Shown here: positions 1-64,000 of the stretch, piece after piece | Layout of the letters: every line of letters begins with the position of its first letter | Numbering within the stretch: the first letter of the stretch is position 1 | Assembly: GCA_025362315.1 (NCBI GenBank) | Contig: JANYGP010000075.1 | Span: 1 to 64,000 of the forward strand | Reading direction: 5' to 3' | Length of the DNA stretch: 64,000 nt | Origin: Polaromonas sp. | GTDB lineage: Bacteria; Pseudomonadota; Gammaproteobacteria; Burkholderiales; Burkholderiaceae_C | Made by a program: the position numbers and the translations under genes | Notes under the pieces: model-generated | Databases searched by the model: none | What the model was told of the DNA's origin: nothing | The model's input: only the letters and a program-made list of their open reading frames with translations

Positions 1-197
1 TGCCAACGTGCCTGCCAGTCGGTTGCACTGGCCTGAGCGACGCCTAGCGCGTCCTGAGCGGTTTTAAGTGCCGTGGTGGTTTCTGCCAATTTTGCCAGCA
101 GCTCTTTGTTTTTTGCCAGCAGCGCGGCGGGGTTTTTGACCCCAAGCGCGTCGGTGTCCGGTGTCGTGTATTCGGTGACTTGATTTTCAGCTTTCAT
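1..197 (-). CDS. Hypothetical element protein, N-terminal part (runs off window)
   Basis: An open frame reads from an ATG at 197 to the window edge with no stop (65 codons seen). The predicted protein begins MKAENQVTEYTTPDTDALGV and continues with an Ala/Lys/Leu/Glu-rich stretch likely to form a coiled coil. The ATG overlaps the stop of the preceding gene (187-189), the same tight packing as the rest of this operon. No family is recognised. The start could also lie slightly elsewhere, but no other frame is as consistent. Confidence 0.5.
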   Translation of the reverse strand, partial: MKAENQVTEYTTPDTDALGVKNPAALLAKNKELLAKLAETTTALKTAQDALGVAQASATDWQARW

Positions 198-387
198 TTT
201 TGGCTTTCATGGGTTGGTTGAAATATGTCCAAGATACTGACTTGGCTACTCGGTTGCAAACGCCGTGCGTTTTCAGGACGCTTTCAAGGTGACGCTTTTG
301 CATCGTCAGGTGATGCTTTTCGCGTTTGGTTTGAAGGGCGCGAAGCCAAGGCAAAAAGTTAAGCAGCGCGATCATGGTTTGCTCCAT
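187..387 (-). CDS. Small hypothetical protein of the integrated element
   Basis: A 66-residue basic protein whose start lies inside the end of the upstream gene, so translation is probably coupled. An alternative ATG four codons later (375) would remove part of the overlap. It has a short hydrophobic N-terminal stretch (MIALLNFLPWL) and many Lys, Arg and His residues after it. No domain is recognised. It is kept as a gene because it fills the operon between two frames in the same direction with no gap; its function is unknown. Confidence 0.4.
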   Translation of the reverse strand: MEQTMIALLNFLPWLRALQTKREKHHLTMQKRHLESVLKTHGVCNRVAKSVSWTYFNQPMKAKNES

Positions 388-703
388 AGGTTTTTAGGAA
401 GTGGTCACGTAATTCGGCTTGCTGGTGCGCCGGCACTGCCAGGCACTCGGCACGCATCAGGTCACGATCAGCGGGGCTGTCGCCAAAGTGGTCGCAGGCC
501 AGCATCGCGGCTTTCACCAGCGCGTCAGTGGTTGCTTTTTCATCGCGTAGCAGCGCCAAGATTTCAGCTTTGTTTGCCCGTAATAGTTCCCGCTGGCTGT
601 CGTGCAATGTGCTGGCTGGACTGACTGCCAGGCGGTCGTTACCCGCCAAGCTGACAGTAAAGCCTTGCGCCCACAGCAGCTCTAAGATTGACGCGGCGGT
701 CAT
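359..703 (-). CDS. TubC N-terminal docking-domain-like protein
   Basis: A 114-residue protein. Residues 1-55 (MTAASILELLWAQGFTVSLA...LLRANKAEILALL) resemble the TubC N-terminal docking fold: an initial helix, a short beta hairpin and a terminal helix with the KAEILALL pattern. In megasynthases this fold docks partners, but it is also common in small proteins of phages and integrated elements, which is the likelier setting here. The remaining half is helical and unassigned. The start codon overlaps the stop of the DUF3987 gene by one base (TAATG), indicating coupled translation. Confidence 0.6.
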   Translation of the reverse strand: MTAASILELLWAQGFTVSLAGNDRLAVSPASTLHDSQRELLRANKAEILALLRDEKATTDALVKAAMLACDHFGDSPADRDLMRAECLAVPAHQQAELRDHFLKTYGANHDRAA

Positions 704-2355
704 TAAAGAACCTCCACATCAGAATTTTCTGCTTCACCGTGCGAACTGTGCGAACTGTGCGAACTGTGCGAACCGTCAACATCCATGCGGGTTTGCGGGG
801 TTTTTCCATCTTTGCGAACTGTGCTAACTGTGCGAACTGTCAGCGCCTGCGAATTGCTGAGTTCGCAGGGTTCGCAGAGTTCGCTTTCGTCAAAACTGCT
901 TGCAAACCCGCGTGAAGCCTCACGATTCGCAGAGTTCGCAGAGTTCGCACCCGTCAGTTGATAAGTCTTTGTCGCACTGCCCGGTGAACCCTTTGGGCGG
1001 GGCACTGATTCCACCGTGATTCGCGCTGGATTACATGACAAAAGTTCATCTAAGGCTGAATCAATCCTGCTTTTTGCTGTATGCCCTTGAAAGCAGTTAA
1101 CCGTCAGTTCTTTGCGCGTAGCCTGCTTTTTATCAGCAAGGTAGTCAACGATTTTTTGCGCCGTGTCATTAGTTTCAGCCGTTGCCGCCTCATCGACTGC
1201 ACTGGCAAAAATGAACTTCACACTGTCCACTGAATAACGCACCCAGGCCAGCCCTGCATTGATATGCACCAGTTGCACCTCATCCGTCAGGTCACACAAT
1301 GCGAATAACATTGCTAGGCGAAGCAGCATCGGGGCGCGACGCTCGATCAATGCCGTTATGCGTTCGCCTGCACTGTTGTCGTTCAGCTCTTTGTGGTACA
1401 GCTCTTCATAACGTTTTCGAGCATCGGTTGACAAGCTCACCCGCATGGTGTCCTTGTCAACCCAGCGCGTTGCATTGCAAAACTCAAGCACGGCCAGAAC
1501 ACGCACGGCCAGCGCGTCCACCTCTGTTTGTGGCGTAGCCACCGGGAAAGCCAGCGACTTTGTTTTTTCAGCCCAAAACATCATGAAGCGGTTTGCAAAA
1601 CCGTTAGTCAACTCACGCGAAGCCATCAACGAATGAAGTTCACCCGGCGTAATCGCAGCAGCCAAACAGATATGCGGGTCTGTAGCCCAAAGGCGGCTGG
1701 TTTTGGTTGCAGGCTTTAAGCTCACCCCGTCCCAACAATCGCGCAATGCTGAACTTAAGGTGTTGCCGTCGCGCTTGCTTTGCATCAGGATATTGGCGAA
1801 CTCGCTTTCAATCACCATCAGGCGCTTATCGAAAATGGCCGCAACTTCGTTTTTACCTTCGGTGTAACCATCGTGAATCAGGTAAACCAGCCCTTCACGG
1901 CTCGATAAGCCGCCCCGGTGTACCTGTGGGGTAGCGTCTGCGTTTAACCCGCGTAACGCTCTTTCAATGCGGCTCACGAGGCTTGTCGCATCACCTTTGC
2001 GGCCACGGCCTGAACGCCCAATGTGCAAGGTAAATAGCCGGGCATGATGCCAAGTGTTGCCTACAGACATAAACGGGCCACGCCCAACTGCACAACCCAT
2101 GAATGCTATGAAGTTTGCAGCAATTGCGAAAGGGTTGGCCTCGGTTGAGACACTGCCAGCACGGGCAACATCACCAATCAAGCCGTGCAAGCAATCAGGA
2201 CTGGGGCGCGGTGCATTGCGGTGGTTGTCTGGCGTGTCAACTTCTCCAATCACTTGGTAATCGTCAGCACTGACATTGCGCAAAGGCGGCTGATATTTGG
2301 CCGCTGCCGCGTCTACGGCTGCAAGTTTTTTTGCATCAAGCATGGCCACCCCCAA
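703..2355 (-). CDS. DUF3987 (YfjI-like) element replication protein
   Basis: A 550-residue protein matching the DUF3987/YfjI family found in prophages, satellites and islands, usually beside primase zinc-finger proteins. The family core spans about residues 40-400; LHIGRSGRGRKGDATSLV lies in the P-loop-like region and FANRFMMFWAEK is a typical later segment. The start overlaps the end of the upstream primase-like gene by about 20 bases. The C-terminal 150 residues are low complexity, with peptide repeats ANS, CEL/CEP, TVR and SSH. All four derive from one 9-base DNA repeat read in different frames or orientations. The role in replicating the excised element is inferred. Confidence 0.75.
   Translation of the reverse strand: MGVAMLDAKKLAAVDAAAAKYQPPLRNVSADDYQVIGEVDTPDNHRNAPRPSPDCLHGLIGDVARAGSVSTEANPFAIAANFIAFMGCAVGRGPFMSVGNTWHHARLFTLHIGRSGRGRKGDATSLVSRIERALRGLNADATPQVHRGGLSSREGLVYLIHDGYTEGKNEVAAIFDKRLMVIESEFANILMQSKRDGNTLSSALRDCWDGVSLKPATKTSRLWATDPHICLAAAITPGELHSLMASRELTNGFANRFMMFWAEKTKSLAFPVATPQTEVDALAVRVLAVLEFCNATRWVDKDTMRVSLSTDARKRYEELYHKELNDNSAGERITALIERRAPMLLRLAMLFALCDLTDEVQLVHINAGLAWVRYSVDSVKFIFASAVDEAATAETNDTAQKIVDYLADKKQATRKELTVNCFQGHTAKSRIDSALDELLSCNPARITVESVPRPKGSPGSATKTYQLTGANSANSANREASRGFASSFDESELCEPCELSNSQALTVRTVSTVRKDGKTPQTRMDVDGSHSSHSSHSSHGEAENSDVEVL
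739..950. repeat. Four arrays of a 9-bp repeat in opposing orientations
   Basis: Units of GTGCGAACT (CTGCGAACT variant) occur as four direct copies at 739-774 and three at 812-838. Three inverted copies follow at 860-886 and three more at 924-950, with a degenerate unit near 847-855. The arrays lie inside the 3' part of the DUF3987 gene. The layout, two arrays one way and two the other way around about position 849, resembles iterons or partition sites. Binding by an element protein is inferred. Confidence 0.85.
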
Positions 2356-2773
2356 TCGATTCGTTTCGCAGAAAGTTGATTCGGCTCACACTTTCGATAA
2401 GGCGGTTTTTGTCGGCAACGGTTAGCGTTCGCCCGTTTAAAAGCGTTGCCGCTGACACAAAAACCAGCGTGGCCTCACTTGCCAACAATTCGAGCGCTTG
2501 GCCAGCCGTTAAAAGCCTTGCAGCCCGTTTAGGTGCACCGGGCGGGACATCACGCGGCGGGAATAACTCGTGCAGTTGCAAGCCCATTGCAGCCACCACA
2601 GCACCGACTTCACAGCCAGCAAAACAGTGCAGCAAAACCGCGCCGTCTGTGGTTTCACGAATTGACAGTGACGGGCCTTTATCGGCGTGCGCAGGGCAAC
2701 ATGCTGACCACTGGCCAGGCTGGCGCTGTTTGACCTTTTCCAGGCGGTTTAGGACGTTTTCAATCGGGGTCAT
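2336..2773 (-). CDS. Primase-type zinc-finger protein
   Basis: A 145-residue protein whose N-terminal 70 residues resemble the zinc-binding domain of phage and plasmid primases. The pattern is C-C-P-A-H (residues 25-29) followed about 25 residues later by LLHCFAGC (48-55), giving the CHC2-like Cys/His set. The rest is helical, with no polymerase domain. It lies directly before the DUF3987 gene, a common pairing in integrated elements, so the two probably act together in initiation or priming. The start overlaps the upstream stop in an ATGA arrangement. Confidence 0.7.
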   Translation of the reverse strand: MTPIENVLNRLEKVKQRQPGQWSACCPAHADKGPSLSIRETTDGAVLLHCFAGCEVGAVVAAMGLQLHELFPPRDVPPGAPKRAARLLTAGQALELLASEATLVFVSAATLLNGRTLTVADKNRLIESVSRINFLRNESIGGGHA

Positions 2774-3057
2774 TGAACACCGCCAATCTGTGCCAAAAAC
2801 GCTTGCAGGTCGTGTGTGCTGGTGAAGTAGCGAGATTGACCCCAGCGGCTTACCGTGTAAGTTACGCGGCCATCATCAGCGCGTGTGCTGGTTTGCAGTG
2901 TGTGGCCATGCAGTGCGAATTGCGCTTGAAGTGTGGCTATCTGCTTTTGAATGTTGCCTAAATTTTCAGCAGTTGGTAAACTTGCGGTGTTTGTTTTAAA
3001 GTTTGCGTATTGCCCGGTTGTGCCCGGGCTTTCGCTTTTATGGGTGTGCTGGTTCAT
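2770..3057 (-). CDS. Hypothetical element protein
   Basis: A 95-residue soluble protein with no recognised family. The N-terminal third is polar and Thr/Ser-rich. The middle (GNIQKQIATLQAQFALHGH) looks helical, and the C-terminal half (VTYTVSRWGQSRYFTSTHDLQAFLAQIG) has a strand-strand-helix look. Four-base ATGA overlaps link it to both neighbours, so it is co-translated with the helix-turn-helix protein and the primase-like protein. Function unknown. Confidence 0.55.
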   Translation of the reverse strand: MNQHTHKSESPGTTGQYANFKTNTASLPTAENLGNIQKQIATLQAQFALHGHTLQTSTRADDGRVTYTVSRWGQSRYFTSTHDLQAFLAQIGGVQ

Positions 3058-3272
3058 GCCGCCACCCCCAGCACGCGGCGCAGTTCAGCGACGGGCCAAG
3101 CCAAGCGGCCATGAATACGCACCGGGCGCAATGGGCCATTTTCAAAGCAAGCCCACGACCGCAGTGTTTGCTGTTTGCGCAACAACATATAAGCTGCGTG
3201 CGCAGTATCAACATGGGGTTTAGTCACCAGTTCCAGGGCGGGAAACTGTCCTTTCTCGATTTGCATATTCAC
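3054..3272 (-). CDS. Helix-turn-helix protein (excisionase/AlpA-like)
   Basis: A 72-residue protein with an AAYMLLRKQQTLRSWA helix-turn-helix followed by a wing-like PVRIHGRLAWPVAELRRVL. This is the layout of MerR/AlpA-like excisionases and small regulators in genomic islands, where such proteins direct excision or control the operon. It is the first gene of the replication operon, with an AAGGTG ribosome-binding site close to the ATG. Two adjacent 11-bp repeats lie 62-83 bases upstream and could be its binding sites. Whether it acts as excisionase or repressor cannot be decided here. Confidence 0.65.
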   Translation of the reverse strand: MNMQIEKGQFPALELVTKPHVDTAHAAYMLLRKQQTLRSWACFENGPLRPVRIHGRLAWPVAELRRVLGVAA

Positions 3273-3333
3273 CTTTCAAAACACGTTGATTCGTGTCGTG
3301 AGGTGAATTTTTCTGTCCCCGACTTTTCCCAAC

Positions 3334-3355
3334 AAAAGCCCGATAAAAGCCCGAT
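3334..3355. promoter_or_regulatory. Tandem 11-bp repeat upstream of the element operon
   Basis: AAAAGCCCGAT occurs twice with no gap (3334-3344 and 3345-3355), between the start of the helix-turn-helix gene and the end of the 233-residue gene. A position just upstream of an operon led by a small DNA-binding protein suggests operator or excisionase sites. No clear promoter hexamers were assigned. Confidence 0.45.
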
Positions 3356-3372
3356 ATTCGGGGCGCTATCGG

Positions 3373-4074
3373 TCAGGGGCTAATAGTGTGACGTGTGCTT
3401 GATCCTTGCCATACGTTGGACAGAGAGTGAATTGGTGCAGTTGGCTTTATCTTGCCCTTGCTTACTGCCCATGCGCGGGCTTTGCCCTTGTCCCATTCGC
3501 CATACTTCCCATTGTGGGCAGCTTTTAACCCGTTTCGCGACGCTTCGCTTATGTCCAATTCGATTGACGACCACTCATATTCAAGCTCTGCAATCAATGC
3601 GGACTTTTTAAGAGCGCTAACCTGCTTTTCTGGCAAACCATCAGTCACCACGGGCGCGGCCACTGTCCCATTTTGGACAGTGCTGGGTGGATTGGCCTGT
3701 GACTCGGTTCTGTTCGTTATCAAGTTTTGTCGCACCCAGTTCGGTAGATCACCAACAGGGATGCACTCCGATTCAAGCCATTGAAGCCCGGCTTGAGCTG
3801 CAAACTTTTCAGGCATGGCGGCTTCAATTCTTAGGTGAACAATTCGCCTGTTGGGGAAAATCTCTGGGTCAAAAAAATCAGCCAGTAGAGCTCTATCCCA
3901 TTCGCTACTTTGCGCAGATTCCCACGCAAAAAGGATGCATGTCGCCGCTTCAACTGACACGCCAAAGCATTCCTCGAACTCCGACCCGGCTGTGATGCAG
4001 TCCCGTATGATCGCGGCCTCCAGCCAGTCCAGCGGCTGCGGCTTTTTGAGCACGTCGAATAGTTGTTTGTCCAT
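3373..4074 (-). CDS. Hypothetical protein next to the integrase
   Basis: A 233-residue protein of unknown family. The N-terminal half (about 1-115) is folded-looking and mixed alpha/beta (FDVLKKPQPLDWLEAAIIRD near the start). A Pro/Thr/Val-rich linker (about 125-150) follows, then a charged helical segment (ALIAELEYEW) and a Lys-rich KGKARAWAVSKGKIK tail that could bind nucleic acid. It sits between the integrase and the helix-turn-helix gene on the same strand, with its own upstream gap of about 100 bases. It is presumed to belong to the element; no function is assigned. Confidence 0.55.
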   Translation of the reverse strand: MDKQLFDVLKKPQPLDWLEAAIIRDCITAGSEFEECFGVSVEAATCILFAWESAQSSEWDRALLADFFDPEIFPNRRIVHLRIEAAMPEKFAAQAGLQWLESECIPVGDLPNWVRQNLITNRTESQANPPSTVQNGTVAAPVVTDGLPEKQVSALKKSALIAELEYEWSSIELDISEASRNGLKAAHNGKYGEWDKGKARAWAVSKGKIKPTAPIHSLSNVWQGSSTRHTISP

Positions 4075-4171
4075 ATCACCCCTTCAAGGTGTCACTCCAT
4101 TAAAGAACCCCAGCAGGCGGGTGAAGGTTCCCGCTTTTCAGCCGCTAAACCTAGCTGGGGCAAAAACTGAT

Positions 4172-5545
4172 TTACGCGGCCTGCACCACGCGAAGCGCAC
4201 CAGGCGAGTTTGTCGCTTCAAAAACTATCCCGGCCTGCTCCAATATCCACGCTTCAATCTTTTCATGGTGCACACGCAGCAGCTCCAGCGGGCGCACCTT
4301 GTAATGCTTTTCAGCCGTAGCACTGGGTTTGTGTCCTTGAATCTGCGCAACCACCCCGGCGGGAGTTTCCAGCCATTCGGTAAGGCTCGAAAACGAACGG
4401 CGCAACCCGTGCAAGGTCAACCCTTCAAGCCCAGCGGCTTTGCAGGCGCGGGTATGCGGGTTGTTCGGTTCAGTCAGGCACCCGCTGGCGCTTGTATTGC
4501 TTGAAAAAACCCATTCATTGCGGCGCGGCAGGGCGGCCAGTAGGTGCAGCATGTAGGGCGTTGCGGGAATCTCACGTGTGCCTTCAACCTTGTCTTTGAT
4601 GCTGATACCTTTCCATTGCGTGTTGATGTCTTCCCAGCGCAGCGCCAGCACTTCGCCAGGCCTTGCACCAGTCAGCAGCATCAATTGCAAGCAAGCTGCA
4701 ATCACGGGGTTTTGTAGTTGTTGCACGGCTGCAAACCACACGGCCAATTGTTCGCGCTGCAACACGTCGGACTTTGTGCCAGCCTTACCCAAAGATTCGC
4801 GTGCCTTTTTCGTCTTAGCTGGATTTTTTGCAGCCACCAGGCCAGCGTAGGCGGGTTGTTCAGCGCACCACGTTAAAAACACGGTCAGCAATCGCCATGC
4901 AAGCCGGGCAGACGATGCGCGGGTTTTGCCTTCACTGGCTGCCCATGCTTCAATCGTTGCTTGGTCGAGGTCTTTGAGTATCAGCGGCATCAATGCAGCC
5001 AGCGGCCCAGGCTTGGTCAACTGCTTGCCACCACCACGGCGGCCAGACGGTAAGCCCCCAGCCTTGGCTTTGTCGATATGGTCGCGTAAATGCAGGTCAC
5101 CCCAATGTGGGCGGCGCTCTGCAATGTAGATTTGCCACACTTCGCCAACTGTCACGGCGGCCAGTTTGTCTGCCTGCACTTTGACGGTTGCGGCTTCACT
5201 GATAGCGGCTCTAGCGGCGTATTGCGCACGTTCTAACTCACGGGGGTCTAACTTGTCTGACTTCACCAGCTTGGCAATATCAATCGCCTTTTCCCGGGCT
5301 TCTTTGATGGTGAACAACCGAACTTCGCCAATAGTCCGGCGTATGGTCTGGCGGTCTAGCTTCGCCTCGTATACATACGACTTCGAGCCGGTAGCCGTTA
5401 CCCGAACGCGCAACCCGTTGCCCTCGCTGTCGCGCATGAAGGCCTGCGCTTTTCCAGCGGGGCAAGTCAACGCCTCAATTAGTCCAGCGGTTAAGTCATA
5501 CGACTGTCCAAGGTCTAGCGTTTGGTCTTTGCGTGGTCGTGCCAT
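4172..5545 (-). CDS. Tyrosine recombinase / site-specific integrase
   Basis: A 457-residue integrase of the phage-integrase family. The N-terminal part (about 40-110) carries the arm-binding domain typical of island integrases. A core-binding SAM-like domain covers about 130-240 and the catalytic domain about 260-420. Catalytic residues visible are R295 in TGARPGEVL, H379 and R382 in LHGLRRSF, H405 in GHKPSAT and Tyr415. It lies at the element boundary beside the tRNA-His fragment, as expected for an integrase using a tRNA gene. AAGGGG precedes the ATG as ribosome-binding site. It appears full length and active. Confidence 0.93.
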   Translation of the reverse strand: MARPRKDQTLDLGQSYDLTAGLIEALTCPAGKAQAFMRDSEGNGLRVRVTATGSKSYVYEAKLDRQTIRRTIGEVRLFTIKEAREKAIDIAKLVKSDKLDPRELERAQYAARAAISEAATVKVQADKLAAVTVGEVWQIYIAERRPHWGDLHLRDHIDKAKAGGLPSGRRGGGKQLTKPGPLAALMPLILKDLDQATIEAWAASEGKTRASSARLAWRLLTVFLTWCAEQPAYAGLVAAKNPAKTKKARESLGKAGTKSDVLQREQLAVWFAAVQQLQNPVIAACLQLMLLTGARPGEVLALRWEDINTQWKGISIKDKVEGTREIPATPYMLHLLAALPRRNEWVFSSNTSASGCLTEPNNPHTRACKAAGLEGLTLHGLRRSFSSLTEWLETPAGVVAQIQGHKPSATAEKHYKVRPLELLRVHHEKIEAWILEQAGIVFEATNSPGALRVVQAA

Positions 5546-5721
5546 GTATTCCCCTTAATGACCCGTTGGTCAGCCCATGTAGCCACCATGTAGCCAGAAT
5601 TGCACTATTTTGGTGAATATCAATCAACACTTGATACTGTAAATGAACACAGTATAGTCAGTTAAGTCGTTGATCTATATTGATTCTACTACGTCAATCA
5701 ACAAAGGAGAATACAAAAAAG
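5546..5721. other. Attachment region with candidate arm-type repeats
   Basis: This 176-base AT-rich gap lies between the integrase start and the tRNA fragment. It contains CATGTAGCCA twice at a 12-base period (5576-5585 and 5588-5597) and TCAATCAACA twice (5620-5629 and 5694-5703), with a related TTGAT-rich segment between. Such repeats beside a crossover site are typical integrase or excisionase arm sites, and the integrase promoter must also lie here. Assignment of individual sites is inferred. Confidence 0.5.
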
Positions 5722-5722
5722 T

Positions 5723-5772
5723 CAGGATTGTGATTCCTGTTGTCGTGGGTTCGAGCCCCATCAGCCACCCCA
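5723..5772 (+). pseudogene. 3' fragment of tRNA-His (predicted attR)
   Basis: The sequence matches the 3' half of bacterial tRNA-His. It has an anticodon arm CAGGA-TTGTGAT-TCCTG with anticodon GTG at 5730-5732, a T-arm GTGGGTTCGAGCCCCAT and an acceptor 3' strand ending in CCCA. No matching 5' half (D-arm, acceptor 5' strand) lies upstream; element DNA is there instead. This is the duplicated 3' end left when an element inserts into a tRNA gene. The intact tRNA-His should sit at the other end of the element, left of this window. Confidence 0.85.
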
Positions 5773-5785
5773 AGTAATTTGACGA

Positions 5786-5817
5786 AGCCTGCTGACTGAT
5801 AACAGCAGGCTTTTTTG
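5786..5817 (+). terminator. Rho-independent terminator after the tRNA-His fragment
   Basis: Stem AGCCTGCTG / CAGCAGGCT (5786-5794 and 5803-5811) is followed by a T run. It is probably the original terminator of the chromosomal tRNA-His gene, and it could also serve the Rieske gene from the other side. Confidence 0.75.
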
Positions 5818-5823
5818 TTTGCG

Positions 5824-6942
5824 CTATATCGTCTGAGTGGTTTTGCTGGCACCCATTTCGCGGCGATACCATTCATGAAAATGCTGCATGCCGTCTTCCA
5901 TGGGACTTTGGTAGGGGCCAAATTCGTTGTCACCCCTGTCTAGCAATGCTTTGCGACCTGAGTCCATTCGCAAGGCAATTTCATCATCCTCCACACAAGT
6001 TTCCATATACGCTGCTTGCTGGGCTTCAATGAATTCACGCTCAAATGCGCAGATTTCTTCCGGGTAGAAAAATTCCACCACATTGAGCGTTTTGTCCGGG
6101 CCCCTGGGATGCAGGGTGCTAACCACCAGCACATGCGGATACCACTCAATCATCACATGTGGGTAATACGTTAGCCATATGGCACCGTATTTGGGCGCTA
6201 CGCCGTTTCGGTACGACAGCACGACATCGTGCCACTTCTTATAGGTTGCCGTTCCTGGTTTGCCCAACTTGTCTGAAACCCCCACTGTTTGCACCGAATA
6301 ATTGGCATTCAACTCCCAAAGCAGGTCATGCGTGGTGACAAAACTTCCCAAGCCTGGATGAAAAGGACCGACATGGTAATCCTCAAGATACACCTCGATG
6401 AATGTTTTCCAGTTGTACTGGCATTCATGCAGATGAACTTTGTCCAGCTTGTAACCGGTAAAGTCCAGGTCTTTGGCAACGCGGAGCTGACCCATTTCCC
6501 TGGCAATATCGCGTCCTATGTCTTCAAATATCAAACCATTCCAGCAAGTGGTTTGATAACGGTTCAAATTTAAACAAGGGTCAATCTCAAAATGCGGCGC
6601 TCCAATCAATTCGCCTGACGTGCTGTACGTCCAGCGATGCAAGGGGCACACAATGTTGCTGCCTGTGTTGCCCCGACCTTGGAGCATGATGGACTGACGG
6701 TGGCGACACACATTGGAGATCAGCTCGATACCTGAAGAATTACGCACAAGCGCACGACCTTCTCCTTCGTGAGGCAGTGCATAGTAATCACCCATGGCTG
6801 GTACCGCAAGCTCATGCCCCAGGTATTGCGGGCCTTTTGCAAATAGTTTTTGCTGCTCTCGCTGATAAAGCGCCGCATCGAAATAACTTGAAATAGGAAG
6901 CTGGCTGGTTGCCTGAAGCAGGCGAAGGCTTGAATCTGTCAT
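5824..6942 (-). CDS. Rieske 2Fe-2S ring-hydroxylating oxygenase, alpha subunit
   Basis: A Rieske non-heme iron oxygenase large subunit of 372 residues from the ATG at 6942. An in-frame ATG at 7020 would add 26 residues but would start close to divergent xseB. The Rieske motif is C79-x-H81 (CRHR) and C99-x2-H102 (CPLHRW). The catalytic domain has [22 protein letters not shown] with the two iron-binding His. A reductase partner is not adjacent. The family covers aromatic-ring dioxygenases and choline-type monooxygenases, and the substrate cannot be told. It is the first chromosomal gene beside the element and is divergent from xseB. Confidence 0.85.
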
Positions 6943-7056
6943 CAAAACGTGGCGGGGGAAGCCGCAATGGGGGAGAGTCTTAATTTTAGTCCCCCAGTGC
7001 CAGTGCTGGCTAAAGGGCATTGTCAGGCTTTAAAATCGCCGACTATCGCGAATACC

Positions 7057-7290
7057 ATGGCAAAAACACCACCACCTTCCTCCCTGTCGCTTCCTGCAAC
7101 TTACGAAGCTGCGCTGCAAGAGCTTGAAGCTTTGATTTCTGGCCTTGAGCTTGGCCAATTACCACTGGAGCAGTTGCTGACAGGTTATCAGCGCGGGGCT
7201 CAGTTGCTTGCTTTTTGCAAAAGCAAATTGGAAGCGGTCGAAACCCAGGTCAGGGTGCTGGAAGGCGCTGAACTCAAACCATGGATTTGA
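7057..7290 (+). CDS. xseB: Exodeoxyribonuclease VII small subunit
   Basis: A 77-residue XseB. After a short polar N-terminus comes the family signature [27 protein letters not shown], a helical hairpin that binds the XseA large subunit; the complex degrades single-stranded DNA. The ATG at 7057 was chosen because homologues are about 80 residues and the upstream in-frame extension (from 6949) lies across the divergent promoter region. It overlaps ispA by 10 bases, the usual xseB-ispA-dxs order in betaproteobacteria. Confidence 0.9.
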
Positions 7291-8234
7291 CCCCATCCCG
7301 CATGTGTTCCAAAATTCAGGATTCGCCGGTATTTGATTTTTCAGACTGGTGTGCTTCGCAGTTGTCAACAGTTGAAAACGCATTGGATGATTGGGTCGCC
7401 TGCCCCACAGATACAAAAACGCCATCAGACTTGGGTGCTGCAATGAGATATGCGGTGCTCGGGGGTGGCAAGCGCCTGCGGCCGCTGTTGACAATGGCCG
7501 CTTGCAACGCGGTGGCTGGCAACCAAATGGCTGCTTTGCGCGCTGCTTGTGCAGTGGAGTTGATACACGCCTATTCACTGGTTCATGATGACATGCCCTG
7601 CATGGACAATGATTCAATTCGCCGCGGCAAACCTACAGTTCACGTCAGGTATGGTGAGGCCCAGGCACTGCTTGCAGGTGATGCACTGCAGGCGCTTGCC
7701 TTTGAGCTGTTGACACCCGACGACGACACTGTTGACTGCGAAACTCAATCTGTGCTCTGCCGGACACTGGCTCAGGCAGCAGGTTGCGCGGGCATGGCTG
7801 GTGGCCAGGCAATCGACCTTGCCAGCGTTGGGTTAGCTCTGACTTCGGAGCAGTTGCACCAGATGCACAGCCTGAAAACAGGTGCATTGTTGCAGGCCAG
7901 CGTGAAAATGGGCGCGTACTGCGGACAGGCATCTTCGCCTGTTTCACAGGCTTTGCATGAATACGGGTCCGCAATAGGTCTGGCTTTTCAGGTGATTGAT
8001 GATGTCCTTGACGTCACTGCTGACTCAATAATCCTGGGCAAGACCGCAGGCAAGGACGCAGCACATGACAAGCCGACCTTCGTGACACTGATGGGCTTGA
8101 ACGCTGCAAACGCATATGCCCAGCAGTTGCTGGCGAATGCGCAGAGCAGTTTGAATGTTTTGCATGAGCACGGGTTGCACAATACCCATGCTTTGCATGC
8201 TTTGGCCAATATGCTGGTGAACAGGCATCACTGA
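7281..8234 (+). CDS. ispA: Farnesyl diphosphate synthase (polyprenyl synthetase)
   Basis: A 317-residue trans-isoprenyl diphosphate synthase. The first Asp-rich motif is DDMPCMD (D103-D109) and the second is DDVLD in the segment [20 protein letters not shown] near residue 65 binds isopentenyl diphosphate. The enzyme condenses dimethylallyl/geranyl diphosphate with isopentenyl diphosphate to farnesyl diphosphate, a precursor of quinones and undecaprenyl carriers. It is translationally coupled to xseB by overlap and followed 47 bases later by dxs. A later ATG (codon 8) is an alternative start. Confidence 0.93.
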
Positions 8235-8281
8235 ATCGGACGGCATCACAATCAAAAGCTGACAAGAAGCTTCAACACACA

Positions 8282-10162
8282 ATGACACCTTTGCTCGACA
8301 CCATTGAAACGCCCGCCGATCTGCGCAAACTGCCGCGCAGCATGCTTAAAACCCTCAGTGATGAACTCCGTGCTTTTTTGCTGGACACTGTGTCAAAAAC
8401 AGGCGGCCATCTCAGTTCCAATCTGGGCACAGTCGAGCTGACGGTAGCTTTGCATTATGTTTTCAACACCCCAGAAGATCGCCTGGTTTGGGATGTGGGC
8501 CATCAAACCTACCCACACAAAATTTTGACAGGCAGGCGCAAGCGCATGGCAAGTCTGCGCCAGCTCAATGGTTTGTCAGGCTTTCCAAGGCGGGAGGAAA
8601 GCCCTTATGACACTTTCGGCACGGCGCACTCTTCAACGTCCATTTCTGCAGCCTTGGGCATGGCATTGGCATCCAAATTCAAAGGCGAGGAACGTTATTC
8701 TGTGGCCATCATTGGTGATGGTGCGATGAGCGCCGGCATGGCGTTTGAAGCACTCAACAATGCCGGCATCCAGGACAATTGCAAGATGCTCGTTGTTTTG
8801 AATGACAACGACATGAGCATCAGCCCACCAGTTGGCGCTTTAAACCGCTACCTGGCACAACTGATGAGTGGGCGTTTTTATGCGTCTGCCCGAAGTGTTG
8901 GCCGGCAGGTACTGAGCGTGTCCCCACCATTGCTTGAGCTGGCAAAACGGCTTGAAACTCACGCCAAAGGCATGGTGGTACCCGCCACACTGTTTGAAAA
9001 TTTTGGTTTCAATTACATCGGCCCGATTGACGGTCACGATCTTGAGTCCCTGATACCCACGCTTGAAAACATCAAGCAGTTGATGAAAAACGGTTCAGGC
9101 CCACAATTTTTGCATGTCGTGACCAAAAAGGGGCAGGGCTACAAAATGGCTGAAGCTGATCCTATTGCCTATCACGGCCCCGGGAAATTCGATCCGGCCA
9201 TGGGATTGCAGAAAGTTGTTGTTCCGGCAAAACAAACTTTTACCCAGGTCTTTGGCAGCTGGTTGTGTGACATGGCTGCGCAGGACAAGCGACTGATCGC
9301 CATCACGCCAGCCATGCGCGAGGGGTCAGGAATGGTTGAATTCGCCCAGCGTTTTCCCGACCGTTTTCACGATGTTGGGATAGCAGAGCAACATGCCATC
9401 ACATTTGCAGCAGGAATAGCCTGTGAAGGGCTCAAGCCCGTCGTCGCCATTTACTCCACATTTTTGCAGCGCGGTTATGACCAGCTGATTCATGATGTCG
9501 CGCTGCAAAATTTGCCAGTGGTGTTTGCGCTTGACCGCGCTGGCCTGGTGGGTGCTGATGGCGCAACCCATGCAGGCGCTTATGACATTTCGTTCTTGCG
9601 TTGCATACCCAACATGAGTGTTGCATGCCCGGCTGACGAACAAGAATGCCGCATGTTGCTGTCTACTGCTTTTGAACAAGATCACCCGGTTGCCGTGCGT
9701 TACCCGCGCGGTGCTGGTGCTGGCGTTGCCACGCAGGCTGGGTTGCAGTCACTGCCTTTGGGTCAGGCTGAAATACGGCGAGAAGGAAAAAACATCGCCA
9801 TACTGGTATTTGGCACCTTGCTTTATCCAGCTCTGCTTGCCGCTGAAAAACTCAATGCAACCATTGTCAACATGCGCTGGGTCAAGCCGCTGGATGTCGG
9901 GCTTTTATTGCGCGTTGCAGCTGGCCACGATGCATTGGTGACGGTGGAAGAGGGCGCAGTCATGGGAGGTGCGGGCAGTGCTGTCAGCGAGGCACTGCAT
10001 GCTGCGGGTATCGTCAAGCCGGTTTTGCATCTTGGCTTGAAAGATCAGTTTATTGAGCATGGTGACCATGCCAAACTGTTGGCCATGCAAGGCCTAGACG
10101 CAGCAGGTATCGAGATGTCTGTCAGAGAACGTTTTAACGCCTGCTTGCCCGCTGCTTACTAA
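8282..10162 (+). CDS. dxs: 1-deoxy-D-xylulose-5-phosphate synthase
   Basis: A 626-residue thiamine-diphosphate enzyme that makes 1-deoxyxylulose 5-phosphate from pyruvate and glyceraldehyde 3-phosphate, the first step of the MEP pathway. Visible motifs are [28 protein letters not shown], the ThDP/Mg site [18 protein letters not shown] with its NDND, and [18 protein letters not shown] in the pyrimidine domain. Length and order are normal. It follows ispA in a probable operon. No riboswitch was identified upstream. Confidence 0.96.
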
Positions 10163-10414
10163 AATTCATTGAAGGAATCGCAGCCAAATCCTGGGTTTTG
10201 AATGTTTTTTAAAACCTAAGGTACCCCTTCAGAATTTCGACAGGTTGCAGGCCTATTCGCATAAAAACTAGGGTAAAAACCGGGTGGGTATGCCTGTCAA
10301 CACTGACAAAATACGGCGTCCGGTTGTGATTGCTACAAACGCTTTTTGGTCTTGATAGCCGCTCAACAGATCACAGCAGTGTGTAAACTTTTTAAAACCC
10401 TTCAGGAGCAATTC

Positions 10415-11494
10415 ATGGATCGTCGTTCCCTTATTAAAAATACAGGTATTGCCGGTGTGCTGGCTGCCGGTATTGCACCAGCAGTGCACGCGCAAGCCTC
10501 AGTGCGCTGGCGTCTGGCTTCAAGCTTTCCCAAGTCACTGGACACTATTTTCGGTGCTGCGGATACCTTTGCCAAAGCCGTCAAAGCCATGTCAGGCGGA
10601 AAATTTGAAATATCCGTTCATGCCGCTGGTGAATTGATGCCAGCTTTTGGCGTGGTTGACGGCGTCCAGCAAGGGTCAGTGGAATGTGCACACACAGCTC
10701 CCTATTATTTTTTCGGCAAGGATGAAGCGTTTGCACTGGGCTGCGCCATTCCATTTGGTTTGAACAGCAGGCAAATGACTGCCTGGATGTACGAAGGCAA
10801 CGGCATGAAGCTGATGCGTGAGTTCTACGCCAAGTTCAACATTGTCAATTTTGCCGGCGGCAATACAGGTGCGCAAATGGGCGGCTGGTATCGCAAGGAA
10901 ATCAAAACACTTGCCGACATGAAGGGCCTGAAAATGCGCATTGGCGGGTTTGGTGGGAAAGTCCTGGAGCGCATCGGCTCTGTTCCACAAAATATTCCTG
11001 GCGGCGAGATTTATCAGGCGCTTGAAAAAGGCACCATTGATGCTGCAGAGTGGGTTGGCCCTTACGATGACCAAAAGCTTGGCTTCAACAAAGTTGCACC
11101 CTTTTACTACTATCCTGGCTGGTGGGAAGGCGGCCCGGAACTGGACTTCTACATCAACAACAAGGCTTTTGAAGCACTGTCGCCCGAATACAAGGCGATT
11201 GTTGAGGCCGCAGCTTCGCAGGCACACGTGGTCATGCAAGCCAAATACGATGCACTTAACCCGCTGGCGCTCAAACAGCTGGTGGGCGCTGGCACCAAAT
11301 TGCGTCCATTCCCGAAAGATGTCATGAACGCTGCATTCAAGGCAGCCATGGGCCTTTACGAAGAGATTTCGGCCAAAAACGAAAACTGGAAAAAAATCTA
11401 TGCAGATTATTCCAAGTTTCGTGCTGATCAGAATTTGTGGTTCCGCTTCACAGAAGCGTCGTTTGACAAATTCATGCAGGAACAAAAACTGTAA
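10415..11494 (+). CDS. TRAP transporter substrate-binding protein (TakP-like)
   Basis: A 359-residue periplasmic binding protein of the DctP/TakP family. The ATG at 10415 follows CAGGAG at good spacing. The N-terminus is a twin-arginine-type signal (MDRRSLIKNTGIAGVLAAG ending near VHAQ). The segments WRLASSFPKSLDTIFG and AEWVGPYDDQKLGFNKV are typical of the 2-oxoacid/lactate-binding branch, so a 2-oxoacid, lactate or related acid is the likely ligand (inferred). The permease genes dctM and dctQ lie about 0.7 kb away on the opposite strand, so the system is split between two transcripts. Confidence 0.88.
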   Translation: MDRRSLIKNTGIAGVLAAGIAPAVHAQASVRWRLASSFPKSLDTIFGAADTFAKAVKAMSGGKFEISVHAAGELMPAFGVVDGVQQGSVECAHTAPYYFFGKDEAFALGCAIPFGLNSRQMTAWMYEGNGMKLMREFYAKFNIVNFAGGNTGAQMGGWYRKEIKTLADMKGLKMRIGGFGGKVLERIGSVPQNIPGGEIYQALEKGTIDAAEWVGPYDDQKLGFNKVAPFYYYPGWWEGGPELDFYINNKAFEALSPEYKAIVEAAASQAHVVMQAKYDALNPLALKQLVGAGTKLRPFPKDVMNAAFKAAMGLYEEISAKNENWKKIYADYSKFRADQNLWFRFTEASFDKFMQEQKL

Positions 11495-11513
11495 TCAGTT
11501 TTCCTCCACAACA

Positions 11514-11545
11514 AAAAGCCGCATCACGATGCGGCTTTTTTTTAC
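11514..11545 (+). terminator. Rho-independent terminator of the TRAP binding-protein gene
   Basis: Stem AAGCCGCAT / ATGCGGCTT with a four-base loop, followed by a run of T, 20 bases after the stop codon. An A run on the other side means it may also work for the convergent gene. Confidence 0.85.
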
Positions 11546-11567
11546 GCCTTCAATATCTGGAATTTTT

Positions 11568-12059
11568 TTAACGCATTTCCCTGAAAGCTTTGAGTTCAAT
11601 CACCAGCCGCTCAAAATCAGCAATCATTTCTGGCGATGTTGCATAGAACACCGCAAACTTGCCCATCAGTGTGCGCACATACAAGCGAGGCGCTATCAAC
11701 CACTCAAGACCCCGCACGCGGATCAACTTGCCGTACGCCAGCTCGCGAAGCGGCATGTGTTTGTTCCATACCCAGCTCTGGTGCAAGCCCTGATCATCGA
11801 TGCGTGTGGTGCTGCGCAAGATGTTTGCCCACGTGTAAAGCAGCAACAGTACCGCACCCAAAAACCAGCCACCCCCGGCAGTGCCGCCTGCTGAGCGGCC
11901 TGTCCACCAGTTTTGCAAAAAGGCAGCAGAGCAGCCAAACACAATGATGGTGGCTAAAACTTTAAACGTCATTGAATAAGCGGGGCTCGTCAGGCCTGCT
12001 GTTTTTGGGATAAATTTAAAGGGTGGTGGACCCATGGCCGGCAAGGTGTTGTTAAACAT
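11568..12059 (-). CDS. Hypothetical membrane protein
   Basis: A 163-residue protein with two membrane segments (about 30-50, TFKVLATIIVFGCSAAFL; and 64-82, GGWFLGAVLLLLYTWANIL). A soluble C-terminal domain with strand-rich spacing follows (RIDDQGLHQSWVWNKHMPLRE). This layout resembles bacterial PH-like membrane proteins, but no family is assigned. It lies between the TRAP binding-protein gene and dctM, and whether it belongs to the transport system is unknown. Confidence 0.6.
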   Translation of the reverse strand: MFNNTLPAMGPPPFKFIPKTAGLTSPAYSMTFKVLATIIVFGCSAAFLQNWWTGRSAGGTAGGGWFLGAVLLLLYTWANILRSTTRIDDQGLHQSWVWNKHMPLRELAYGKLIRVRGLEWLIAPRLYVRTLMGKFAVFYATSPEMIADFERLVIELKAFREMR

Positions 12060-12130
12060 GAGTGAGTTTGAAGTCGATGTTGAACTTGTAGTTGAAGTCG
12101 AGGCTAAGGGTGAGATTGAGATTGAATACG

Positions 12131-12160
12131 TAAAAATGCCCCTTCGTCAGGGGCATTTTC
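12131..12160 (-). terminator. Bidirectional terminator after dctM
   Basis: A palindrome AAAATGCCCCT / AGGGGCATTTT with a five-base loop lies 27 bases beyond the dctM stop. A and T runs on both sides suggest it works in both directions. Confidence 0.7.
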
Positions 12161-12186
12161 AGATGTCGTCATAAGGGCTGACAGGT

Positions 12187-13740
12187 TTATTTACCTTTGA
12201 ACAAATCGTCCATTTTCTTTTGTTCATCATCAGAGCTCAGCTCTTTGCCTGCTTTGGGTGCAAGTGGATCAGAGCCTGCCGTACCACTTGAAGCAGCGCC
12301 AGGAGCGGTAACTGTTTCTGGAATTTCTACGGGCATTTCAATTTTCACTTTGTCCACGTCAATTTTCTCTTCCTTGTCCAAAAAGATGGTCACTGTCTGC
12401 GGCACAAAAATGACAATTAGCACCAAAATCATCTGCATGGCCACCCAGGGAATTGCGCCCAGGTAGATGTCATTGGACTTGATTGCCTCTGGAATGCGTT
12501 TTTCCTTGAACAGTGTGTCTGCAATTCCGCGCAAATAAAACAGTGCAAAACCAAACGGCGGGTGCATGAAACTGGTTTGCATGTTCACGCAAAGCAGCAC
12601 ACCAAACCAGATTGGATTGATGCCTAGCTTGATGGCCACAGGCCCCAACATCGGCAAGATGATGAAAGCTATCTCAAAAAAGTCCAGGAAAAACGCAAGG
12701 AAAAATATAAAAATGTTGACCACTATCAAAAAGCCAGTCTGACCGCCAGGTAAACCCGTCAGCAGATGCTCAACCCACTTCGCACCGTCCACACCTTGAA
12801 ACACCATCGAAAACACGCGTGCACCAATCAGGATAAACACGACCATGGCTGTCAGGCGCATCGTGCCGCTCATCGCCTCCCAGATCAGGGCCAGTGTCAG
12901 GCGCTTGTGAATGGCGGCCAGCACCAACGCTCCCACCACCCCCATCGCCCCAGCTTCTGTCGGTGTTGCGATGGCTGTGTTGATGCCTGGCAGTCCACCC
13001 ATTGAGCCGAGAACCGCAAAAATCAAAATGGCTGAAGGAATGATGCCGCGCAGGCACTTGCCCCACAAGGCCCAGCCGTGCAGAGTTCGCGCATCTTTGG
13101 GAACACCTGGTACGTGGTGCGGTTTGAAAACACCCAGCAAATACGTATAACCGGCAAAAATAAGCACCTGCAAAATGGACGGGCCCCAAGCGCCTTTGTA
13201 CATGTCGCCAACTGACTGACCCAACTGATCAGCCATCACGATCAGCACCAGCGAGGGCGGTACCAACTGGGTGATGGTGCCTGACGCAGCCAGTACGCCC
13301 GTGGCATAGCGCATGTTGTAGCCATACCGAATCATGACTGGCAGCGAGATCATGGCCATGGCAATGACCTGGCCAGCAACTGTTCCGGTAATGGCACCCA
13401 GAATAAAGCCGACGATGATGACCGAATAACCCAGACCGCCCCGGGCTGGACCAAACAGTTGGCCCATCGAGTCGAGCATGTCTTCGGCCAATCCGCATTT
13501 TTCAAGAATGGCGCCCATGAATGTGAAAAACGGAATCGCCAGCAAAAGATCATTGGACAGGATGCCGAACATGTTCAGCGGCAAATTGGCCATGAAACTG
13601 GCCGGGAACCAGCCCATTTCGATCGCAAAAAATCCGGAACCAAGCCCCAGTGCTGCAAGGGAGAATGCAACGGGAAAGCCGATGAGCATGATCAACACGA
13701 GGCCCGCAAACATCATCGGGGCGAAATTTTCCATATGCAT
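12187..13740 (-). CDS. dctM: TRAP transporter large permease subunit (DctM)
   Basis: A 517-residue membrane protein with about 12 hydrophobic segments, matching the DctM domain of tripartite ATP-independent transporters (e.g. IPFFTFMGAILEKCGLAEDM and GTVAGQVIAMAMISLPVM). It is the Na+-coupled channel subunit working with DctQ and a periplasmic binding protein. A hydrophilic tail from about residue 450, rich in Asp, Glu, Lys and Pro, is longer than usual and cytoplasmic or periplasmic in unknown orientation. The second ATG (codon 3) may be the true start. It is downstream of dctQ. Confidence 0.92.
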   Translation of the reverse strand: MHMENFAPMMFAGLVLIMLIGFPVAFSLAALGLGSGFFAIEMGWFPASFMANLPLNMFGILSNDLLLAIPFFTFMGAILEKCGLAEDMLDSMGQLFGPARGGLGYSVIIVGFILGAITGTVAGQVIAMAMISLPVMIRYGYNMRYATGVLAASGTITQLVPPSLVLIVMADQLGQSVGDMYKGAWGPSILQVLIFAGYTYLLGVFKPHHVPGVPKDARTLHGWALWGKCLRGIIPSAILIFAVLGSMGGLPGINTAIATPTEAGAMGVVGALVLAAIHKRLTLALIWEAMSGTMRLTAMVVFILIGARVFSMVFQGVDGAKWVEHLLTGLPGGQTGFLIVVNIFIFFLAFFLDFFEIAFIILPMLGPVAIKLGINPIWFGVLLCVNMQTSFMHPPFGFALFYLRGIADTLFKEKRIPEAIKSNDIYLGAIPWVAMQMILVLIVIFVPQTVTIFLDKEEKIDVDKVKIEMPVEIPETVTAPGAASSGTAGSDPLAPKAGKELSSDDEQKKMDDLFKGK

Positions 13741-13801
13741 TTTTATTGTCCTGAAGCTTTTATAGAGGAGATGGTGTGGCTTATGACTGTGTGGCAGTCA
13801 G

Positions 13802-14374
13802 TTACTGAACAGGCTTTTCATAGTGCGTGTCCATCTCGAATTTGCCGGACAAATAACCCAGACGCTTGATGATTTCAGAGACCCCTTGTAAAAACATCAT
13901 TCCAAACCCAATAGGCAGCAATATCATGGCGGGCCAGCGAATCAGGCCCCCTGCGTTCGGTGACATTTCACCGGATTTGTACATGCTGACGAACAATGGC
14001 CAGCTCAAATAACAAAGCAGGGCCATGACCGGCAACAGGAAAAAAAGCAGGCCAAAAATATCAACATACACAGGACCATTGCCCTTTAACTTGCCGTAAA
14101 TAATGTCCACACGCACGTGTTCATTGAGTTTGAGCACAACCGGCGAACCCAGCATGACCATTGCGGCAAACAGGTACCACTGAATTTCCAGCCAACCGTT
14201 GGAGCTCATGTCAAAGCCGTAACGCACAAAAGCGTTGCCTGACGAGATAAGGGCCGCAAACAAGACAGCCCATGCGGCCAGTTTTCCAATTTGGGTAGCA
14301 AGCCAGTCATAGGCCAAAGCTAATTTGAGTAATGCAGCCAAGTCACTGTCTCCAGAAATAACAAATAAATTCAA
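13802..14374 (-). CDS. dctQ: TRAP transporter small permease subunit (DctQ)
   Basis: A 190-residue protein with four predicted membrane segments. The family segments GNAFVRYGFDMSSNGWLEIQWYLFAAMVMLG and HVRVDIIYGKL are characteristic of DctQ. It joins DctM in the inner-membrane part of the transporter. It is 61 bases upstream of dctM, in one operon. The binding-protein gene is on the facing strand, an unusual but known TRAP arrangement. Confidence 0.9.
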   Translation of the reverse strand: MNLFVISGDSDLAALLKLALAYDWLATQIGKLAAWAVLFAALISSGNAFVRYGFDMSSNGWLEIQWYLFAAMVMLGSPVVLKLNEHVRVDIIYGKLKGNGPVYVDIFGLLFFLLPVMALLCYLSWPLFVSMYKSGEMSPNAGGLIRWPAMILLPIGFGMMFLQGVSEIIKRLGYLSGKFEMDTHYEKPVQ

Positions 14375-14704
14375 CGGTCAACAGACCAATCAACCGCTAA
14401 TATTATCTTGGAAGCTGTGAACTGAACTTTAAAAATGCTGACAAAAAATTTGCGGGTTTACCCTCAATTATTTGGACATAAATCGACATGCCGACATTGC
14501 TTGCGTATCCAAGGCGAGCTCAGCCAAATGGGAAATCAGGTTGATGGCTGACAGCATTTGTAGACAAGTTCTTTTATGTGTTGCAAACTGCTGGCCCTAT
14601 AAAAGAAGGGCATCTCAACGCACGTGCATTGCGTCAAATGACAACGGGCTCAATTCCCACCGGCTGCCCGGGTTGTTGACCGCAGTGCCTAACGAAAGAC
14701 AAAT
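14375..14704. other. Intergenic region before the HAD gene; orphan open frame
   Basis: The 330 bases between dctQ and the HAD gene carry both promoters. The only coding-like signal is a stretch at 14547-14681 that opens right after a TGA and reads WLTAFVDKFFYVLQTAG, ending in GCPGC and a stop, without an ATG start. It could be the eroded 3' end of a lost gene. Nothing else is recognised. Confidence 0.3.
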
Positions 14705-15376
14705 ATGACAGCAATACTGTTTGGATCGATTGGCGTAATCGCGGAAACGTCGGAGCTTCAGCGATCCGCATTAAATCAAGCTTTCCAAGAACACGGTCTT
14801 AACTGGCATTGGCCACGGGAGCAATACCGCAGCCTGCTTGCGCACAGCGGCGGTCAGCAACGAATTGCGGCCTATGGCGCTGGTTCGAACGTTGATGCCA
14901 GGGCAATTCATGCAAGCAAATCACGTATTTTTCAGAACATGCTCTTACAGGTAGGTGTTGAGCCCAGACGGGGCGTGTTGGATACCATTCACGGTGCCCA
15001 AAGCTGCGGCATGCAACTGGGTCTGGTCAGTGCCACATCACCTGAAAATGTGGCTGAGTTGCTGACAGCGCTTCACCCGCAGATTCAAGTGCAGGACTTT
15101 GCCGTGATTGTGGACAGCTCCAAAATTAAAAATCCCAAGCCTTTGCCAGATGCGTATTTTTATGCATTGATGCAGCTGGGACTACCAGCCGAAGATTGCA
15201 TTGCCATTGAAGACAACGAAGCCGGGGTAGCATCAGCCCGAAACGCCGGTATCAGGTGTGTTGCTTTCCCTGGGCAAAATACGGCTGAACATGATTACTC
15301 AAGCGCGCTGGGCGTTGTGGATCATCTGGAGTTTGACGAACTGCTTGCTCTGATGGAGCTTGCACGCGTTGAGTAA
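14705..15376 (+). CDS. HAD-superfamily protein lacking the catalytic aspartates
   Basis: A 223-residue protein with the fold and later motifs of CbbY/beta-phosphoglucomutase-like HAD hydrolases. Motif II is S109 in GLVSATS, motif III is K145 in NPKPLPDAY and motif IV is E169-D170 in IAIEDNEAG. Motif I, normally LFDxDG, reads LFGSIG, so the nucleophile Asp and the acid/base Asp are Gly7 and Ile9. It should be unable to act by the classical phospho-aspartate route. It converges on senC, so a link to selenium metabolism is possible but unproven. Confidence 0.8.
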   Translation: MTAILFGSIGVIAETSELQRSALNQAFQEHGLNWHWPREQYRSLLAHSGGQQRIAAYGAGSNVDARAIHASKSRIFQNMLLQVGVEPRRGVLDTIHGAQSCGMQLGLVSATSPENVAELLTALHPQIQVQDFAVIVDSSKIKNPKPLPDAYFYALMQLGLPAEDCIAIEDNEAGVASARNAGIRCVAFPGQNTAEHDYSSALGVVDHLEFDELLALMELARVE

Positions 15377-15438
15377 TTTACTGCTTGGGCTCCTAACTGA
15401 ATAACGCTCGCAACTGATTAAGCCTTGATCACGGCAGC

Positions 15439-16512
15439 TCAATAAACGCAAACCCCTTGGCCGCTTACCACCTCACCCACCGCGGCAGCATCACCAAATC
15501 CTTGGGTGTGAAAAATATCAAGAACCTGATCGACCGTATCTGCTCTGCAGGACACCAGCAAACCACCTGAGGTCTGCGGATCGCTCAGCAAGGCTTTGTC
15601 TTCTGGTGCAAAACCATGGGGCACGCTAACTTCAGCGCCGTAGCTTTCCCAATTGCGGCCAGACGCACCCGTTACATACCCCTGTGCAGCCAGAGCGCGT
15701 ACACCGCTGATCAACGGCATGCGCGCCCAGTTCAGGCGCATCTGAACTTTAGCGCCGCGAGCCAGCTCCAGCGTGTGACCTGCCAGGCCAAATCCGGTGA
15801 TGTCCGTCAGTGCGTGCACACCATCCAGGCCAGCCAGTGCGATACCCGGTTTGTTCAGTTGCGTGGTGAGCTCAATCATTTTTTTGTAGCCTGCTGGCGG
15901 CAGCATTTCCTTTTTCAGGGCAGCTGACAAAATACCGACCCCCAAGGGTTTGCCCAGCACCAGCACATCACCAGCCTTGGCGCCTGAATTCTTTTTTACC
16001 CGGGATGGGTGCACCAGGCCCATCACCACCAAGCCATAAATAGGCTCGACAGAATCAATTGTGTGCCCACCTGCAATCGGGATGCCGGCACTGCGGCACA
16101 CATCCTGGCCGCCGCGCAAAATGGCGCCAATCACCTCCAGCGGCAACACATTGATTGGCATGCCAACCAGACCCAGCGCCATGATGGGTGTGCCGCCCAT
16201 GGCGTAAACGTCACTGATGGCATTCGTTGCAGCGATACGCCCAAAGTCATATGGGTCATCTACGATCGGCATGAAAAAATCCGTCGTGGCAATCAGCGCC
16301 TGATGTTCATTGAGCAAGTACACCGCCGCATCGTCGGCAGTTTCAATGCCAACCAGCAGCTCTGGTGGCAAATTAAAACCAGGCATATTGCTTGAATTTT
16401 TTAAAATTTCGCTCAGCACGCCCGGTGCTATTTTGCAACCACAACCACCGCCATGTGACAGGCTGGTCAGGCGTGGTACCGCGGGGAGTGCTTGTTTGTC
16501 TGGCGCGTTCAT
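15439..16512 (-). CDS. senC: Selenide, water dikinase (SenC/SelD)
   Basis: A 357-residue SelD-type enzyme that makes selenophosphate from selenide and ATP. The N-terminal catalytic loop is GGGCGCK with C24 and K27, so it is the Cys rather than selenocysteine form. AIR-synthase-like domains with DDAAVYLLNE and ITDFGLAGH-type glycine-rich segments follow. Its ATG overlaps the senB stop by four bases. With senB and senA it forms the known selenoneine gene set, so SenC is a better name than a general SelD. It may also serve other selenium uses. Confidence 0.9.
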   Translation of the reverse strand: MNAPDKQALPAVPRLTSLSHGGGCGCKIAPGVLSEILKNSSNMPGFNLPPELLVGIETADDAAVYLLNEHQALIATTDFFMPIVDDPYDFGRIAATNAISDVYAMGGTPIMALGLVGMPINVLPLEVIGAILRGGQDVCRSAGIPIAGGHTIDSVEPIYGLVVMGLVHPSRVKKNSGAKAGDVLVLGKPLGVGILSAALKKEMLPPAGYKKMIELTTQLNKPGIALAGLDGVHALTDITGFGLAGHTLELARGAKVQMRLNWARMPLISGVRALAAQGYVTGASGRNWESYGAEVSVPHGFAPEDKALLSDPQTSGGLLVSCRADTVDQVLDIFHTQGFGDAAAVGEVVSGQGVCVY

Positions 16513-17474
16513 GTCGATTCCTTCATTGCAGTTGATATCAATTTTAAAACAAGGCGCTTTTCCAGCGCGGGTTCAAACAGGCATGCCCGCTCGCTGCACT
16601 GGTGTTGAAGTTGGGCCATAAAGGCGGGTTCTTCAGCGCAGCGCTGAACCATTGCAGCCAGCCCTGCTGCATCGCCCACCTCAAAATAGCCTGCATAGTC
16701 TGCGCCCAGCATGCCAACGTTGCCACTGATGCTCGAAGCAAGCACGGCAGTTCCGCTTTGTACTGCTTCAGCAAGCACATGCGCGCCACCTTCCATGACA
16801 GATGTGTTGACCAGCACATGGGCCCGCTTGATGTGCTGGCGGGTCTGGCCCCGGGGCAGCCCGCCCAGCCAGCGGTAATTGTGATGCGCCACTGCAGCCT
16901 GGCGCGCTGCGTCAGCCAACAATGAATCGGGCGCATTGCCAATGTGCGTAAAACCAATGTTGACCGGACTGCATAAGACTGCTGCCCTGATGAATGTCAG
17001 TGGGTCTTTTTCATCGCGCAAGTGTCCGGCAGTGACGACCTTGAAATTTGCGCGAGGTTTGACAGCAAATTTCAGGTGGCTGGCTGATTGATAAATCACG
17101 CGGGTTTTGGACAACAAATCGGCAGGCAAAGCGGCCAGGCCAGCTTGCTGCAACACCACCAGATGCGTTGCCAGTAGCAGGGACTGCATGGCGCTTTCAT
17201 CATTTTGAATGTCCCGGTACAAATCGGTGCCGGTCAGAACAAGAACAAGCGGCCTGTCAGGCTGGCGAGCAGCCCACGCATGAATGGATGGCGCAGAGCG
17301 CCGGGCGTGAAGCGCAATCATGGCAACGCAATTGGTATCTGCCGGATTCCAGTCCTGCACGATCGAAATGTCACAATGACCGGACAAAAATCTTTTCCAG
17401 CGGTTTGCGGTGTGCCAGTTGCCGTTGTTGGCCTCTTTTAATGCTGGGCTGACCAAGACTATTTTTGACTTCAA
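16509..17474 (-). CDS. senB: Selenosugar synthase SenB (glycosyltransferase)
   Basis: A 321-residue GT-B-type glycosyltransferase (ALHARRSAPSIHAWAARQPD early; LVNTSVMEGGAHVLAEAVQSG in the nucleotide-sugar domain) matching the SenB family. SenB joins selenophosphate with UDP-N-acetylglucosamine to form a selenosugar. No ATG is available. TTG at 17474 has AAAAGG nine bases upstream and gives MKSKIVLVSPAL, while GTG at 17483 lacks spacing. The start is only 29 bases from divergent senA, so the two promoters must reach into the opposing coding sequences. senC follows with an ATGA overlap. Confidence 0.88.
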   Translation of the reverse strand: MKSKIVLVSPALKEANNGNWHTANRWKRFLSGHCDISIVQDWNPADTNCVAMIALHARRSAPSIHAWAARQPDRPLVLVLTGTDLYRDIQNDESAMQSLLLATHLVVLQQAGLAALPADLLSKTRVIYQSASHLKFAVKPRANFKVVTAGHLRDEKDPLTFIRAAVLCSPVNIGFTHIGNAPDSLLADAARQAAVAHHNYRWLGGLPRGQTRQHIKRAHVLVNTSVMEGGAHVLAEAVQSGTAVLASSISGNVGMLGADYAGYFEVGDAAGLAAMVQRCAEEPAFMAQLQHQCSERACLFEPALEKRLVLKLISTAMKEST

Positions 17475-17503
17475 ACAAGACACCTTTTCATGGCAGTTTC
17501 ACG

Positions 17504-18760
17504 ATGGCATCTGCAGTAACAAGCCAGATCGATTCGCCCTCAATGCGCAGCGGCGGAAAAGCCCTTTTGTCATTAGCACTGATGGACGCGCGCAATCATA
17601 CGCTGCACCTTTTTGCGCAATATCAAAATGGGCTGGAAAAGGTTCATTACGAGGTACCACAGAGCGAAACAATCAATCCACCCCTGTGGGAACTCGGCCA
17701 TGTTGGCTGGTTTCAAGAGTGGTGGATTGCGCGCAACATGCAGCGTGCCATGGGCATGCGCTGTCACAGCGACACCCCTCGCCTGAGCAGCATCGAGCCC
17801 AACGCAGACCGCTGGTGGGACAGTACCCAAGTTACCCACAGCACGAGGTGGCAGCTTGATTTGCCTGACGCCGACAACATTCGCGCGTACCTGCTTGACA
17901 CTCTGGAAACCACGCTGGACTTGCTTGAAAAAGCTGATGAGACTGACGACGCGCTGTATTTTTATCGTCTGTGCCTGTTCCATGAGGACATGCATGGTGA
18001 GGCACTTGTCACCGCAGCGCAAACGCTCGGGTTGGCGCTTGACAAAACCATGACTCAAGCGTTTACACCTGCGCCCATGCCTTTGCGGGAACCGCTGTTG
18101 ATCCCTGCCTGCACCTGGCAGCTGGGCACGGGCAACACAGGCTTTTCTTTTGACAATGAAAGACCGCAGCAGAGCGTGCCAGTGCCCGAATTTGAAATAG
18201 ACGCGCAGCCAGTGACATGGGCCCAGTTTGTCGAGTTCGTTGACGACGGTGGCTATGACCATCCGGAGCTGTGGTGCGCTGAGGGCTGGCAGTGGCTGCA
18301 AGGTCTGGCCAGCCGGGAGGGAAGAAGAGGCCCCCGCTACGTTGACCAGATTGGCGTTGCCAGCGGCGCGGTCATGCAAACCCGGTTTGGCACGGCCCAA
18401 CGCATGCAAGGTAGCCAGCCTGCCATGCACATGAGCTGGCACGAAGCCGATGCCTGGTGCCGATGGGCTGGGCGGCGTTTGCCATTCGAGGTGGAATGGG
18501 AAATTGCGGCGGACAGTGCAGCAAGGCGGGGATTTTTGTGGGGCAATGTCTGGGAATGGACTGGCTCGACATTTCGCGGGTTTGATGGTTTCAAGCCAGA
18601 TCCCTATGCGGCCTATTGCGAGCCCTTTTTTGGCACCCACAAAGTTTTGCGCGGTGCATCGTTTGCCACCCGGGCCCGCATGAAAAACTCAAAATTCAGA
18701 AATTTTTACCGGCCTGAGCGGGACGACATGTTTTGTGGATTCAGATCCTGTTCACTATGA
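17504..18760 (+). CDS. senA: Selenoneine synthase SenA (EgtB-like)
   Basis: A 418-residue protein. The N-terminal DinB-like domain carries the iron ligands H66 (WELGHVGWF) and H160/H164 (HEDMH), and a C-terminal formylglycine-enzyme-like domain ends in FCGFRSCSL. This is the EgtB layout. Next to senB and senC it is assigned as SenA, which couples the selenosugar to hercynine on the way to selenoneine. The ATG at 17504 was chosen over an upstream TTG at 17465, which would overlap senB. No egtD or egtE is in view, so hercynine and the final lyase step depend on genes elsewhere. Confidence 0.9.
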   Translation: MASAVTSQIDSPSMRSGGKALLSLALMDARNHTLHLFAQYQNGLEKVHYEVPQSETINPPLWELGHVGWFQEWWIARNMQRAMGMRCHSDTPRLSSIEPNADRWWDSTQVTHSTRWQLDLPDADNIRAYLLDTLETTLDLLEKADETDDALYFYRLCLFHEDMHGEALVTAAQTLGLALDKTMTQAFTPAPMPLREPLLIPACTWQLGTGNTGFSFDNERPQQSVPVPEFEIDAQPVTWAQFVEFVDDGGYDHPELWCAEGWQWLQGLASREGRRGPRYVDQIGVASGAVMQTRFGTAQRMQGSQPAMHMSWHEADAWCRWAGRRLPFEVEWEIAADSAARRGFLWGNVWEWTGSTFRGFDGFKPDPYAAYCEPFFGTHKVLRGASFATRARMKNSKFRNFYRPERDDMFCGFRSCSL

Positions 18761-18764
18761 ATTC

Positions 18765-18801
18765 AGTAGCAGCTTGCGCCCGTTTTGATTGGGCTATAGC
18801 A
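18765..18801. repeat. Dispersed repeat, copy 1 (forward)
   Basis: AGTAGCAGCTTGCGCCCGTT and the following TTGATTGGGCTATAGCA match the consensus of the family described in the findings. It lies in the gap between senA and tupB. Confidence 0.75.
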
Positions 18802-18855
18802 AGATTTTTAGGTTTAAATAATGCTATTTTGGTGTTCTGAGGCATTGCCGTTGCC

Positions 18856-19569
18856 ATGAACAATTTTTCAAGCAGCCTGAGCGCTGCTTTTTCACTTGTG
18901 ATGCGTGCCGACACGCTGCTGCTGGACGTGGTGCTGCGCTCGCTTGCGGTCAGTTCACTGGCCTGCCTTGTTGCGTCAGGCGTTGGGCTGTTGTTGGGCG
19001 CATGGCTCGGTGTTTCAAGGTTCAGGGGGCGCGGCGTTGCACTGGCGCTGCTCAACACTGCGCTGGCTTTGCCATCGGTGGTGGTCGGGCTGGTGGTTTA
19101 CCTGCTGCTGTCCCGCAGTGGGCCGCTCGGGTTTTTAGGCTGGCTGTTTTCCTTCAATGCCATGGTTTTGGCGCAGAGCGTTCTGGTGTTGCCCGTGGTT
19201 ACGGCGCTGGTGCGGCAGCTGATTGAAGACGCTGACGAGGCGCATGGCGAGCAGTTTGCATCGCTGGGGGCAGGGCGCCTGGCGCGCAGCCTGATACTGC
19301 TCTGGGACGAGCGTTATGCCCTCCTGACGGTGGTGATGGCGGCTTTTGGACGCGCTATTTCTGAAGTGGGTGCGGTGATGGTGGTGGGCGGCAATATTGA
19401 TGGCTTTACCCGGGTGATGACAACCGCCATTGCGCTGGAAACCAGCAAGGGGGATTTGCCACTGGCCCTTGCGTTGGGCATGGTGCTGCTGGGCGTGGTG
19501 CTGTTGCTGAATATGCTGGTTAGCTCGGTCACGCGTGTGGTGGTCAAGCGTGGGGTGGTCAAAACATGA
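18856..19569 (+). CDS. tupB: Tungstate/molybdate ABC transporter permease
   Basis: A 237-residue inner-membrane permease with five to six membrane segments and the EAA-like coupling loop in LGAGRLARSLILLWDERYALL. The segments LPSVVVGLVVYLLLSRSGPLG and GRAISEVGAVMVVGGNI are typical of TupB-type tungstate permeases. It is followed by the ATPase (4-base overlap) and the binding protein, giving the order B-C-A. Discrimination between tungstate and molybdate cannot be read from sequence. Confidence 0.88.
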   Translation: MNNFSSSLSAAFSLVMRADTLLLDVVLRSLAVSSLACLVASGVGLLLGAWLGVSRFRGRGVALALLNTALALPSVVVGLVVYLLLSRSGPLGFLGWLFSFNAMVLAQSVLVLPVVTALVRQLIEDADEAHGEQFASLGAGRLARSLILLWDERYALLTVVMAAFGRAISEVGAVMVVGGNIDGFTRVMTTAIALETSKGDLPLALALGMVLLGVVLLLNMLVSSVTRVVVKRGVVKT

Positions 19570-20255
19570 CGGCGCTTTTTGATTTGCGGGCCATCAGCGT
19601 GAAATTTGGCAACACAAGCGCCCTGAAAGACTGCAATCTGTGCATTCATGCAGGGGAACGCGTGGCATTGGTTGGCGCCAATGGCAGTGGCAAAAGCAGT
19701 TTGCTTCGCGTGTTTCACGGTTTGCTGAAACCATCTGCGGGCGAGATAGCTATTGCGCCGCCTGCAGCACAGGCCATGGTGTTCCAGCGCCCCTACATGC
19801 TGCGCGCATCTGTATTGCAAAACCTGGCGCTGGGCATGTGGTTGCGCGGTACCCATTGGGCGGCAGCAAAATTACAGGCTTTGCAGACGCTTGAAAGGCT
19901 GGGGCTTGGCGACCTGGGTACGCGCAATGCCAGGACTTTGTCACTTGGCCAGCAGCAGCGGGTGGCACTGGTGCGTGCATGGGCACTCGGGCCACAAGTC
20001 ATGCTGCTTGACGAGCCAACCGCCAGCCTGGACCCCGCCGGCAAACACGAGGTCGAACGCCTGATGGCCGAGTTTGCAGACAGCGGCATGACACTGATTT
20101 TCAGCAGCCACAACCTGGGTCAGGTCAAACGTCTGGCAAGCCGGGTGATTTTCCTGGAGCAGGGGCGCATAGTTGCTGATTTGCTAACCCACGACTTTTT
20201 TAACGGCCCGCTGCCCATGGCTGCTGAAAACTTTCTCAATGGCGAGTCCAGATGA
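19566..20255 (+). CDS. tupC: Tungstate/molybdate ABC transporter ATPase
   Basis: A 229-residue ABC ATPase. The Walker A is GANGSGKSS, the signature LSLGQQQRVAL, the Walker B VMLLDEPTASLD and the switch His is in SSHNLGQ. It energises TupB. Start and stop codons overlap the permease and binding-protein genes (ATGA at both ends), so the three genes are translated together. Confidence 0.92.
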   Translation: MTALFDLRAISVKFGNTSALKDCNLCIHAGERVALVGANGSGKSSLLRVFHGLLKPSAGEIAIAPPAAQAMVFQRPYMLRASVLQNLALGMWLRGTHWAAAKLQALQTLERLGLGDLGTRNARTLSLGQQQRVALVRAWALGPQVMLLDEPTASLDPAGKHEVERLMAEFADSGMTLIFSSHNLGQVKRLASRVIFLEQGRIVADLLTHDFFNGPLPMAAENFLNGESR

Positions 20256-21091
20256 TCAAAAAACGTCAATTTATGCAATGTTTTAAAGCTCTAGCCTTTA
20301 TATTATGGGCGCTGACAGCTTCTCTTTCAATAGCACAGACAAAATCCTTGGTCATGGCTTCCACCACCTCGACCGAGCAAACAGGTTTGTTCAGGGTCTT
20401 GTTGCCAGAATTTAAAAAGGCGACGGGAATCGATGTCAAGGTTGTTGCTGTCGGCACGGGACAGGCTATTGACATGGGCCGCCGTGGGGATGCGGATGTG
20501 CTGTTTGTGCATGACCAGGCAGCAGAAGAACAACTGGTTGCAGCGGGCTTTGCCACCGCGCGTTTCCCAGTGATGTACAACGACTTTGTCCTGATCGGGC
20601 CAATTTCCGACCCGGCCCAAGTGAAGGGCAACGACATCGCCCAGGCGTTTCAAAAATTAACGGCCAGCAACCCCAAATTTATCTCACGTGGGGACAACAG
20701 CGGCACCCATTCAGCGGAGCGGCGCTTCTGGAAGACTGCTGGCGTTGACATGGCGGCAGGCAAACCTGCATTTGCAAACTACCAGGCTTGCGGCTGCGGC
20801 ATGGGGCCTGCGCTGAACATGGCTGCAAGCGCCCAGGCTTATGTGCTGGCGGACAGGGGCAGTTGGCTGGCGTTTAAAAATCGGGCAGACCTCGCCATTG
20901 TGGTGCAAGGTGATGTGCAGTTGTCAAACCAGTATGGCGTGCTGGTCATCAACCCCGCAAGGCACCCGCAAACCAGAATTGTTGAAGCTCAAAAATTTGT
21001 TGACTGGGTGACATCACCTGCCGGGCAGGGCGTTATTGGTGCGTACAAAATCAATGGCGAACAGCTGTTTTTTCCGAACGCAAGAAGGTAA
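20252..21091 (+). CDS. tupA: Tungstate-binding periplasmic protein
   Basis: A 279-residue binding protein. After a signal peptide ending around SLSIAQ, the mature protein starts VMASTTSTEQTGLF, the TupA-type oxyanion-binding segment. VVAVGTGQAIDMGRRGDADVLF and SRGDNSGTH are further family motifs. It captures tungstate (possibly molybdate) for TupBC. The core of the signal peptide is encoded by a copy of the dispersed repeat (20288-20320). The nearby molybdenum-type Cox operon is a plausible consumer of the transported metal. Confidence 0.9.
   Translation: MIKKRQFMQCFKALAFILWALTASLSIAQTKSLVMASTTSTEQTGLFRVLLPEFKKATGIDVKVVAVGTGQAIDMGRRGDADVLFVHDQAAEEQLVAAGFATARFPVMYNDFVLIGPISDPAQVKGNDIAQAFQKLTASNPKFISRGDNSGTHSAERRFWKTAGVDMAAGKPAFANYQACGCGMGPALNMAASAQAYVLADRGSWLAFKNRADLAIVVQGDVQLSNQYGVLVINPARHPQTRIVEAQKFVDWVTSPAGQGVIGAYKINGEQLFFPNARR
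20288..20320. repeat. Dispersed repeat, copy 2 (reverse), inside tupA signal peptide
   Basis: GCTCTAGCC, a T/A-rich spacer and GGGCGCTGACAGCT fit the reverse of the family consensus. The copy encodes the hydrophobic core of the TupA signal peptide. Confidence 0.5.
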
Positions 21092-21611
21092 AGCCGACAT
21101 CGGTTTTCAGGCATTCCGGCACCGTCCCGGTCATGGTGAAAATCTGCTTTTTCGCCACTTGATTTCAATCCGAAAATTTACCTGCCAATTGACCCAACTG
21201 GCACTACAGCCAATGCCCATGTGGGTTTGGGACGGCCTCCTACATCAGCTTAGGTTGGCATGCCTGGTTATTTGCACCCTGCTGGCTACAGTTCATTGTC
21301 GATAAATGACACACACCACAAATTTTTTTGGTGACGATCAACCCACTCTCGGTGCCTGCATCATGGTGTGTGGTGCTGCAGTCCTGGTTTTGGAGTTGAC
21401 AGGTTTTGCATCCGGAAATTATTCACCCCTGTTTTCCCAAGACCCTGATTCAAATTCTGAGCAGCAAAATGCAGCAACACCACTGCCTTCGTCGGGCGGT
21501 TCAATCATTTCCAAAAATTACTTTGTCCCTGAACCCCACAGCGACTCTTGGGATGATGCCGTGTGCAAAAGTCTGATTGTTTGCAGCTAAAAATCCTGAA
21601 TAGGGTGGCGC
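21092..21611. other. Non-coding or decayed stretch between tupA and mntH remnant
   Basis: About 520 bases with no confident gene. The only ATG-started frame of note is 21306-21590 (94 residues, one hydrophobic segment LGACIMVCGAAVLVLELTGF then a Ser/Asn/Pro-rich tail). It resembles no known family and may be accidental. The stretch adjoins a pseudogene and probably holds eroded sequence. Confidence 0.35.
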
Positions 21612-22948
21612 TTGAAACCCCCGCGATCTTGGAGCGTACGCTGCCAGCAGTGCCCGCAGCCTTCCACAAGTTCACAACTCCATCAAAATTCCGCTCGGCA
21701 AGGTTGGTGTTTCTGCGACCAAACGATTGCTGGCTTTCGCAGGGCCCGGATACCTGGTTGCAGTAGGCTACATGGACCCTGGCAATTTGGCTACATCCAT
21801 TGCCGGGGGATCGCAATTTGGGTATGTGCTGCTGAGTGTGGTCTTCATGTCGAGCATGATGGCCATGTTGCTCCAGGCAGCATCTGTCAGGCTGGGCCTG
21901 GCAGGCGGTCTGGACTTGGCGCAGGCCTGCAAGCAGCACTTCTTGACAAAAATCAATGGGGTGCTTTGGGGCTTGTGCGAAATTGCAATCGTTGCGTGCA
22001 ATCTTGCAGAAGTTTTGGGCATGGCCATTGGCCTTAATCTGGTGTTTGGCATACCTTTGTTGTGGGGCGTTTGCCTGCCAGTTCTGGACGTGATGCTGAT
22101 CCTTGCATTACAAAATTTTGGCTTTCGCTATCTTGAAGCTTTTGTCATTGCGTTAATTCTCAACATTGGGGCCAGCTTCGCGGCCCAGCTGGTTTGGCTG
22201 CAACCGTCCCTGACTGCAATTTTGCAGGGCCTTGCTCCCAGCACTGCAATTGTTACCAAGCCGGAAATGCTTTACCTGGCAGTTGGCATCGTGGGTGCCA
22301 CGGTCATGCCGCACAACCTGTAACTGCATTCAGCGGTAGTGCAAACGCGCCAATATGAAAAAACGCCCGAAGGTACCGGCCAGGCAATCCGTTTCGCCAC
22401 CATTGATTCCACCGTTGCACTGGCCGTTGACCTGTTTGTCAATGGCGCGATTTTGGTGGTGGCCGCAGGCGCGTTCAACCGGCCGGGCATGCCGCCAGTC
22501 ACTGAGCTGTCTGATGCGTACCACTTGCTGTCGCCGGTATTGGGCGTTGGAATCGCCAGCACTGTTTTTGGGGTCGCCCTGATTGCATCAGGACTGAGCT
22601 CTTCGGTGACTGGAACGCTTGCCGGGCAGGTTGTGATGGAGGGCTTTCTTCAAATCCGGCTTTCGACCACCATGCGGGCGCTGCTGACCCGGGCACTGGC
22701 CGTCGGGCCTGCAGTCATTGCAGTTGCCTGGTTTGGCAGCTCGGGCGCCACGTCTTTGCTGGTGTTCAAGAGTGATTTTAAGTTTGCAGTTGCCATTTGC
22801 AGTGGTTCCCTTGTTAAGGTTTACAACCCGCCGTAAATACGTTGGGGATTTTGCTTTCGGTCGGAAAGTCTCTGCCTTGTTATGGATATCCGCTGCACTG
22901 ATTGTTTCGCTCAATCTCTGGTTGCTGCAACGCATGTTTTTAAATTGA
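21612..22948 (+). pseudogene. mntH: mntH pseudogene (NRAMP Mn2+/divalent metal transporter)
   Basis: Joined frames give a near full-length NRAMP transporter: [10 protein letters not shown], then [17 protein letters not shown] (membrane segment 1 metal-site motif) and MPHNL in the segment 6 region. There are three defects. A TGA at 21621 precedes the first recognisable residues and no ATG start is seen. A Tyr codon of the MPHNLYLHS motif is TAA (22321-22323). A frameshift near 22770 separates LLVF from ILSLQLPFAVVPLLRF. The remaining frame continues to a stop at 22948. Manganese import by this copy is lost. Confidence 0.9.
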
Positions 22949-23007
22949 CTGGCAATAGGCACGCTTTTAATGGTCAAAGTTATACTCAGTCTGTGATCTT
23001 CCCACCA

Positions 23008-23355
23008 ATGCCAAACAGCAATTCGCAAAGATTTGCCCGCCTCGCGTTGCTGCTGAGCTTTCTGGCAGTCTTTGCGGCGTTGATCACACCATCGTTGTTG
23101 CTGGCTGATGAATTACGCACCGGCAAACTGGGCGGAATCTGCTCGGCGGGCAAATCAACCGGTGGCAGCGATGACAACGCTTTGGACGGATACCACTGCG
23201 ACACCTGTGGATCCCTGGCATTTGCATTGCCGATATTTTGCCTTCCCGCCACTCTGGTCAAGCCCGGCAAACAACTTGCTGGGTTTGACCTGTCTTTTGC
23301 GCTGGACGCACGCATCAGCGGTTTGCCCCCCAATCGCGGTCCGCCGGTACTTTGA
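23008..23355 (+). CDS. DUF2946-like secreted/membrane protein
   Basis: A 115-residue protein from the ATG at 23008. It has a hydrophobic N-terminal segment (LALLLSFLAVFAALITPSLLL), then DGYHCDTCGSLAFALP with a C-x2-C pair, and a second hydrophobic stretch. This is the DUF2946 layout, a family often found beside copper-handling genes. Here it precedes a ycnI remnant and a PCu(A)C gene, supporting a copper role (inferred). The setting of pseudogenes leaves some doubt that it is still used. Confidence 0.6.
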   Translation: MPNSNSQRFARLALLLSFLAVFAALITPSLLLADELRTGKLGGICSAGKSTGGSDDNALDGYHCDTCGSLAFALPIFCLPATLVKPGKQLAGFDLSFALDARISGLPPNRGPPVL

Positions 23356-23551
23356 GTTGAAGCTCCCCAGGCTTGTGGCCTGGGTCATTAGCGCCTGGGC
23401 TTTAAAGAGCCTGCGTGCATTCAATTACAGCATCGTTGGCGTGGATGTTGAGCACTTAAACAACCACCAGCTTTGCAGTTCATCTTTGTCAACAACACTT
23501 CTTTGTTGCTGAACCCGGATTTGCGTTGTAAACAACTGAAAGACCCTGATT

Positions 23552-23710
23552 ATGAAATCCCGAATTACTACCCAATTAATAGCTGCTTGCGCCCTGTTTT
23601 ATTGGTCTGCAAGCTCATTTGCCCATGTTGTATTACTGGAGCGAGCTGCCACGGCGCTTGGCAGTTACAAGGCAGTTTAAATATTCGGGCATGGCTGTGA
23701 TGGCTTTAAA
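23552..23710 (+). pseudogene. ycnI-like (DUF1775) remnant
   Basis: The frame starts with a signal peptide (MKSRITTQLIAACALFYW), then AHVVLLERAATALGSYKAV. After an in-frame TAA at 23678-23680 it resumes as FGHGCDGFKA, the conserved start of DUF1775 copper-related proteins (normally KAVFKIGHGCDG). The remaining ~120 residues are missing and the PCu(A)C gene follows. YcnI-type proteins bind copper through the mature N-terminal His, present here as AH. The signal peptide region carries a copy of the dispersed repeat. Confidence 0.8.
23577..23609. repeat. Dispersed repeat, copy 3 (forward), in ycnI remnant signal peptide
   Basis: TAATAGCTGCTTGCGCCCTG then TTTTATTGGTCT is one of the best-conserved copies. 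It encodes LIAACALFYWSA, the hydrophobic core of the signal peptide. Confidence 0.8.
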
Positions 23711-23762
23711 GCCAGTAGCAGCAGGCAAATAAACAACAACATTGATATTGAAAGTAATCTGT

Positions 23763-24245
23763 ATGAAACCAGTTTTAAATATTTTGATGATGCTGACTGC
23801 CGCGACTTTTGGTGCAGGAGTGCAAGCGCATGGCATAGACATCAGCAACGCCTGGGTTCGCAGCACTGTTCCTGGGCAACAAGGCACGGGGGCGTTCATG
23901 AAAATCACTGCCAAAGATGATGCGACGCTGGTCGGCGTGTCTTCTGCGGTTGCGGGCGTCGGTGAGGTGCATGAGATGAAGATGGAAGGCGATGTGATGA
24001 AAATGCGCGCTGTTTCTTCCGTTGTGTTGCCAGCTGGCAAAGCTGTTGAGCTAAAACCCGGTGGCTACCACGTCATGCTGATGGATTTGAAGCAGCCGCT
24101 GCTCCAAGGCAGCAAGGTACCCATGACACTGGTGTTTAAAAATGCCAAAGGTGTTGAAAGCAAAATGGAGCTGCAAATCCCGGTTGCAACCACTGCGGCT
24201 GGTGCGCCGTCCATGGGCCACAGCAATGCCGCGCACAAGCACTGA
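23763..24245 (+). CDS. Periplasmic copper chaperone PCu(A)C
   Basis: A 160-residue secreted protein from the ATG at 23763 (an upstream in-frame start at 23742 is less likely). The signal peptide ends near VQAHG. The copper-binding set is H70, M72, M81, H103 and M105, in VHEMKMEGDVMKM and GYHVMLM, the PCu(A)C motif. A His-rich tail (HSNAAHKH) may add metal capacity. Family members deliver Cu(I) to cytochrome oxidase in the periplasm. Upstream copper genes are partly broken, but this gene looks intact. Confidence 0.9.
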   Translation: MKPVLNILMMLTAATFGAGVQAHGIDISNAWVRSTVPGQQGTGAFMKITAKDDATLVGVSSAVAGVGEVHEMKMEGDVMKMRAVSSVVLPAGKAVELKPGGYHVMLMDLKQPLLQGSKVPMTLVFKNAKGVESKMELQIPVATTAAGAPSMGHSNAAHKH

Positions 24246-24270
24246 TGTGCTGTGCAGTGCTGGGATCACG

Positions 24271-25440
24271 CTACTTTTTAATGCCTGAGCCCAGTCGTCT
24301 GTAAACTGTTGCCCGGCTGATGCCCAAAGCCTTGGCGGCTTTCTGAACATTGCCGCGGGCTTCGTCAACAGCCTTGCGAATCAGCGCCAGTTGAATGTCT
24401 TTCAAACGGGGTGGAGGTTCGCCGGGTGCAACCGGTGCAGCTAACTGTGGGGCACCTGTCGCCGTCATTTTGCTGCTGCATATTGGCATGGCATGCAGCC
24501 GAAATCCTGTCCGGAGCGGCATTTCAATTGCTGGTGAATTAATGTGCCTCCGCGCAGCGTCAAACAACAGGTCAATGGACACGTCAAACAGTTCATTGGC
24601 ATGCAGACGGAAGTGCCGCAACTGTTGGGATGCGAGCTGCGGCACCAGAAGCCTTGCCATCTGATTGGCCGCTGTTACATAGCCATCGGCATCCAGACAC
24701 ACCAGACCATCAGACTCATCACCCAGAATCCGGCCTGGCCAATTCAGGCGAATCAACAGGTCGTGTGCGCTGTTGAAGAAATTTAATGTCAGTGCGTTTT
24801 CAATGCCGCGGGCTGACTGCGCCACCAGGTGCTTTAACTCCGGCCGTTCGGCCGCCTCAATGCCTGTCAAATCCAGCATGCCGATGCAATCGCCGTTGGG
24901 CCCAAAAACGGGCGCACCCGCACAACTGTAGACACAATTTGCATCATAAAAATGCTCACCCCGGTGGAGCCATATGGGCTGCTGTTCAGACAATGCTGCG
25001 CTGATGGCGGTGGTGGCCACAGCGCCTTCAGACAGGTCCGTGCCGATGCGGGATATCAGGTCGGCCCGGCGGTCACTGCGGTCAATGGCCCCCTGCGCGT
25101 CAATCACAACACCCTGTGCATTGGTCAAAATGGCAAAGTACCGCGTGCTGGCCAGTGCCACCGCCAGGCTTTGAAGAACGGGCCGCGCTGTTTGCAGCAG
25201 GGCGTGGTGGGTATCGAGCAGCCGCCTTCTGGCAACAGGTTCAATCAGGTCAAAACTGACAACTTCATGTGGCCTTTTGCCACTGGCAAGGCAACGTTGC
25301 CATGAGTGCTCAATCCACTCTGGTGAGCCCGGGCGTGACATGCTTTTGCCATCCAGCAACACCGCCTGGCGCGCTAATGCAATTTGCTGCAGGCGCGCGT
25401 CAGGTGCGAAATGAACAACAGATTGCATGGCTGTCATCAT
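24271..25440 (-). CDS. GAF/Fis-type transcriptional regulator (AcoR-like, no AAA+ domain)
   Basis: A protein of about 390 residues. The N-terminal half has a GAF-like sensor domain (ASTRYFAILTNAQGVVIDAQG ... DANCVYSCAGAPVFGPNGDCIGMLDLTG). The C-terminus is a Fis helix-turn-helix (RGNVQKAAKALGISRATVYRRL). There is no sigma-54 AAA+ module, so it is a short AcoR-like regulator. It is divergent from coxS and probably controls the Cox operon, perhaps by sensing its substrate (inferred). The start is uncertain: ATGs at 25440, 25437 and 25428 are possible, and an upstream TTG at 25506 is unlikely. Confidence 0.8.
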   Translation of the reverse strand: MMTAMQSVVHFAPDARLQQIALARQAVLLDGKSMSRPGSPEWIEHSWQRCLASGKRPHEVVSFDLIEPVARRRLLDTHHALLQTARPVLQSLAVALASTRYFAILTNAQGVVIDAQGAIDRSDRRADLISRIGTDLSEGAVATTAISAALSEQQPIWLHRGEHFYDANCVYSCAGAPVFGPNGDCIGMLDLTGIEAAERPELKHLVAQSARGIENALTLNFFNSAHDLLIRLNWPGRILGDESDGLVCLDADGYVTAANQMARLLVPQLASQQLRHFRLHANELFDVSIDLLFDAARRHINSPAIEMPLRTGFRLHAMPICSSKMTATGAPQLAAPVAPGEPPPRLKDIQLALIRKAVDEARGNVQKAAKALGISRATVYRRLGSGIKK

Positions 25441-25609
25441 TTTGCAGTACGCGGCAGGATTGACTGTTTCATTTTGAGAATATCCCCCGCTGGCGTCATT
25501 TGACAAGGGTTTAGCCTAGTCTGCTGGGTGACCATGACCCAAATAATCAGGAAGGTTGGCATTTACCTGCCAACTTGTAGCCAACAACTCAGCCAACAGG
25601 AGAAAACCC

Positions 25610-26077
25610 ATGCAAGTCCAGTTCACCGTCAATGGCAAAGCGGCCAACTTTGACATGCCCGACAACACGCTGCTGGTGCAAGCCCTGCGCGAAAAGCTGA
25701 TGCTGACCGGCACACATGTCGGCTGCGACACCGCGCAGTGCGGCGCGTGCACAGTCATTGTCAATGGCCGTGCCGTCAAGTCATGCAACATGCTGGCTGC
25801 ACAGGCTCAGGGCGCAGATATCACCACCATTGAAGGGCTGGCCGCCAAAGACGGCACCATGCACCCGATGCAGGCAGCTTTCAAAGAATGCCACGGCCTG
25901 CAATGCGGCTTTTGCACCACTGGCATGGTGATGAGCGCGGTGGACTTGTGTAAGCACCACCCCAAGGCAAGCGAGATTGAAATACGCGAACACCTGGAAG
26001 GCAATATTTGCCGCTGTACCGGGTATCAAAACATCGTCAAGGCAGTGCGCACGGGCGCAGCTGCCATGGCTGCCTGA
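25610..26077 (+). CDS. coxS: Molybdenum hydroxylase small subunit, 2x[2Fe-2S] (CoxS-like)
   Basis: A 155-residue iron-sulfur subunit. The plant-type cluster uses C39, C44, C47 and C59 (GCDTAQCGAC ... C). The second cluster uses C99, C102, C134 and C136 (QCGFC ... CRC). It passes electrons from the Mo site to FAD. The start follows CAGGAG. It is first in the operon coxS-L-M-D-E-G-xdhC; the order with L before M differs from the classical M-S-L order. Confidence 0.95.
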   Translation: MQVQFTVNGKAANFDMPDNTLLVQALREKLMLTGTHVGCDTAQCGACTVIVNGRAVKSCNMLAAQAQGADITTIEGLAAKDGTMHPMQAAFKECHGLQCGFCTTGMVMSAVDLCKHHPKASEIEIREHLEGNICRCTGYQNIVKAVRTGAAAMAA

Positions 26078-26116
26078 ATTACCTTTTAATTACTTTTACA
26101 AACCAGGAGCAATCAC

Positions 26117-28492
26117 ATGGGCGCACCAGACTTCGTAAATTTGCCAAACATTGGCGTTCCAGTCCGTCGCAAGGAGGACTACCGTTTCCTGACCGGCGGC
26201 GGCCAGTACACCGACGACATCACCCTGGCTAACCAGAGCCACGCGGTGTTTGTGCGGTCACCGCATGCACATGCCAACATCAAAAGCATTGATCTGACGG
26301 CGGCCAAAGCGGCCCCTGGCGTGCTTGACATTTTTGTTGGCACCGACGTAGCCAATGACAAGATCAACGGCCTGCCATGCGGTTGGGGCATCACCAGCAC
26401 AGACGGCAACCCAATGAAGGAACCGCCGCATCCGATCCTGGCACAAGGCAAGGTGCGCTATGTGGGAGATCACGTTGCCATGGTGATAGCCGAGACGCTG
26501 GAGCAGGCCAGAAATGCTGCTGAGTTGGTGGAAGTGGAATATGACGTGTTGACAGCAGTGGTCAATGTGACAAAAGCCAAATCGGCCGCCGCGCTGCACG
26601 ACCTTGCACCAGACAACCATTGCTATAAATGGGCCATTGGCGACAAGGCAACAGTTGATGCGGCTTTTACCAACGCTGCACACGTCACCAAAATTGACCT
26701 GACCAACAACCGCCTTGTGCCCAACGCGATGGAGCCGCGCTCGGCCATCGGCGCGTACAGCCGCGCCAATGACGACTACACGCTGTATGTGTCAAACCAA
26801 AACCCGCACGTTGAGCGCTTGCTGCTGACAGCTTTTGTGATGGGTTTACCAGAGCACAAGGTGAGGGTGATTGCACCTGACGTAGGCGGAGGTTTTGGCT
26901 CCAAAATCTATTTATACGCAGAGGATGTGTGCCTGGTTTGGGCATCCAAAAAGATCAACCGCAACATCAAGTGGACAGCAGATCGCAGTGAAGCGTTTGT
27001 CAGCGACGCGCATGGCCGAGACCACTCCAGCCATGCCGAGCTGGCGCTTGACAAGGACGGCAAGTTTCTGGCCCTGCGTGTGCACACCGATGCCAACATG
27101 GGTGCGTATTTGTCAACTTTTGCACCGGCTGTTCCTACCATTTTGTACGCCACGCTGCTGGCAGGCCAGTACGCCACGCCGCTGGTGTATTGCGAGGTCG
27201 ATGCCTGGTTTACCAACACCGCACCAGTTGATGCGTACCGCGGTGCAGGCAGGCCCGAAGCGACTTATTTGCTCGAGCGAATTGTCACCCGCGCAGGCTG
27301 GGAACTTGGTTTGAGCCAGGACGAAATCCGCCGCCGCAATTTCATCACCAGCTTCCCGTATCAGACACCCGTAGCGTTGCAATACGACGTAGGCAATTTC
27401 CCGGCATTGCTGGCGCGCGCCAACGAGCTTGCCGACATAGCAGGGCTGCCGGCACGCGAGGCTGCATCCAAAGCCAAAGGCCTGCTGCGCGGCATTGGGT
27501 ACTCCAGCTACATCGAAGCCTGCGGCCTGGCACCCAGCAACATTGCAGGGGCACTGGGCGCACGGGCTGGCTTGTTTGAATGCGGCGAGGTCCGCGTACA
27601 CCCGACGGGCAGCGTGACGGTGTTTACTGGCTCACACAGCCACGGTCAGGGCCATGAAACCACATTTGCCCAAGTTGTTGCAGCCCGCTTGGGCATATCG
27701 GTAGATGCGGTGGACATTGTTCACGGCGACACGGGCCGTGTGCCATTTGGCATGGGCACCTATGGCTCACGCTCGATGTCAGTCGGCGGCACGGCCATCA
27801 TGAAGGCGCTCGACAAAATCGAGACCAAGGCCAAAAAGATTGCTGCTCACTTGATGGAAGCCAGTGATGCGGACGTAAAGTTTGCCAACGGCGAATTCAC
27901 CATCAAGGGCACAGACAAGAAAGTGACCTTTGGCCAGGTGGCGTTGACGGCGTACGTGCCGCACAACTACCCGCTCGACAAGCTGGAGCCGGGCTTGAAC
28001 GAAACCGCGTTTTATGACCCGACCAACTTCACTTTCCCGTCAGGCACCTACATTTGCGAGGTAGAAATTGACCCCGCAACTGGCACCGTCAAAGTAGAAC
28101 GCTTTACAGCTGTTGACGACTTTGGCAACATCATCAACCCGATGATTGTTGAAGGTCAGGTGCATGGCGGGCTGGTGCAGGGCATTGGCCAGGCGCTGCT
28201 GGAGAACTGCGTGTACGACGAAGAAACTGGGCAATTGTTGACCGGCTCCATGATGGACTACACCATGCCGCGCGCTGACGACATGCCCAACTTCACGCTT
28301 GACACGCTTTGCACGCCTTGTAGCCACAACCCGCTGGGCGCCAAAGGCTGCGGCGAGGCGGGCGCGATTGGCTCACCCCCCGCTGTGATCAACGCAGTGC
28401 TGGATGCACTTAAACCATTGGGCGTGATTGACTTTGACATGCCGGCCACGCCAGGCCGCGTGTGGGAAGCCATTCAGTCTGCGAAACATTAA
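26117..28492 (+). CDS. coxL: Molybdenum hydroxylase large subunit (form II CoxL-like)
   Basis: A 791-residue molybdopterin-cytosine-dinucleotide subunit of the xanthine oxidase family. The active-site loop is AYRGAGR (373-379), which marks form II rather than true form I CO dehydrogenase (AYxCSFR). GGGFGSK (258-264) and the catalytic Glu E747 in GCGEAGAIG are present. Form II enzymes include proven and doubtful CO dehydrogenases and other aldehyde or heterocycle hydroxylases, so the substrate is open. The full set of Cox accessory genes follows. Confidence 0.93.
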
Positions 28493-28506
28493 AACAAGGA
28501 CTCACC

Positions 28507-29301
28507 ATGTATGCATTTACTTTAGAGCGCCCTGCAACTGTACAAGACGCTGCCAAGCTGGCAGCCAGCGGTTCCAAACCATTGGCTGGTGGCCAAACCC
28601 TGCTCGCGTCGATGAAGCTGCGCCTGTCCAGCCCGGACAAACTGGCAGATTTGAGTGGCATCAAAGGCATGAGCAGCATCATGCGAGAAGGCGGCGCAGT
28701 GGTTATCGGCGCAATGGCTCGTCACGCTGATGTGGCGACCCATGCAGAAGTGCTGTTTGCCATCCCCGCGCTGGCACATCTGGCTGGCAACATCGGCGAC
28801 CGCCAGGTACGAGCTATGGGCACCATGGGCGGGTCAGTAGCGAACAACGACCCGTCTGCATGCTACCCAAGTGCAGTGCTGGCACTGGGTGCAACCATTC
28901 ACACCACCGCTCGCAAAATTGAAGCAAAAGATTATTTTCAAGGCATGTTCACCACGGCTCTGAATGACGGCGAGTTGATCACGGCGATCAGCTTTCCCAT
29001 TCCCAAACGCGCGGCTTACATGAAGTTCAAGCAGCAAGCGTCCCGGTTTGCGATGGTCGGTGTGTTCATTGCAGACTTTGGTGGTGATGTGCGGGTAGCC
29101 GTAACAGGCGCATCAAGTAGCGGCGTGTTTCGCCATGCAGGACTGGAAGCCGCCTTGAACAAAAGCTTCACCCCTGAATCAGCTGCATCCGTCAAGATTG
29201 ACGCGACGGATTTGAATCATGACATTCATGCCACTGCTGCGTACCGCGCCAACATCATCAGCGTGCAGACGCAGCGTGGTGTGGCAATGGCGCTGGGTTA
29301 A
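28507..29301 (+). CDS. coxM: Molybdenum hydroxylase FAD subunit (CoxM-like)
   Basis: A 264-residue FAD-binding subunit. FAD-contacting motifs are AGGQTLL (about 27-33) and GNIGDRQVRAMGTMGGSVANNDP (about 97-119). The second matches the TxGG segment of the family. It accepts electrons from CoxS and passes them to the respiratory chain. The start at 28507 sits 14 bases after coxL, after AAGGA. The C-terminal CODH_FAD_C-like domain is present, so it looks complete. Confidence 0.93.
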   Translation: MYAFTLERPATVQDAAKLAASGSKPLAGGQTLLASMKLRLSSPDKLADLSGIKGMSSIMREGGAVVIGAMARHADVATHAEVLFAIPALAHLAGNIGDRQVRAMGTMGGSVANNDPSACYPSAVLALGATIHTTARKIEAKDYFQGMFTTALNDGELITAISFPIPKRAAYMKFKQQASRFAMVGVFIADFGGDVRVAVTGASSSGVFRHAGLEAALNKSFTPESAASVKIDATDLNHDIHATAAYRANIISVQTQRGVAMALG

Positions 29302-29322
29302 TAGCTGCCTAACCTCTTACTT

Positions 29323-29418
29323 CTCCCCTCCCGGGGGAAGGCTGGGATGGGGGCAGGCGCAATGCCAATACTGATTCAGCACTTGCCCCCACCCTAACCC
29401 TCCCCCGGGAGGGGAGGG
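29323..29418. repeat. REP-like inverted repeat between coxM and coxD
   Basis: CTCCCCTCCCGGGGGAAGG on the left pairs with the CCCTCCCCCGGGAGGGGAG type arm on the right across about 40 bases. Each arm also holds a smaller palindrome around CCCGGG. This is a long imperfect palindrome of REP/BIME style that could form a stable hairpin in the mRNA after the three structural genes. Confidence 0.8.
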
Positions 29419-29451
29419 AACTAAAAAACCATTTTTTCGACATGTTTTAGT

Positions 29452-29487
29452 GCTCTAGCCCAATAAATACGGGCGCAAGCAGCTACT
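29452..29487. repeat. Dispersed repeat, copy 4 (reverse)
   Basis: GCTCTAGCCCAATAAATACG then GGCGCAAGCAGCTACT is a close match to the reverse consensus. It lies just upstream of coxD. Confidence 0.85.
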
Positions 29488-29500
29488 AAATAAATAGCAA

Positions 29501-30394
29501 ATGATTTTTTTCCATACTATTGATGCCCTGACAGCTGCGCTGCAAGAAGCCGGGTATTTTGCAGACCGCCGCCTGGCAACCGCTGTGTTTTTAGCACTCA
29601 AGCTGCAGCGCCCGTTGTTGCTGGAAGGCGAGCCCGGCGTTGGCAAAACCGAGCTGGCCAAGGCTTTGGGCAAAGCGCTGCAGCGCCAATTGATTCGCCT
29701 GCAATGCTACGACGGTCTTGAGCAGCGTGAAGCTTTATATGAGTGGAATTACGCTGCACAACTGTTGCACATGAAGGCGGCTGAAGGCAAAGGTTTTGAT
29801 GTCGAAAGCGAGGTCTACCAGGACCGCTATCTGATTCGCCGCCCGCTGTTGCAAGCCCTTCAAGCGCCAGAGCCCGGCGCTGTGCTTCTGATAGACGAAG
29901 TAGACCGTGCCGATGAGCCATTTGAGGCTTTTTTACTTGAGTACCTGGGTGAGTATCAGGTCAGCATTCCCGAAATTGGCACAGTCAACGCCATTTGCCC
30001 ACCCGTCACGATTCTGACCAGCAACCGCACCCGCGAGTTGAACGACGCCGTCAAGCGCCGCTGCCTGTACCACTGGCTCGACTACCCTGAGCGTGAACGC
30101 GAGTTGGCCATTGTTCGGGCCCTGGTGCCAGACGCGAGTGACGAACTGTCAGCGCAAGTTTCAGCGTTTGTTGACAAGCTGCGCCGATCACCGTTTGGCA
30201 ATGCTTTTGCACGTGCGCCCGGCATTGCTGAGAGCGTGGAGTGGGCAAAGGCTTTGATAGCACTGGACACGCTGGTCATTGACCCGGAGGTGGTGATGGA
30301 CACTGCAGGCATTTTGTTCAAGCAGCGGGAAGATGTGACGGCGCTGACGAATGAGATGGCGGCGCTGTTGCTTGCGCCTGAGGAATCGGCTTGA
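29501..30394 (+). CDS. coxD: MoxR-type AAA+ ATPase (CoxD-like)
   Basis: A 297-residue AAA+ ATPase. The Walker A is GEPGVGKTE (about 43-51), the Walker B VLLIDEVDRAD, and sensor residues are in TSNRTRELNDAVKRRC. In the Oligotropha system CoxD helps build the Cu-S-Mo site of the apoenzyme; here it presumably acts with CoxE in maturation. REP-like repeats flank it on both sides, so its expression may be set apart from the structural genes. Confidence 0.9.
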   Translation: MIFFHTIDALTAALQEAGYFADRRLATAVFLALKLQRPLLLEGEPGVGKTELAKALGKALQRQLIRLQCYDGLEQREALYEWNYAAQLLHMKAAEGKGFDVESEVYQDRYLIRRPLLQALQAPEPGAVLLIDEVDRADEPFEAFLLEYLGEYQVSIPEIGTVNAICPPVTILTSNRTRELNDAVKRRCLYHWLDYPERERELAIVRALVPDASDELSAQVSAFVDKLRRSPFGNAFARAPGIAESVEWAKALIALDTLVIDPEVVMDTAGILFKQREDVTALTNEMAALLLAPEESA

Positions 30395-30401
30395 GCGACT
30401 T

Positions 30402-30492
30402 CCCTCACCCCAACCCTCTCCCGCACGCGGGAGAGGGGGTAATTCAATGCGTTATTCCCTCTCCCGCTTGCGGGAGAGGGCTAGGGTGAGGG
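30402..30492. repeat. REP-like inverted repeat between coxD and coxE
   Basis: CCCTCACCCCAACCCTCTCC is mirrored by GGAGAGGGCTAGGGTGAGGG, with CCCGCACGCGGGAGAGGG and CTCTCCCGCTTGCGGGAGAG as inner hairpins. The element is of the widespread CCCTCTCCCGC type and ends eight bases before the coxE start. Confidence 0.85.
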
Positions 30493-30499
30493 CATCCCC

Positions 30500-31684
30500 A
30501 TGCAGCTAGGCGACTCCCGAGCAGGCAAGCTGGCCGACAACATCACAGGCTTTGGCCGTGCCCTGCGCCGCGCAGGTGTCAAACTTGACAGCCACCGCAT
30601 CGCTCTGGCGCACGATGCGGCAAGCCACATCGGCCTGACTGAAAAGCAAGACCTGAGTGCTGCGTTTGAAAGCGTCATGATCAGCCGCGAGCAAGATCGC
30701 GGGGTCTTTCGCGAACTGTTTGACGCCTATTTTCAGGACCCGAAAATAGCCAACAAACTGCTCGCACAGCTGATGCCCAGCGCGGAAGGAAAGGCAGAAC
30801 CCAGCAAGCGCAAGCCGAGGGTTCGGGACGCCCTGGCACCGCAAAAAAAATTCGGCCAGCAGGCCAAACCCACTGCTGAAGACCAGAAAGTCGATTTTGA
30901 TGCAGCCATGACGGCCAGCGACATCCAGCGTTTGCAGCATGCTGACTTCAATGCCTTGTCGGCCACTGAATACCGGTTGGTCGAACGCCTGGCGCGTGAC
31001 ATCCAGTTGCCACTGCCGAAGTTTGCATCGCGCCGCACACGACCCGCCACCACAGGCGCGCGCATGCACTGGCCAGGGGTGATGAGCCAGGCCGCGCGCA
31101 CTGGCGGCGAGCTGCTGCTGCTGCCCCGGCTGGAGCGCCAGCAAAAGCATTTGCCGTTGCTGATTCTGGTCGATGTGTCTGGCTCGATGGAGCGTTATGC
31201 CCGTTTGCTACTCGCCTTTTTGCACGTCGGCACGCGCCGGCATCCACAGCGTGATGTGTTTGCATTTGGCATGGGCCTGACAGACTTGACCCTGGCTTTC
31301 AAACAAGCCGATACAGACGACATGCTGGCCAAAGCCAGTGTGCTCATTGAAGATTTTGCAGGTGGCACGCAACTGGGTGCGTCGCTTGCCAGCTTGCGAC
31401 TGCAGCACGCACGCCGTCTGGTGGGCAGGCGCACGATGGTGCTGATGATCACCGACGGGCTGGACACTGGTAAGCCCATCGAATTGGCACAGGAGCTTGG
31501 CTGGCTGCGCCGCCGCAGCCGACGTCTGCTGTGGCTGAACCCATTGCTGCGCTTTGACGGCTATGCCCCACTTGCGCAAGGAGCTGCAGCGCTGCACCAA
31601 TACGCGCACGGCATGTTGGCTGTCCATAATTTAAGCAAACTTGAAGATTTGGCCAGCAGTCTGGCCGCCCTGATGAAAAAATAA
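30500..31684 (+). CDS. coxE: VWA-domain protein CoxE
   Basis: A 394-residue protein with an N-terminal charged region and a C-terminal von Willebrand A domain carrying the metal-binding motif DVSGSM (about residue 228) in LLILVDVSGSMERYARLLLAF. CoxE-family proteins act with the MoxR ATPase CoxD in maturing the Mo enzyme. The ATG follows the REP-like element directly, so its ribosome-binding site lies within or near that palindrome, a possible translation control point. Confidence 0.88.
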   Translation: MQLGDSRAGKLADNITGFGRALRRAGVKLDSHRIALAHDAASHIGLTEKQDLSAAFESVMISREQDRGVFRELFDAYFQDPKIANKLLAQLMPSAEGKAEPSKRKPRVRDALAPQKKFGQQAKPTAEDQKVDFDAAMTASDIQRLQHADFNALSATEYRLVERLARDIQLPLPKFASRRTRPATTGARMHWPGVMSQAARTGGELLLLPRLERQQKHLPLLILVDVSGSMERYARLLLAFLHVGTRRHPQRDVFAFGMGLTDLTLAFKQADTDDMLAKASVLIEDFAGGTQLGASLASLRLQHARRLVGRRTMVLMITDGLDTGKPIELAQELGWLRRRSRRLLWLNPLLRFDGYAPLAQGAAALHQYAHGMLAVHNLSKLEDLASSLAALMKK

Positions 31685-31710
31685 GTGAAAAAGTAAACAA
31701 GGAACACACC

Positions 31711-32307
31711 ATGGACATGCAAGGCTCACGCCAACTCGCCATCACCCAGCAGCAAGCCTGGGACGCATTGAACGACCCCGTTGTACTGAAGGCCTGCATT
31801 CCCGGCTGTGACAAGGTCGAGCCCTCGGGTGACAACCAGTACGCCATCGGCATGTCGCTCAAGATCGGCCCGGTGTCTGCCAAATTCAGCGGCAAGATCA
31901 CGCTGACCGACATCAACCCGCCGACCAGCTACAAAATTAATTTTGAAGGGCAGGGGGGCCCGGCTGGCTTTGGTAAGGGCGACTCTGCCGTCACCCTCAC
32001 ACCCAATACCGATGGCTGCGAGTTGGCCTACACCGTTCATGCGTCAGTCGGCGGCAAAATTGCCCAGCTCGGCCAGCGGCTGATTGACGGCGCAGCCAAG
32101 TCGATGGCCGAAGATTTCTTCAAACGCTTTGACAATGAAATGCAGCGTCAGCACCCAGAGGCTTATGCCGCCAAAGTTGTCATGGGTGATGTGTCTACCC
32201 AGCCAGGTACCGTGGGGGAGTTGTCTGATGCGTCGAGCGGAAAATGGGCTATCGGTGCAGCGCTGGCAATGGGCCTGGCTTTTGCAGTCTGGCTGTACCT
32301 GAATTAA
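31711..32307 (+). CDS. coxG: CoxG (SRPBCC membrane anchor protein)
   Basis: A 198-residue protein with the SRPBCC fold (MDMQGSRQLAITQQQAWDAL...LKACIPGCDKVE) and a C-terminal membrane segment (GAALAMGLAFAVWLYLN). CoxG recruits CO dehydrogenase to the membrane in related systems and may pass quinone. It is 26 bases downstream of coxE, after AAGGA. Confidence 0.9.
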   Translation: MDMQGSRQLAITQQQAWDALNDPVVLKACIPGCDKVEPSGDNQYAIGMSLKIGPVSAKFSGKITLTDINPPTSYKINFEGQGGPAGFGKGDSAVTLTPNTDGCELAYTVHASVGGKIAQLGQRLIDGAAKSMAEDFFKRFDNEMQRQHPEAYAAKVVMGDVSTQPGTVGELSDASSGKWAIGAALAMGLAFAVWLYLN

Positions 32308-32311
32308 CCAG

Positions 32312-33391
32312 ATGGAAAACCTGGATGTCACGGTGCTTCGGACCCTGCGCGACTGGCGCGCAGAAGGCAGGCGCGCACTGCTGGCAACTGTTGTGCGCAC
32401 ATGGGGCTCTTCACCACGCCCCGTTGGGTCCATCATGGCGCTTTGTGAAAGTGGCGCAGTGGTTGGGTCAGTGTCAGGCGGTTGTATTGAAGATGACCTG
32501 ATCTATCAATTTACGCAGGCTTATTCTGGCAAGGATTTATCCAGGGCGATTCCGTCTGGTCCGCCAGGTTTTGTCAAGTACGGAATCACCGCCGATGAAG
32601 CGCACCGTTTTGGTTTGCCCTGTGGCGGCACGCTGGAGCTGCTGCTTGAATACGACCCAGATGTCAAAGCCTTGGTACAGCTGGTTGCAGCGCTTGAAAC
32701 CGGTCAGTTGATGCGGCGCAGTGTGCAGTTGAAAGACGGTTTTGTTGCCTTGAAAGCCGGTGCAGCACCGACCGAGCTGGTGCTCACCAATATCGAGCTG
32801 ATCAACACTTTTGGCCCGGAATACCGGATGTTGCTGATCGGTGCGGGTCAGCTGACGGAATACCTGGCGACCATGGCAAAGTTCAGTGGTTTTGCAGTCA
32901 CGGTTTGCGATCCTCGCGAGGAGTACCGAATTGCCTGGTCGGTACCCGGCGTTACCGTGACAAGCGACATGCCTGACGACGTGGTGACTGCCTTCAAGCC
33001 AGACCGCCGGAGCTGCGTCATAGCGCTGACGCATGACCCGAAACTGGATGACCTGGCACTGCTGGAGGCATTGAACACCGAAGCCTTTTACGTAGGCGCC
33101 ATTGGGTCGCGACGCAACAACCAGCTGAGGCAGCAGCGCATGGCCGAGCATTTTGCGGTCAGCCAGGCAGACCTGGCCAGGCTGCGTGGACCCATTGGTA
33201 TTTACATTGGCAGCAAAACCCCACCCGAAATTGCCGTGAGCGTGATGGCTGAGATACTGGCGGTCAAAAACTGTGTTGTTTTGCCGCGCGAACTCGAAGT
33301 GGCACAAGGCAAAAACAAGCAGAACGTGCCGGAAAATGATTCAGCAAACCTGATGTGTGGCACCCGTCAACAGTCATTCGTTGCCTTGTGA
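32312..33391 (+). CDS. XdhC/CoxI-family molybdenum cofactor maturation protein
   Basis: A 359-residue protein. The N-terminal XdhC_CoxI domain has WGSSPRPVGSIMAL and VGSVSGGCIEDDL, with the conserved Cys in GGC. The C-terminal Rossmann domain has LLIGAGQLTEYLA and the segment EAFYVGAIGSRRNN-like. Such proteins receive sulfurated Mo cofactor and insert it into the apoenzyme. It is the last gene of the Cox operon, starting four bases after coxG ends. Confidence 0.88.
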   Translation: MENLDVTVLRTLRDWRAEGRRALLATVVRTWGSSPRPVGSIMALCESGAVVGSVSGGCIEDDLIYQFTQAYSGKDLSRAIPSGPPGFVKYGITADEAHRFGLPCGGTLELLLEYDPDVKALVQLVAALETGQLMRRSVQLKDGFVALKAGAAPTELVLTNIELINTFGPEYRMLLIGAGQLTEYLATMAKFSGFAVTVCDPREEYRIAWSVPGVTVTSDMPDDVVTAFKPDRRSCVIALTHDPKLDDLALLEALNTEAFYVGAIGSRRNNQLRQQRMAEHFAVSQADLARLRGPIGIYIGSKTPPEIAVSVMAEILAVKNCVVLPRELEVAQGKNKQNVPENDSANLMCGTRQQSFVAL

Positions 33392-33410
33392 AGAAACAGC
33401 ACCGGGTAAA

Positions 33411-35372
33411 TCAAGAGCTGCGTGTGCACCGAACTTCAATTACCCCAGTGTCTGTTGCCCATATCGTCAAAATTTGGGTGTGTCTGTCATGCTCGTGGCT
33501 GTGAGTGGGGCCTGACAGCGTGATGGTTAACCCAGTTGGGTACTGGATTGCTGGCAGGTAAATCAGGGTGGGTTGCGGTACCGCCGGATCAGTTTCAAAA
33601 AACATTTCAAAGACGCCACTGGAAGAGTCGAAGTGAATGCGCTGAAGCTTGCCCTGAATGGCCTGGGCATAGGGCCGGCAAAAACCGCTGACCGCCCGAC
33701 CGGCAGGCTGATCAAGCGAAAAAACCGACAGATCTTCCTGATTCCACTGGTCACCTATGCGGGCGTTGTTTTGGTTGCCTGCGGTGTAGTTCCACTGTGC
33801 TGAACTCAAGTGCAAGGCGTCGAGAGCGTCATACATCAGCGACAGTACCTGGGTGTGGGTTGCCCAGACCGACTCATCACGCGTGCCACTTGCCCATGCC
33901 GCATAGGCAGTACCATCGTCCAGATCGAATGGAATTCCAAACTCGCCAATCAGCGTGGGCATACCGCTGGCAACAGGTTCTGCCAATGCCTGAACTGCAG
34001 CCAGCTGCCGCTGGTAGCGGGCTCCGATTTCAGCTGAACCGTGTGATGCCTCACCTGTCAGAAGGTCTACCGATACAGCGCTGTCAAACTGCTTTTTAAC
34101 CAGCAAAGTCACGTCATACCAGTGGCTGGCATTCACACTTTGCGCAGGCATGCTGGCTGGAAATGGACGACCTGTCATGGCACCCAGTGGGTCCATCTCT
34201 GCCATCAGCAGCCAGTGTGGCGCGATGGCGCGGATTGTGCAGGCAACACGGTGATAAAACGGCGCAAAAACGTCGTTTGCGATGTCCAGCCTCTGGCCCT
34301 GAAAATGGCTGAAAGCGTCTTCTGTCAAAGCCACGATCCGGTGTTCTTTGTCCAAATTTTCAACGGCGTAAATTCCAGCCTGGGCAAAAGGGCAGAGCAC
34401 ACCATCACGCCATATGCGAACACCTTTCGGGTTAACGGTCTGCCAGCCAATTTTGGCGTTCACCTCAAAACTGGTGTCCCTCACTGGGAGTTCACGCGGC
34501 ACACCTGCTGCTACGGCCAGGGCGTCCAGCGCTGACCAGACCACACCCGGCATGGGCGGGCCATTGAGCTGGCGTTGACCTGCCAGAGTGACAGGGCTCA
34601 AGCTTTGCCCCAGCCAGCCCAGCCCTGGCTCATTCAGACTGTCAAAACCAATCACATGCGGCATGTGTGCAACGCGCCTGGCAACTTGAGCCATAGCGCC
34701 CAGCAAATGCGTTTGCAAATAATCGCTGGCAGAAATTCCTCCGATTAAAAAATCAGGTGTGATGTGTTTGCTGCCCCAAAACAGAGTCCACATGATGGCG
34801 TTGGCAGGCATCCGGTAGTTCTGAGCCCAGCTCATTTGTGGGTAGCTTGCCTGATTGTCACTGTCGCTCGCGTAATCAAATCGCGACTGCATGACGTGTG
34901 AAGCACCTGCTGCTTCAAAGCGCGTGAAATCAAGGCCCACCGCCTCGAATGTCCAACCAGGCGCTCCGTCCCCACCGCTCATGCGGGACCACACATCCTG
35001 GTGAAAATCAAGGAACACATACAGCCCGTAGTCGCCCGCCTTGCGGCAAATTTCCTGGAGGTGGTACAGGTATGCATTGTCATAGATACCAGGACCTTCG
35101 TGTTCGATGGCTTCCCAAGTCGTCAGAAGGCGCAGGCAGTTAAACCCCCAGTTGCGAATCCGGCTGAAATGTTCATCTGCATCACTCAGCAAAAATGGAC
35201 GTCCGGTAAAAGATATTTTTCGGTGGTCCGAGAAATCATCCGGATGTTGCGTGCCGCCGTCAGGCCACGGCACCTTGCTGTCTCCACCAAGGTTCAATCC
35301 GCGCAAAATAATCTGACGTCCGTCCGCATCAATAAAACACGTGCCGTCAGTGTGCAAAGGAGTCAGGTGCAT
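33411..35372 (-). CDS. Glycoside hydrolase family 5 (glucosylceramidase/steryl-glucosidase-like)
   Basis: A 653-residue GH5 enzyme. The acid/base is E248 in FDSLNEPG and the nucleophile E477 in LIGEFGIPFD. A C-terminal beta-domain (about 560-653) is as in endoglycoceramidase-like and fungal glucosylceramidase-type GH5 proteins. There is no signal peptide, so it should act in the cytoplasm on an imported beta-glucoside. The substrate (glucosylated lipid or sterol, or a simple glucoside) is inferred from family likeness. It is divergent from the TetR gene and lies in a locus with uptake genes. Confidence 0.85.
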   Translation of the reverse strand: MHLTPLHTDGTCFIDADGRQIILRGLNLGGDSKVPWPDGGTQHPDDFSDHRKISFTGRPFLLSDADEHFSRIRNWGFNCLRLLTTWEAIEHEGPGIYDNAYLYHLQEICRKAGDYGLYVFLDFHQDVWSRMSGGDGAPGWTFEAVGLDFTRFEAAGASHVMQSRFDYASDSDNQASYPQMSWAQNYRMPANAIMWTLFWGSKHITPDFLIGGISASDYLQTHLLGAMAQVARRVAHMPHVIGFDSLNEPGLGWLGQSLSPVTLAGQRQLNGPPMPGVVWSALDALAVAAGVPRELPVRDTSFEVNAKIGWQTVNPKGVRIWRDGVLCPFAQAGIYAVENLDKEHRIVALTEDAFSHFQGQRLDIANDVFAPFYHRVACTIRAIAPHWLLMAEMDPLGAMTGRPFPASMPAQSVNASHWYDVTLLVKKQFDSAVSVDLLTGEASHGSAEIGARYQRQLAAVQALAEPVASGMPTLIGEFGIPFDLDDGTAYAAWASGTRDESVWATHTQVLSLMYDALDALHLSSAQWNYTAGNQNNARIGDQWNQEDLSVFSLDQPAGRAVSGFCRPYAQAIQGKLQRIHFDSSSGVFEMFFETDPAVPQPTLIYLPAIQYPTGLTITLSGPTHSHEHDRHTQILTIWATDTGVIEVRCTRSS

Positions 35373-35553
35373 GAGTGGAGTCGTTTGAAGAAGTCAGTCA
35401 ATCTGAAATATTTAAAACCACAAATTGCACATTCAAAATTATTAACTTACAACCACGAAGGATAGTATCTAAATTTAAAACAGAGCTACAACGGGTTTAC
35501 ACGGGTCTGTCATGCCTTGTGGCAAACTCAAGAAAAACAAAAACACTATTACC

Positions 35554-36225
35554 ATGCCCGACGCAAACACCCGTATTCCTGAACCGCAAGCTGATCGTTC
35601 TGCCCTGCTGATTGCAGAAGTCAAGGTGACCGGCAAGCGCCGCACAAATGCAGACATGTCCAGTGAAACGCAAGCCCGGATCCTGCAGGCAGCCATTGCC
35701 AGCCTGGCAGAGCTGGGGTACGCAGGCACCACGATGTCTGGCATTGCTGAGCGCATTGGTGTCTCCAGGGCAGCTTTGATATACCACTTCAACAGTAAGA
35801 ACGCGCTGATGACAGCTGTGATCAACGCCATTTACGATGAGATGTCAGCTATGTTTCATGCAGCAGCGCATCCAGCGTTGACGCCGGCTGAGCGTATGCT
35901 GGCAGTGCTTGATGCAAGTTTTGCGTTCACAACAAGCACCAGTCAAATGGCGCAGGTTGAACTGTTGCTGGCCGCGCGTCGGGATGCGTCTTTCAGGGAC
36001 GAAGTGGCGCCCACTATTGATGAACGTGATCAGATTTTCAGGCAGGCCTGGCACCAGCTGACATTTGAGCTGGGCGGCAGCAGTGCCCGGCTGGACCTTG
36101 TCCGTGATTTTGCAGTGTCTGTTTTCAGAGGTATCACTGTGACCCGTTCGATCAGCAGTGATCTGGCATCGTTTGACCGGCAACATGTTCTGCTGCGCAA
36201 ATTGCTTCTGGAAGCATTGGCCTGA
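35554..36225 (+). CDS. TetR-family regulator
   Basis: A TetR repressor of 223 residues from the ATG at 35554 (an upstream ATG at 35512 would add 14). After an unusual basic extension (VKVTGKRRTNADMSSE) comes the helix-turn-helix ILQAAIASLAELGYAGTTMSGIAERIGVSRAALIYHF. A ligand-binding helical domain follows. It lies between the GH5 gene and the TonB-dependent receptor, and a 22-bp palindrome in the receptor promoter is also found before the symporter, so it probably represses both. Confidence 0.85.
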   Translation: MPDANTRIPEPQADRSALLIAEVKVTGKRRTNADMSSETQARILQAAIASLAELGYAGTTMSGIAERIGVSRAALIYHFNSKNALMTAVINAIYDEMSAMFHAAAHPALTPAERMLAVLDASFAFTTSTSQMAQVELLLAARRDASFRDEVAPTIDERDQIFRQAWHQLTFELGGSSARLDLVRDFAVSVFRGITVTRSISSDLASFDRQHVLLRKLLLEALA

Positions 36226-36316
36226 CTGCTAAGCGAGGTTACCTGCCACACAGCGTCTGGCAACCAGACATCTGCACAAATGTAATCAGGAGGGTTTGCC
36301 CTGAGTTGACAAAGAT

Positions 36317-36338
36317 ACTTACATGTCAGACAGTATGT
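36317..36338. promoter_or_regulatory. Predicted TetR operator at the TonB-receptor promoter
   Basis: A 22-bp palindrome of the form ACwTAC-N10-GTAwGT overlaps the spacer and -10 area of a likely promoter with TTGACA at 36306-36311. It matches the site at 42750-42771, read on the opposite strand, at 19 of 22 positions. Confidence 0.7.
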
Positions 36339-36385
36339 TTGTAATTTGTTCGGACTCTGCCATAACTACCTGCTGGAGACACTTC

Positions 36386-38575
36386 GTGAAAATAAGCACC
36401 CCCCGTTATCCGTTTGCACCTTCTCACCTGACTTGCGCAGTGGGCGCATTGCTCTGCAGCATGGCAGCTACCACCAGTGCGCAAACCTCGCCACCCGAAA
36501 CCGGGCGTCTTGCGGATGTAACGGTCACTGCCCAAAAAGTAGCACAGCCATCGTCGAAAACCGCTTTGTCTTTGACCGCTGTGACAGGTGAAGACCTGCG
36601 CTCAGCAGGCGCAACCACAGCTGTGGGTTTGACCAATCTGATACCCAATGTACAAATCGCCCCGGGCACCAGCGGCTCGACTGATATTTCAATTCGCGGT
36701 ATTGGCAGCACCAACACCACGGAGGTGGGTGATCCTGCGACAGCTTTTCATATTGACGGCGTGTATCTCGGCAGACCTCAATCTGCCGGAGCAACTTTTT
36801 ATGACCTTGAGCGGGTAGAAGTGCTGCGTGGCCCACAAGGTACCTTGTATGGCCGCAATGCCACAGCCGGCGCCGTCAATCTCATCACCAATAAGCCAGG
36901 CAAAAAATTTGCTGGCGAAGCCAATTTGGGCATCGGTAACTACGGTTTGTACAGCCTGGATGGCATGCTGAACGTGCCTGTGAGTGATCAGTTTGCGCTG
37001 CGTGCTGTGTTGTCTTCATCAAGCCGTGACGGATACCTGAACACAAAAAGTGCAGCCAATGGTTTTGGCAAAAACCGCGATGATGCTGCCAACCTGTCTG
37101 CGCGCGTGCATGGGCTGATCACTTTCAACGCTGACAACAAACTGCTGTTAACTGTTGACACCAGCAACAACAAAGGCGCTGGTCCGGGTACTGTGGCAGT
37201 GGCCACTTTTTTGAACAACACAGGAGCAGCCCAACGTACATCATTGACCAATGTCAACGAAGGCAAACGCGATGATTCATCGACTGGCTTGTCCGCCGAG
37301 TACACAGCCCAAACCCGCGTGGGCGAATTCACCTATCTGGGAGCTGTCCGTACATTTGACCGCAACAACATAAGCTCGACCAACGCGACTGCGTCGTTGA
37401 CCAATTCGAAATTCTCTCAAACCTCACACGAATTCAGGCTGGCATCCACAGGGAAAACTGACTTGACATGGGTTGCAGGCTTGTATTTGTTCAGTGAAAA
37501 AGGCAATATAGACGCCACGTTTACCAACCCTGCACTGGCCAATCAGTTTGGAGCCGGTAATCCAGGCGTGCGTATTATTCAAGACCCCGTCAATTCCAGA
37601 TCAAATGCGGTTTTTGGTCAAGCCACATACAGCTTGAGTCCTGCCTTGCGGCTGACGGCCGGTTTGCGCACGACGGCTGACGAAAAATCCCGCGATGGCC
37701 GGACAACCAATATTGCAGGAACTTTCAACGCGCCTTCGCTGGTCAACAAAGCCAAGGTCTCCTACAACCAGACCACCTGGAAAGTCGGGGCTGACTATGA
37801 CCTCGCCCGCAATGTTCTGGTCTATGCCAACGTTGCAACAGGCTACAAGGCAGGTGGCTATTTTGATGGCAGCAATGCTGCGGGTGACAACACTTACCGA
37901 CCCGAATTGCTGACATCTGTTGAAGCAGGCGTCAAGGGACGATTTCTGGACAACCGGTTGCGGCTGAGCGCCGCAGTGTTTTCTTATGATTACAAAGATC
38001 TTCAAGTCAGCTATGTGACAGTGAACCCGCTGAGCAATCAGATTGGCACCATCACCACAAACGCTGCGCGCGCTAAAAACGCGGGTCTGGAAGTTGAAGC
38101 CAAGATGGCGGTGTCTGATAACGGCACGGTCAATGCTGCGCTTGGTTTGCTCAATGCCAAATATGGAGAATTCATTTTCCCGGTCATTGCAACCCGTCCG
38201 GTGGCTATCAATCTGGCGGGTCAGCAGCTGGACAAAGCTCCAAGTGCAACCCTGACACTCGGCTATACCCATGACTGGACTTTGGCCAGCGGAGCCGCTG
38301 TAACGGCATACATCGGTACGCGGTACTCAGCTTCTTATAAATTAAGCAACTTTGCAGTGGTAACGCCCATTCAATACACCCAGCCGTCGTTTACCCGCAC
38401 AGACATGAATGTGACTTACACAGCACCTCGAGATGCATGGTATTTGCAAGCCTATGCAAGGAACCTGGAAAACCGAAACGTTGCGACCGGTTTTGCATTT
38501 TCCAGCCTGACGGGAAGCAACTTTTCATTGGCTGACCCCTTCACTCTGGGCTTGCGTGCCGGTTTGAAGTTCTAA
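36386..38575 (+). CDS. TonB-dependent outer-membrane receptor
   Basis: A TonB-dependent receptor of 729 residues from a GTG at 36386 that follows GGAG seven bases upstream. The ATG at 36323 lies inside the predicted operator and is unlikely to be used. The signal peptide is LTCAVGALLCSMAATTSAQ, the TonB box is near LADVTVTAQK, and the plug has LRSAGATTAVGLTNLIPNVQ and RVEVLRGPQGTLYGRNATAG. The barrel ends in a Phe (GLRAGLKF). The carbohydrate or glucoside substrate is inferred from the locus, not from the receptor itself. Confidence 0.9.
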   Translation: MKISTPRYPFAPSHLTCAVGALLCSMAATTSAQTSPPETGRLADVTVTAQKVAQPSSKTALSLTAVTGEDLRSAGATTAVGLTNLIPNVQIAPGTSGSTDISIRGIGSTNTTEVGDPATAFHIDGVYLGRPQSAGATFYDLERVEVLRGPQGTLYGRNATAGAVNLITNKPGKKFAGEANLGIGNYGLYSLDGMLNVPVSDQFALRAVLSSSSRDGYLNTKSAANGFGKNRDDAANLSARVHGLITFNADNKLLLTVDTSNNKGAGPGTVAVATFLNNTGAAQRTSLTNVNEGKRDDSSTGLSAEYTAQTRVGEFTYLGAVRTFDRNNISSTNATASLTNSKFSQTSHEFRLASTGKTDLTWVAGLYLFSEKGNIDATFTNPALANQFGAGNPGVRIIQDPVNSRSNAVFGQATYSLSPALRLTAGLRTTADEKSRDGRTTNIAGTFNAPSLVNKAKVSYNQTTWKVGADYDLARNVLVYANVATGYKAGGYFDGSNAAGDNTYRPELLTSVEAGVKGRFLDNRLRLSAAVFSYDYKDLQVSYVTVNPLSNQIGTITTNAARAKNAGLEVEAKMAVSDNGTVNAALGLLNAKYGEFIFPVIATRPVAINLAGQQLDKAPSATLTLGYTHDWTLASGAAVTAYIGTRYSASYKLSNFAVVTPIQYTQPSFTRTDMNVTYTAPRDAWYLQAYARNLENRNVATGFAFSSLTGSNFSLADPFTLGLRAGLKF

Positions 38576-38583
38576 AGAGCGGG

Positions 38584-38609
38584 ACAGGCACCTGGATAGC
38601 GGTGCCTGT
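38584..38609 (+). terminator. Hairpin after the receptor gene
   Basis: Stem ACAGGCACC / GGTGCCTGT (38584-38592 and 38601-38609), 9 bp, eight bases beyond the stop. No T run follows, so it may stabilise the mRNA end rather than terminate alone. Confidence 0.5.
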
Positions 38610-38664
38610 TCAGGTTGCCATCAGAACAATCACCATTCAATCAGTGGCAAATGCTATAAATTCA

Positions 38665-38695
38665 GAAGCTGCCAGCGCCCGATTTTATTGCCTTA
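38665..38695. repeat. Dispersed repeat, copy 5 (forward)
   Basis: GAAGCTGCCAGCGCCCGATT then TTATTGCCTTA matches the family consensus. It is in the gap between the receptor and tonB genes. Confidence 0.65.
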
Positions 38696-38792
38696 CAGCT
38701 CCTAAAGACTGGTTAATACTTAGTAAATACTTGATAAATACCTGATTGCCAAGAAGTTTTCTGACGCATCGCAGGTTATCGTTATCAAGTCA

Positions 38793-39530
38793 CTATTCCA
38801 GTTTGAACGTAAAGTCCTGAGTTGCCGTAACCTCCTCAGTCCCGCCATTGCTGCACTCGTAGCGTGCCAGCGCAGCCCGGACAGCCGCATGGTAAGCGCG
38901 AGGTCCTGAAATAATTCTCACATCCACCACTTTACCGCCGCGTACTTTTACTTCGGCTTTCACGACGCCTTCAACACCGTCATCAATGGCTTTCTTCGGA
39001 ATTTCTGGCTTGACTTGTTTAGGGCACACCAGCGCCATGTCTGCCCGCGTTGAAGAAGTTGCAGCGGGCGGTGCAGTGGGGCTTGACACTGGCGCAGGTG
39101 AAGCCGGCGGCGGTGCAACTGCCTGGGTTGTTTGCACGGCAGTGATTGCAGGCGCAGCAGATGGCGGTACGGGCACGTCAGGTGGCGGTACATAGGCTGG
39201 TGGTGGCGGCGTGGCGGCCTTGGGTGCCAGCTCAATTTTCTCAATTTTGGGTGGGGGCGGTGGAGGAGGAGGGGGCGGCGGCGGGGGTAGCTTGGCCTCG
39301 GCAATGATGGTTGCCTCCAGCGGTTTTTTGAAGGTGTCGATGGCCTTGCCAGCCATGCCGCTGACCAGTGCATAGCCCAGCAGACCATGCGCAGCCACCA
39401 TCACGGCAATGCCAGCGGGGCTAAATCCAGCTTTGGGCTTGAATTGCCGGCTGCCCCGCGCCGACATCGCAATCTGCCCCAAGGGTGTGTCCGCAGCAGG
39501 CAAAGTTGTGATGGGATCGTTTTGACTCAT
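38793..39530 (-). CDS. tonB: TonB energy-transducing protein
   Basis: A 245-residue TonB. There is one N-terminal membrane segment (about 38-62), then a stiff proline-rich periplasmic spacer with a run of 14 Pro starting near residue 83, and a C-terminal TonB domain (about 170-245: KPEIPKKAIDDGVEGVVKAEV). It carries energy from the ExbB-ExbD motor to outer-membrane receptors. The stretch coding the Pro run is G-rich on the plus strand (39249-39289). It follows two exbD genes and exbB in one operon. Confidence 0.92.
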   Translation of the reverse strand: MSQNDPITTLPAADTPLGQIAMSARGSRQFKPKAGFSPAGIAVMVAAHGLLGYALVSGMAGKAIDTFKKPLEATIIAEAKLPPPPPPPPPPPPPKIEKIELAPKAATPPPPAYVPPPDVPVPPSAAPAITAVQTTQAVAPPPASPAPVSSPTAPPAATSSTRADMALVCPKQVKPEIPKKAIDDGVEGVVKAEVKVRGGKVVDVRIISGPRAYHAAVRAALARYECSNGGTEEVTATQDFTFKLE

Positions 39531-39961
39531 TGGACAAACTGCTCCGAGCCAACCACGCCGATTTTCATCAAGCCTGTGCGCTGCGCGGTTGCCAGCACGC
39601 CGGCAACAACTTCGTACCTGGCCTTGCGGTCCGGTCGCAGGTGAACTTCAGGCTGCACAGGCATGGCACTGACAACAGTCATGCGTTTTTCCAGTTCAGC
39701 CCGGTCCGCAATGGCCTCGCCATTAAAAGTTACTTGACTTTCAGCGTCAATGTCTATTCTCAAAACTTCGGGTTTGACAAGGTTGGGTGGGGGCGTGCCC
39801 ACCGGCATGTTCAGGTTCACTGCATGCAACTGGATTGGAATGGTGATGATCAGCATGATGTTCAGCACCAGCATCACGTCAATCAGCGGCGTGGTGTTGA
39901 TCTCCATCATCGGTTGTTCCATGGGCGATGTCTCGCGGCGCTTTTTTCGGCGGTGCATCAT
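39527..39961 (-). CDS. exbD: ExbD-type biopolymer transport protein, copy 2
   Basis: A 144-residue ExbD from the ATG at 39961 (homologues begin near MMHRRKKRRE; the longer frame to 40066 overlaps the first exbD copy). The motif INTTPLIDVMLVLNIMLII holds the membrane Asp that carries protons, and the periplasmic domain has QVTFNGEAI and VHLRPDRKARYE. It overlaps tonB by four bases. Two different ExbD proteins in one operon are typical of xanthomonad and caulobacter-type TonB systems. Confidence 0.9.
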   Translation of the reverse strand: MMHRRKKRRETSPMEQPMMEINTTPLIDVMLVLNIMLIITIPIQLHAVNLNMPVGTPPPNLVKPEVLRIDIDAESQVTFNGEAIADRAELEKRMTVVSAMPVQPEVHLRPDRKARYEVVAGVLATAQRTGLMKIGVVGSEQFVQ

Positions 39962-39966
39962 GGCGT

Positions 39967-40398
39967 TCAAAGTGCCCGGGCGGGTGGCTCGGTGATAAAA
40001 CCGATTTTGACAATACCTGCACGCTGGCATGCATAGATGATTTTGCCAACAGGCTCGTAGGTGCATTTCCAGTCGCCGCGGATATGCACTTCAGGTTGTG
40101 GCGACATTTGTGCCAATGTTTTTAATTTCACGATCAGTGCGTCCAGACTTTCTACCCGGCTGTCCAGCCAATAAATTCGGCCCTGGCTGTCAACTGACAC
40201 CACAATGTCTTCTGGTTTGCTTTCGCGCACTTCATTTCGCTCTTTGGGCAGGTCAACCGGAACTGAAAAGTTGACCACCGGGATCGTGATCAAAAAAATA
40301 ATCAGCAGCACCAGCATCACGTCAACAAGCGGCGTGGTGTTGATGGTGGAGATGACGTCGTCTTCGCTTTCCCCAGTGCCAGAAATTATCATTGCCAT
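39967..40398 (-). CDS. exbD: ExbD-type biopolymer transport protein, copy 1
   Basis: A 143-residue ExbD: STINTTPLVDVMLVLLIIFLI with the conserved Asp, and the periplasmic EVHIRGDWKCTYEPVGKI. It differs clearly from the second copy, so the motor may be a mixed ExbD pair. It lies 21 bases after exbB and 5 bases before the second exbD. Confidence 0.9.
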   Translation of the reverse strand: MAMIISGTGESEDDVISTINTTPLVDVMLVLLIIFLITIPVVNFSVPVDLPKERNEVRESKPEDIVVSVDSQGRIYWLDSRVESLDALIVKLKTLAQMSPQPEVHIRGDWKCTYEPVGKIIYACQRAGIVKIGFITEPPARAL

Positions 40399-40419
40399 GG
40401 CAGCACTTCAGCGTAGGTT

Positions 40420-41298
40420 TCAGGAAGCGGGCTTGGACGCCAGCATCACGGTTTGCAGTTCGGTGGCAAAGTCGCGCACCTCGTCCATCACTGCTACATT
40501 GCGGCGCAGCAGCCAGTTGTAGCCAAGCACCGCAGGCACAGCCACTGCCAGGCCAATCGCTGTCATGATCAGCGATTCGCCCACCGGGCCAGCAACTTTG
40601 TCAATCGACGCCTGACCCGCAATGCCAATGGCAGTCAGCGCATGGTAAATACCCCAAACAGTGCCAAAAAGCCCAACAAATGGACTGGTGGACCCCACAG
40701 TGGCAAGCACACTCATGCCATTGGACAAGCGGCGCTGCACCCGCTCCGTGGCGCGGTGAATGGACATGTCAATCCAGTCTGCGAAATCAACCCTGGCATG
40801 CAGACCGCTGTGCTTTTTGCTGGCAAGCAAGCCAGCATCGGCGATAAATCTGAAGGGGCTGCCAACAGGAAGCTTTTCCGTACCGGCCCGCACTGTGTCC
40901 GCAGTCCAGAATTCAGCATCGGCTTTTTTGGCCTGCGCGCCCATGCGCGACTGCTCAATCAGCTTGGCAACAATCACGTACCAGCTGCCCATGCTCATGA
41001 TGACCAGAAGCATCAGCACCAGCTTTGCTACTGTGTCGCTTTGTGTCCAGAGGGAGCCCAACCCATACGGATTTGCCTCCTTTTCATTGCCAGGTTTTAT
41101 TTTGGCAGGTGCAGCAGGCAGCGTGGTTGCCGGGTTCACGGCGGGGGAGACTGCAGATGCAGCGGAAGTAGCGCTTGCAGCATTTTCTGCAGGCTGGGCG
41201 TTTTGCCCTATGGCTGTTGAAGTCATCACGCTGCACGTTAAAAAAACAAAGGTGAACGTGGCAGCACGAAAGGGATGGGCGAGGCGGGTCAACATCAT
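40420..41298 (-). CDS. exbB: ExbB/MotA-TolQ-type proton channel
   Basis: A 292-residue ExbB. A signal peptide is followed by an Ala/Pro-rich periplasmic stretch, longer than in E. coli ExbB. Three membrane segments follow: about 90-110; SVLATVGSTSPFVGLFGTVWG near 200; and GPVGESLIMTAIGLAVAVPAV near 245. These are the family signatures. It forms the pentamer motor with ExbD and TonB. It is the first gene of exbB-exbD-exbD-tonB and faces away from the symporter gene, with about 70 bases between. Confidence 0.9.
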   Translation of the reverse strand: MMLTRLAHPFRAATFTFVFLTCSVMTSTAIGQNAQPAENAASATSAASAVSPAVNPATTLPAAPAKIKPGNEKEANPYGLGSLWTQSDTVAKLVLMLLVIMSMGSWYVIVAKLIEQSRMGAQAKKADAEFWTADTVRAGTEKLPVGSPFRFIADAGLLASKKHSGLHARVDFADWIDMSIHRATERVQRRLSNGMSVLATVGSTSPFVGLFGTVWGIYHALTAIGIAGQASIDKVAGPVGESLIMTAIGLAVAVPAVLGYNWLLRRNVAVMDEVRDFATELQTVMLASKPAS

Positions 41299-41366
41299 AG
41301 GAATTGAATTGTTGGGAATTGAATTTGAAAAGTCGTGAGACGGGCGGATTGCTAGCGCTGCAACGT

Positions 41367-42737
41367 TTACGTTGCGCCAGCTTGTCTCGCCTGCCTGAGC
41401 CCCACCTGGATTGCATCCAGTTGTCGCTGGCCCAGTGGATAAAAATACAAAATTACGACCACCATTATTTTGCTGAAAGCCGGAATCCAGCTCATGATGA
41501 CAGTCAGGCCGTGAACAACGGCTGGCGTTTGAACTGTGTTGGCCTGGTAACCAATGCTTGCCAGCAGCAGGCCAGCAATCGCGCCGCCTACTCCCAGTCC
41601 AAATTTTTGTGAAAATGCAATCGAGCTGGTGGTGAGACCCACCATGCGCCGCCCAGAACGCAGTTCAGCATCGTCCGCCGTATCAGCCACCATGGACCAC
41701 AGGATGGGCGTTGTGATGCCGTTGAAAAGTTGAATCAAAAACCGCACCGCAAATACCTGCACCATGCTTTGCGGATTCACAAAATAAAACACCGCATAAA
41801 AAAAGCCTGAAACGCTGGCCGCCACCATCATGACCTTGCGCTTGCAATAACGTTTGGTGATCTGGACAGAAATGACAATTCCCACCATGATGGCCAGGCC
41901 CAGCATGGCAAAGTACAGTGAAGCACGCGCCTCAACACCCACCACATATTTGAAGTAATACAGCACTGATCCGGCAGTGATCGACAGGGCGGTGTAGACG
42001 CACAAGCCCATCAGTGCCATCATCCACCAGGCGCGCCCGGCAATCAGCACCCGCAAGTCTTTGCGTACCTCTTTGGGCTGATGAACAGGCGGCACGCGCT
42101 CCTTCGTGAACGTGGCGCAAACCCAAAACAGCACCATGCCTGCAAGTGCTGTGACAGTCATGGTTGTCTGGTAACCCAACTTCTTGTTTCCACCGCCAAA
42201 CAGGCTCACCAGCTTGAGCGTCATGGCACCAACCAGCATGGTGGCAAAAATAGCCAAAAACATCCGGAATGCCGCCAGTGTGGTCCGGTCGCGTGGATCG
42301 TCTGTCATCAGTGCGGGCATGGCCGAATAGGGAATGTTCACCAGGCTATAACTGACCATCAGCAGGGTGTAAGTGACATACGCATACCCCAGTTTGTAGG
42401 CTTCGCTCCCAGCTGGCACTGTGAACGTGGCGATTGTGCAGACTGCCAAAATGGGCGCACCAAACACCAGATAAGGCCGGCATTGTCCCCAGCGTGTTCG
42501 GGTCCGATCCACCAGCGTCCCCAAATACAGGTCCCACACAGCATCTGTTGCGCGCGCGACAAACAGCAACGTGCCCACAGCAGCAGCTGACAAACCGAAT
42601 ATGTCGGTGTAATAAAACATCAAAAACGCACTCAGAGTCGCAAAAATCAGGTTGCTGGCGAAATCTCCGATACCGTAAGCCAGTTTTTCTCGGAGGGGCA
42701 GCTTGACAGTGGCAGGGATTGAAGAGTTCATGGCCAT
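41367..42737 (-). CDS. GPH-family sugar:cation symporter
   Basis: A 456-residue MFS protein of the glycoside-pentoside-hexuronide group, with 12 predicted membrane segments. The N-terminal motif YGIGDFASNLIFATLSAFLMFYYTDIFG and the loop DRTRTRWGQCRPYLVFGAP are typical of MelB-like symporters. It should carry a glycoside across the inner membrane. A 22-bp palindrome shared with the receptor promoter sits 13 bases upstream of its ATG, so it likely belongs to the same TetR regulon. The start is the ATG at 42737, with a second at codon 3. Confidence 0.88.
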   Translation of the reverse strand: MAMNSSIPATVKLPLREKLAYGIGDFASNLIFATLSAFLMFYYTDIFGLSAAAVGTLLFVARATDAVWDLYLGTLVDRTRTRWGQCRPYLVFGAPILAVCTIATFTVPAGSEAYKLGYAYVTYTLLMVSYSLVNIPYSAMPALMTDDPRDRTTLAAFRMFLAIFATMLVGAMTLKLVSLFGGGNKKLGYQTTMTVTALAGMVLFWVCATFTKERVPPVHQPKEVRKDLRVLIAGRAWWMMALMGLCVYTALSITAGSVLYYFKYVVGVEARASLYFAMLGLAIMVGIVISVQITKRYCKRKVMMVAASVSGFFYAVFYFVNPQSMVQVFAVRFLIQLFNGITTPILWSMVADTADDAELRSGRRMVGLTTSSIAFSQKFGLGVGGAIAGLLLASIGYQANTVQTPAVVHGLTVIMSWIPAFSKIMVVVILYFYPLGQRQLDAIQVGLRQARQAGAT

Positions 42738-42749
42738 AATTTTGATTTA

Positions 42750-42771
42750 ACTTACTGTCTCGCATGTAAGT
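42750..42771. promoter_or_regulatory. Predicted TetR operator upstream of the symporter gene
   Basis: A palindrome ACTTAC-N10-GTAAGT located 13 bases before the symporter ATG. Its reverse strand matches the receptor-promoter site (36317-36338) at 19 of 22 positions. A repressor here would block the symporter promoter or early elongation. Confidence 0.7.
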
Positions 42772-42921
42772 TACTGAGTCAAGCTGGGGCATACCCTTTG
42801 TGCAATGCGCCCTGAGCGGCAGCAATGAAAAGACCCCGAAAACCAAATGTGCTGCAATGCCGTAAATCACACCAACGCACCAAAATAAGCCTGCGGATTG
42901 GCATGCTCATCACCAGAGCCG

Positions 42922-43851
42922 TCAATTCAGAAGTGCCAATGCTCCCAGATTGCCAACCTGCGTTCCCAAACCTGCAGGAACCAACGAGAAAGTGTCCGTC
43001 AAAGCCGGGAAATTGCCGGAAATTTGCGCTTGTAGTTTGGGGAGCAGGTGGTCCTGATGGTGCCAAAAAACACTTCCGCCCAGACTGATTCGTTCCAGGT
43101 CCAATGTCACGACCAGGTTGTAGAGCATTCGCCCCAGATCCTTGCACAAAGCATCGACCACATCTTCATACTGACCCGATGAAAACAAGGTTTTTGGAAC
43201 CAGACCAAAGCGTCGTTCAATGGCATTGCCAGCAACCAGCCCCTCAACATCGCCCACATTGCCACAACCGCACAATGCATCGTTGTTGTCGCTGACAAAC
43301 ATGTGGCCTGCATGTCCGGCATTGCCATTTTTACCCCGCAGTACCCGACCGTCAACACACAGACCAACACCAATACCTGTGCTCCATGTCACGTAAGCGC
43401 AGTTTTCAATGCCCTGCAACGCGCCCCACCGGCGTTCAGCTTCAAGTGCGCTGACGGCGTCATTTTCAATGCGCACTTTGGCAAAGCGGCGTTCAAGCAA
43501 TGCCTGTAGTGGCGCATGCATCCAGGTGTTTGGCAAACCGCGTGCCGCGCCGGCGAGTCCACCGCAAATATTGGGAGACGAGACAGCAAGCTTGCCAGCT
43601 ATCTGAACAAACGGGCCGCAAGACGAGACGCCAATTCCTGCCAGCTGTTCGGGTGCAATTGCAGCGTCAAGGCAGCAAGAATCCACCATGCGAATAATCT
43701 GCTGCACCAATGCGTCTGGCTCGCCGTGTCTGACAGTTGCCTCGCTGCGGTGTGCATAAAGCTGCAAACAATGCTCAGACTGCGCGTCAGCCAAAGCCAC
43801 GGCCACTTTGGTGCCGCCAATGTCAACGCAGGCTTTAAAAGGTGGAGTCAT
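42922..43851 (-). CDS. ROK-family sugar kinase
   Basis: A 309-residue ROK kinase. The ATP phosphate loop is CVDIGGTKVAVAL (about 8-20) and the sugar-binding segment has NDAVSALEAERRWG with the catalytic Asp in END. The zinc-site region reads GHAGHMFV ... CGCGNVGDVEG, where the usual third Cys of CxCGxxGCxE is Asp, so zinc binding is probably altered. Glucose released by the GH5 enzyme is a sensible substrate (inferred). The gene is followed by serA in reverse order, that is serA lies just upstream on the same strand. Confidence 0.85.
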   Translation of the reverse strand: MTPPFKACVDIGGTKVAVALADAQSEHCLQLYAHRSEATVRHGEPDALVQQIIRMVDSCCLDAAIAPEQLAGIGVSSCGPFVQIAGKLAVSSPNICGGLAGAARGLPNTWMHAPLQALLERRFAKVRIENDAVSALEAERRWGALQGIENCAYVTWSTGIGVGLCVDGRVLRGKNGNAGHAGHMFVSDNNDALCGCGNVGDVEGLVAGNAIERRFGLVPKTLFSSGQYEDVVDALCKDLGRMLYNLVVTLDLERISLGGSVFWHHQDHLLPKLQAQISGNFPALTDTFSLVPAGLGTQVGNLGALALLN

Positions 43852-43857
43852 GCACTG

Positions 43858-45087
43858 TCAAAACAGCACGCGGCTGCGAATGGTTCCAGGCACATCGGCC
43901 AGCCTGGCCAGTGCCAAGTCTGAATGTGCAGCATCAATGTCAATCACGACATACCCAATGTCACCGTGTGTCTGCAAATATTGCGATGCAATGTTGATGT
44001 TGTTGGCGCCAAACACAGTGTTGATCTGCTGCAGCACACCTGGCACATTGCGGTGAATGTGCAGCAGCCGGTGCTTGCCTGGATGAGCGGGCAGGGCAAC
44101 TTCGGGAAAGTTGACAGACGAGGTGGACGTGCCGTTGTCTGAATACTTGACCAGCTTTTCAGCCACCTCAATGCCAATGTTTTCCTGTGCTTCCAGGGTG
44201 GAGCCGCCAACGTGCGGGGTCAGGATGACATTGTCCAGGCCGCGCAGCGAAGACTCAAAAATCTCCTTGTTGCTGCCTGGCTCAACAGGAAACACATCGA
44301 TGGCTGCGCCGAGTAATTTTTTGGCCTTCAGTGCAGCGGTCAACACGCCGATGTCTACCACCGTGCCGCGCGACGCATTGATTAGCACGCTACCCATTTT
44401 CATGGCGTCAAATTGCGCCTGGCCCATCATCGAATGGGTGCTGGGCAGCTCAGGTACGTGCAGACTGACCACATCAGACATTGCCAGTAGATCATTGAGC
44501 GCAGGGATTTGGCGGGCATTACCCAACGCCAGTTTGGTCACCACATCATAAAAAGCAACGCGCATGCCCAGACCTTCAGCCAATACCGACAGCTGGCTGC
44601 CAATAGCGCCGTAGCCCACAATACCCAGTGTCTTGCCGCGAATCTCGAACGAATTTTCAGCCGACTTCAGCCAGCCACCGCGGTGCGCAACAGCGCTCTT
44701 TTCAGGCACACCGCGCAGCAGCAAAATGGCCTCTGCCAGCACCAGCTCAGCCACTGAACGGGTGTTGGAATACGGCGCGTTGAAAACTGCAATACCGCGT
44801 TCACGGGCAGCATTCAAGTCCACCTGATTGGTGCCAATGCAAAAGCAGCCCACTGCGGCCAGCTTGTTTGCGTGTGCAAACACCGCGGCAGACAATTGAG
44901 TGCGAGAGCGAATGCCAACAAAATGCGCATCAGAGATTTTTGCCAGTAAGGCATCGCCATCCAGTGCGCCGCTGATGCTTTCAACATTGCTGTAACCAGC
45001 GGCTTGCAAAACTTTGACCGCCGACGGATGAATTCCCTCAAGAAGCAAAAATTTAAGGTTTGATTTTTCAGTTGAAGTTTTGGTCAT
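43858..45087 (-). CDS. serA: D-3-phosphoglycerate dehydrogenase
   Basis: A 409-residue enzyme of serine synthesis that oxidises 3-phosphoglycerate to 3-phosphohydroxypyruvate with NAD. The NAD-binding GYGAIGSQLSVLAEGLGM, the catalytic region LINASRGTVVD and the His segment TPHVGGSTLEAQ are visible. A C-terminal ACT domain (about 335-409) allows feedback by serine, as in the E. coli-type enzyme. It lies six bases upstream of the ROK gene and is probably co-transcribed with it. Confidence 0.93.
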   Translation of the reverse strand: MTKTSTEKSNLKFLLLEGIHPSAVKVLQAAGYSNVESISGALDGDALLAKISDAHFVGIRSRTQLSAAVFAHANKLAAVGCFCIGTNQVDLNAARERGIAVFNAPYSNTRSVAELVLAEAILLLRGVPEKSAVAHRGGWLKSAENSFEIRGKTLGIVGYGAIGSQLSVLAEGLGMRVAFYDVVTKLALGNARQIPALNDLLAMSDVVSLHVPELPSTHSMMGQAQFDAMKMGSVLINASRGTVVDIGVLTAALKAKKLLGAAIDVFPVEPGSNKEIFESSLRGLDNVILTPHVGGSTLEAQENIGIEVAEKLVKYSDNGTSTSSVNFPEVALPAHPGKHRLLHIHRNVPGVLQQINTVFGANNINIASQYLQTHGDIGYVVIDIDAAHSDLALARLADVPGTIRSRVLF

Positions 45088-45180
45088 GACAGTGCGGCAA
45101 TCAATATGGTTAATGCAGTTTGCATCAAGGTCTGTTCAAGTATGACGTATTTACCTTACCGTCTGGGACAGTTGCCGTCA

Positions 45181-46599
45181 TCAAGCGTTGATCGACTCAG
45201 CTGTCAACCTTCGCCAGGGCTGGCGCACCAGCTCAAACAATGGAGTGGGCTCTCGCTTCAAGTTCTGCTTGCCATTGTTTTTGTCAACTATTGGCGAAGT
45301 GCTGCCCAGCTCGACCTGAGCCAGCTGCTGCATCCAGGCCAGATCGATCAACCCATCAGGACCAGGCCTGGAAAAGATAAGCGCCAGCATTTTTTGTGCC
45401 GGCACATTCCCCTGGTTTGTTGCCAGCTGATACAAACGTATGGCTTCTGTGTAGTTAGAAGGAACGCCCGTTCCACGGTGGTAGCTCTGTGCCTGAGCGA
45501 AGTTTTCAATTGCAGTTTGCGCTCTGACTGGCGCAATGCCACCTGCGCGGTTGATGGGGGGGGGCGAACGGGTACCCGTCTTCTGGCGTTCGATTATCAC
45601 TGCCAGGTTGGTGGCAGCAGCTACTGACAGCAGCGCTGCACTTTTAAAAAATGCCAGTGCTTCTTCGAGCTGATTTGTATTGACCCTGTCCAACCCCATT
45701 TCAATTCTTGCATTTGTATCGCCCAGCTGCGCTGCGGCGGCCAGCAATTGCCGGTCCCGCAGTAGCGTGGTGGGGTTCTTTGAAACCAATTCAGGTGGGC
45801 TGACCTCTAGAGGTGCGAGCGGTGCCAGCCGTGATTGCATCAGCCACTGCAAATACATGGCACGTGGGGCATCCACGCGGCGCAACAGTTCAATCCACTT
45901 GTTTGCAGCTGCCGGGTTGGCTGCTGCCTTGCAACCCTCAATTTCACACCAGGCCAGTCCTGCAGCCGCTAGCGGTTCGCCAAGTTTTTGTGCCCGTTCA
46001 AACCACAGCGCTGCATCGGCAGTGTTCACAGTCAAGCAAATCCCGTGCAGGGTCAGCAGCCCTAATTGCCAGGCAGCATTGGCGTGAAGCTGTTGGAAAC
46101 GCTCCTTGGACAGTTGCCGGTTTTCTGCCAGCACGGTGCCTGAAGCGGTGGCACGCAGACGTTCAAGCGCCGATGTGACGCTGGCAGCTCTGTCTGAAGC
46201 GGGATTGTCTGAACCTGATATCAATGTAGTTTCAGCTGGGCAGGCCCCGCGGCCCGCAAATGGCAACGCCGGCTCGCGGGAGCTTGTTGACAAAGAGGTT
46301 TTGTCAAAACCAGCTTGCCGACGTACTTTTTTTTCAGTAGCGCTCGGAGGTGTCACAGCAATATTAATGGACGGTGGCGAAAATTGCGGACCTTCCAATG
46401 GTTCTGGTGCGAGCGACCTGGCGCCTGCGTAAATGGGGTTGTGAGCCAAGAAAAATAAAGTGGTGGTCAACACAGTACTTCCACGCAAGGCTGCTCTTAT
46501 GCTGGTTGAGTTAAATACAAATTTTCCGACGCGCCCGTTCGAACGTTCAATCAGTTGCCTGGTCGCACAATGCACTTTTCGAGTCATGGTGATCAACAT
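45181..46599 (-). CDS. Sel1/TPR-repeat secreted protein
   Basis: A 472-residue protein with a hydrophobic N-terminal region (about 35-55: GSTVLTTTLFFLAHNPIYAGA), suggesting export, and Sel1/TPR-like helical repeats. The clearest are AALWFERAQKLGEPLAAAGL and YHRGTGVPSNYTEAIRLYQLATNQGNVPAQ. Such repeats scaffold other proteins. It lies 24 bases after the CsgG/HfaB-like gene on the same strand and is probably part of that operon, perhaps as an assembly or periplasmic partner (inferred). The start at 46599 or 46587 is uncertain. Confidence 0.7.
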   Translation of the reverse strand: MLITMTRKVHCATRQLIERSNGRVGKFVFNSTSIRAALRGSTVLTTTLFFLAHNPIYAGARSLAPEPLEGPQFSPPSINIAVTPPSATEKKVRRQAGFDKTSLSTSSREPALPFAGRGACPAETTLISGSDNPASDRAASVTSALERLRATASGTVLAENRQLSKERFQQLHANAAWQLGLLTLHGICLTVNTADAALWFERAQKLGEPLAAAGLAWCEIEGCKAAANPAAANKWIELLRRVDAPRAMYLQWLMQSRLAPLAPLEVSPPELVSKNPTTLLRDRQLLAAAAQLGDTNARIEMGLDRVNTNQLEEALAFFKSAALLSVAAATNLAVIIERQKTGTRSPPPINRAGGIAPVRAQTAIENFAQAQSYHRGTGVPSNYTEAIRLYQLATNQGNVPAQKMLALIFSRPGPDGLIDLAWMQQLAQVELGSTSPIVDKNNGKQNLKREPTPLFELVRQPWRRLTAESINA

Positions 46600-46623
46600 T
46601 TTTTAGTATCTAGTCCGATTTGG

Positions 46624-48390
46624 TCACTTTGCGGGCTTTGGTGCAGATGTCGCAGCGGGGGCCAAAGGCGCAGCAGGCGCTGTGTTGGACACCGTTGTTT
46701 TAGGCGCTACCAGCCAGCTGATACGGGTGGCGGTGTATCCCTTTTTACCGAGTGCAGCGTCAAAAGACTCATCAACGTTTTGCATGCTGCTGATGTTTTT
46801 GATAGCCACCAGGCTGGTACTGGCCAGCAAAGTCGGCATCAGGGCCGCGACGTCTGCCTCAGTTGCATAACATCCGACAGTTTCGGTGCCGGCACTGGTG
46901 GCGTCCATGATGAAGCCTGGCGTGGGGCTCATCCAGTCAGGAATACGAATGGCGTTGCTGGCTGAAATCAAAGCGTTTGGATTGGTTGTATTGGGCAGCA
47001 GGCGCATGACCGTACCGCCAGCCTCATGCAAAAAGCAATACAAATAGGACGCCCTTGACAGTGACGCTGATAAAAATATTTGTTCACCCACTTCAAAAGC
47101 AGGCCGCCCAACAAGGGGATTTTCAAGTTGTAAATTCAGGCGGCGCTCAAGCGCAGTCGCACCAAATGCAGCTTTTAAATCCGAGCTGCCCGATGTACGT
47201 ATTGTTTGTTTGCCGGGGCTGGTGGTTACGCCCTTTGATGACCAACCCACCTGTACCAGTTGCCCTGTCGCACTGAATGAAACAAAGTCACGCAATGCTC
47301 GTTCATAGGATGGAAAATCCACTACACCCGTCACAGCCAGGCCACTATCAGCCTGAAACCTACCCAGAGCTGCTGTGAATTCAGGGCTTTGTTCATCCAG
47401 GTTTGTGTCGTCCGAACTGAGATACCCCTGGCTCATCATGGACCGGTGGACCAGCTTGTTGTGTACCAGCGGCGACCCTTCGTCAAACCAGTCACGCATC
47501 TGTCTTTGAAAGTTGGGGTCGGTTTGCTCAAGTGTCAGGCATTGCCAATACGGTACGCGGGCCCATTTGCCAACCATTTCTATCATGCCCAGGTCGACCA
47601 GCGTGCGAAGCGCCCCGCCAGCACCAATCGAATAGTCCCGCCCCACATTAAATTTAACGCCGTAGTTGCCAATTCGGCCTGCCAGATCAAGACCTTGACC
47701 CGCGCCGCCAATGATGACTTCATTGGCCGAGTCAAGACCAGGAATTAGCGTGCGGGTGCGAAAGTCACCTAGGTGCAGCTCCAGCCCGATCACTGTTGCG
47801 TTTTTGCTCTGGCTGTAACCGGTATCCAGGCGGCTGGCAGATGTTCCTGCGTCAAATCGGTTGCTGATTACGTTTTGATCAACATAGGCAATCGCACCAG
47901 AGACATACAGGGCGGGGCGCTGTAGTTGCATCTGGTTGTTGTTAAGCAAAATAGTGGTCAGGTTCTGCACAGTGTCCTGCCGAGCTATGTCGACCTCATA
48001 GTCAACAAACCTGAATGCATGGCTTAGCCGCGACATTTGCGATAGCGCGGTAATGATCATGTCTTTGGCTGCAGCAGGCACCCGGCTTGAAAAGTCCGGG
48101 ATTGATTTGCTGGTGATAAGCGTGGTGGGCAACTGCGATTCGCGAAGCATTCGGTCCATGCACATCAGTGACTCAGAAAAGCTTGACAGAGAGCGAGTTG
48201 GGCGCACCGCGGGGCGGTCAGACGTGTAGGCGTAAGACTGAAACTGTCTATCTTTGCGTGCGTCCATCGGCGTTGCGCAACCTGACAAAATAAGTAAAGC
48301 CAGTAAAGCTAGCAAAACCCATGCAAGCGGCAATCGACCCGACTGCTTCAATAAGGCGTTTGAGTGGGTGGTGAATGTTCGGGTTTTCAT
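46624..48390 (-). CDS. CsgG/HfaB-like outer-membrane lipoprotein with PG-binding and DUF4384 domains
   Basis: A 588-residue protein. A lipoprotein signal ends in LSGC. A CsgG-like region (about 60-290) includes RFVDYEVDI, ALYVSGAIAYVDQNVI and TRTLIPGLDSANEVIIGG. A peptidoglycan-binding-like domain (about 340-385: FTAALGRFQADSGLAVTGVV) and a DUF4384-like domain (about 425-510: FEVGEQIFLSASLSRASYLYCFL) follow. CsgG forms the curli secretion pore and HfaB the holdfast anchor; this longer relative may export or anchor the fibre-like protein encoded upstream. Confidence 0.75.
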   Translation of the reverse strand: MKTRTFTTHSNALLKQSGRLPLAWVLLALLALLILSGCATPMDARKDRQFQSYAYTSDRPAVRPTRSLSSFSESLMCMDRMLRESQLPTTLITSKSIPDFSSRVPAAAKDMIITALSQMSRLSHAFRFVDYEVDIARQDTVQNLTTILLNNNQMQLQRPALYVSGAIAYVDQNVISNRFDAGTSASRLDTGYSQSKNATVIGLELHLGDFRTRTLIPGLDSANEVIIGGAGQGLDLAGRIGNYGVKFNVGRDYSIGAGGALRTLVDLGMIEMVGKWARVPYWQCLTLEQTDPNFQRQMRDWFDEGSPLVHNKLVHRSMMSQGYLSSDDTNLDEQSPEFTAALGRFQADSGLAVTGVVDFPSYERALRDFVSFSATGQLVQVGWSSKGVTTSPGKQTIRTSGSSDLKAAFGATALERRLNLQLENPLVGRPAFEVGEQIFLSASLSRASYLYCFLHEAGGTVMRLLPNTTNPNALISASNAIRIPDWMSPTPGFIMDATSAGTETVGCYATEADVAALMPTLLASTSLVAIKNISSMQNVDESFDAALGKKGYTATRISWLVAPKTTVSNTAPAAPLAPAATSAPKPAK

Positions 48391-48462
48391 AATGGGCTCG
48401 CGTTGCGTTGAGAACGGTCGTTAAAGCTCTTTAAAGCAATGACTGGTCTGAAAATGCTTTGG

Positions 48463-48885
48463 CTAATTACAAATATTGACCAGGTCACCGCGCAACACCA
48501 CGATTTGCTGATTTGGTTTAACACCAGCGCCTGTTGTGATGCCGGGTGGGTTGACCACTGAGCCAATGTTCTGGGTGCAGGTGGTTTTAAATCCGTCGCT
48601 TGCGGCCGTGTTGACAACATCTTTTTCCGTCAGGATGTCGCCCTTGTTGCCTGAAAAAGCCTTGGCTTCGTAGCGTGCGATCTTGGCTCGTTGCCAGGGC
48701 GGAATTTCAGCCACCGGGCTGATGTTGCCGGAGCGCGGTGCAGAACCATTTGGCAAGCCCTGAATAATGACTTTGGACTCAAGGCGTATGGGGTCCTCAC
48801 CCGGCGCGTTTTGCGCCACCGCAAGCCAGCTGGTCTGCAACGCAACAGCACAAAGGGCACATACAAATTTAAAGCGATTGACCAT
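48463..48885 (-). CDS. Small secreted protein of the fibre-like locus
   Basis: A 140-residue protein with a signal peptide (FVCALCAVALQTSWLAVAQ). The mature part has a Cys pair, one in KTTCTQNIGSVVNPPG and one at the very end (LVNICN), possibly disulfide-bonded. No family is assigned. Its place between the repeat protein and the CsgG/HfaB-like gene suggests a chaperone, minor subunit or HfaA-like partner (inferred). Confidence 0.65.
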   Translation of the reverse strand: MVNRFKFVCALCAVALQTSWLAVAQNAPGEDPIRLESKVIIQGLPNGSAPRSGNISPVAEIPPWQRAKIARYEAKAFSGNKGDILTEKDVVNTAASDGFKTTCTQNIGSVVNPPGITTGAGVKPNQQIVVLRGDLVNICN

Positions 48886-48902
48886 GATGATGCTCCTGCG
48901 AA

Positions 48903-48942
48903 AAAGAAAAAAAGAGCCAGTCCGCTACATGACGGGCTGACC
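48903..48942 (-). terminator. Intrinsic terminator after the repeat-protein gene
   Basis: On the minus strand GTCAGCCCG pairs with GCGGACTGGC around a short loop, with one mismatch, followed by a T run. It lies between the repeat-protein gene and the rest of the operon, so most transcripts would stop after the first gene and only read-through would reach the export genes. Confidence 0.7.
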
Positions 48943-48968
48943 CTTTTTTAAAACGAGTCAGCTAAATC

Positions 48969-49676
48969 TCAACGGCAGCCATTTGGGCAAGGATCTTTTG
49001 GTTCATCGCATGCGTCGTTGGACGCGATGTTTTGAATCGCATGGCTGTTGCGGCCTAATGCAGAGTTGAGCAACGAGCCGCCCACCACGTAAGTAGACTG
49101 ATTGGACAAGCCTGCAATCGTGACCTTGCCAAAGTTTGACGACAGGTTTTGAGTTGCACGGGCACCAGAACCGTCGGCCAGGTTGGAAATAGTGCCGTGT
49201 GTCCCCCCCACTGTTTGGTTAGATGTTCCAGTAATCAAAATGCCATTACCGTCGTTGCTGGCAAGGTTTTGCAGTGCTTCTGCACCGCCGCCTTTTGCTT
49301 TGTTCAACACACTTGTTCCTACCAAAGCGGTGCTTTGGTTAGACACGCCGCCTCTTGCCACTTCTACTTTTCCAGCGTTTGACGATACGTTCTGGTTAGC
49401 CCAGTCATTGACGTTGACTGACTCGTTGCTCACGGTGGCACCTACTGCAGTCGTGGTTTGATTTGACGTGCCTTTAATTTGAATGTCACCTGCATTGCTC
49501 GAAACGTTCTGCATTGCAGTATTGCCTGCATGTGACTTGTTCGACACGATGGACGACGTCAATGCAGCGGTTTGGTTTGATGTCCCGGAGATGGTGATGG
49601 CTGAAGGAGATACAGGGCCAGCAGCCATGGCTGCAGCGGCACATGCACTAAGCGCAAAGAATGCAAGTTTTTTCAT
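48969..49676 (-). CDS. Secreted five-repeat protein, putative fibre subunit
   Basis: A 235-residue protein with a signal peptide (about 1-19) and five imperfect repeats of 38-41 residues, starting near residues 27, 65, 104, 147 and 186. Each has the pattern GxSNQ(T/S), about VG-x-S/T-hydrophobic-x-N, then QN-hydrophobic-S/A-SN-x-G. Regular Asn, Gln, Ser and Gly with alternating strands resembles curlin or beta-solenoid repeats, though the spacing is longer than curlin's. The C-terminus is Cys-rich (CDEPKDPCPNGC). An adhesive or amyloid-like fibre is inferred from composition and neighbours; no named family was recognised. Confidence 0.65.
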   Translation of the reverse strand: MKKLAFFALSACAAAAMAAGPVSPSAITISGTSNQTAALTSSIVSNKSHAGNTAMQNVSSNAGDIQIKGTSNQTTTAVGATVSNESVNVNDWANQNVSSNAGKVEVARGGVSNQSTALVGTSVLNKAKGGGAEALQNLASNDGNGILITGTSNQTVGGTHGTISNLADGSGARATQNLSSNFGKVTIAGLSNQSTYVVGGSLLNSALGRNSHAIQNIASNDACDEPKDPCPNGCR

Positions 49677-50232
49677 GATGAATACTCCAAAAAAGTTAAA
49701 AAAATTTACTTAATGTTCGTGGGCACTTTCTAGAGCCTTTGAACCGTCAGCACGGTAGACATTGCTTGAGTCGGCTCGCTTTTGGGATGAGCTTCGCTTT
49801 TTGCTACGTCTGTAGAGCAGTGTCAGGTTCGGGCCAGCCGCTGCCAATACTGCGTTTGGGTTACATAACTGCAGATTCAACTTTCGGGAAACGGCATTGA
49901 AATTTTTGTTTTTCCACCCCTTGGAATGGCAAGCTTCACCCAGTCAACTTTGAATATTTTTGAGACAAAAATTGGTAGTATCAAAACATTTTTTAAGTAA
50001 CAGCATGTTTTTTATGTGCGCTTTTGCACATTTCAAAGCGCAAAGTGGGAGTACAAGCAACTTATTCGCATGTTTAAACGTAAGTTTTTGAGACGCTTAA
50101 GCGAAAAAGTTACCACTCGCAGTGTTCAGTTGGGCAGTCCATTGACTCTGCAATTTATTTTGAATACGTTTTTGTCAGCCTTTGTACCTGCGAGTTGAAA
50201 CCACTTGACGATCGTTTTTTGAGGAAAACAAA
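49677..50232. promoter_or_regulatory. Divergent control region between the fibre-like operon and its two-component genes
   Basis: This 556-base AT-rich region has no confident gene; a GTG-started 60-residue frame at 50016-50198 is judged accidental. Palindromes that could bind the LuxR-type regulator are TGTGC-N6-GCACA (50015-50030), GTTTAAAC (50072-50079) and CGCTTAAGCG (50094-50103). It should hold promoters for both the minus-strand fibre-like operon and the plus-strand regulator. Confidence 0.5.
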
Positions 50233-51054
50233 ATGACCAATTCATCTGCCTTCGCAGCCACTCCCACTGACAAAACATACACACCAGAGGCTGCTGCTTA
50301 CTTGGCTTCCCAGCCTGCATCTGGTGTTCACGGCTACCTTGGTACAACGCAACGGGCCGCCTCGACACTCGCATGGCCGCCTTTTTTGGTAGGCCAGGTA
50401 GAAAGGCCTGTGCGAGTGCTGTTGGTAGATGATGATGCGAACATTCGACACGTTATTTCCAGCGAACTGTTGGCAGATTTGCGCTGTGATCTGGTTGGGC
50501 AGGCAAGCAGCATGCGAGAGGGTCGACGGCTTATTTCCAATTGCGAGTTTGATGTCATGCTGGTCGATTTAAACCTGGGTGACGGCAGTGGGTTTGAGCT
50601 GATTGAACATTTAAAAACCGTACGTCCCATGGCGGAGGCGATAGTTATTTCGGCCATGGAAGATGATCAACATGCGCTGCATGCGTTTGAGCTGGGCGCT
50701 ACTGGTTACCTGGTCAAAAACTCGTGGTTTGGCAATTTTTCTCAAGCGGTGCTACAGGTGGTTAATGGTGGCGCATCAATCACCCCCAATCTTGCCAGGC
50801 GATTGCTGCATTGTCTTGACCACAGCAAAGATGACCCAAGCCGCCGTGCTGATTCAAAAAAAAAGGGTTTGTCAGAACGCGAACACGCAGTGCTGAAAAT
50901 GGTGGCGGTTGGCTATACCAGCAGTGAAATTGGCCTGCGCTTGTGCATCAGTGGACTGACCGTCAACACGCACATCAAAAACATTTACCACAAGTTGCAG
51001 GTCAAGAGCCGGGCGCACGCTGTTAGCTCAGCTCTGCAGCGTGGGTTGCTTTGA
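50233..51054 (+). CDS. NarL/FixJ-type response regulator
   Basis: A 273-residue response regulator. An unusual 58-residue N-terminal extension precedes the receiver domain (about 60-180), which has acidic residues at D66/D67, phospho-acceptor D112 in VDLNLGDGSG and K162. The C-terminal LuxR helix-turn-helix (about 207-270) includes LSEREHAVLKMVAVGYTSSEIG. AGGAAAAC lies before the ATG. It is divergent from the fibre-like operon, reminiscent of CsgD control of curli, and overlaps the kinase region, so it is its likely regulator. Confidence 0.9.
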   Translation: MTNSSAFAATPTDKTYTPEAAAYLASQPASGVHGYLGTTQRAASTLAWPPFLVGQVERPVRVLLVDDDANIRHVISSELLADLRCDLVGQASSMREGRRLISNCEFDVMLVDLNLGDGSGFELIEHLKTVRPMAEAIVISAMEDDQHALHAFELGATGYLVKNSWFGNFSQAVLQVVNGGASITPNLARRLLHCLDHSKDDPSRRADSKKKGLSEREHAVLKMVAVGYTSSEIGLRLCISGLTVNTHIKNIYHKLQVKSRAHAVSSALQRGLL

Positions 51055-51074
51055 ATCACTTGACAAGCCAGACG

Positions 51075-52466
51075 ATGTTACTCGCAACTGAGCTATTTCT
51101 TGCTCTGGCCAGTGGACTGTTGGCTTGCAGTGCCCTGGCTGGCTCAATCAAGGCTTGGCGTCACGAAAGCCATCCCGTTGACTTTGGCATGCGGATTCTG
51201 TCTTGCAGTTGGCTGTTTTGCTTAACTGTCGGGGCAGCTCAGCTGGTACTGACGAACGAAATGAGCTCTTCGAATTTGTTTTCTACATGGCTCGTTGACG
51301 CAACTCACGAAATCTTGCTGGCAAGCCTTGCTTTTTTCTTGCTAGCTGCAACAGGTGCTGTGCGGCCTTGGGTGTTGACAATACTTGGATTGCAATTTGT
51401 TGTCGGGATGGTTAGTGCATTTTGGACTGTTTTCAATTCACAGCCATTGACTGAAATTCAGTGGGCCAGCACTGCGCTGACACTGATCGCAGCTGCTTCA
51501 GTAACTTTATCGGTCACGCGGCAAGTACGCTACACGCATAGCCGCCGGAGCTGGTTGGTGCTGGCCGCGTGCGGGATGGGAATTGGTTTGTGGCTGTATC
51601 AGGCATCTGTCGGCAGCCCGCAGCAAAATGCACTTCCTGTTTTTAGTCACTTATATGCCTTGTTTGTTTTTGTTGTCTGGAAGCTCATTTCTTTGAGTGC
51701 AGATGCAGACCACACATTTGCCAATCCGAGTACGGCATTCAGCGGCGCGCATCATTTTCAGACTATTTCAGGAGTCAACCTGGATGAAGATTTCATTTCT
51801 TTAGCGATACGCGGCGAGCGGCAACGCATTTCGCACGAGTTACATGACAACGTTGGATCCCAATTGGTAAGCGTTTTATTTGCGATGCAGTCCGCCAAGC
51901 TGCCAAATAAACAATTTGTCATGCTGTCCCTTGAACAATGTTTGAGTGATTTAAAAATGATGGTGGACGCACTTGACAGCTTTGATGAGAATGTGACCCA
52001 GTCGTTAGGGCGCTTGCGTTATCGGGTTCAACATGCACTTGACAGGCAAGGGACCAAAATGCATTGGCATATTGATACTTCTCCCGAGCTTGAGGCTGTC
52101 TTTGGGATTCACGCACAGCAAGTATTACGAATTGCGCAGGAAAGCCTCGCCAATGTCATGCGCCATGCCAAAGCAACGACAGTAAAAGTAACATGCATTT
52201 ATGTGCCAGAGTTCTGTCACTTGCTGCTTGAAGTCATAGACAACGGATGCGGCATCAAAAAATACAATGACAACTGCCCGTTGGGCCAAGGGCTGGCTGG
52301 CATGAAACGACGGGCTGCAGCAGTTGGCGGTATTTTGCACATTTCAAGCCATGTCGACATGGGCACGTGTGTACGGCTTACGGTTCCTTTGCCGCACCTC
52401 AAACTCGCATCAAAAAAGGTCAATGTAGTCAAAGTGACTGTTGCAAAAGAAACGGCTAGGGCGTGA
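51075..52466 (+). CDS. Membrane sensor histidine kinase (HisKA_3 type)
   Basis: A kinase of about 463 residues from the ATG at 51075; a TTG at 51051 overlapping the regulator stop is also possible. The N-terminal part has six to seven membrane segments without a known periplasmic domain. It is followed by the HisKA_3 box RQRISHELHDNVGSQL (phospho-acceptor His in ELHD) and an HATPase domain with ESLANVMRHAKATTVKV and DNGCGI. It partners the regulator directly upstream. The signal sensed is unknown. Confidence 0.88.
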   Translation: MLLATELFLALASGLLACSALAGSIKAWRHESHPVDFGMRILSCSWLFCLTVGAAQLVLTNEMSSSNLFSTWLVDATHEILLASLAFFLLAATGAVRPWVLTILGLQFVVGMVSAFWTVFNSQPLTEIQWASTALTLIAAASVTLSVTRQVRYTHSRRSWLVLAACGMGIGLWLYQASVGSPQQNALPVFSHLYALFVFVVWKLISLSADADHTFANPSTAFSGAHHFQTISGVNLDEDFISLAIRGERQRISHELHDNVGSQLVSVLFAMQSAKLPNKQFVMLSLEQCLSDLKMMVDALDSFDENVTQSLGRLRYRVQHALDRQGTKMHWHIDTSPELEAVFGIHAQQVLRIAQESLANVMRHAKATTVKVTCIYVPEFCHLLLEVIDNGCGIKKYNDNCPLGQGLAGMKRRAAAVGGILHISSHVDMGTCVRLTVPLPHLKLASKKVNVVKVTVAKETARA

Positions 52467-52519
52467 AAAATTTAATTTTTAAATGTCCACAGAACAGGCA
52501 TATTTTTCAGGGAGTAATT

Positions 52520-53026
52520 TTATTTGCGTTTGATGCCTTGCCACATTTGAATAGCAAATTCTTTGGAACGCATGTTGAACCGGCTCACAAAGCGCCAGGC
52601 AAGTGAATTTCGAATTTCCTTGAGGACAATGTCTTTCCAGCGTTTGAAGGGCACATAAACACCAGCAAACCAGTGCATTTGCATCAGAGCGGGCTGGGTC
52701 AGTTCAAACAGGCGCGCCGCTGTCGCGGTGCCTATGACTTTTGCTGAAATGATCAGCACCAGACCGGACAAGGCATGGCCCTGTGCAAACAGATACAAAG
52801 CCAGCAATTTGACCGGAACCAGGCTGACAACAGGCACGCCAAATACCAGCAGGGCTGCCCAGGGCGGCAGGCGGGTGATGGCACTTTCCAGCCGTGCCCA
52901 CAGGGGCAGTCTGGCAAGCCAGCCAAATGCGCGGGAAAGCGGTGCCCAGCCCCACTCTTCAAAAAGCAGGATAAAAACAAGTGGCGCCAGCAAAATGCGG
53001 CGGATCAGTCTGCTTAAAGTTTGCAT
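52520..53026 (-). CDS. Hypothetical membrane protein
   Basis: A 168-residue protein from the ATG at 53026 (a longer frame to 53110 overlaps the next gene). It has two to three hydrophobic segments (ILLAPLVFILLFEEWGW; WAALLVFGVPVVSLVPVKLLALYLFA; ALSGLVLIISAKVIGTATAA). A basic C-terminal tail follows. It resembles a conserved proteobacterial membrane protein of unknown function. It probably forms a unit with the DUF1223 gene upstream. Confidence 0.65.
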   Translation of the reverse strand: MQTLSRLIRRILLAPLVFILLFEEWGWAPLSRAFGWLARLPLWARLESAITRLPPWAALLVFGVPVVSLVPVKLLALYLFAQGHALSGLVLIISAKVIGTATAARLFELTQPALMQMHWFAGVYVPFKRWKDIVLKEIRNSLAWRFVSRFNMRSKEFAIQMWQGIKRK

Positions 53027-53054
53027 GCCTGTCCAGCATATCGCGGCACGGCTG

Positions 53055-53825
53055 TCAGGTTGAGCATTGCAAACTGACCGCTTGCAGGGGCTTTCCAGTC
53101 TTGTCGTCAAACACCACCAGATTGATCTGCCGCGGGTGACCAGGCGTGGCCGCTATGCTGCGAAAACTGAGTTTTTGTGCTTTCAGCCCGTCTGCATCGT
53201 CAACTGCCCTGTTTGTTTTGTATTGCCCGGCCTGCACCAGCTGGCGCACCACAAAATCGTGTTTCAAATACTCGCCCTTGTTTTCACCTGACAGCACTTT
53301 GGAGTTGTGTCCGTGCTCGGTCACCGTCCAGTAAGCAGACCATTGGGCCGCAGCAGATACAGGTGTCACGCTGGCTTCAAACTGGTCCGGGCCAGACTGT
53401 CTGAGCAGGATGCTGGCACGCGAAGCTTCGGTACCAGCAGGCAAGGCCCCCCAGCTTGGCCAATCCTTGCCGTTAAAAACAGCTTGTGGGGTGTAAATGC
53501 TGCGCAAGTTGTTTTTGGCAGCAACATCGCGCTGGCGATTGGTGTAGGCCGGTGCGGCAAAACGGTCAACCCATCCAATGTAGTCCCAATAACCCACATG
53601 AAAAGCCTGCACCACTGCACGGCTACCTTTCAAGGACGATGCCCATTTGTCGGCGGGTGGGCACGAACTGCAGCCTTCGGATGTGTACAGCTCAATAACG
53701 GGGTTCAAGGTTTCACCAGACGAGACTGAACACTGATTTGACTGTGCAAACGAGCCTGTAACCCATATAAATAGGGCGCTGGCAGCTATAATTTCAATAT
53801 CAATTGACTTGACAGCTTGGCGCAT
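53055..53825 (-). CDS. DUF1223 thioredoxin-like secreted protein
   Basis: A 256-residue protein with a signal peptide (IIAASALFIWVTGSFAQ) and a thioredoxin-like N-terminus whose motif is YTSEGCSSCPPAD, with Cys-x-x-Cys. This is the DUF1223 family, predicted periplasmic; a redox role is inferred. The hydrophobic core of the signal peptide is encoded by a copy of the dispersed repeat. Confidence 0.85.
   Translation of the reverse strand: MRQAVKSIDIEIIAASALFIWVTGSFAQSNQCSVSSGETLNPVIELYTSEGCSSCPPADKWASSLKGSRAVVQAFHVGYWDYIGWVDRFAAPAYTNRQRDVAAKNNLRSIYTPQAVFNGKDWPSWGALPAGTEASRASILLRQSGPDQFEASVTPVSAAAQWSAYWTVTEHGHNSKVLSGENKGEYLKHDFVVRQLVQAGQYKTNRAVDDADGLKAQKLSFRSIAATPGHPRQINLVVFDDKTGKPLQAVSLQCST
53762..53793. 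repeat. Dispersed repeat, copy 6, in DUF1223 signal peptide
   Basis: CCCATATAAATAGGGCGCTG then GCAGCTATAATT is a reverse-orientation copy on the plus strand, so it is forward relative to the gene. It encodes IIAASALFIWV. Confidence 0.8.
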
Positions 53826-53889
53826 GACCGACTCCTAAGTGGATTGACAACCCCTTTTTGTCGGGCAGCCACGCTGATTCTTACACCCT

Positions 53890-54378
53890 TTACAGCGGAT
53901 TGAGCGGCCTGCTTCGCCGCAAGGCGTCGTCTTGCTGACCCCAGTAGGCTGCATTTGTGTTGTCAGATTGCTCAAGGCGCTTAAGCAAAAGATTTTCAGT
54001 TTGGGCCAAACGGTGATTGAAGGCTGCAACGGTGTTGTTGGTCTGGACCAAAGTGGTGTCAGCCTGCGTTTGCATGTACCGGTGCAACTCTGTAAACCGG
54101 GAAGCCTCCGCCTTGTCTGCCAGCTCCCGCTGGGCCGCCAGCTGTTTGGCGTAGCCTCGGGTTTCATGCAAGTTGGCGTTGCGCATGTAAAGCGTGGTGA
54201 TCAGGAACATCAACAAAACAACCATCACCAGCATGAACATGACCAGTCCCAAGGGCAGCTGCATGGTGGTAAAGCCCAGGTTCAGAGTGCTGGGCCGCAC
54301 AAACTCGTCCACATTGAGCACAGCAAATACAACAATCAACAAGATACCGATGATCAAAAGCAGGGTTTTCAAGCGCAT
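53890..54378 (-). CDS. LapA-like (DUF1049) inner-membrane protein
   Basis: A 162-residue protein from the ATG at 54378 (an upstream ATG at 54393 is possible). Two close membrane segments (LLLIIGILLIVVFAVLNVDEFV and LVMFMLVMVVLLMFLITTLYM) are followed by a long helical, probably coiled-coil, domain. This is the layout of LapA-domain proteins involved in lipopolysaccharide assembly. The partner LapB is not adjacent, so the assignment is tentative. Confidence 0.6.
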   Translation of the reverse strand: MRLKTLLLIIGILLIVVFAVLNVDEFVRPSTLNLGFTTMQLPLGLVMFMLVMVVLLMFLITTLYMRNANLHETRGYAKQLAAQRELADKAEASRFTELHRYMQTQADTTLVQTNNTVAAFNHRLAQTENLLLKRLEQSDNTNAAYWGQQDDALRRSRPLNPL

Positions 54379-54501
54379 CAGGTGTCCATTCAATCGGGTT
54401 TCAACGGCTTGATTGTTTGATCAAAACCGGGTTTTTCGCTGTGGGACAATAACTTGGGAGGCTGTCAGCAGCAGTATCTTCAGCGTCACAAACAATCCCT
54501 C

Positions 54502-56970
<2,469 letters not shown>

Positions 56971-57174
56971 CGGTTGACCAAATTGACTGAGGCTTACGAT
57001 CTGTTGTTGGTTTGCCCGAAGTCAAGCCCATGAACAATTTACCAAGTCTGGCGCACCCGATTGAGTTGATGCCTGTTCGGCCGCTTTGGCCAATCAGGCA
57101 GGCGTATGCAGGGCGTCATTTGACGAGGGCATCAAGCAACACAGCGGCCTGAATTTGCTGATGCTGCCAGCGAA

Positions 57175-57202
57175 TTGATTCTTTGCAAAGCTCGCGTAAA
57201 AT
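57175..57202 (+). promoter_or_regulatory. Predicted promoter of thrS
   Basis: TTGATT (57175-57180), a 16-base spacer and TAAAAT (57197-57202) form a plausible sigma-70 promoter just upstream of the Thr-rich leader. Confidence 0.6.
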
Positions 57203-57250
57203 AGGGACATGTGTAAAACAAACACGGAAACAGAAAGGGCAGCTCGGGTT

Positions 57251-57331
57251 ATGACACTGCGAACTACGACCTCGTCCGTGTCTGGAACCAACAAGAGCGT
57301 CAGCCTGCAGCTCTTGTTGACAGGTAGCTAG
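57251..57331 (+). CDS. Thr-rich leader peptide of thrS
   Basis: A 26-residue frame MTLRTTTSSVSGTNKS... ending at TAG (57329-57331), with Thr at positions 2, 5, 6, 7 and 13 and an in-frame upstream ATG at 57209 adding five residues of Thr-containing sequence. Four Thr codons in the first seven, just before hairpins and a terminator, is the design of an attenuation leader. Stalling of ribosomes at these codons when charged tRNA-Thr is scarce would favour thrS read-through (inferred). Confidence 0.6.
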   Translation: MTLRTTTSSVSGTNKSVSLQLLLTGS

Positions 57332-57365
57332 GAATTCAATAGCAACTACCCACCTGTTTTAATAT

Positions 57366-57392
57366 AAAGCGCGGCAATCACCGCGCTTTTTT
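57366..57392 (+). terminator. Attenuator terminator before thrS
   Basis: Stem AAGCGCGG / CCGCGCTT with a six-base loop and a T run, 25 bases before the thrS ATG. Upstream hairpins ACAAGAGC / GCTCTTGT (57291-57317) and ACAGGT / ACCTGT (57320-57357) may be the alternative structures. Confidence 0.8.
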
Positions 57393-57416
57393 GTTTCAAT
57401 CAAAGAAATCTGCTCC

Positions 57417-59324
57417 ATGATTCAAATCACTCTTCCTGATGCTTCAAAACGTGAGTTTCCGCAAGCCGTTACTGTGGCTGAAGTTGCCGCTTCCATTGGT
57501 GCAGGTTTGGCCAAAGCTGCGCTGGGTGGCAAGGTAGACGGAAAAGTCGTTGACACCCGTTATCTGATTGACAAAAACAGTGCACTTGCCATCATCACTG
57601 CAAAAGACCCCGAGGGGCTGGACATGATCCGCCATTCAACGGCGCATTTGTTGGCGCACGCTGTCAAAGACATTTTTCCCGATGCGCAGGTCACGATTGG
57701 CCCGGTGATTGAAAACGGATTTTTCTATGACTTTTCATACAAGCGACCGTTTACGCCAGATGACCTGGTCGCAATAGAAAAGCGCATGACCGAGTTGGCT
57801 GCCAAAGACGAGCCCGTGACCCGCCGCGTGCTGCCGCGCGACGAAGCAGTTGCGCATTTCAACAGCATTGGTGAGCACTACAAGGCTGAGATCATTTCCA
57901 GCATTCCAGCAGGCGAGGATGTGTCGCTGTACCGCGAGGGCAACTTTGAAGACTTGTGTCGCGGCCCGCACGTGCCTTCAACCGGCAAGCTCAAACACTT
58001 TAAATTGATGAAGCTGGCCGGTGCCTACTGGCGCGGTGACCACCGCAATGAAATGCTGCAACGTGTGTACGGCACGGCGTGGGCCACCAAGGACGATTTG
58101 CAGCAGTACCTGACACAGCTGGAAGAAGCTGAAAAGCGCGATCACCGAAAACTCGGTAAAGAGCTGGACTTGTTTCACATCGACGACCACGCGCCGGGCC
58201 TGGTGTTTTGGCACCCCAAGGGCTGGACGCTGTGGCAGGGCGTTGAGCAGTACATGCGCAAGGTTTACCAGGACAACAACTACCAGGAAGTCAAAGGCCC
58301 GCAAGTCATTGACAAAACGCTGTGGGAAAAAACCGGCCACTGGGACAAATACCGCGACAACATGTTCACCACCGAAAGCGAAAAGCGCGAATATGCTTTG
58401 AAGCCCATGAACTGCCCGGGCCATATTTTGATATTCAAGCAGGGCATTAAAAGCTACCGCGACTTGCCGCTGCGCTACGGCGAGTTTGGCCAGTGCCACC
58501 GCAACGAGCCTTCAGGCGGCCTGCACGGCATCATGCGGGTGCGCGGCTTCACGCAAGACGACGGCCATATTTTTTGCACTGAAGCGCAGATTTTGAAGGA
58601 ATGCGTTGACTACACCACGCTGCTGCAGAAGGTCTACACCGACTTTGGTTTCAAGAACATCATTTACAAAGTCGCCACGCGGCCTGATGCGCGCATTGGC
58701 TCTGACGAAAGCTGGGACAAGGCCGAACACGCGTTGATGGAAAGCCTGCGCGCATCGGGATGTGACTTTGAAATCGCGCCCGGAGACGGCGCATTTTATG
58801 GCCCCAAAATCGAATACACGCTGAAAGACGCGATTGGCCGACAGTGGCAGTGCGGCACCATGCAGGTTGATTTTTCGATGCCTGAGCGGCTGGATGCGGA
58901 GTATGTGGGTGAAGATGGCGCGCGCCACAGGCCGGTCATGCTGCACCGCGCCATCGTCGGCAGCCTGGAGCGATTTATTGGGATTTTGATTGAAGAGCAC
59001 GCTGGCGCACTGCCCACATGGCTTTCGCCTACACAAGTTTCAGTGCTGAACATCACCGATTCACAGGCCGAATACGCCAAAAAGGTTGCTAAAACGCTGC
59101 AAAACCAAGGGTTGCGCGTGAATTTGGACCTGCGCAATGAAAAGATCACGTATAAAATACGAGAGCATTCAATGCAGAAGCTGCCATACATCCTGGTCAT
59201 AGGTGACAAGGAAATGGCAGCTGAATCGGTTGCAGTGCGCGCCCGGGGAAACAAAGACCTCGGTGTGATGTCTCTTGAAGCATTTGCCCGGCAAATAGTT
59301 TCAGACATCGCACAAAAAGCCTGA
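57417..59324 (+). CDS. thrS: Threonyl-tRNA synthetase
   Basis: A 635-residue class II synthetase. It has a TGS domain (1-63), an HxxxH editing domain ([11 protein letters not shown] near 74), motif 2 [31 protein letters not shown], motif 3 [14 protein letters not shown] and a C-terminal anticodon-binding domain. It charges tRNA-Thr. Its leader carries a Thr-rich peptide and terminator, so expression is likely attenuated. It is the first gene of the thrS-infC-rpmI-rplT-pheS-pheT region. Confidence 0.97.
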
Positions 59325-59354
59325 TTTTTCACTATTTGATGAATAATTAAGTTT

Positions 59355-59399
59355 GTAGCCGTCGTAAAACGGGCGCTAGCTGCTACAGCTTTTATAGCA
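59355..59399. repeat. Dispersed repeat, copy 8 (reverse), before infC
   Basis: GTAGCCGTCGTAAAACGGGC then GCTAGCTGCTACAGCTTTTATAGCA. It lies between thrS and the infC ribosome-binding site, inside the transcript. Confidence 0.7.
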
Positions 59400-59419
59400 A
59401 CATTTAAAGGACATTGACC

Positions 59420-60013
59420 ATCGCTACAGAATTTCGTGACCGCCGCCAACGCGAAGAACGCAAGCACCGCTTGAACCGTGAAATCATGGCCCCTGAAGTG
59501 AGACTTTCAGGTGTCGACAATGAACCATTGGGCGTTGTCAACATTATGGAAGCGCTCCGGCTAGCCGGTGAGGCCGACGTAGATTTGGTAGAAATCTCAC
59601 CGACGGCTACTCCACCGGTTTGCAGGTTGATGGACTACGGCAAGTTCAAGTATGCGGAGCAGAAAAAGGCAGCGGAAGCCAAATCCAAGCAAAAAGTCAT
59701 TGAAATCAAAGAAATCAAGTTTCGCCCGGGTACCGATGATGGTGACTACAACATCAAGGTGCGCAACATCAAGCGTTTTCTGGACGAAGGTGACAAGTGT
59801 AAAATCACGTTGCGATTCCGGGGCCGTGAGATTACGCATCAGGAGTTGGGTTTGGCCCTGTTGGCACGCATCCGGGATGAGTTGGCAGATTTGATCGTGG
59901 TAGAGCAATTTCCAAAGCTGGAAGGCCGCCAGATGGTCATGATGATTGCGCCTGGCAAGAAAAAGCCCGGAGCAAAAGCAGTTGCAGAGGTACCAGTAGC
60001 GGTGCCAGCGTGA
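59420..60013 (+). CDS. infC: Translation initiation factor IF-3, AUC start
   Basis: A 197-residue IF-3 whose mature sequence begins after a rare ATC codon (59420), reading [28 protein letters not shown] (59406-59411) is eight bases upstream of ATC. The in-frame TTG at 59414 is only two bases from AGGA, so it is not the likely start. IF-3 genes in E. coli also use a near-cognate start (AUU), which lets IF-3 limit its own synthesis; the same control is inferred here. Both IF-3 domains are intact. Confidence 0.88.
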
Positions 60014-60200
60014 AAAAATGGGTTGCTGCAAAGCACCCCTGTAAAACCTGAATAAACCAGGTTTTCGAAAAGCAGACGGCTTTAAAGCTGCTTGCTGACA
60101 AGCGGTGAGTTCAAACTCGCTGCTTGACAAGTGTCTCGGGGCCATCAAGGATGCATACAGTTTGCAGACGCCTCACGAGCACAATTTAGAAGGAGCAGAA
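60014..60200 (+). promoter_or_regulatory. infC-rpmI intergenic leader
   Basis: This 187-base gap has a hairpin AAAACCTG / CAGGTTTT (about 60042-60065) and further pairing in the GCTGCTTGCTGACAAGC and GCTGCTTGACAAG segments. In other bacteria ribosomal protein bL20 represses rpmI-rplT through structured mRNA at this position, and a similar site is possible here. No gene is seen. Confidence 0.4.
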
Positions 60201-60404
60201 ATGCCCAAAATGAAGACCAAGAGCGGCGCGAAAAAGCGTTTCCGAGTTCGTCCAGGTGGCACTGTCAAGCGCGGCCAAGCCTTCAAACGTCACATTTTGA
60301 CCAAGAAGACCACCAAAAACAAACGTCACCTGCGTGGATCAACAGCTGTTCATGAGACCAATATGGGTCACATGGCGCAGATGTTGCCAGGCCGTGGTAT
60401 TTAA
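60201..60404 (+). CDS. rpmI: 50S ribosomal protein bL35
   Basis: A 67-residue basic protein [20 protein letters not shown] ... [14 protein letters not shown], full-length bL35. AAGGAG lies before the ATG at 60201; the upstream in-frame extension to 60105 is not expected. It belongs to the large ribosomal subunit and is paired with rplT. Confidence 0.97.
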
Positions 60405-60430
60405 TTTAACGACGAACAAGGAGTAACTAC

Positions 60431-60793
60431 ATGCCTCGCGTCAAACGTGGTGTCACGGCTCGCGCCCGCCACAAAAAAGTTTTAGCCCTTGCAAAAGGTT
60501 TTCGCGGTCGCCGCGGCAATGTTTTCAGAGTCGCCAAAGAAGCGGTGATGAAGGCCGGGCAATATGCCTACCGTGACCGCCGTACCAAGAAACGCGTGTT
60601 CCGCCAGTTGTGGATTGCCCGTATCAATGCCGGTGCCCGCTCATTCGGCTTGACATACAGCCAGTTTGCCAACGGTCTGCGCAAAGCCGGCATCGAGATT
60701 GACCGCAAAGTATTGTCTGACATGGCCATCAACGACAGCGCTGCTTTTGGTGCGATCGTGACCCAAGTCAAAGCCAAGCTGGCTGCTATTTAA
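60431..60793 (+). CDS. rplT: 50S ribosomal protein bL20
   Basis: A 120-residue bL20 with [20 protein letters not shown] and [20 protein letters not shown]. The C-terminal domain that binds 23S rRNA and, in other bacteria, its own mRNA is intact. It starts 26 bases after rpmI. Confidence 0.97.
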
Positions 60794-60794
60794 T

Positions 60795-60823
60795 CAATAG
60801 CTGCTTGCGCACACAAATAAGGG
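60795..60823. repeat. Dispersed repeat, copy 9 (forward, partial)
   Basis: CAATAGCTGCTTGCGCACAC followed by AAATAAGGG keeps the AGCTGCTTGCGC core and is diverged afterwards. It sits right after the rplT stop. Confidence 0.65.
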
Positions 60824-60857
60824 GCCAGAGCTTGTAAAGGCTCTGGCTTTTTGTTTT
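60824..60857 (+). terminator. Terminator between rplT and pheS
   Basis: Stem GCCAGAGC / GCTCTGGC with an eight-base loop and a T-rich tail, about 35 bases before the pheS ATG. It may end the ribosomal-protein transcript or act as an attenuator for pheST. No Phe-rich leader peptide is evident. Confidence 0.8.
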
Positions 60858-60891
60858 TCCTCGCGTTATTTGTATGAATGGGTTTGTTTGA

Positions 60892-61947
60892 ATGACTGAT
60901 CTGGACACCATTGTTGCCAACGCCAAAGCTGCGTTCACGCAGGCCGCCATGCCAGCTGATCTTGAAAATGCCAAGGCACTTTTTTTGGGCAAGACTGGCC
61001 GCATCACTGAGTTGATGAAGGGCATGGGGCAGCTGTCGGTGGACGAGAAAAAATCACGTGGTGCTGCCATCAATCTGTCCAAACAGGCTATTGAAGCTGC
61101 CTTGAATGATCGACGGCTAGCACTCGCCGACGCAGAGCTGCAAATGCAGCTCAAAGCTGAAGCGCTGGATGTCAGTTTGCCCGGGGTCCCGCATGCACAG
61201 GGTGGCTTGCACCCGGTGTCCCTCACACTGGAGCGAATCGAGGCGATTTTTGGCTCCATGGGTTTTGATGTCGCACAAGGACCGGAGATTGAAACAGACT
61301 GGTTCAATTTCACAGCACTGAACACGCCTGAAGACCACCCGGCGCGCTCCATGCACGACACTTTTTATGTGGAAGGTGGCACTGAAGCAGCCCCCAATCT
61401 GCTGCGCACCCACACCAGCCCGATGCAGATTCGCCATGCGGTGCAGCACGTTAAAAAACATCGGGCGTTGATTGATGCGGGCGGCACGATGCCTGAAATC
61501 CGTGTCATTGCGCCAGGCCGCACCTACCGTGTTGACAGCGACGCCACGCATTCGCCCATGTTCCACCAATGCGAAGGCTTGTGGATTGGTGAAAACGTCA
61601 GCTTCAAGGATTTGAAGTTTGTCTTCACTGATTTTTGCCGCGCGTTTTTTGAAAGTGACGATCTGGTGCTGCGTTTTCGGCCAAGTTTTTTTCCGTTCAC
61701 CGAACCGAGCGCTGAAATTGACATTCAGTTTCAAACTGGCCCTCTGGCAGGCAAGTGGCTCGAAGTTGCCGGTTCTGGCCAGGTCCACCCCAACGTGGTG
61801 CGCAACATGGGGCTGGACCCTGAAAAATTCATTGGCTTTGCGTTCGGTATGGGGCCGGACAGGTTGACCATGCTGCGTTACGGCGTCAATGATTTGCGCC
61901 TGTTTTTTGATGGCGATATTCGCTTCTTATCGCAATTTCAAAACTGA
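60892..61947 (+). CDS. pheS: Phenylalanyl-tRNA synthetase alpha subunit
   Basis: A 351-residue alpha subunit: an N-terminal coiled coil (1-90), then motif 1 region [22 protein letters not shown], motif 2 [20 protein letters not shown] and motif 3 [17 protein letters not shown]. It carries the aminoacylation site for Phe. It pairs with pheT, which starts 20 bases later. Confidence 0.97.
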
Positions 61948-61966
61948 AACCAGGGCTACATCCATC

Positions 61967-64000
61967 ATGCAATTTCCTGAATCCTGGTTGCGCGAATTCT
62001 GCAATCCACCGCTGACAACACGGCAATTGGCCGACACTTTGACCATGGCCGGCCTGGAAGTTGAAGACTTGAAACCGGTTGCACCTGCGTTTACGCACAT
62101 CGTCGTCGGTGAAATCAAATCTGCTGCAAAACACCCCAATGCAGACAAACTGCAGGTGTGCGAAGTCGATGTGGGGCAGGGTGCCTTGCTGAGTATCGTG
62201 TGCGGCGCGCCCAATGCGCGCGTTGGCATCAAGGTGCCATGCGCCCTGGTTGGAGCAGAGCTGCCACCAGCTGAAGATGGCAAGCCCTTTCTTATCAAGG
62301 TTGGGCAACTGCGTGGCGTGGAAAGTCAGGGCATGTTGTGCTCAGCGCGTGAACTGAAGCTGTCAGACGATCACGGTGGACTGCTTGAACTGCCACCGGG
62401 TGCGCCGTTGGGGCAGGACATACGTCAATACTTGAATCTGGACGACACCTTGTTCACGCTCAAACTCACGCCCAATCTGGCGCATTGCCTCAGTGTTTAC
62501 GGCGTGGCACGCGAACTTGCTGCACTGACCGGTGCACTTCTCAAATCACCGAGTTATCCGGCTGTTGCAGTGACAGGCAACGCTGCCTTGCTTGTAAAAA
62601 TAAGCGCACCGGACTTGTGCGGCCGCTTTTCAGGCCGGGTCATTAAAAATCTCAATACCCAAGCCAAAACACCGCAGTGGATGGTAGACCGTCTGGCTCG
62701 CTGTGGTCAACGCAGTGTGACGGCGCTGGTGGATATTTCAAACTATGTGATGTTTGAACTTGGCAGGCCCTCGCATATTTTTGACTTGGACAAAATTCAT
62801 GGCGGATTGAATGTGCGCTGGGGCAAACCGGGCGAAACACTCAAGCTGCTCAACGGCAATACTGTGACTGTTGACGAAAAAGTTGGCGTGATTGCCGATG
62901 ATTCCCAGGTTGAGTCACTGGCCGGAATCATGGGCGGCGACGCAACTGCGGTGTCTGACAAAACACTTCATATTTACGTTGAAGCTGCTTTCTGGTGGCC
63001 CAAAGCTATTGCTGGCCGTTCACGACGCTACAACTTTTCAACCGATGCAGGTCATCGGTTTGAACGCGGTGTTGACCCCGGCAATACGGTTGAGCACATT
63101 GATCGCATCAGCCAGCTCGTCGTTGACATTTGTGGGACGCCACAAACAGTGTGTGGCCCACTGGACGACATACAGGTCAACATGCCTGTTGCAAAACCTG
63201 TCACTTTGCGGGTGGCACGAGCTTGCAAGGTCATCGGCATGGTTGTCACGCAAGCCCAATGTCTGGACGTGCTCACCCGGCTTGGTTTGCAAGCCGTTGA
63301 AGGCGATGGCACGTTAACCGTTATTCCGCCCAGCTACCGGTTTGATTTGCAAATTGAAGAGGATTTGATTGAAGAAGTGGTGCGCATGATCGGTTATGAC
63401 AACCTGCCAGAGCTGCCTCCACTGGCGCCGATTACAGCCAAACTGCAACCTGAAGCAGAACGCAGCCCGTTTGCTGTTCGCCGCAGGCTGGCCTCGCTGG
63501 GGTATCAGGAGACCATCAATTTCAGTTTTGTTGAAGAGCGCTGGGAGCATGAACTTGCTGGCAATCTGAATCCTGTCAAGTTGTTGAATCCGATTGCAAG
63601 TCATATGAGCGTGATGCGCTCGTCGCTGTTGGGCTCGCTGCTACAAGTTTTGAAATTCAATCTCGACCGCAAAGCGGCGCGGGTCAATATTTTTGAACTG
63701 GGGCGGGTGTTTTTGCGAGATGCTGAAAGTCGCAATACCGATACCACTGTCGCTGGCTTCGACCAACCCATGCGGGTAGCAGGCCTGGTGTTTGGGTCGC
63801 GAACAATTCCGAGCTGGCACCAGCCAGACAAAGCCGCAACTTTTTTTGATGTGAAGTCGGACGTAGAGGCGTTGCTGGCACCATTCAAGGCGACTTTTGC
63901 TGCAGCAACGCATCCGGCCATGCACCCAGGGCGTTGTGCCAGTGTGTCGGTCGGCCACAAGACGATTGGATTTGTGGGTGAACTGCATCCCAAATGGCGT
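61967..64000 (+). CDS. pheT: Phenylalanyl-tRNA synthetase beta subunit (partial)
   Basis: The frame opens at ATG 61967 ([20 protein letters not shown]) and stays open to the window edge: 678 codons of a family usually near 800. The tRNA-binding EMAP-like domain (about 40-150: [15 protein letters not shown]), the B3/B4 editing domain and the B5 domain ([18 protein letters not shown] region) are visible, and a start of the core domain. The missing C-terminus should carry the ferredoxin-like anticodon domain. Confidence 0.96.

Follow-up and report, generated by a model that had tools for sequence, protein, structure and literature searches.

The window, i.e., the whole stretch of 64,000 nucleotides analysed here (contig C91 of a 3.48-Mb draft genome), carries on its minus strand four genes in the order repeat protein (rep), two-Cys protein (cysP), CsgG-like lipoprotein, and Sel1-repeat protein, separated from one another by 83, 72, and 24 bases. 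The first gene, rep (48969..49676, minus strand), encodes 235 aa comprising a signal-peptide-like N-terminus, five repeats of ~40 aa (residues 21-220; 49017..49616), each closing with QN[VLI][SA]SN, and a Cys-containing C-terminal tail (residues 221-235; 48972..49016). A hairpin flanked by A and T runs (48908..48949, minus strand) occupies the gap that follows, after which cysP (48463..48885) encodes a small secreted two-cysteine protein of 140 aa ending in VVLRGDLVNIC. The lipoprotein (588 aa; 46624..48390), the presumed outer-membrane channel, combines a CsgG-fold part (residues 67-288; 47527..48192) with a peptidoglycan-binding-like region (residues 322-358; 47317..47427; PF01471) and a DUF4384 domain (residues 432-511; 46858..47097; PF14326). 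The last gene of the operon, conserved in this position, encodes the Sel1-repeat protein (472 aa; 45181..46599; PF08238, E 1.4e-10). A divergent regulatory gap of 556 bp (49677..50232) separates the operon from two plus-strand genes, which by Pfam encode a NarL-type response regulator with receiver and LuxR/GerE domains (50233..51054) and a HisKA_3/HATPase sensor kinase (51051..52466) whose TTG start overlaps the regulator gene. Signal peptides of the locus proteins were assigned by eye. Every ORF position and description in the first-pass annotation proved correct on re-check, including the Sel1 protein within the operon and the divergent LuxR-type regulator and kinase, both recovered from Pfam domains and coordinates.

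The five end motifs of rep (QNVSSN, QNVSSN, QNLASN, QNLSSN, and QNIASN) are spaced 39, 41, 40, and 39 residues apart, and shuffling the residues of the mature protein 20,000 times never gave more than 3 such motifs, in keeping with the five 38-41-residue repeats described initially. Single-lag autocorrelation gave a weaker signal, with lag 12 at the top followed by 41, 39, and 40, and 1 of 2,000 shuffles reached the top value. Across the homologues, 193 units define a family unit of 39 positions (consensus AGKVTISGTSTQTVSATGSSVSNEASGSGAVAVQNLASN) with strongly conserved columns (Q12 99%, N23 97%, A32 97%, Q34 96%, and N39 100%). Motif-based counts in 74 homologues give three units in 42, four to seven in 28, and two or fewer in 4; they are approximate, since locus ends truncate some of the proteins and a few of the hits are spurious. 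Of the 72 homologues that exceed 120 aa, 68 carry at least two cysteines within their C-terminal 45 residues. In one lineage, tandem pairs of repeat-protein genes stand upstream of cysP (L022, 15-347 and 463-933; L058, 4347-4826 and 4954-5412; L062, 4245-4835 and 4951-5421), recalling the major and minor curli subunits CsgA and CsgB, and two further genomes (G031 and G239) hold two repeat-profile matches each.

The top-ranked AF2 model of rep is an elongated beta-solenoid (mean pLDDT 85.9, pTM 0.78), the five models being unequal in confidence (85.9, 74.0, 73.6, 73.3, and 50.4), and its predicted stacked two-strand turns qualify it as a solenoid behind a signal-peptide-like N-terminus recognised by eye, rather than the globular cytoplasmic protein that would have spoken against a fibre. 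A Foldseek search with this model returned nothing significant (best E 0.026; FapC 0.033; CsgA fibril 0.34); in structural alignment the CsgA fibril was the model's best solved match, with an rmsd of 8.6. PDB sequence searches with rep and its profile gave nothing credible (best E 0.04, a polygalacturonase), and Pfam hits of single members of the rep alignment, weak and without pattern, were regarded as chance matches. An ice-binding role was considered and rejected, because ice-binding solenoids appeared only at E 0.26 or worse in a Foldseek list that mixes all kinds of solenoids, and because the hosts include Comamonas testosteroni and Delftia, which are mesophiles.

The first-pass description of cysP as a small secreted Cys-pair protein agrees with its homologues, all 70 of which keep the two mature cysteines, secretion again being judged by eye. 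cysP itself has no Pfam match, hits of single alignment members were scattered and weak and were likewise attributed to chance, and its profile found no credible match among PDB sequences and no kinship to CsgE, CsgF, or HfaA, the HfaA profile consisting of 4 sequences only.

Several lines of evidence bear on the lipoprotein, whose lipobox (LSGC) was found by eye. DUF4384 matches above its cut-off (E 4e-11) and recurs in 63/63 homologues, and PG_binding_1, which in the window falls just under its own cut-off (E 0.00095), is matched by 60/63 homologues at E <= 0.01, in keeping with the two accessory domains initially reported. The Pfam CsgG family (PF03783) had no match in the window's genome, with 4 of 14 control genomes matching, and none of the 63 homologues matched it at E <= 0.01. 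The NCBIfam HfaB model (NF037935) reached only E 0.039 and 13.1 bits against a cut-off of 300 bits, matches above the cut-off elsewhere scoring 384-419 bits. Profile-profile comparison linked the lipoprotein to an HfaB/CsgG profile, which also includes CsgG-type rows, at 97.2% (E 3.4e-11); against the single E. coli CsgG sequence, hhalign gave only 28.5% (E 6e-4), and PDB sequence searches with the lipoprotein and its profile found no significant CsgG and nothing credible. Structure prediction suggests that the region adopts the CsgG subunit fold, with a match that covers nearly the whole CsgG subunit, including the long strands 160-177, 193-209, and 214-233. Model confidence is moderate (pLDDT 74.5, pTM 0.59) and lowest at parts of the putative membrane hairpins, and the fold is common to other proteins as well, e.g., FlgT and PelC. 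The profile match and the predicted fold thus support the CsgG/HfaB-like assignment of the first-pass annotation, and the subunit is predicted to take the fold expected of the pore family. Cys284, Cys452, and Cys507 are invariant in 63/63 homologues, which suggests a disulphide within the presumed periplasmic part.

The gene set is conserved well beyond the window. Lipoprotein matches at E <= 0.001 occur in 53 of 250 genomes of the window's family, the own genome counted, and in 30 of these 53 (again with the own one) the match is long and at least 40% identical. One scan of a genome collection yielded 58 loci, of which 44 are named Comamonadaceae or genera that we take to belong to it (Polaromonas, Acidovorax, Comamonas, Delftia, Ottowia, Simplicispira, and others); the remaining 14 are named more broadly or otherwise, and some of these are probably bins with a wrong name. 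The two sets share 12 lipoproteins and together hold 76 distinct ones, the window included. The four genes are collinear in 28 of 29 family-sample loci (L002-L030) and in 50 of 58 collection loci, the eight non-collinear collection loci being contig ends and the one family-sample locus (L030) having a diverged two-Cys protein that escaped BLAST. L030 holds a minimal version, with a two-unit 96-aa cargo and the diverged two-Cys protein (808-1098 and 1085-1492), and is perhaps a bridge towards more distant loci. The repeat profile matches all 29 channel-positive genomes (the own and 28 others; G035 left out) and none of 23 channel-negative genomes hand-picked from the 197 family genomes without a lipoprotein match. 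Cargo and close channel thus occur together in every genome examined and gene order is kept in dozens of genomes, which answers the co-occurrence check named at the outset and runs counter to the objection that gene order might not be conserved elsewhere. The two other members of the window's genus in the 250-genome sample are without the system. Outside the family its spread appears thin: in a class-wide sample, 10 of 321 genomes (own included) matched the lipoprotein profile, mostly partially or weakly. In one genome that already has a copy (G113), a second, more diverged pair of cargo and channel genes lies at C1:1767236-1769706.

Of the 45 collection loci that extend more than 2.5 kb upstream, 41 have a divergent response regulator and 37 a divergent kinase; in the four that lack a divergent regulator, the best regulator match is on the same strand in two and absent in two. 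The likeness to CsgD drawn in the first-pass annotation holds insofar as a LuxR-type regulator diverges from the operon; it is loose, as the protein here is a full NarL-type response regulator that comes with a kinase of its own. An enriched word (GGTAGTAAC) occurs in 8 of 35 upstream regions, and such words could be explained by the relatedness of the loci. Promoter and terminator scans of the region found 5 and 6 elements against 5.6 and 11.9 expected from shuffles, i.e., at or below expectation, and the case for the hairpin therefore rests on gap folding and on comparisons over 70 loci. The 83-nt rep-cysP gap folds at -25.9 kcal/mol (z -2.98; equalled by 0 of 200 shuffles). With gap ends in homologous loci set by script-chosen start codons, the median best hairpin of this gap is -25.8 over 70 loci, and one shuffle per locus gives -15.5. 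No such excess is seen in the cysP-channel gap (62 loci; -15.1 vs -14.9 shuffled) or the channel-Sel1 gap (42 loci; -16.3 vs -16.9 shuffled). A strict hairpin-plus-T-run rule is passed by 23/70 rep-cysP gaps, compared with 4/70 after one shuffle each and with 6/66 and 1/65 for the other two gaps, so that in many loci the hairpin occurs without a textbook terminator. It is likely a partial terminator/attenuator or a stabiliser of the 3' end, and its place after the cargo gene would fit the production of more cargo than machinery, which is expected for a polymer subunit.

We also inspected 20 of the remote channel loci from the 250-genome search. In 11 of them the channel gene is preceded by one for a different type of repeat protein, and a small secreted protein is encoded between the two. 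The distant repeat ORFs measure 118-190 residues (L102, L103, L107, and L111), 483-490 residues (L105 and L108), or, as giant ORFs, 986-1,285 aa (L115, 6167-9880; L116, 6350-9310; L117, 461-4033; L118, 835-3993; L121, 6133-9990). A unit search detected no homology between these cargoes and rep, the best real ORF being the L111 repeat protein at only E 0.014. A profile built from the small proteins of the first six loci matches cysP (hhalign 92.5%, E 4.8e-7). A cysP-type C-terminal signature, written after inspecting these same sequences, is found in 52/70 cysP and in 5/6 of those small proteins, and otherwise in 0/1,093 real ORFs of the wide set, 0/3,279 shuffled ORFs, and 0/3,771 other ORFs. 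cysP looks like the signature partner. The giant proteins, with repeats of the form ANSV...GN, adjoin a CsgG-like lipoprotein and a secreted protein of ~150 aa; the five small proteins beside them lack the cysP C-terminal signature, and in L116, L117, and L118 a further small NQ-rich protein lies upstream. The other 9 of the 20 loci have no such cargo adjoining the channel, whose family may therefore have further functions as well. In L110 and L112 the CsgG-like lipoprotein stands behind a different secreted protein (QQGVRCP near the mature start) with no repeat cargo, which indicates that the family has other partners.

Taken as a whole, the operon is probably a CsgG-type export system, curli-like in outline, for an undescribed beta-solenoid protein. 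Likeness to curli, the CsgBAC/DEFG system of type VIII or nucleation-precipitation secretion, lies in the lipoprotein, of CsgG type by predicted fold and profile, in a cargo predicted to form a solenoid of ~20 residues per turn, and in the divergent LuxR-type regulator. Set against this, the cargo unit has 39 positions whereas that of curlin has about 23 (23 +/- 5 residues in the excerpted text of PMC10192328), the channel carries the additional peptidoglycan-binding-like and DUF4384 regions, and a two-Cys protein and two-component regulation are present. That the locus is an ordinary curli system, strongly diverged, is extremely improbable despite the predicted CsgG fold and CsgA-like solenoid: the curlin repeat (PF07012), CsgE, and CsgF each matched 0/29 genomes at E <= 0.001, with the E. 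coli control positive, and this absence from 29 of 29 genomes disfavours it. In addition, the curlin pattern X6QX10Q (repeat of ~22-23 aa) occurs in 5 of 74 cargo proteins, with no protein containing three copies, and profile comparison gave no match to CsgA/B/E/F. According to the portion of PMC12822426 consulted, Burkholderiaceae, as that paper defines the family, do hold true csgBAC operons, which would favour such a descent; none was seen in the 29 genomes examined. At the sensitivity used, the original statements that no CsgA/B/E/F homologue is evident, and that repeat length and domain fusion differ from both curli and the Caulobacter holdfast set, therefore stand. The functional amyloid system Fap (FapA-F) shares a secreted repeat protein, FapC (9u4u_A) ranking second in the Foldseek list without significance (E 0.033). 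It appears to differ in its exporter: in the excerpt of PMC12822426, FapF is a trimeric barrel joined to a coiled-coil part and FapD a cysteine protease, whereas the channel here has a predicted CsgG fold; a Pfam scan of eight window proteins saw neither the FapF channel nor the FapD protease, and no protease domain in the operon. Among the best matches in the open-licence literature, no publication dealing with this operon was recognised.

Of the rival readings, the most serious is a complex of the HfaABD type that acts as an anchor or adhesin without polymerising. In it, rep would join cysP in a fixed assembly on the outer surface and serve as a polysaccharide anchor or short spike, in the manner of HfaA/HfaD on Caulobacter HfaB. 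In favour of this, the channel agrees with the HfaB/CsgG profile and, weakly, with the NCBIfam HfaB model (E 0.039), the holdfast set likewise places one small and one larger secreted protein beside a CsgG-family lipoprotein, a fixed complex could tolerate the size range of about 3 to 7 detected repeats, and the passages of PMC6707917 at hand describe HfaB as CsgG-like and the surface location of HfaA/HfaD as dependent on it. We nevertheless regard this reading as unlikely. The order here is cargo, small protein, channel, unlike the hfaA, hfaB, hfaD order of L090 and L091, and profiles of 4 sequences each revealed no kinship of HfaA/HfaD to rep, whose repeats are low-complexity, nor of HfaA to cysP. 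Bulk production is suggested instead by the hairpin that follows the cargo gene. The channels differ as well: HfaB ORFs of L090, L091, and L095 span 338-404 aa compared with 588 aa here, and the lipoprotein lies far below the NCBIfam HfaB cut-off. An apparent by-eye likeness of the cargo to HfaD repeats was dropped after profile and unit searches gave no kinship. The HfaB locus L094, with two secreted repeat-like proteins (2853-3737 and 2352-2822) on one side of hfaB, departs from the gene order of L090/L091. Finally, the lipoprotein might brace the outer membrane to peptidoglycan in an assembly that exports nothing and keeps the solenoid inside. Its peptidoglycan-binding-like and DUF4384 regions, a fold family that takes in FlgT and PelC, and lipoprotein relatives without a cargo gene are compatible with this arrangement, which we consider very improbable: the CsgG match covers nearly the whole subunit with its long strands, and the pairing of cargo and close channel in every genome examined is not readily explained by it.

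In the export model that we favour, the kinase/regulator pair would switch the operon on, and the hairpin after the first gene may let the repeat protein outnumber the machinery. Judging from the N-termini as read by eye, rep, cysP, and probably the Sel1 protein would reach the periplasm by Sec. The lipoprotein, whose subunit fold is predicted, could oligomerise in the outer membrane into a CsgG-like ring, tied to the cell wall by its peptidoglycan-binding-like part, and unfolded rep would pass through this ring. Outside, rep would fold into the predicted solenoid with two turns of ~20 residues per repeat and conserved Gln/Asn columns. Head-to-tail stacking of its open ends might then build a fibre or sheet on the cell surface, or the ends might serve in adhesin display. 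Because of its fixed place between cargo and channel, cysP may act specifically as cap, nucleator, or anchor, in a role like that of CsgF/CsgB or HfaA, and the Sel1 protein may be an accessory factor. Polymerisation and adhesion, and hence the word fibre, are unproven and are inferred from the predicted fold and from genetics.

On a wider scale, we suggest tentatively, and with some doubt, that the CsgG-fold/PG-binding/DUF4384 lipoprotein and its two-Cys partner form a general export platform, distinct from curli and from the holdfast anchor and fitted, within one bacterial family, to several unrelated beta-repeat cargoes (ORFs of ~100 to >1,200 residues). If this holds, channel and cap would stay while the surface polymer is swapped.

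In this conserved gene set we see a promising candidate for a new fibre or glue on the bacterial surface, and what is new relative to curli is the undescribed cargo and helper protein. A cargo series of about 3 to 7 repeats, together with a channel that has a built-in peptidoglycan-binding-like region, offers a study system for how CsgG-type pores select and release cargo, and might provide bioengineering with both a pore and a self-stacking protein that are new. If correct, the export model would widen CsgG-type export past curlin and holdfast cargoes and would add a conserved surface-polymer system to Comamonas, Acidovorax, Delftia, Polaromonas, and like bacteria, which are common in water, soil, sludge, and biofilms.
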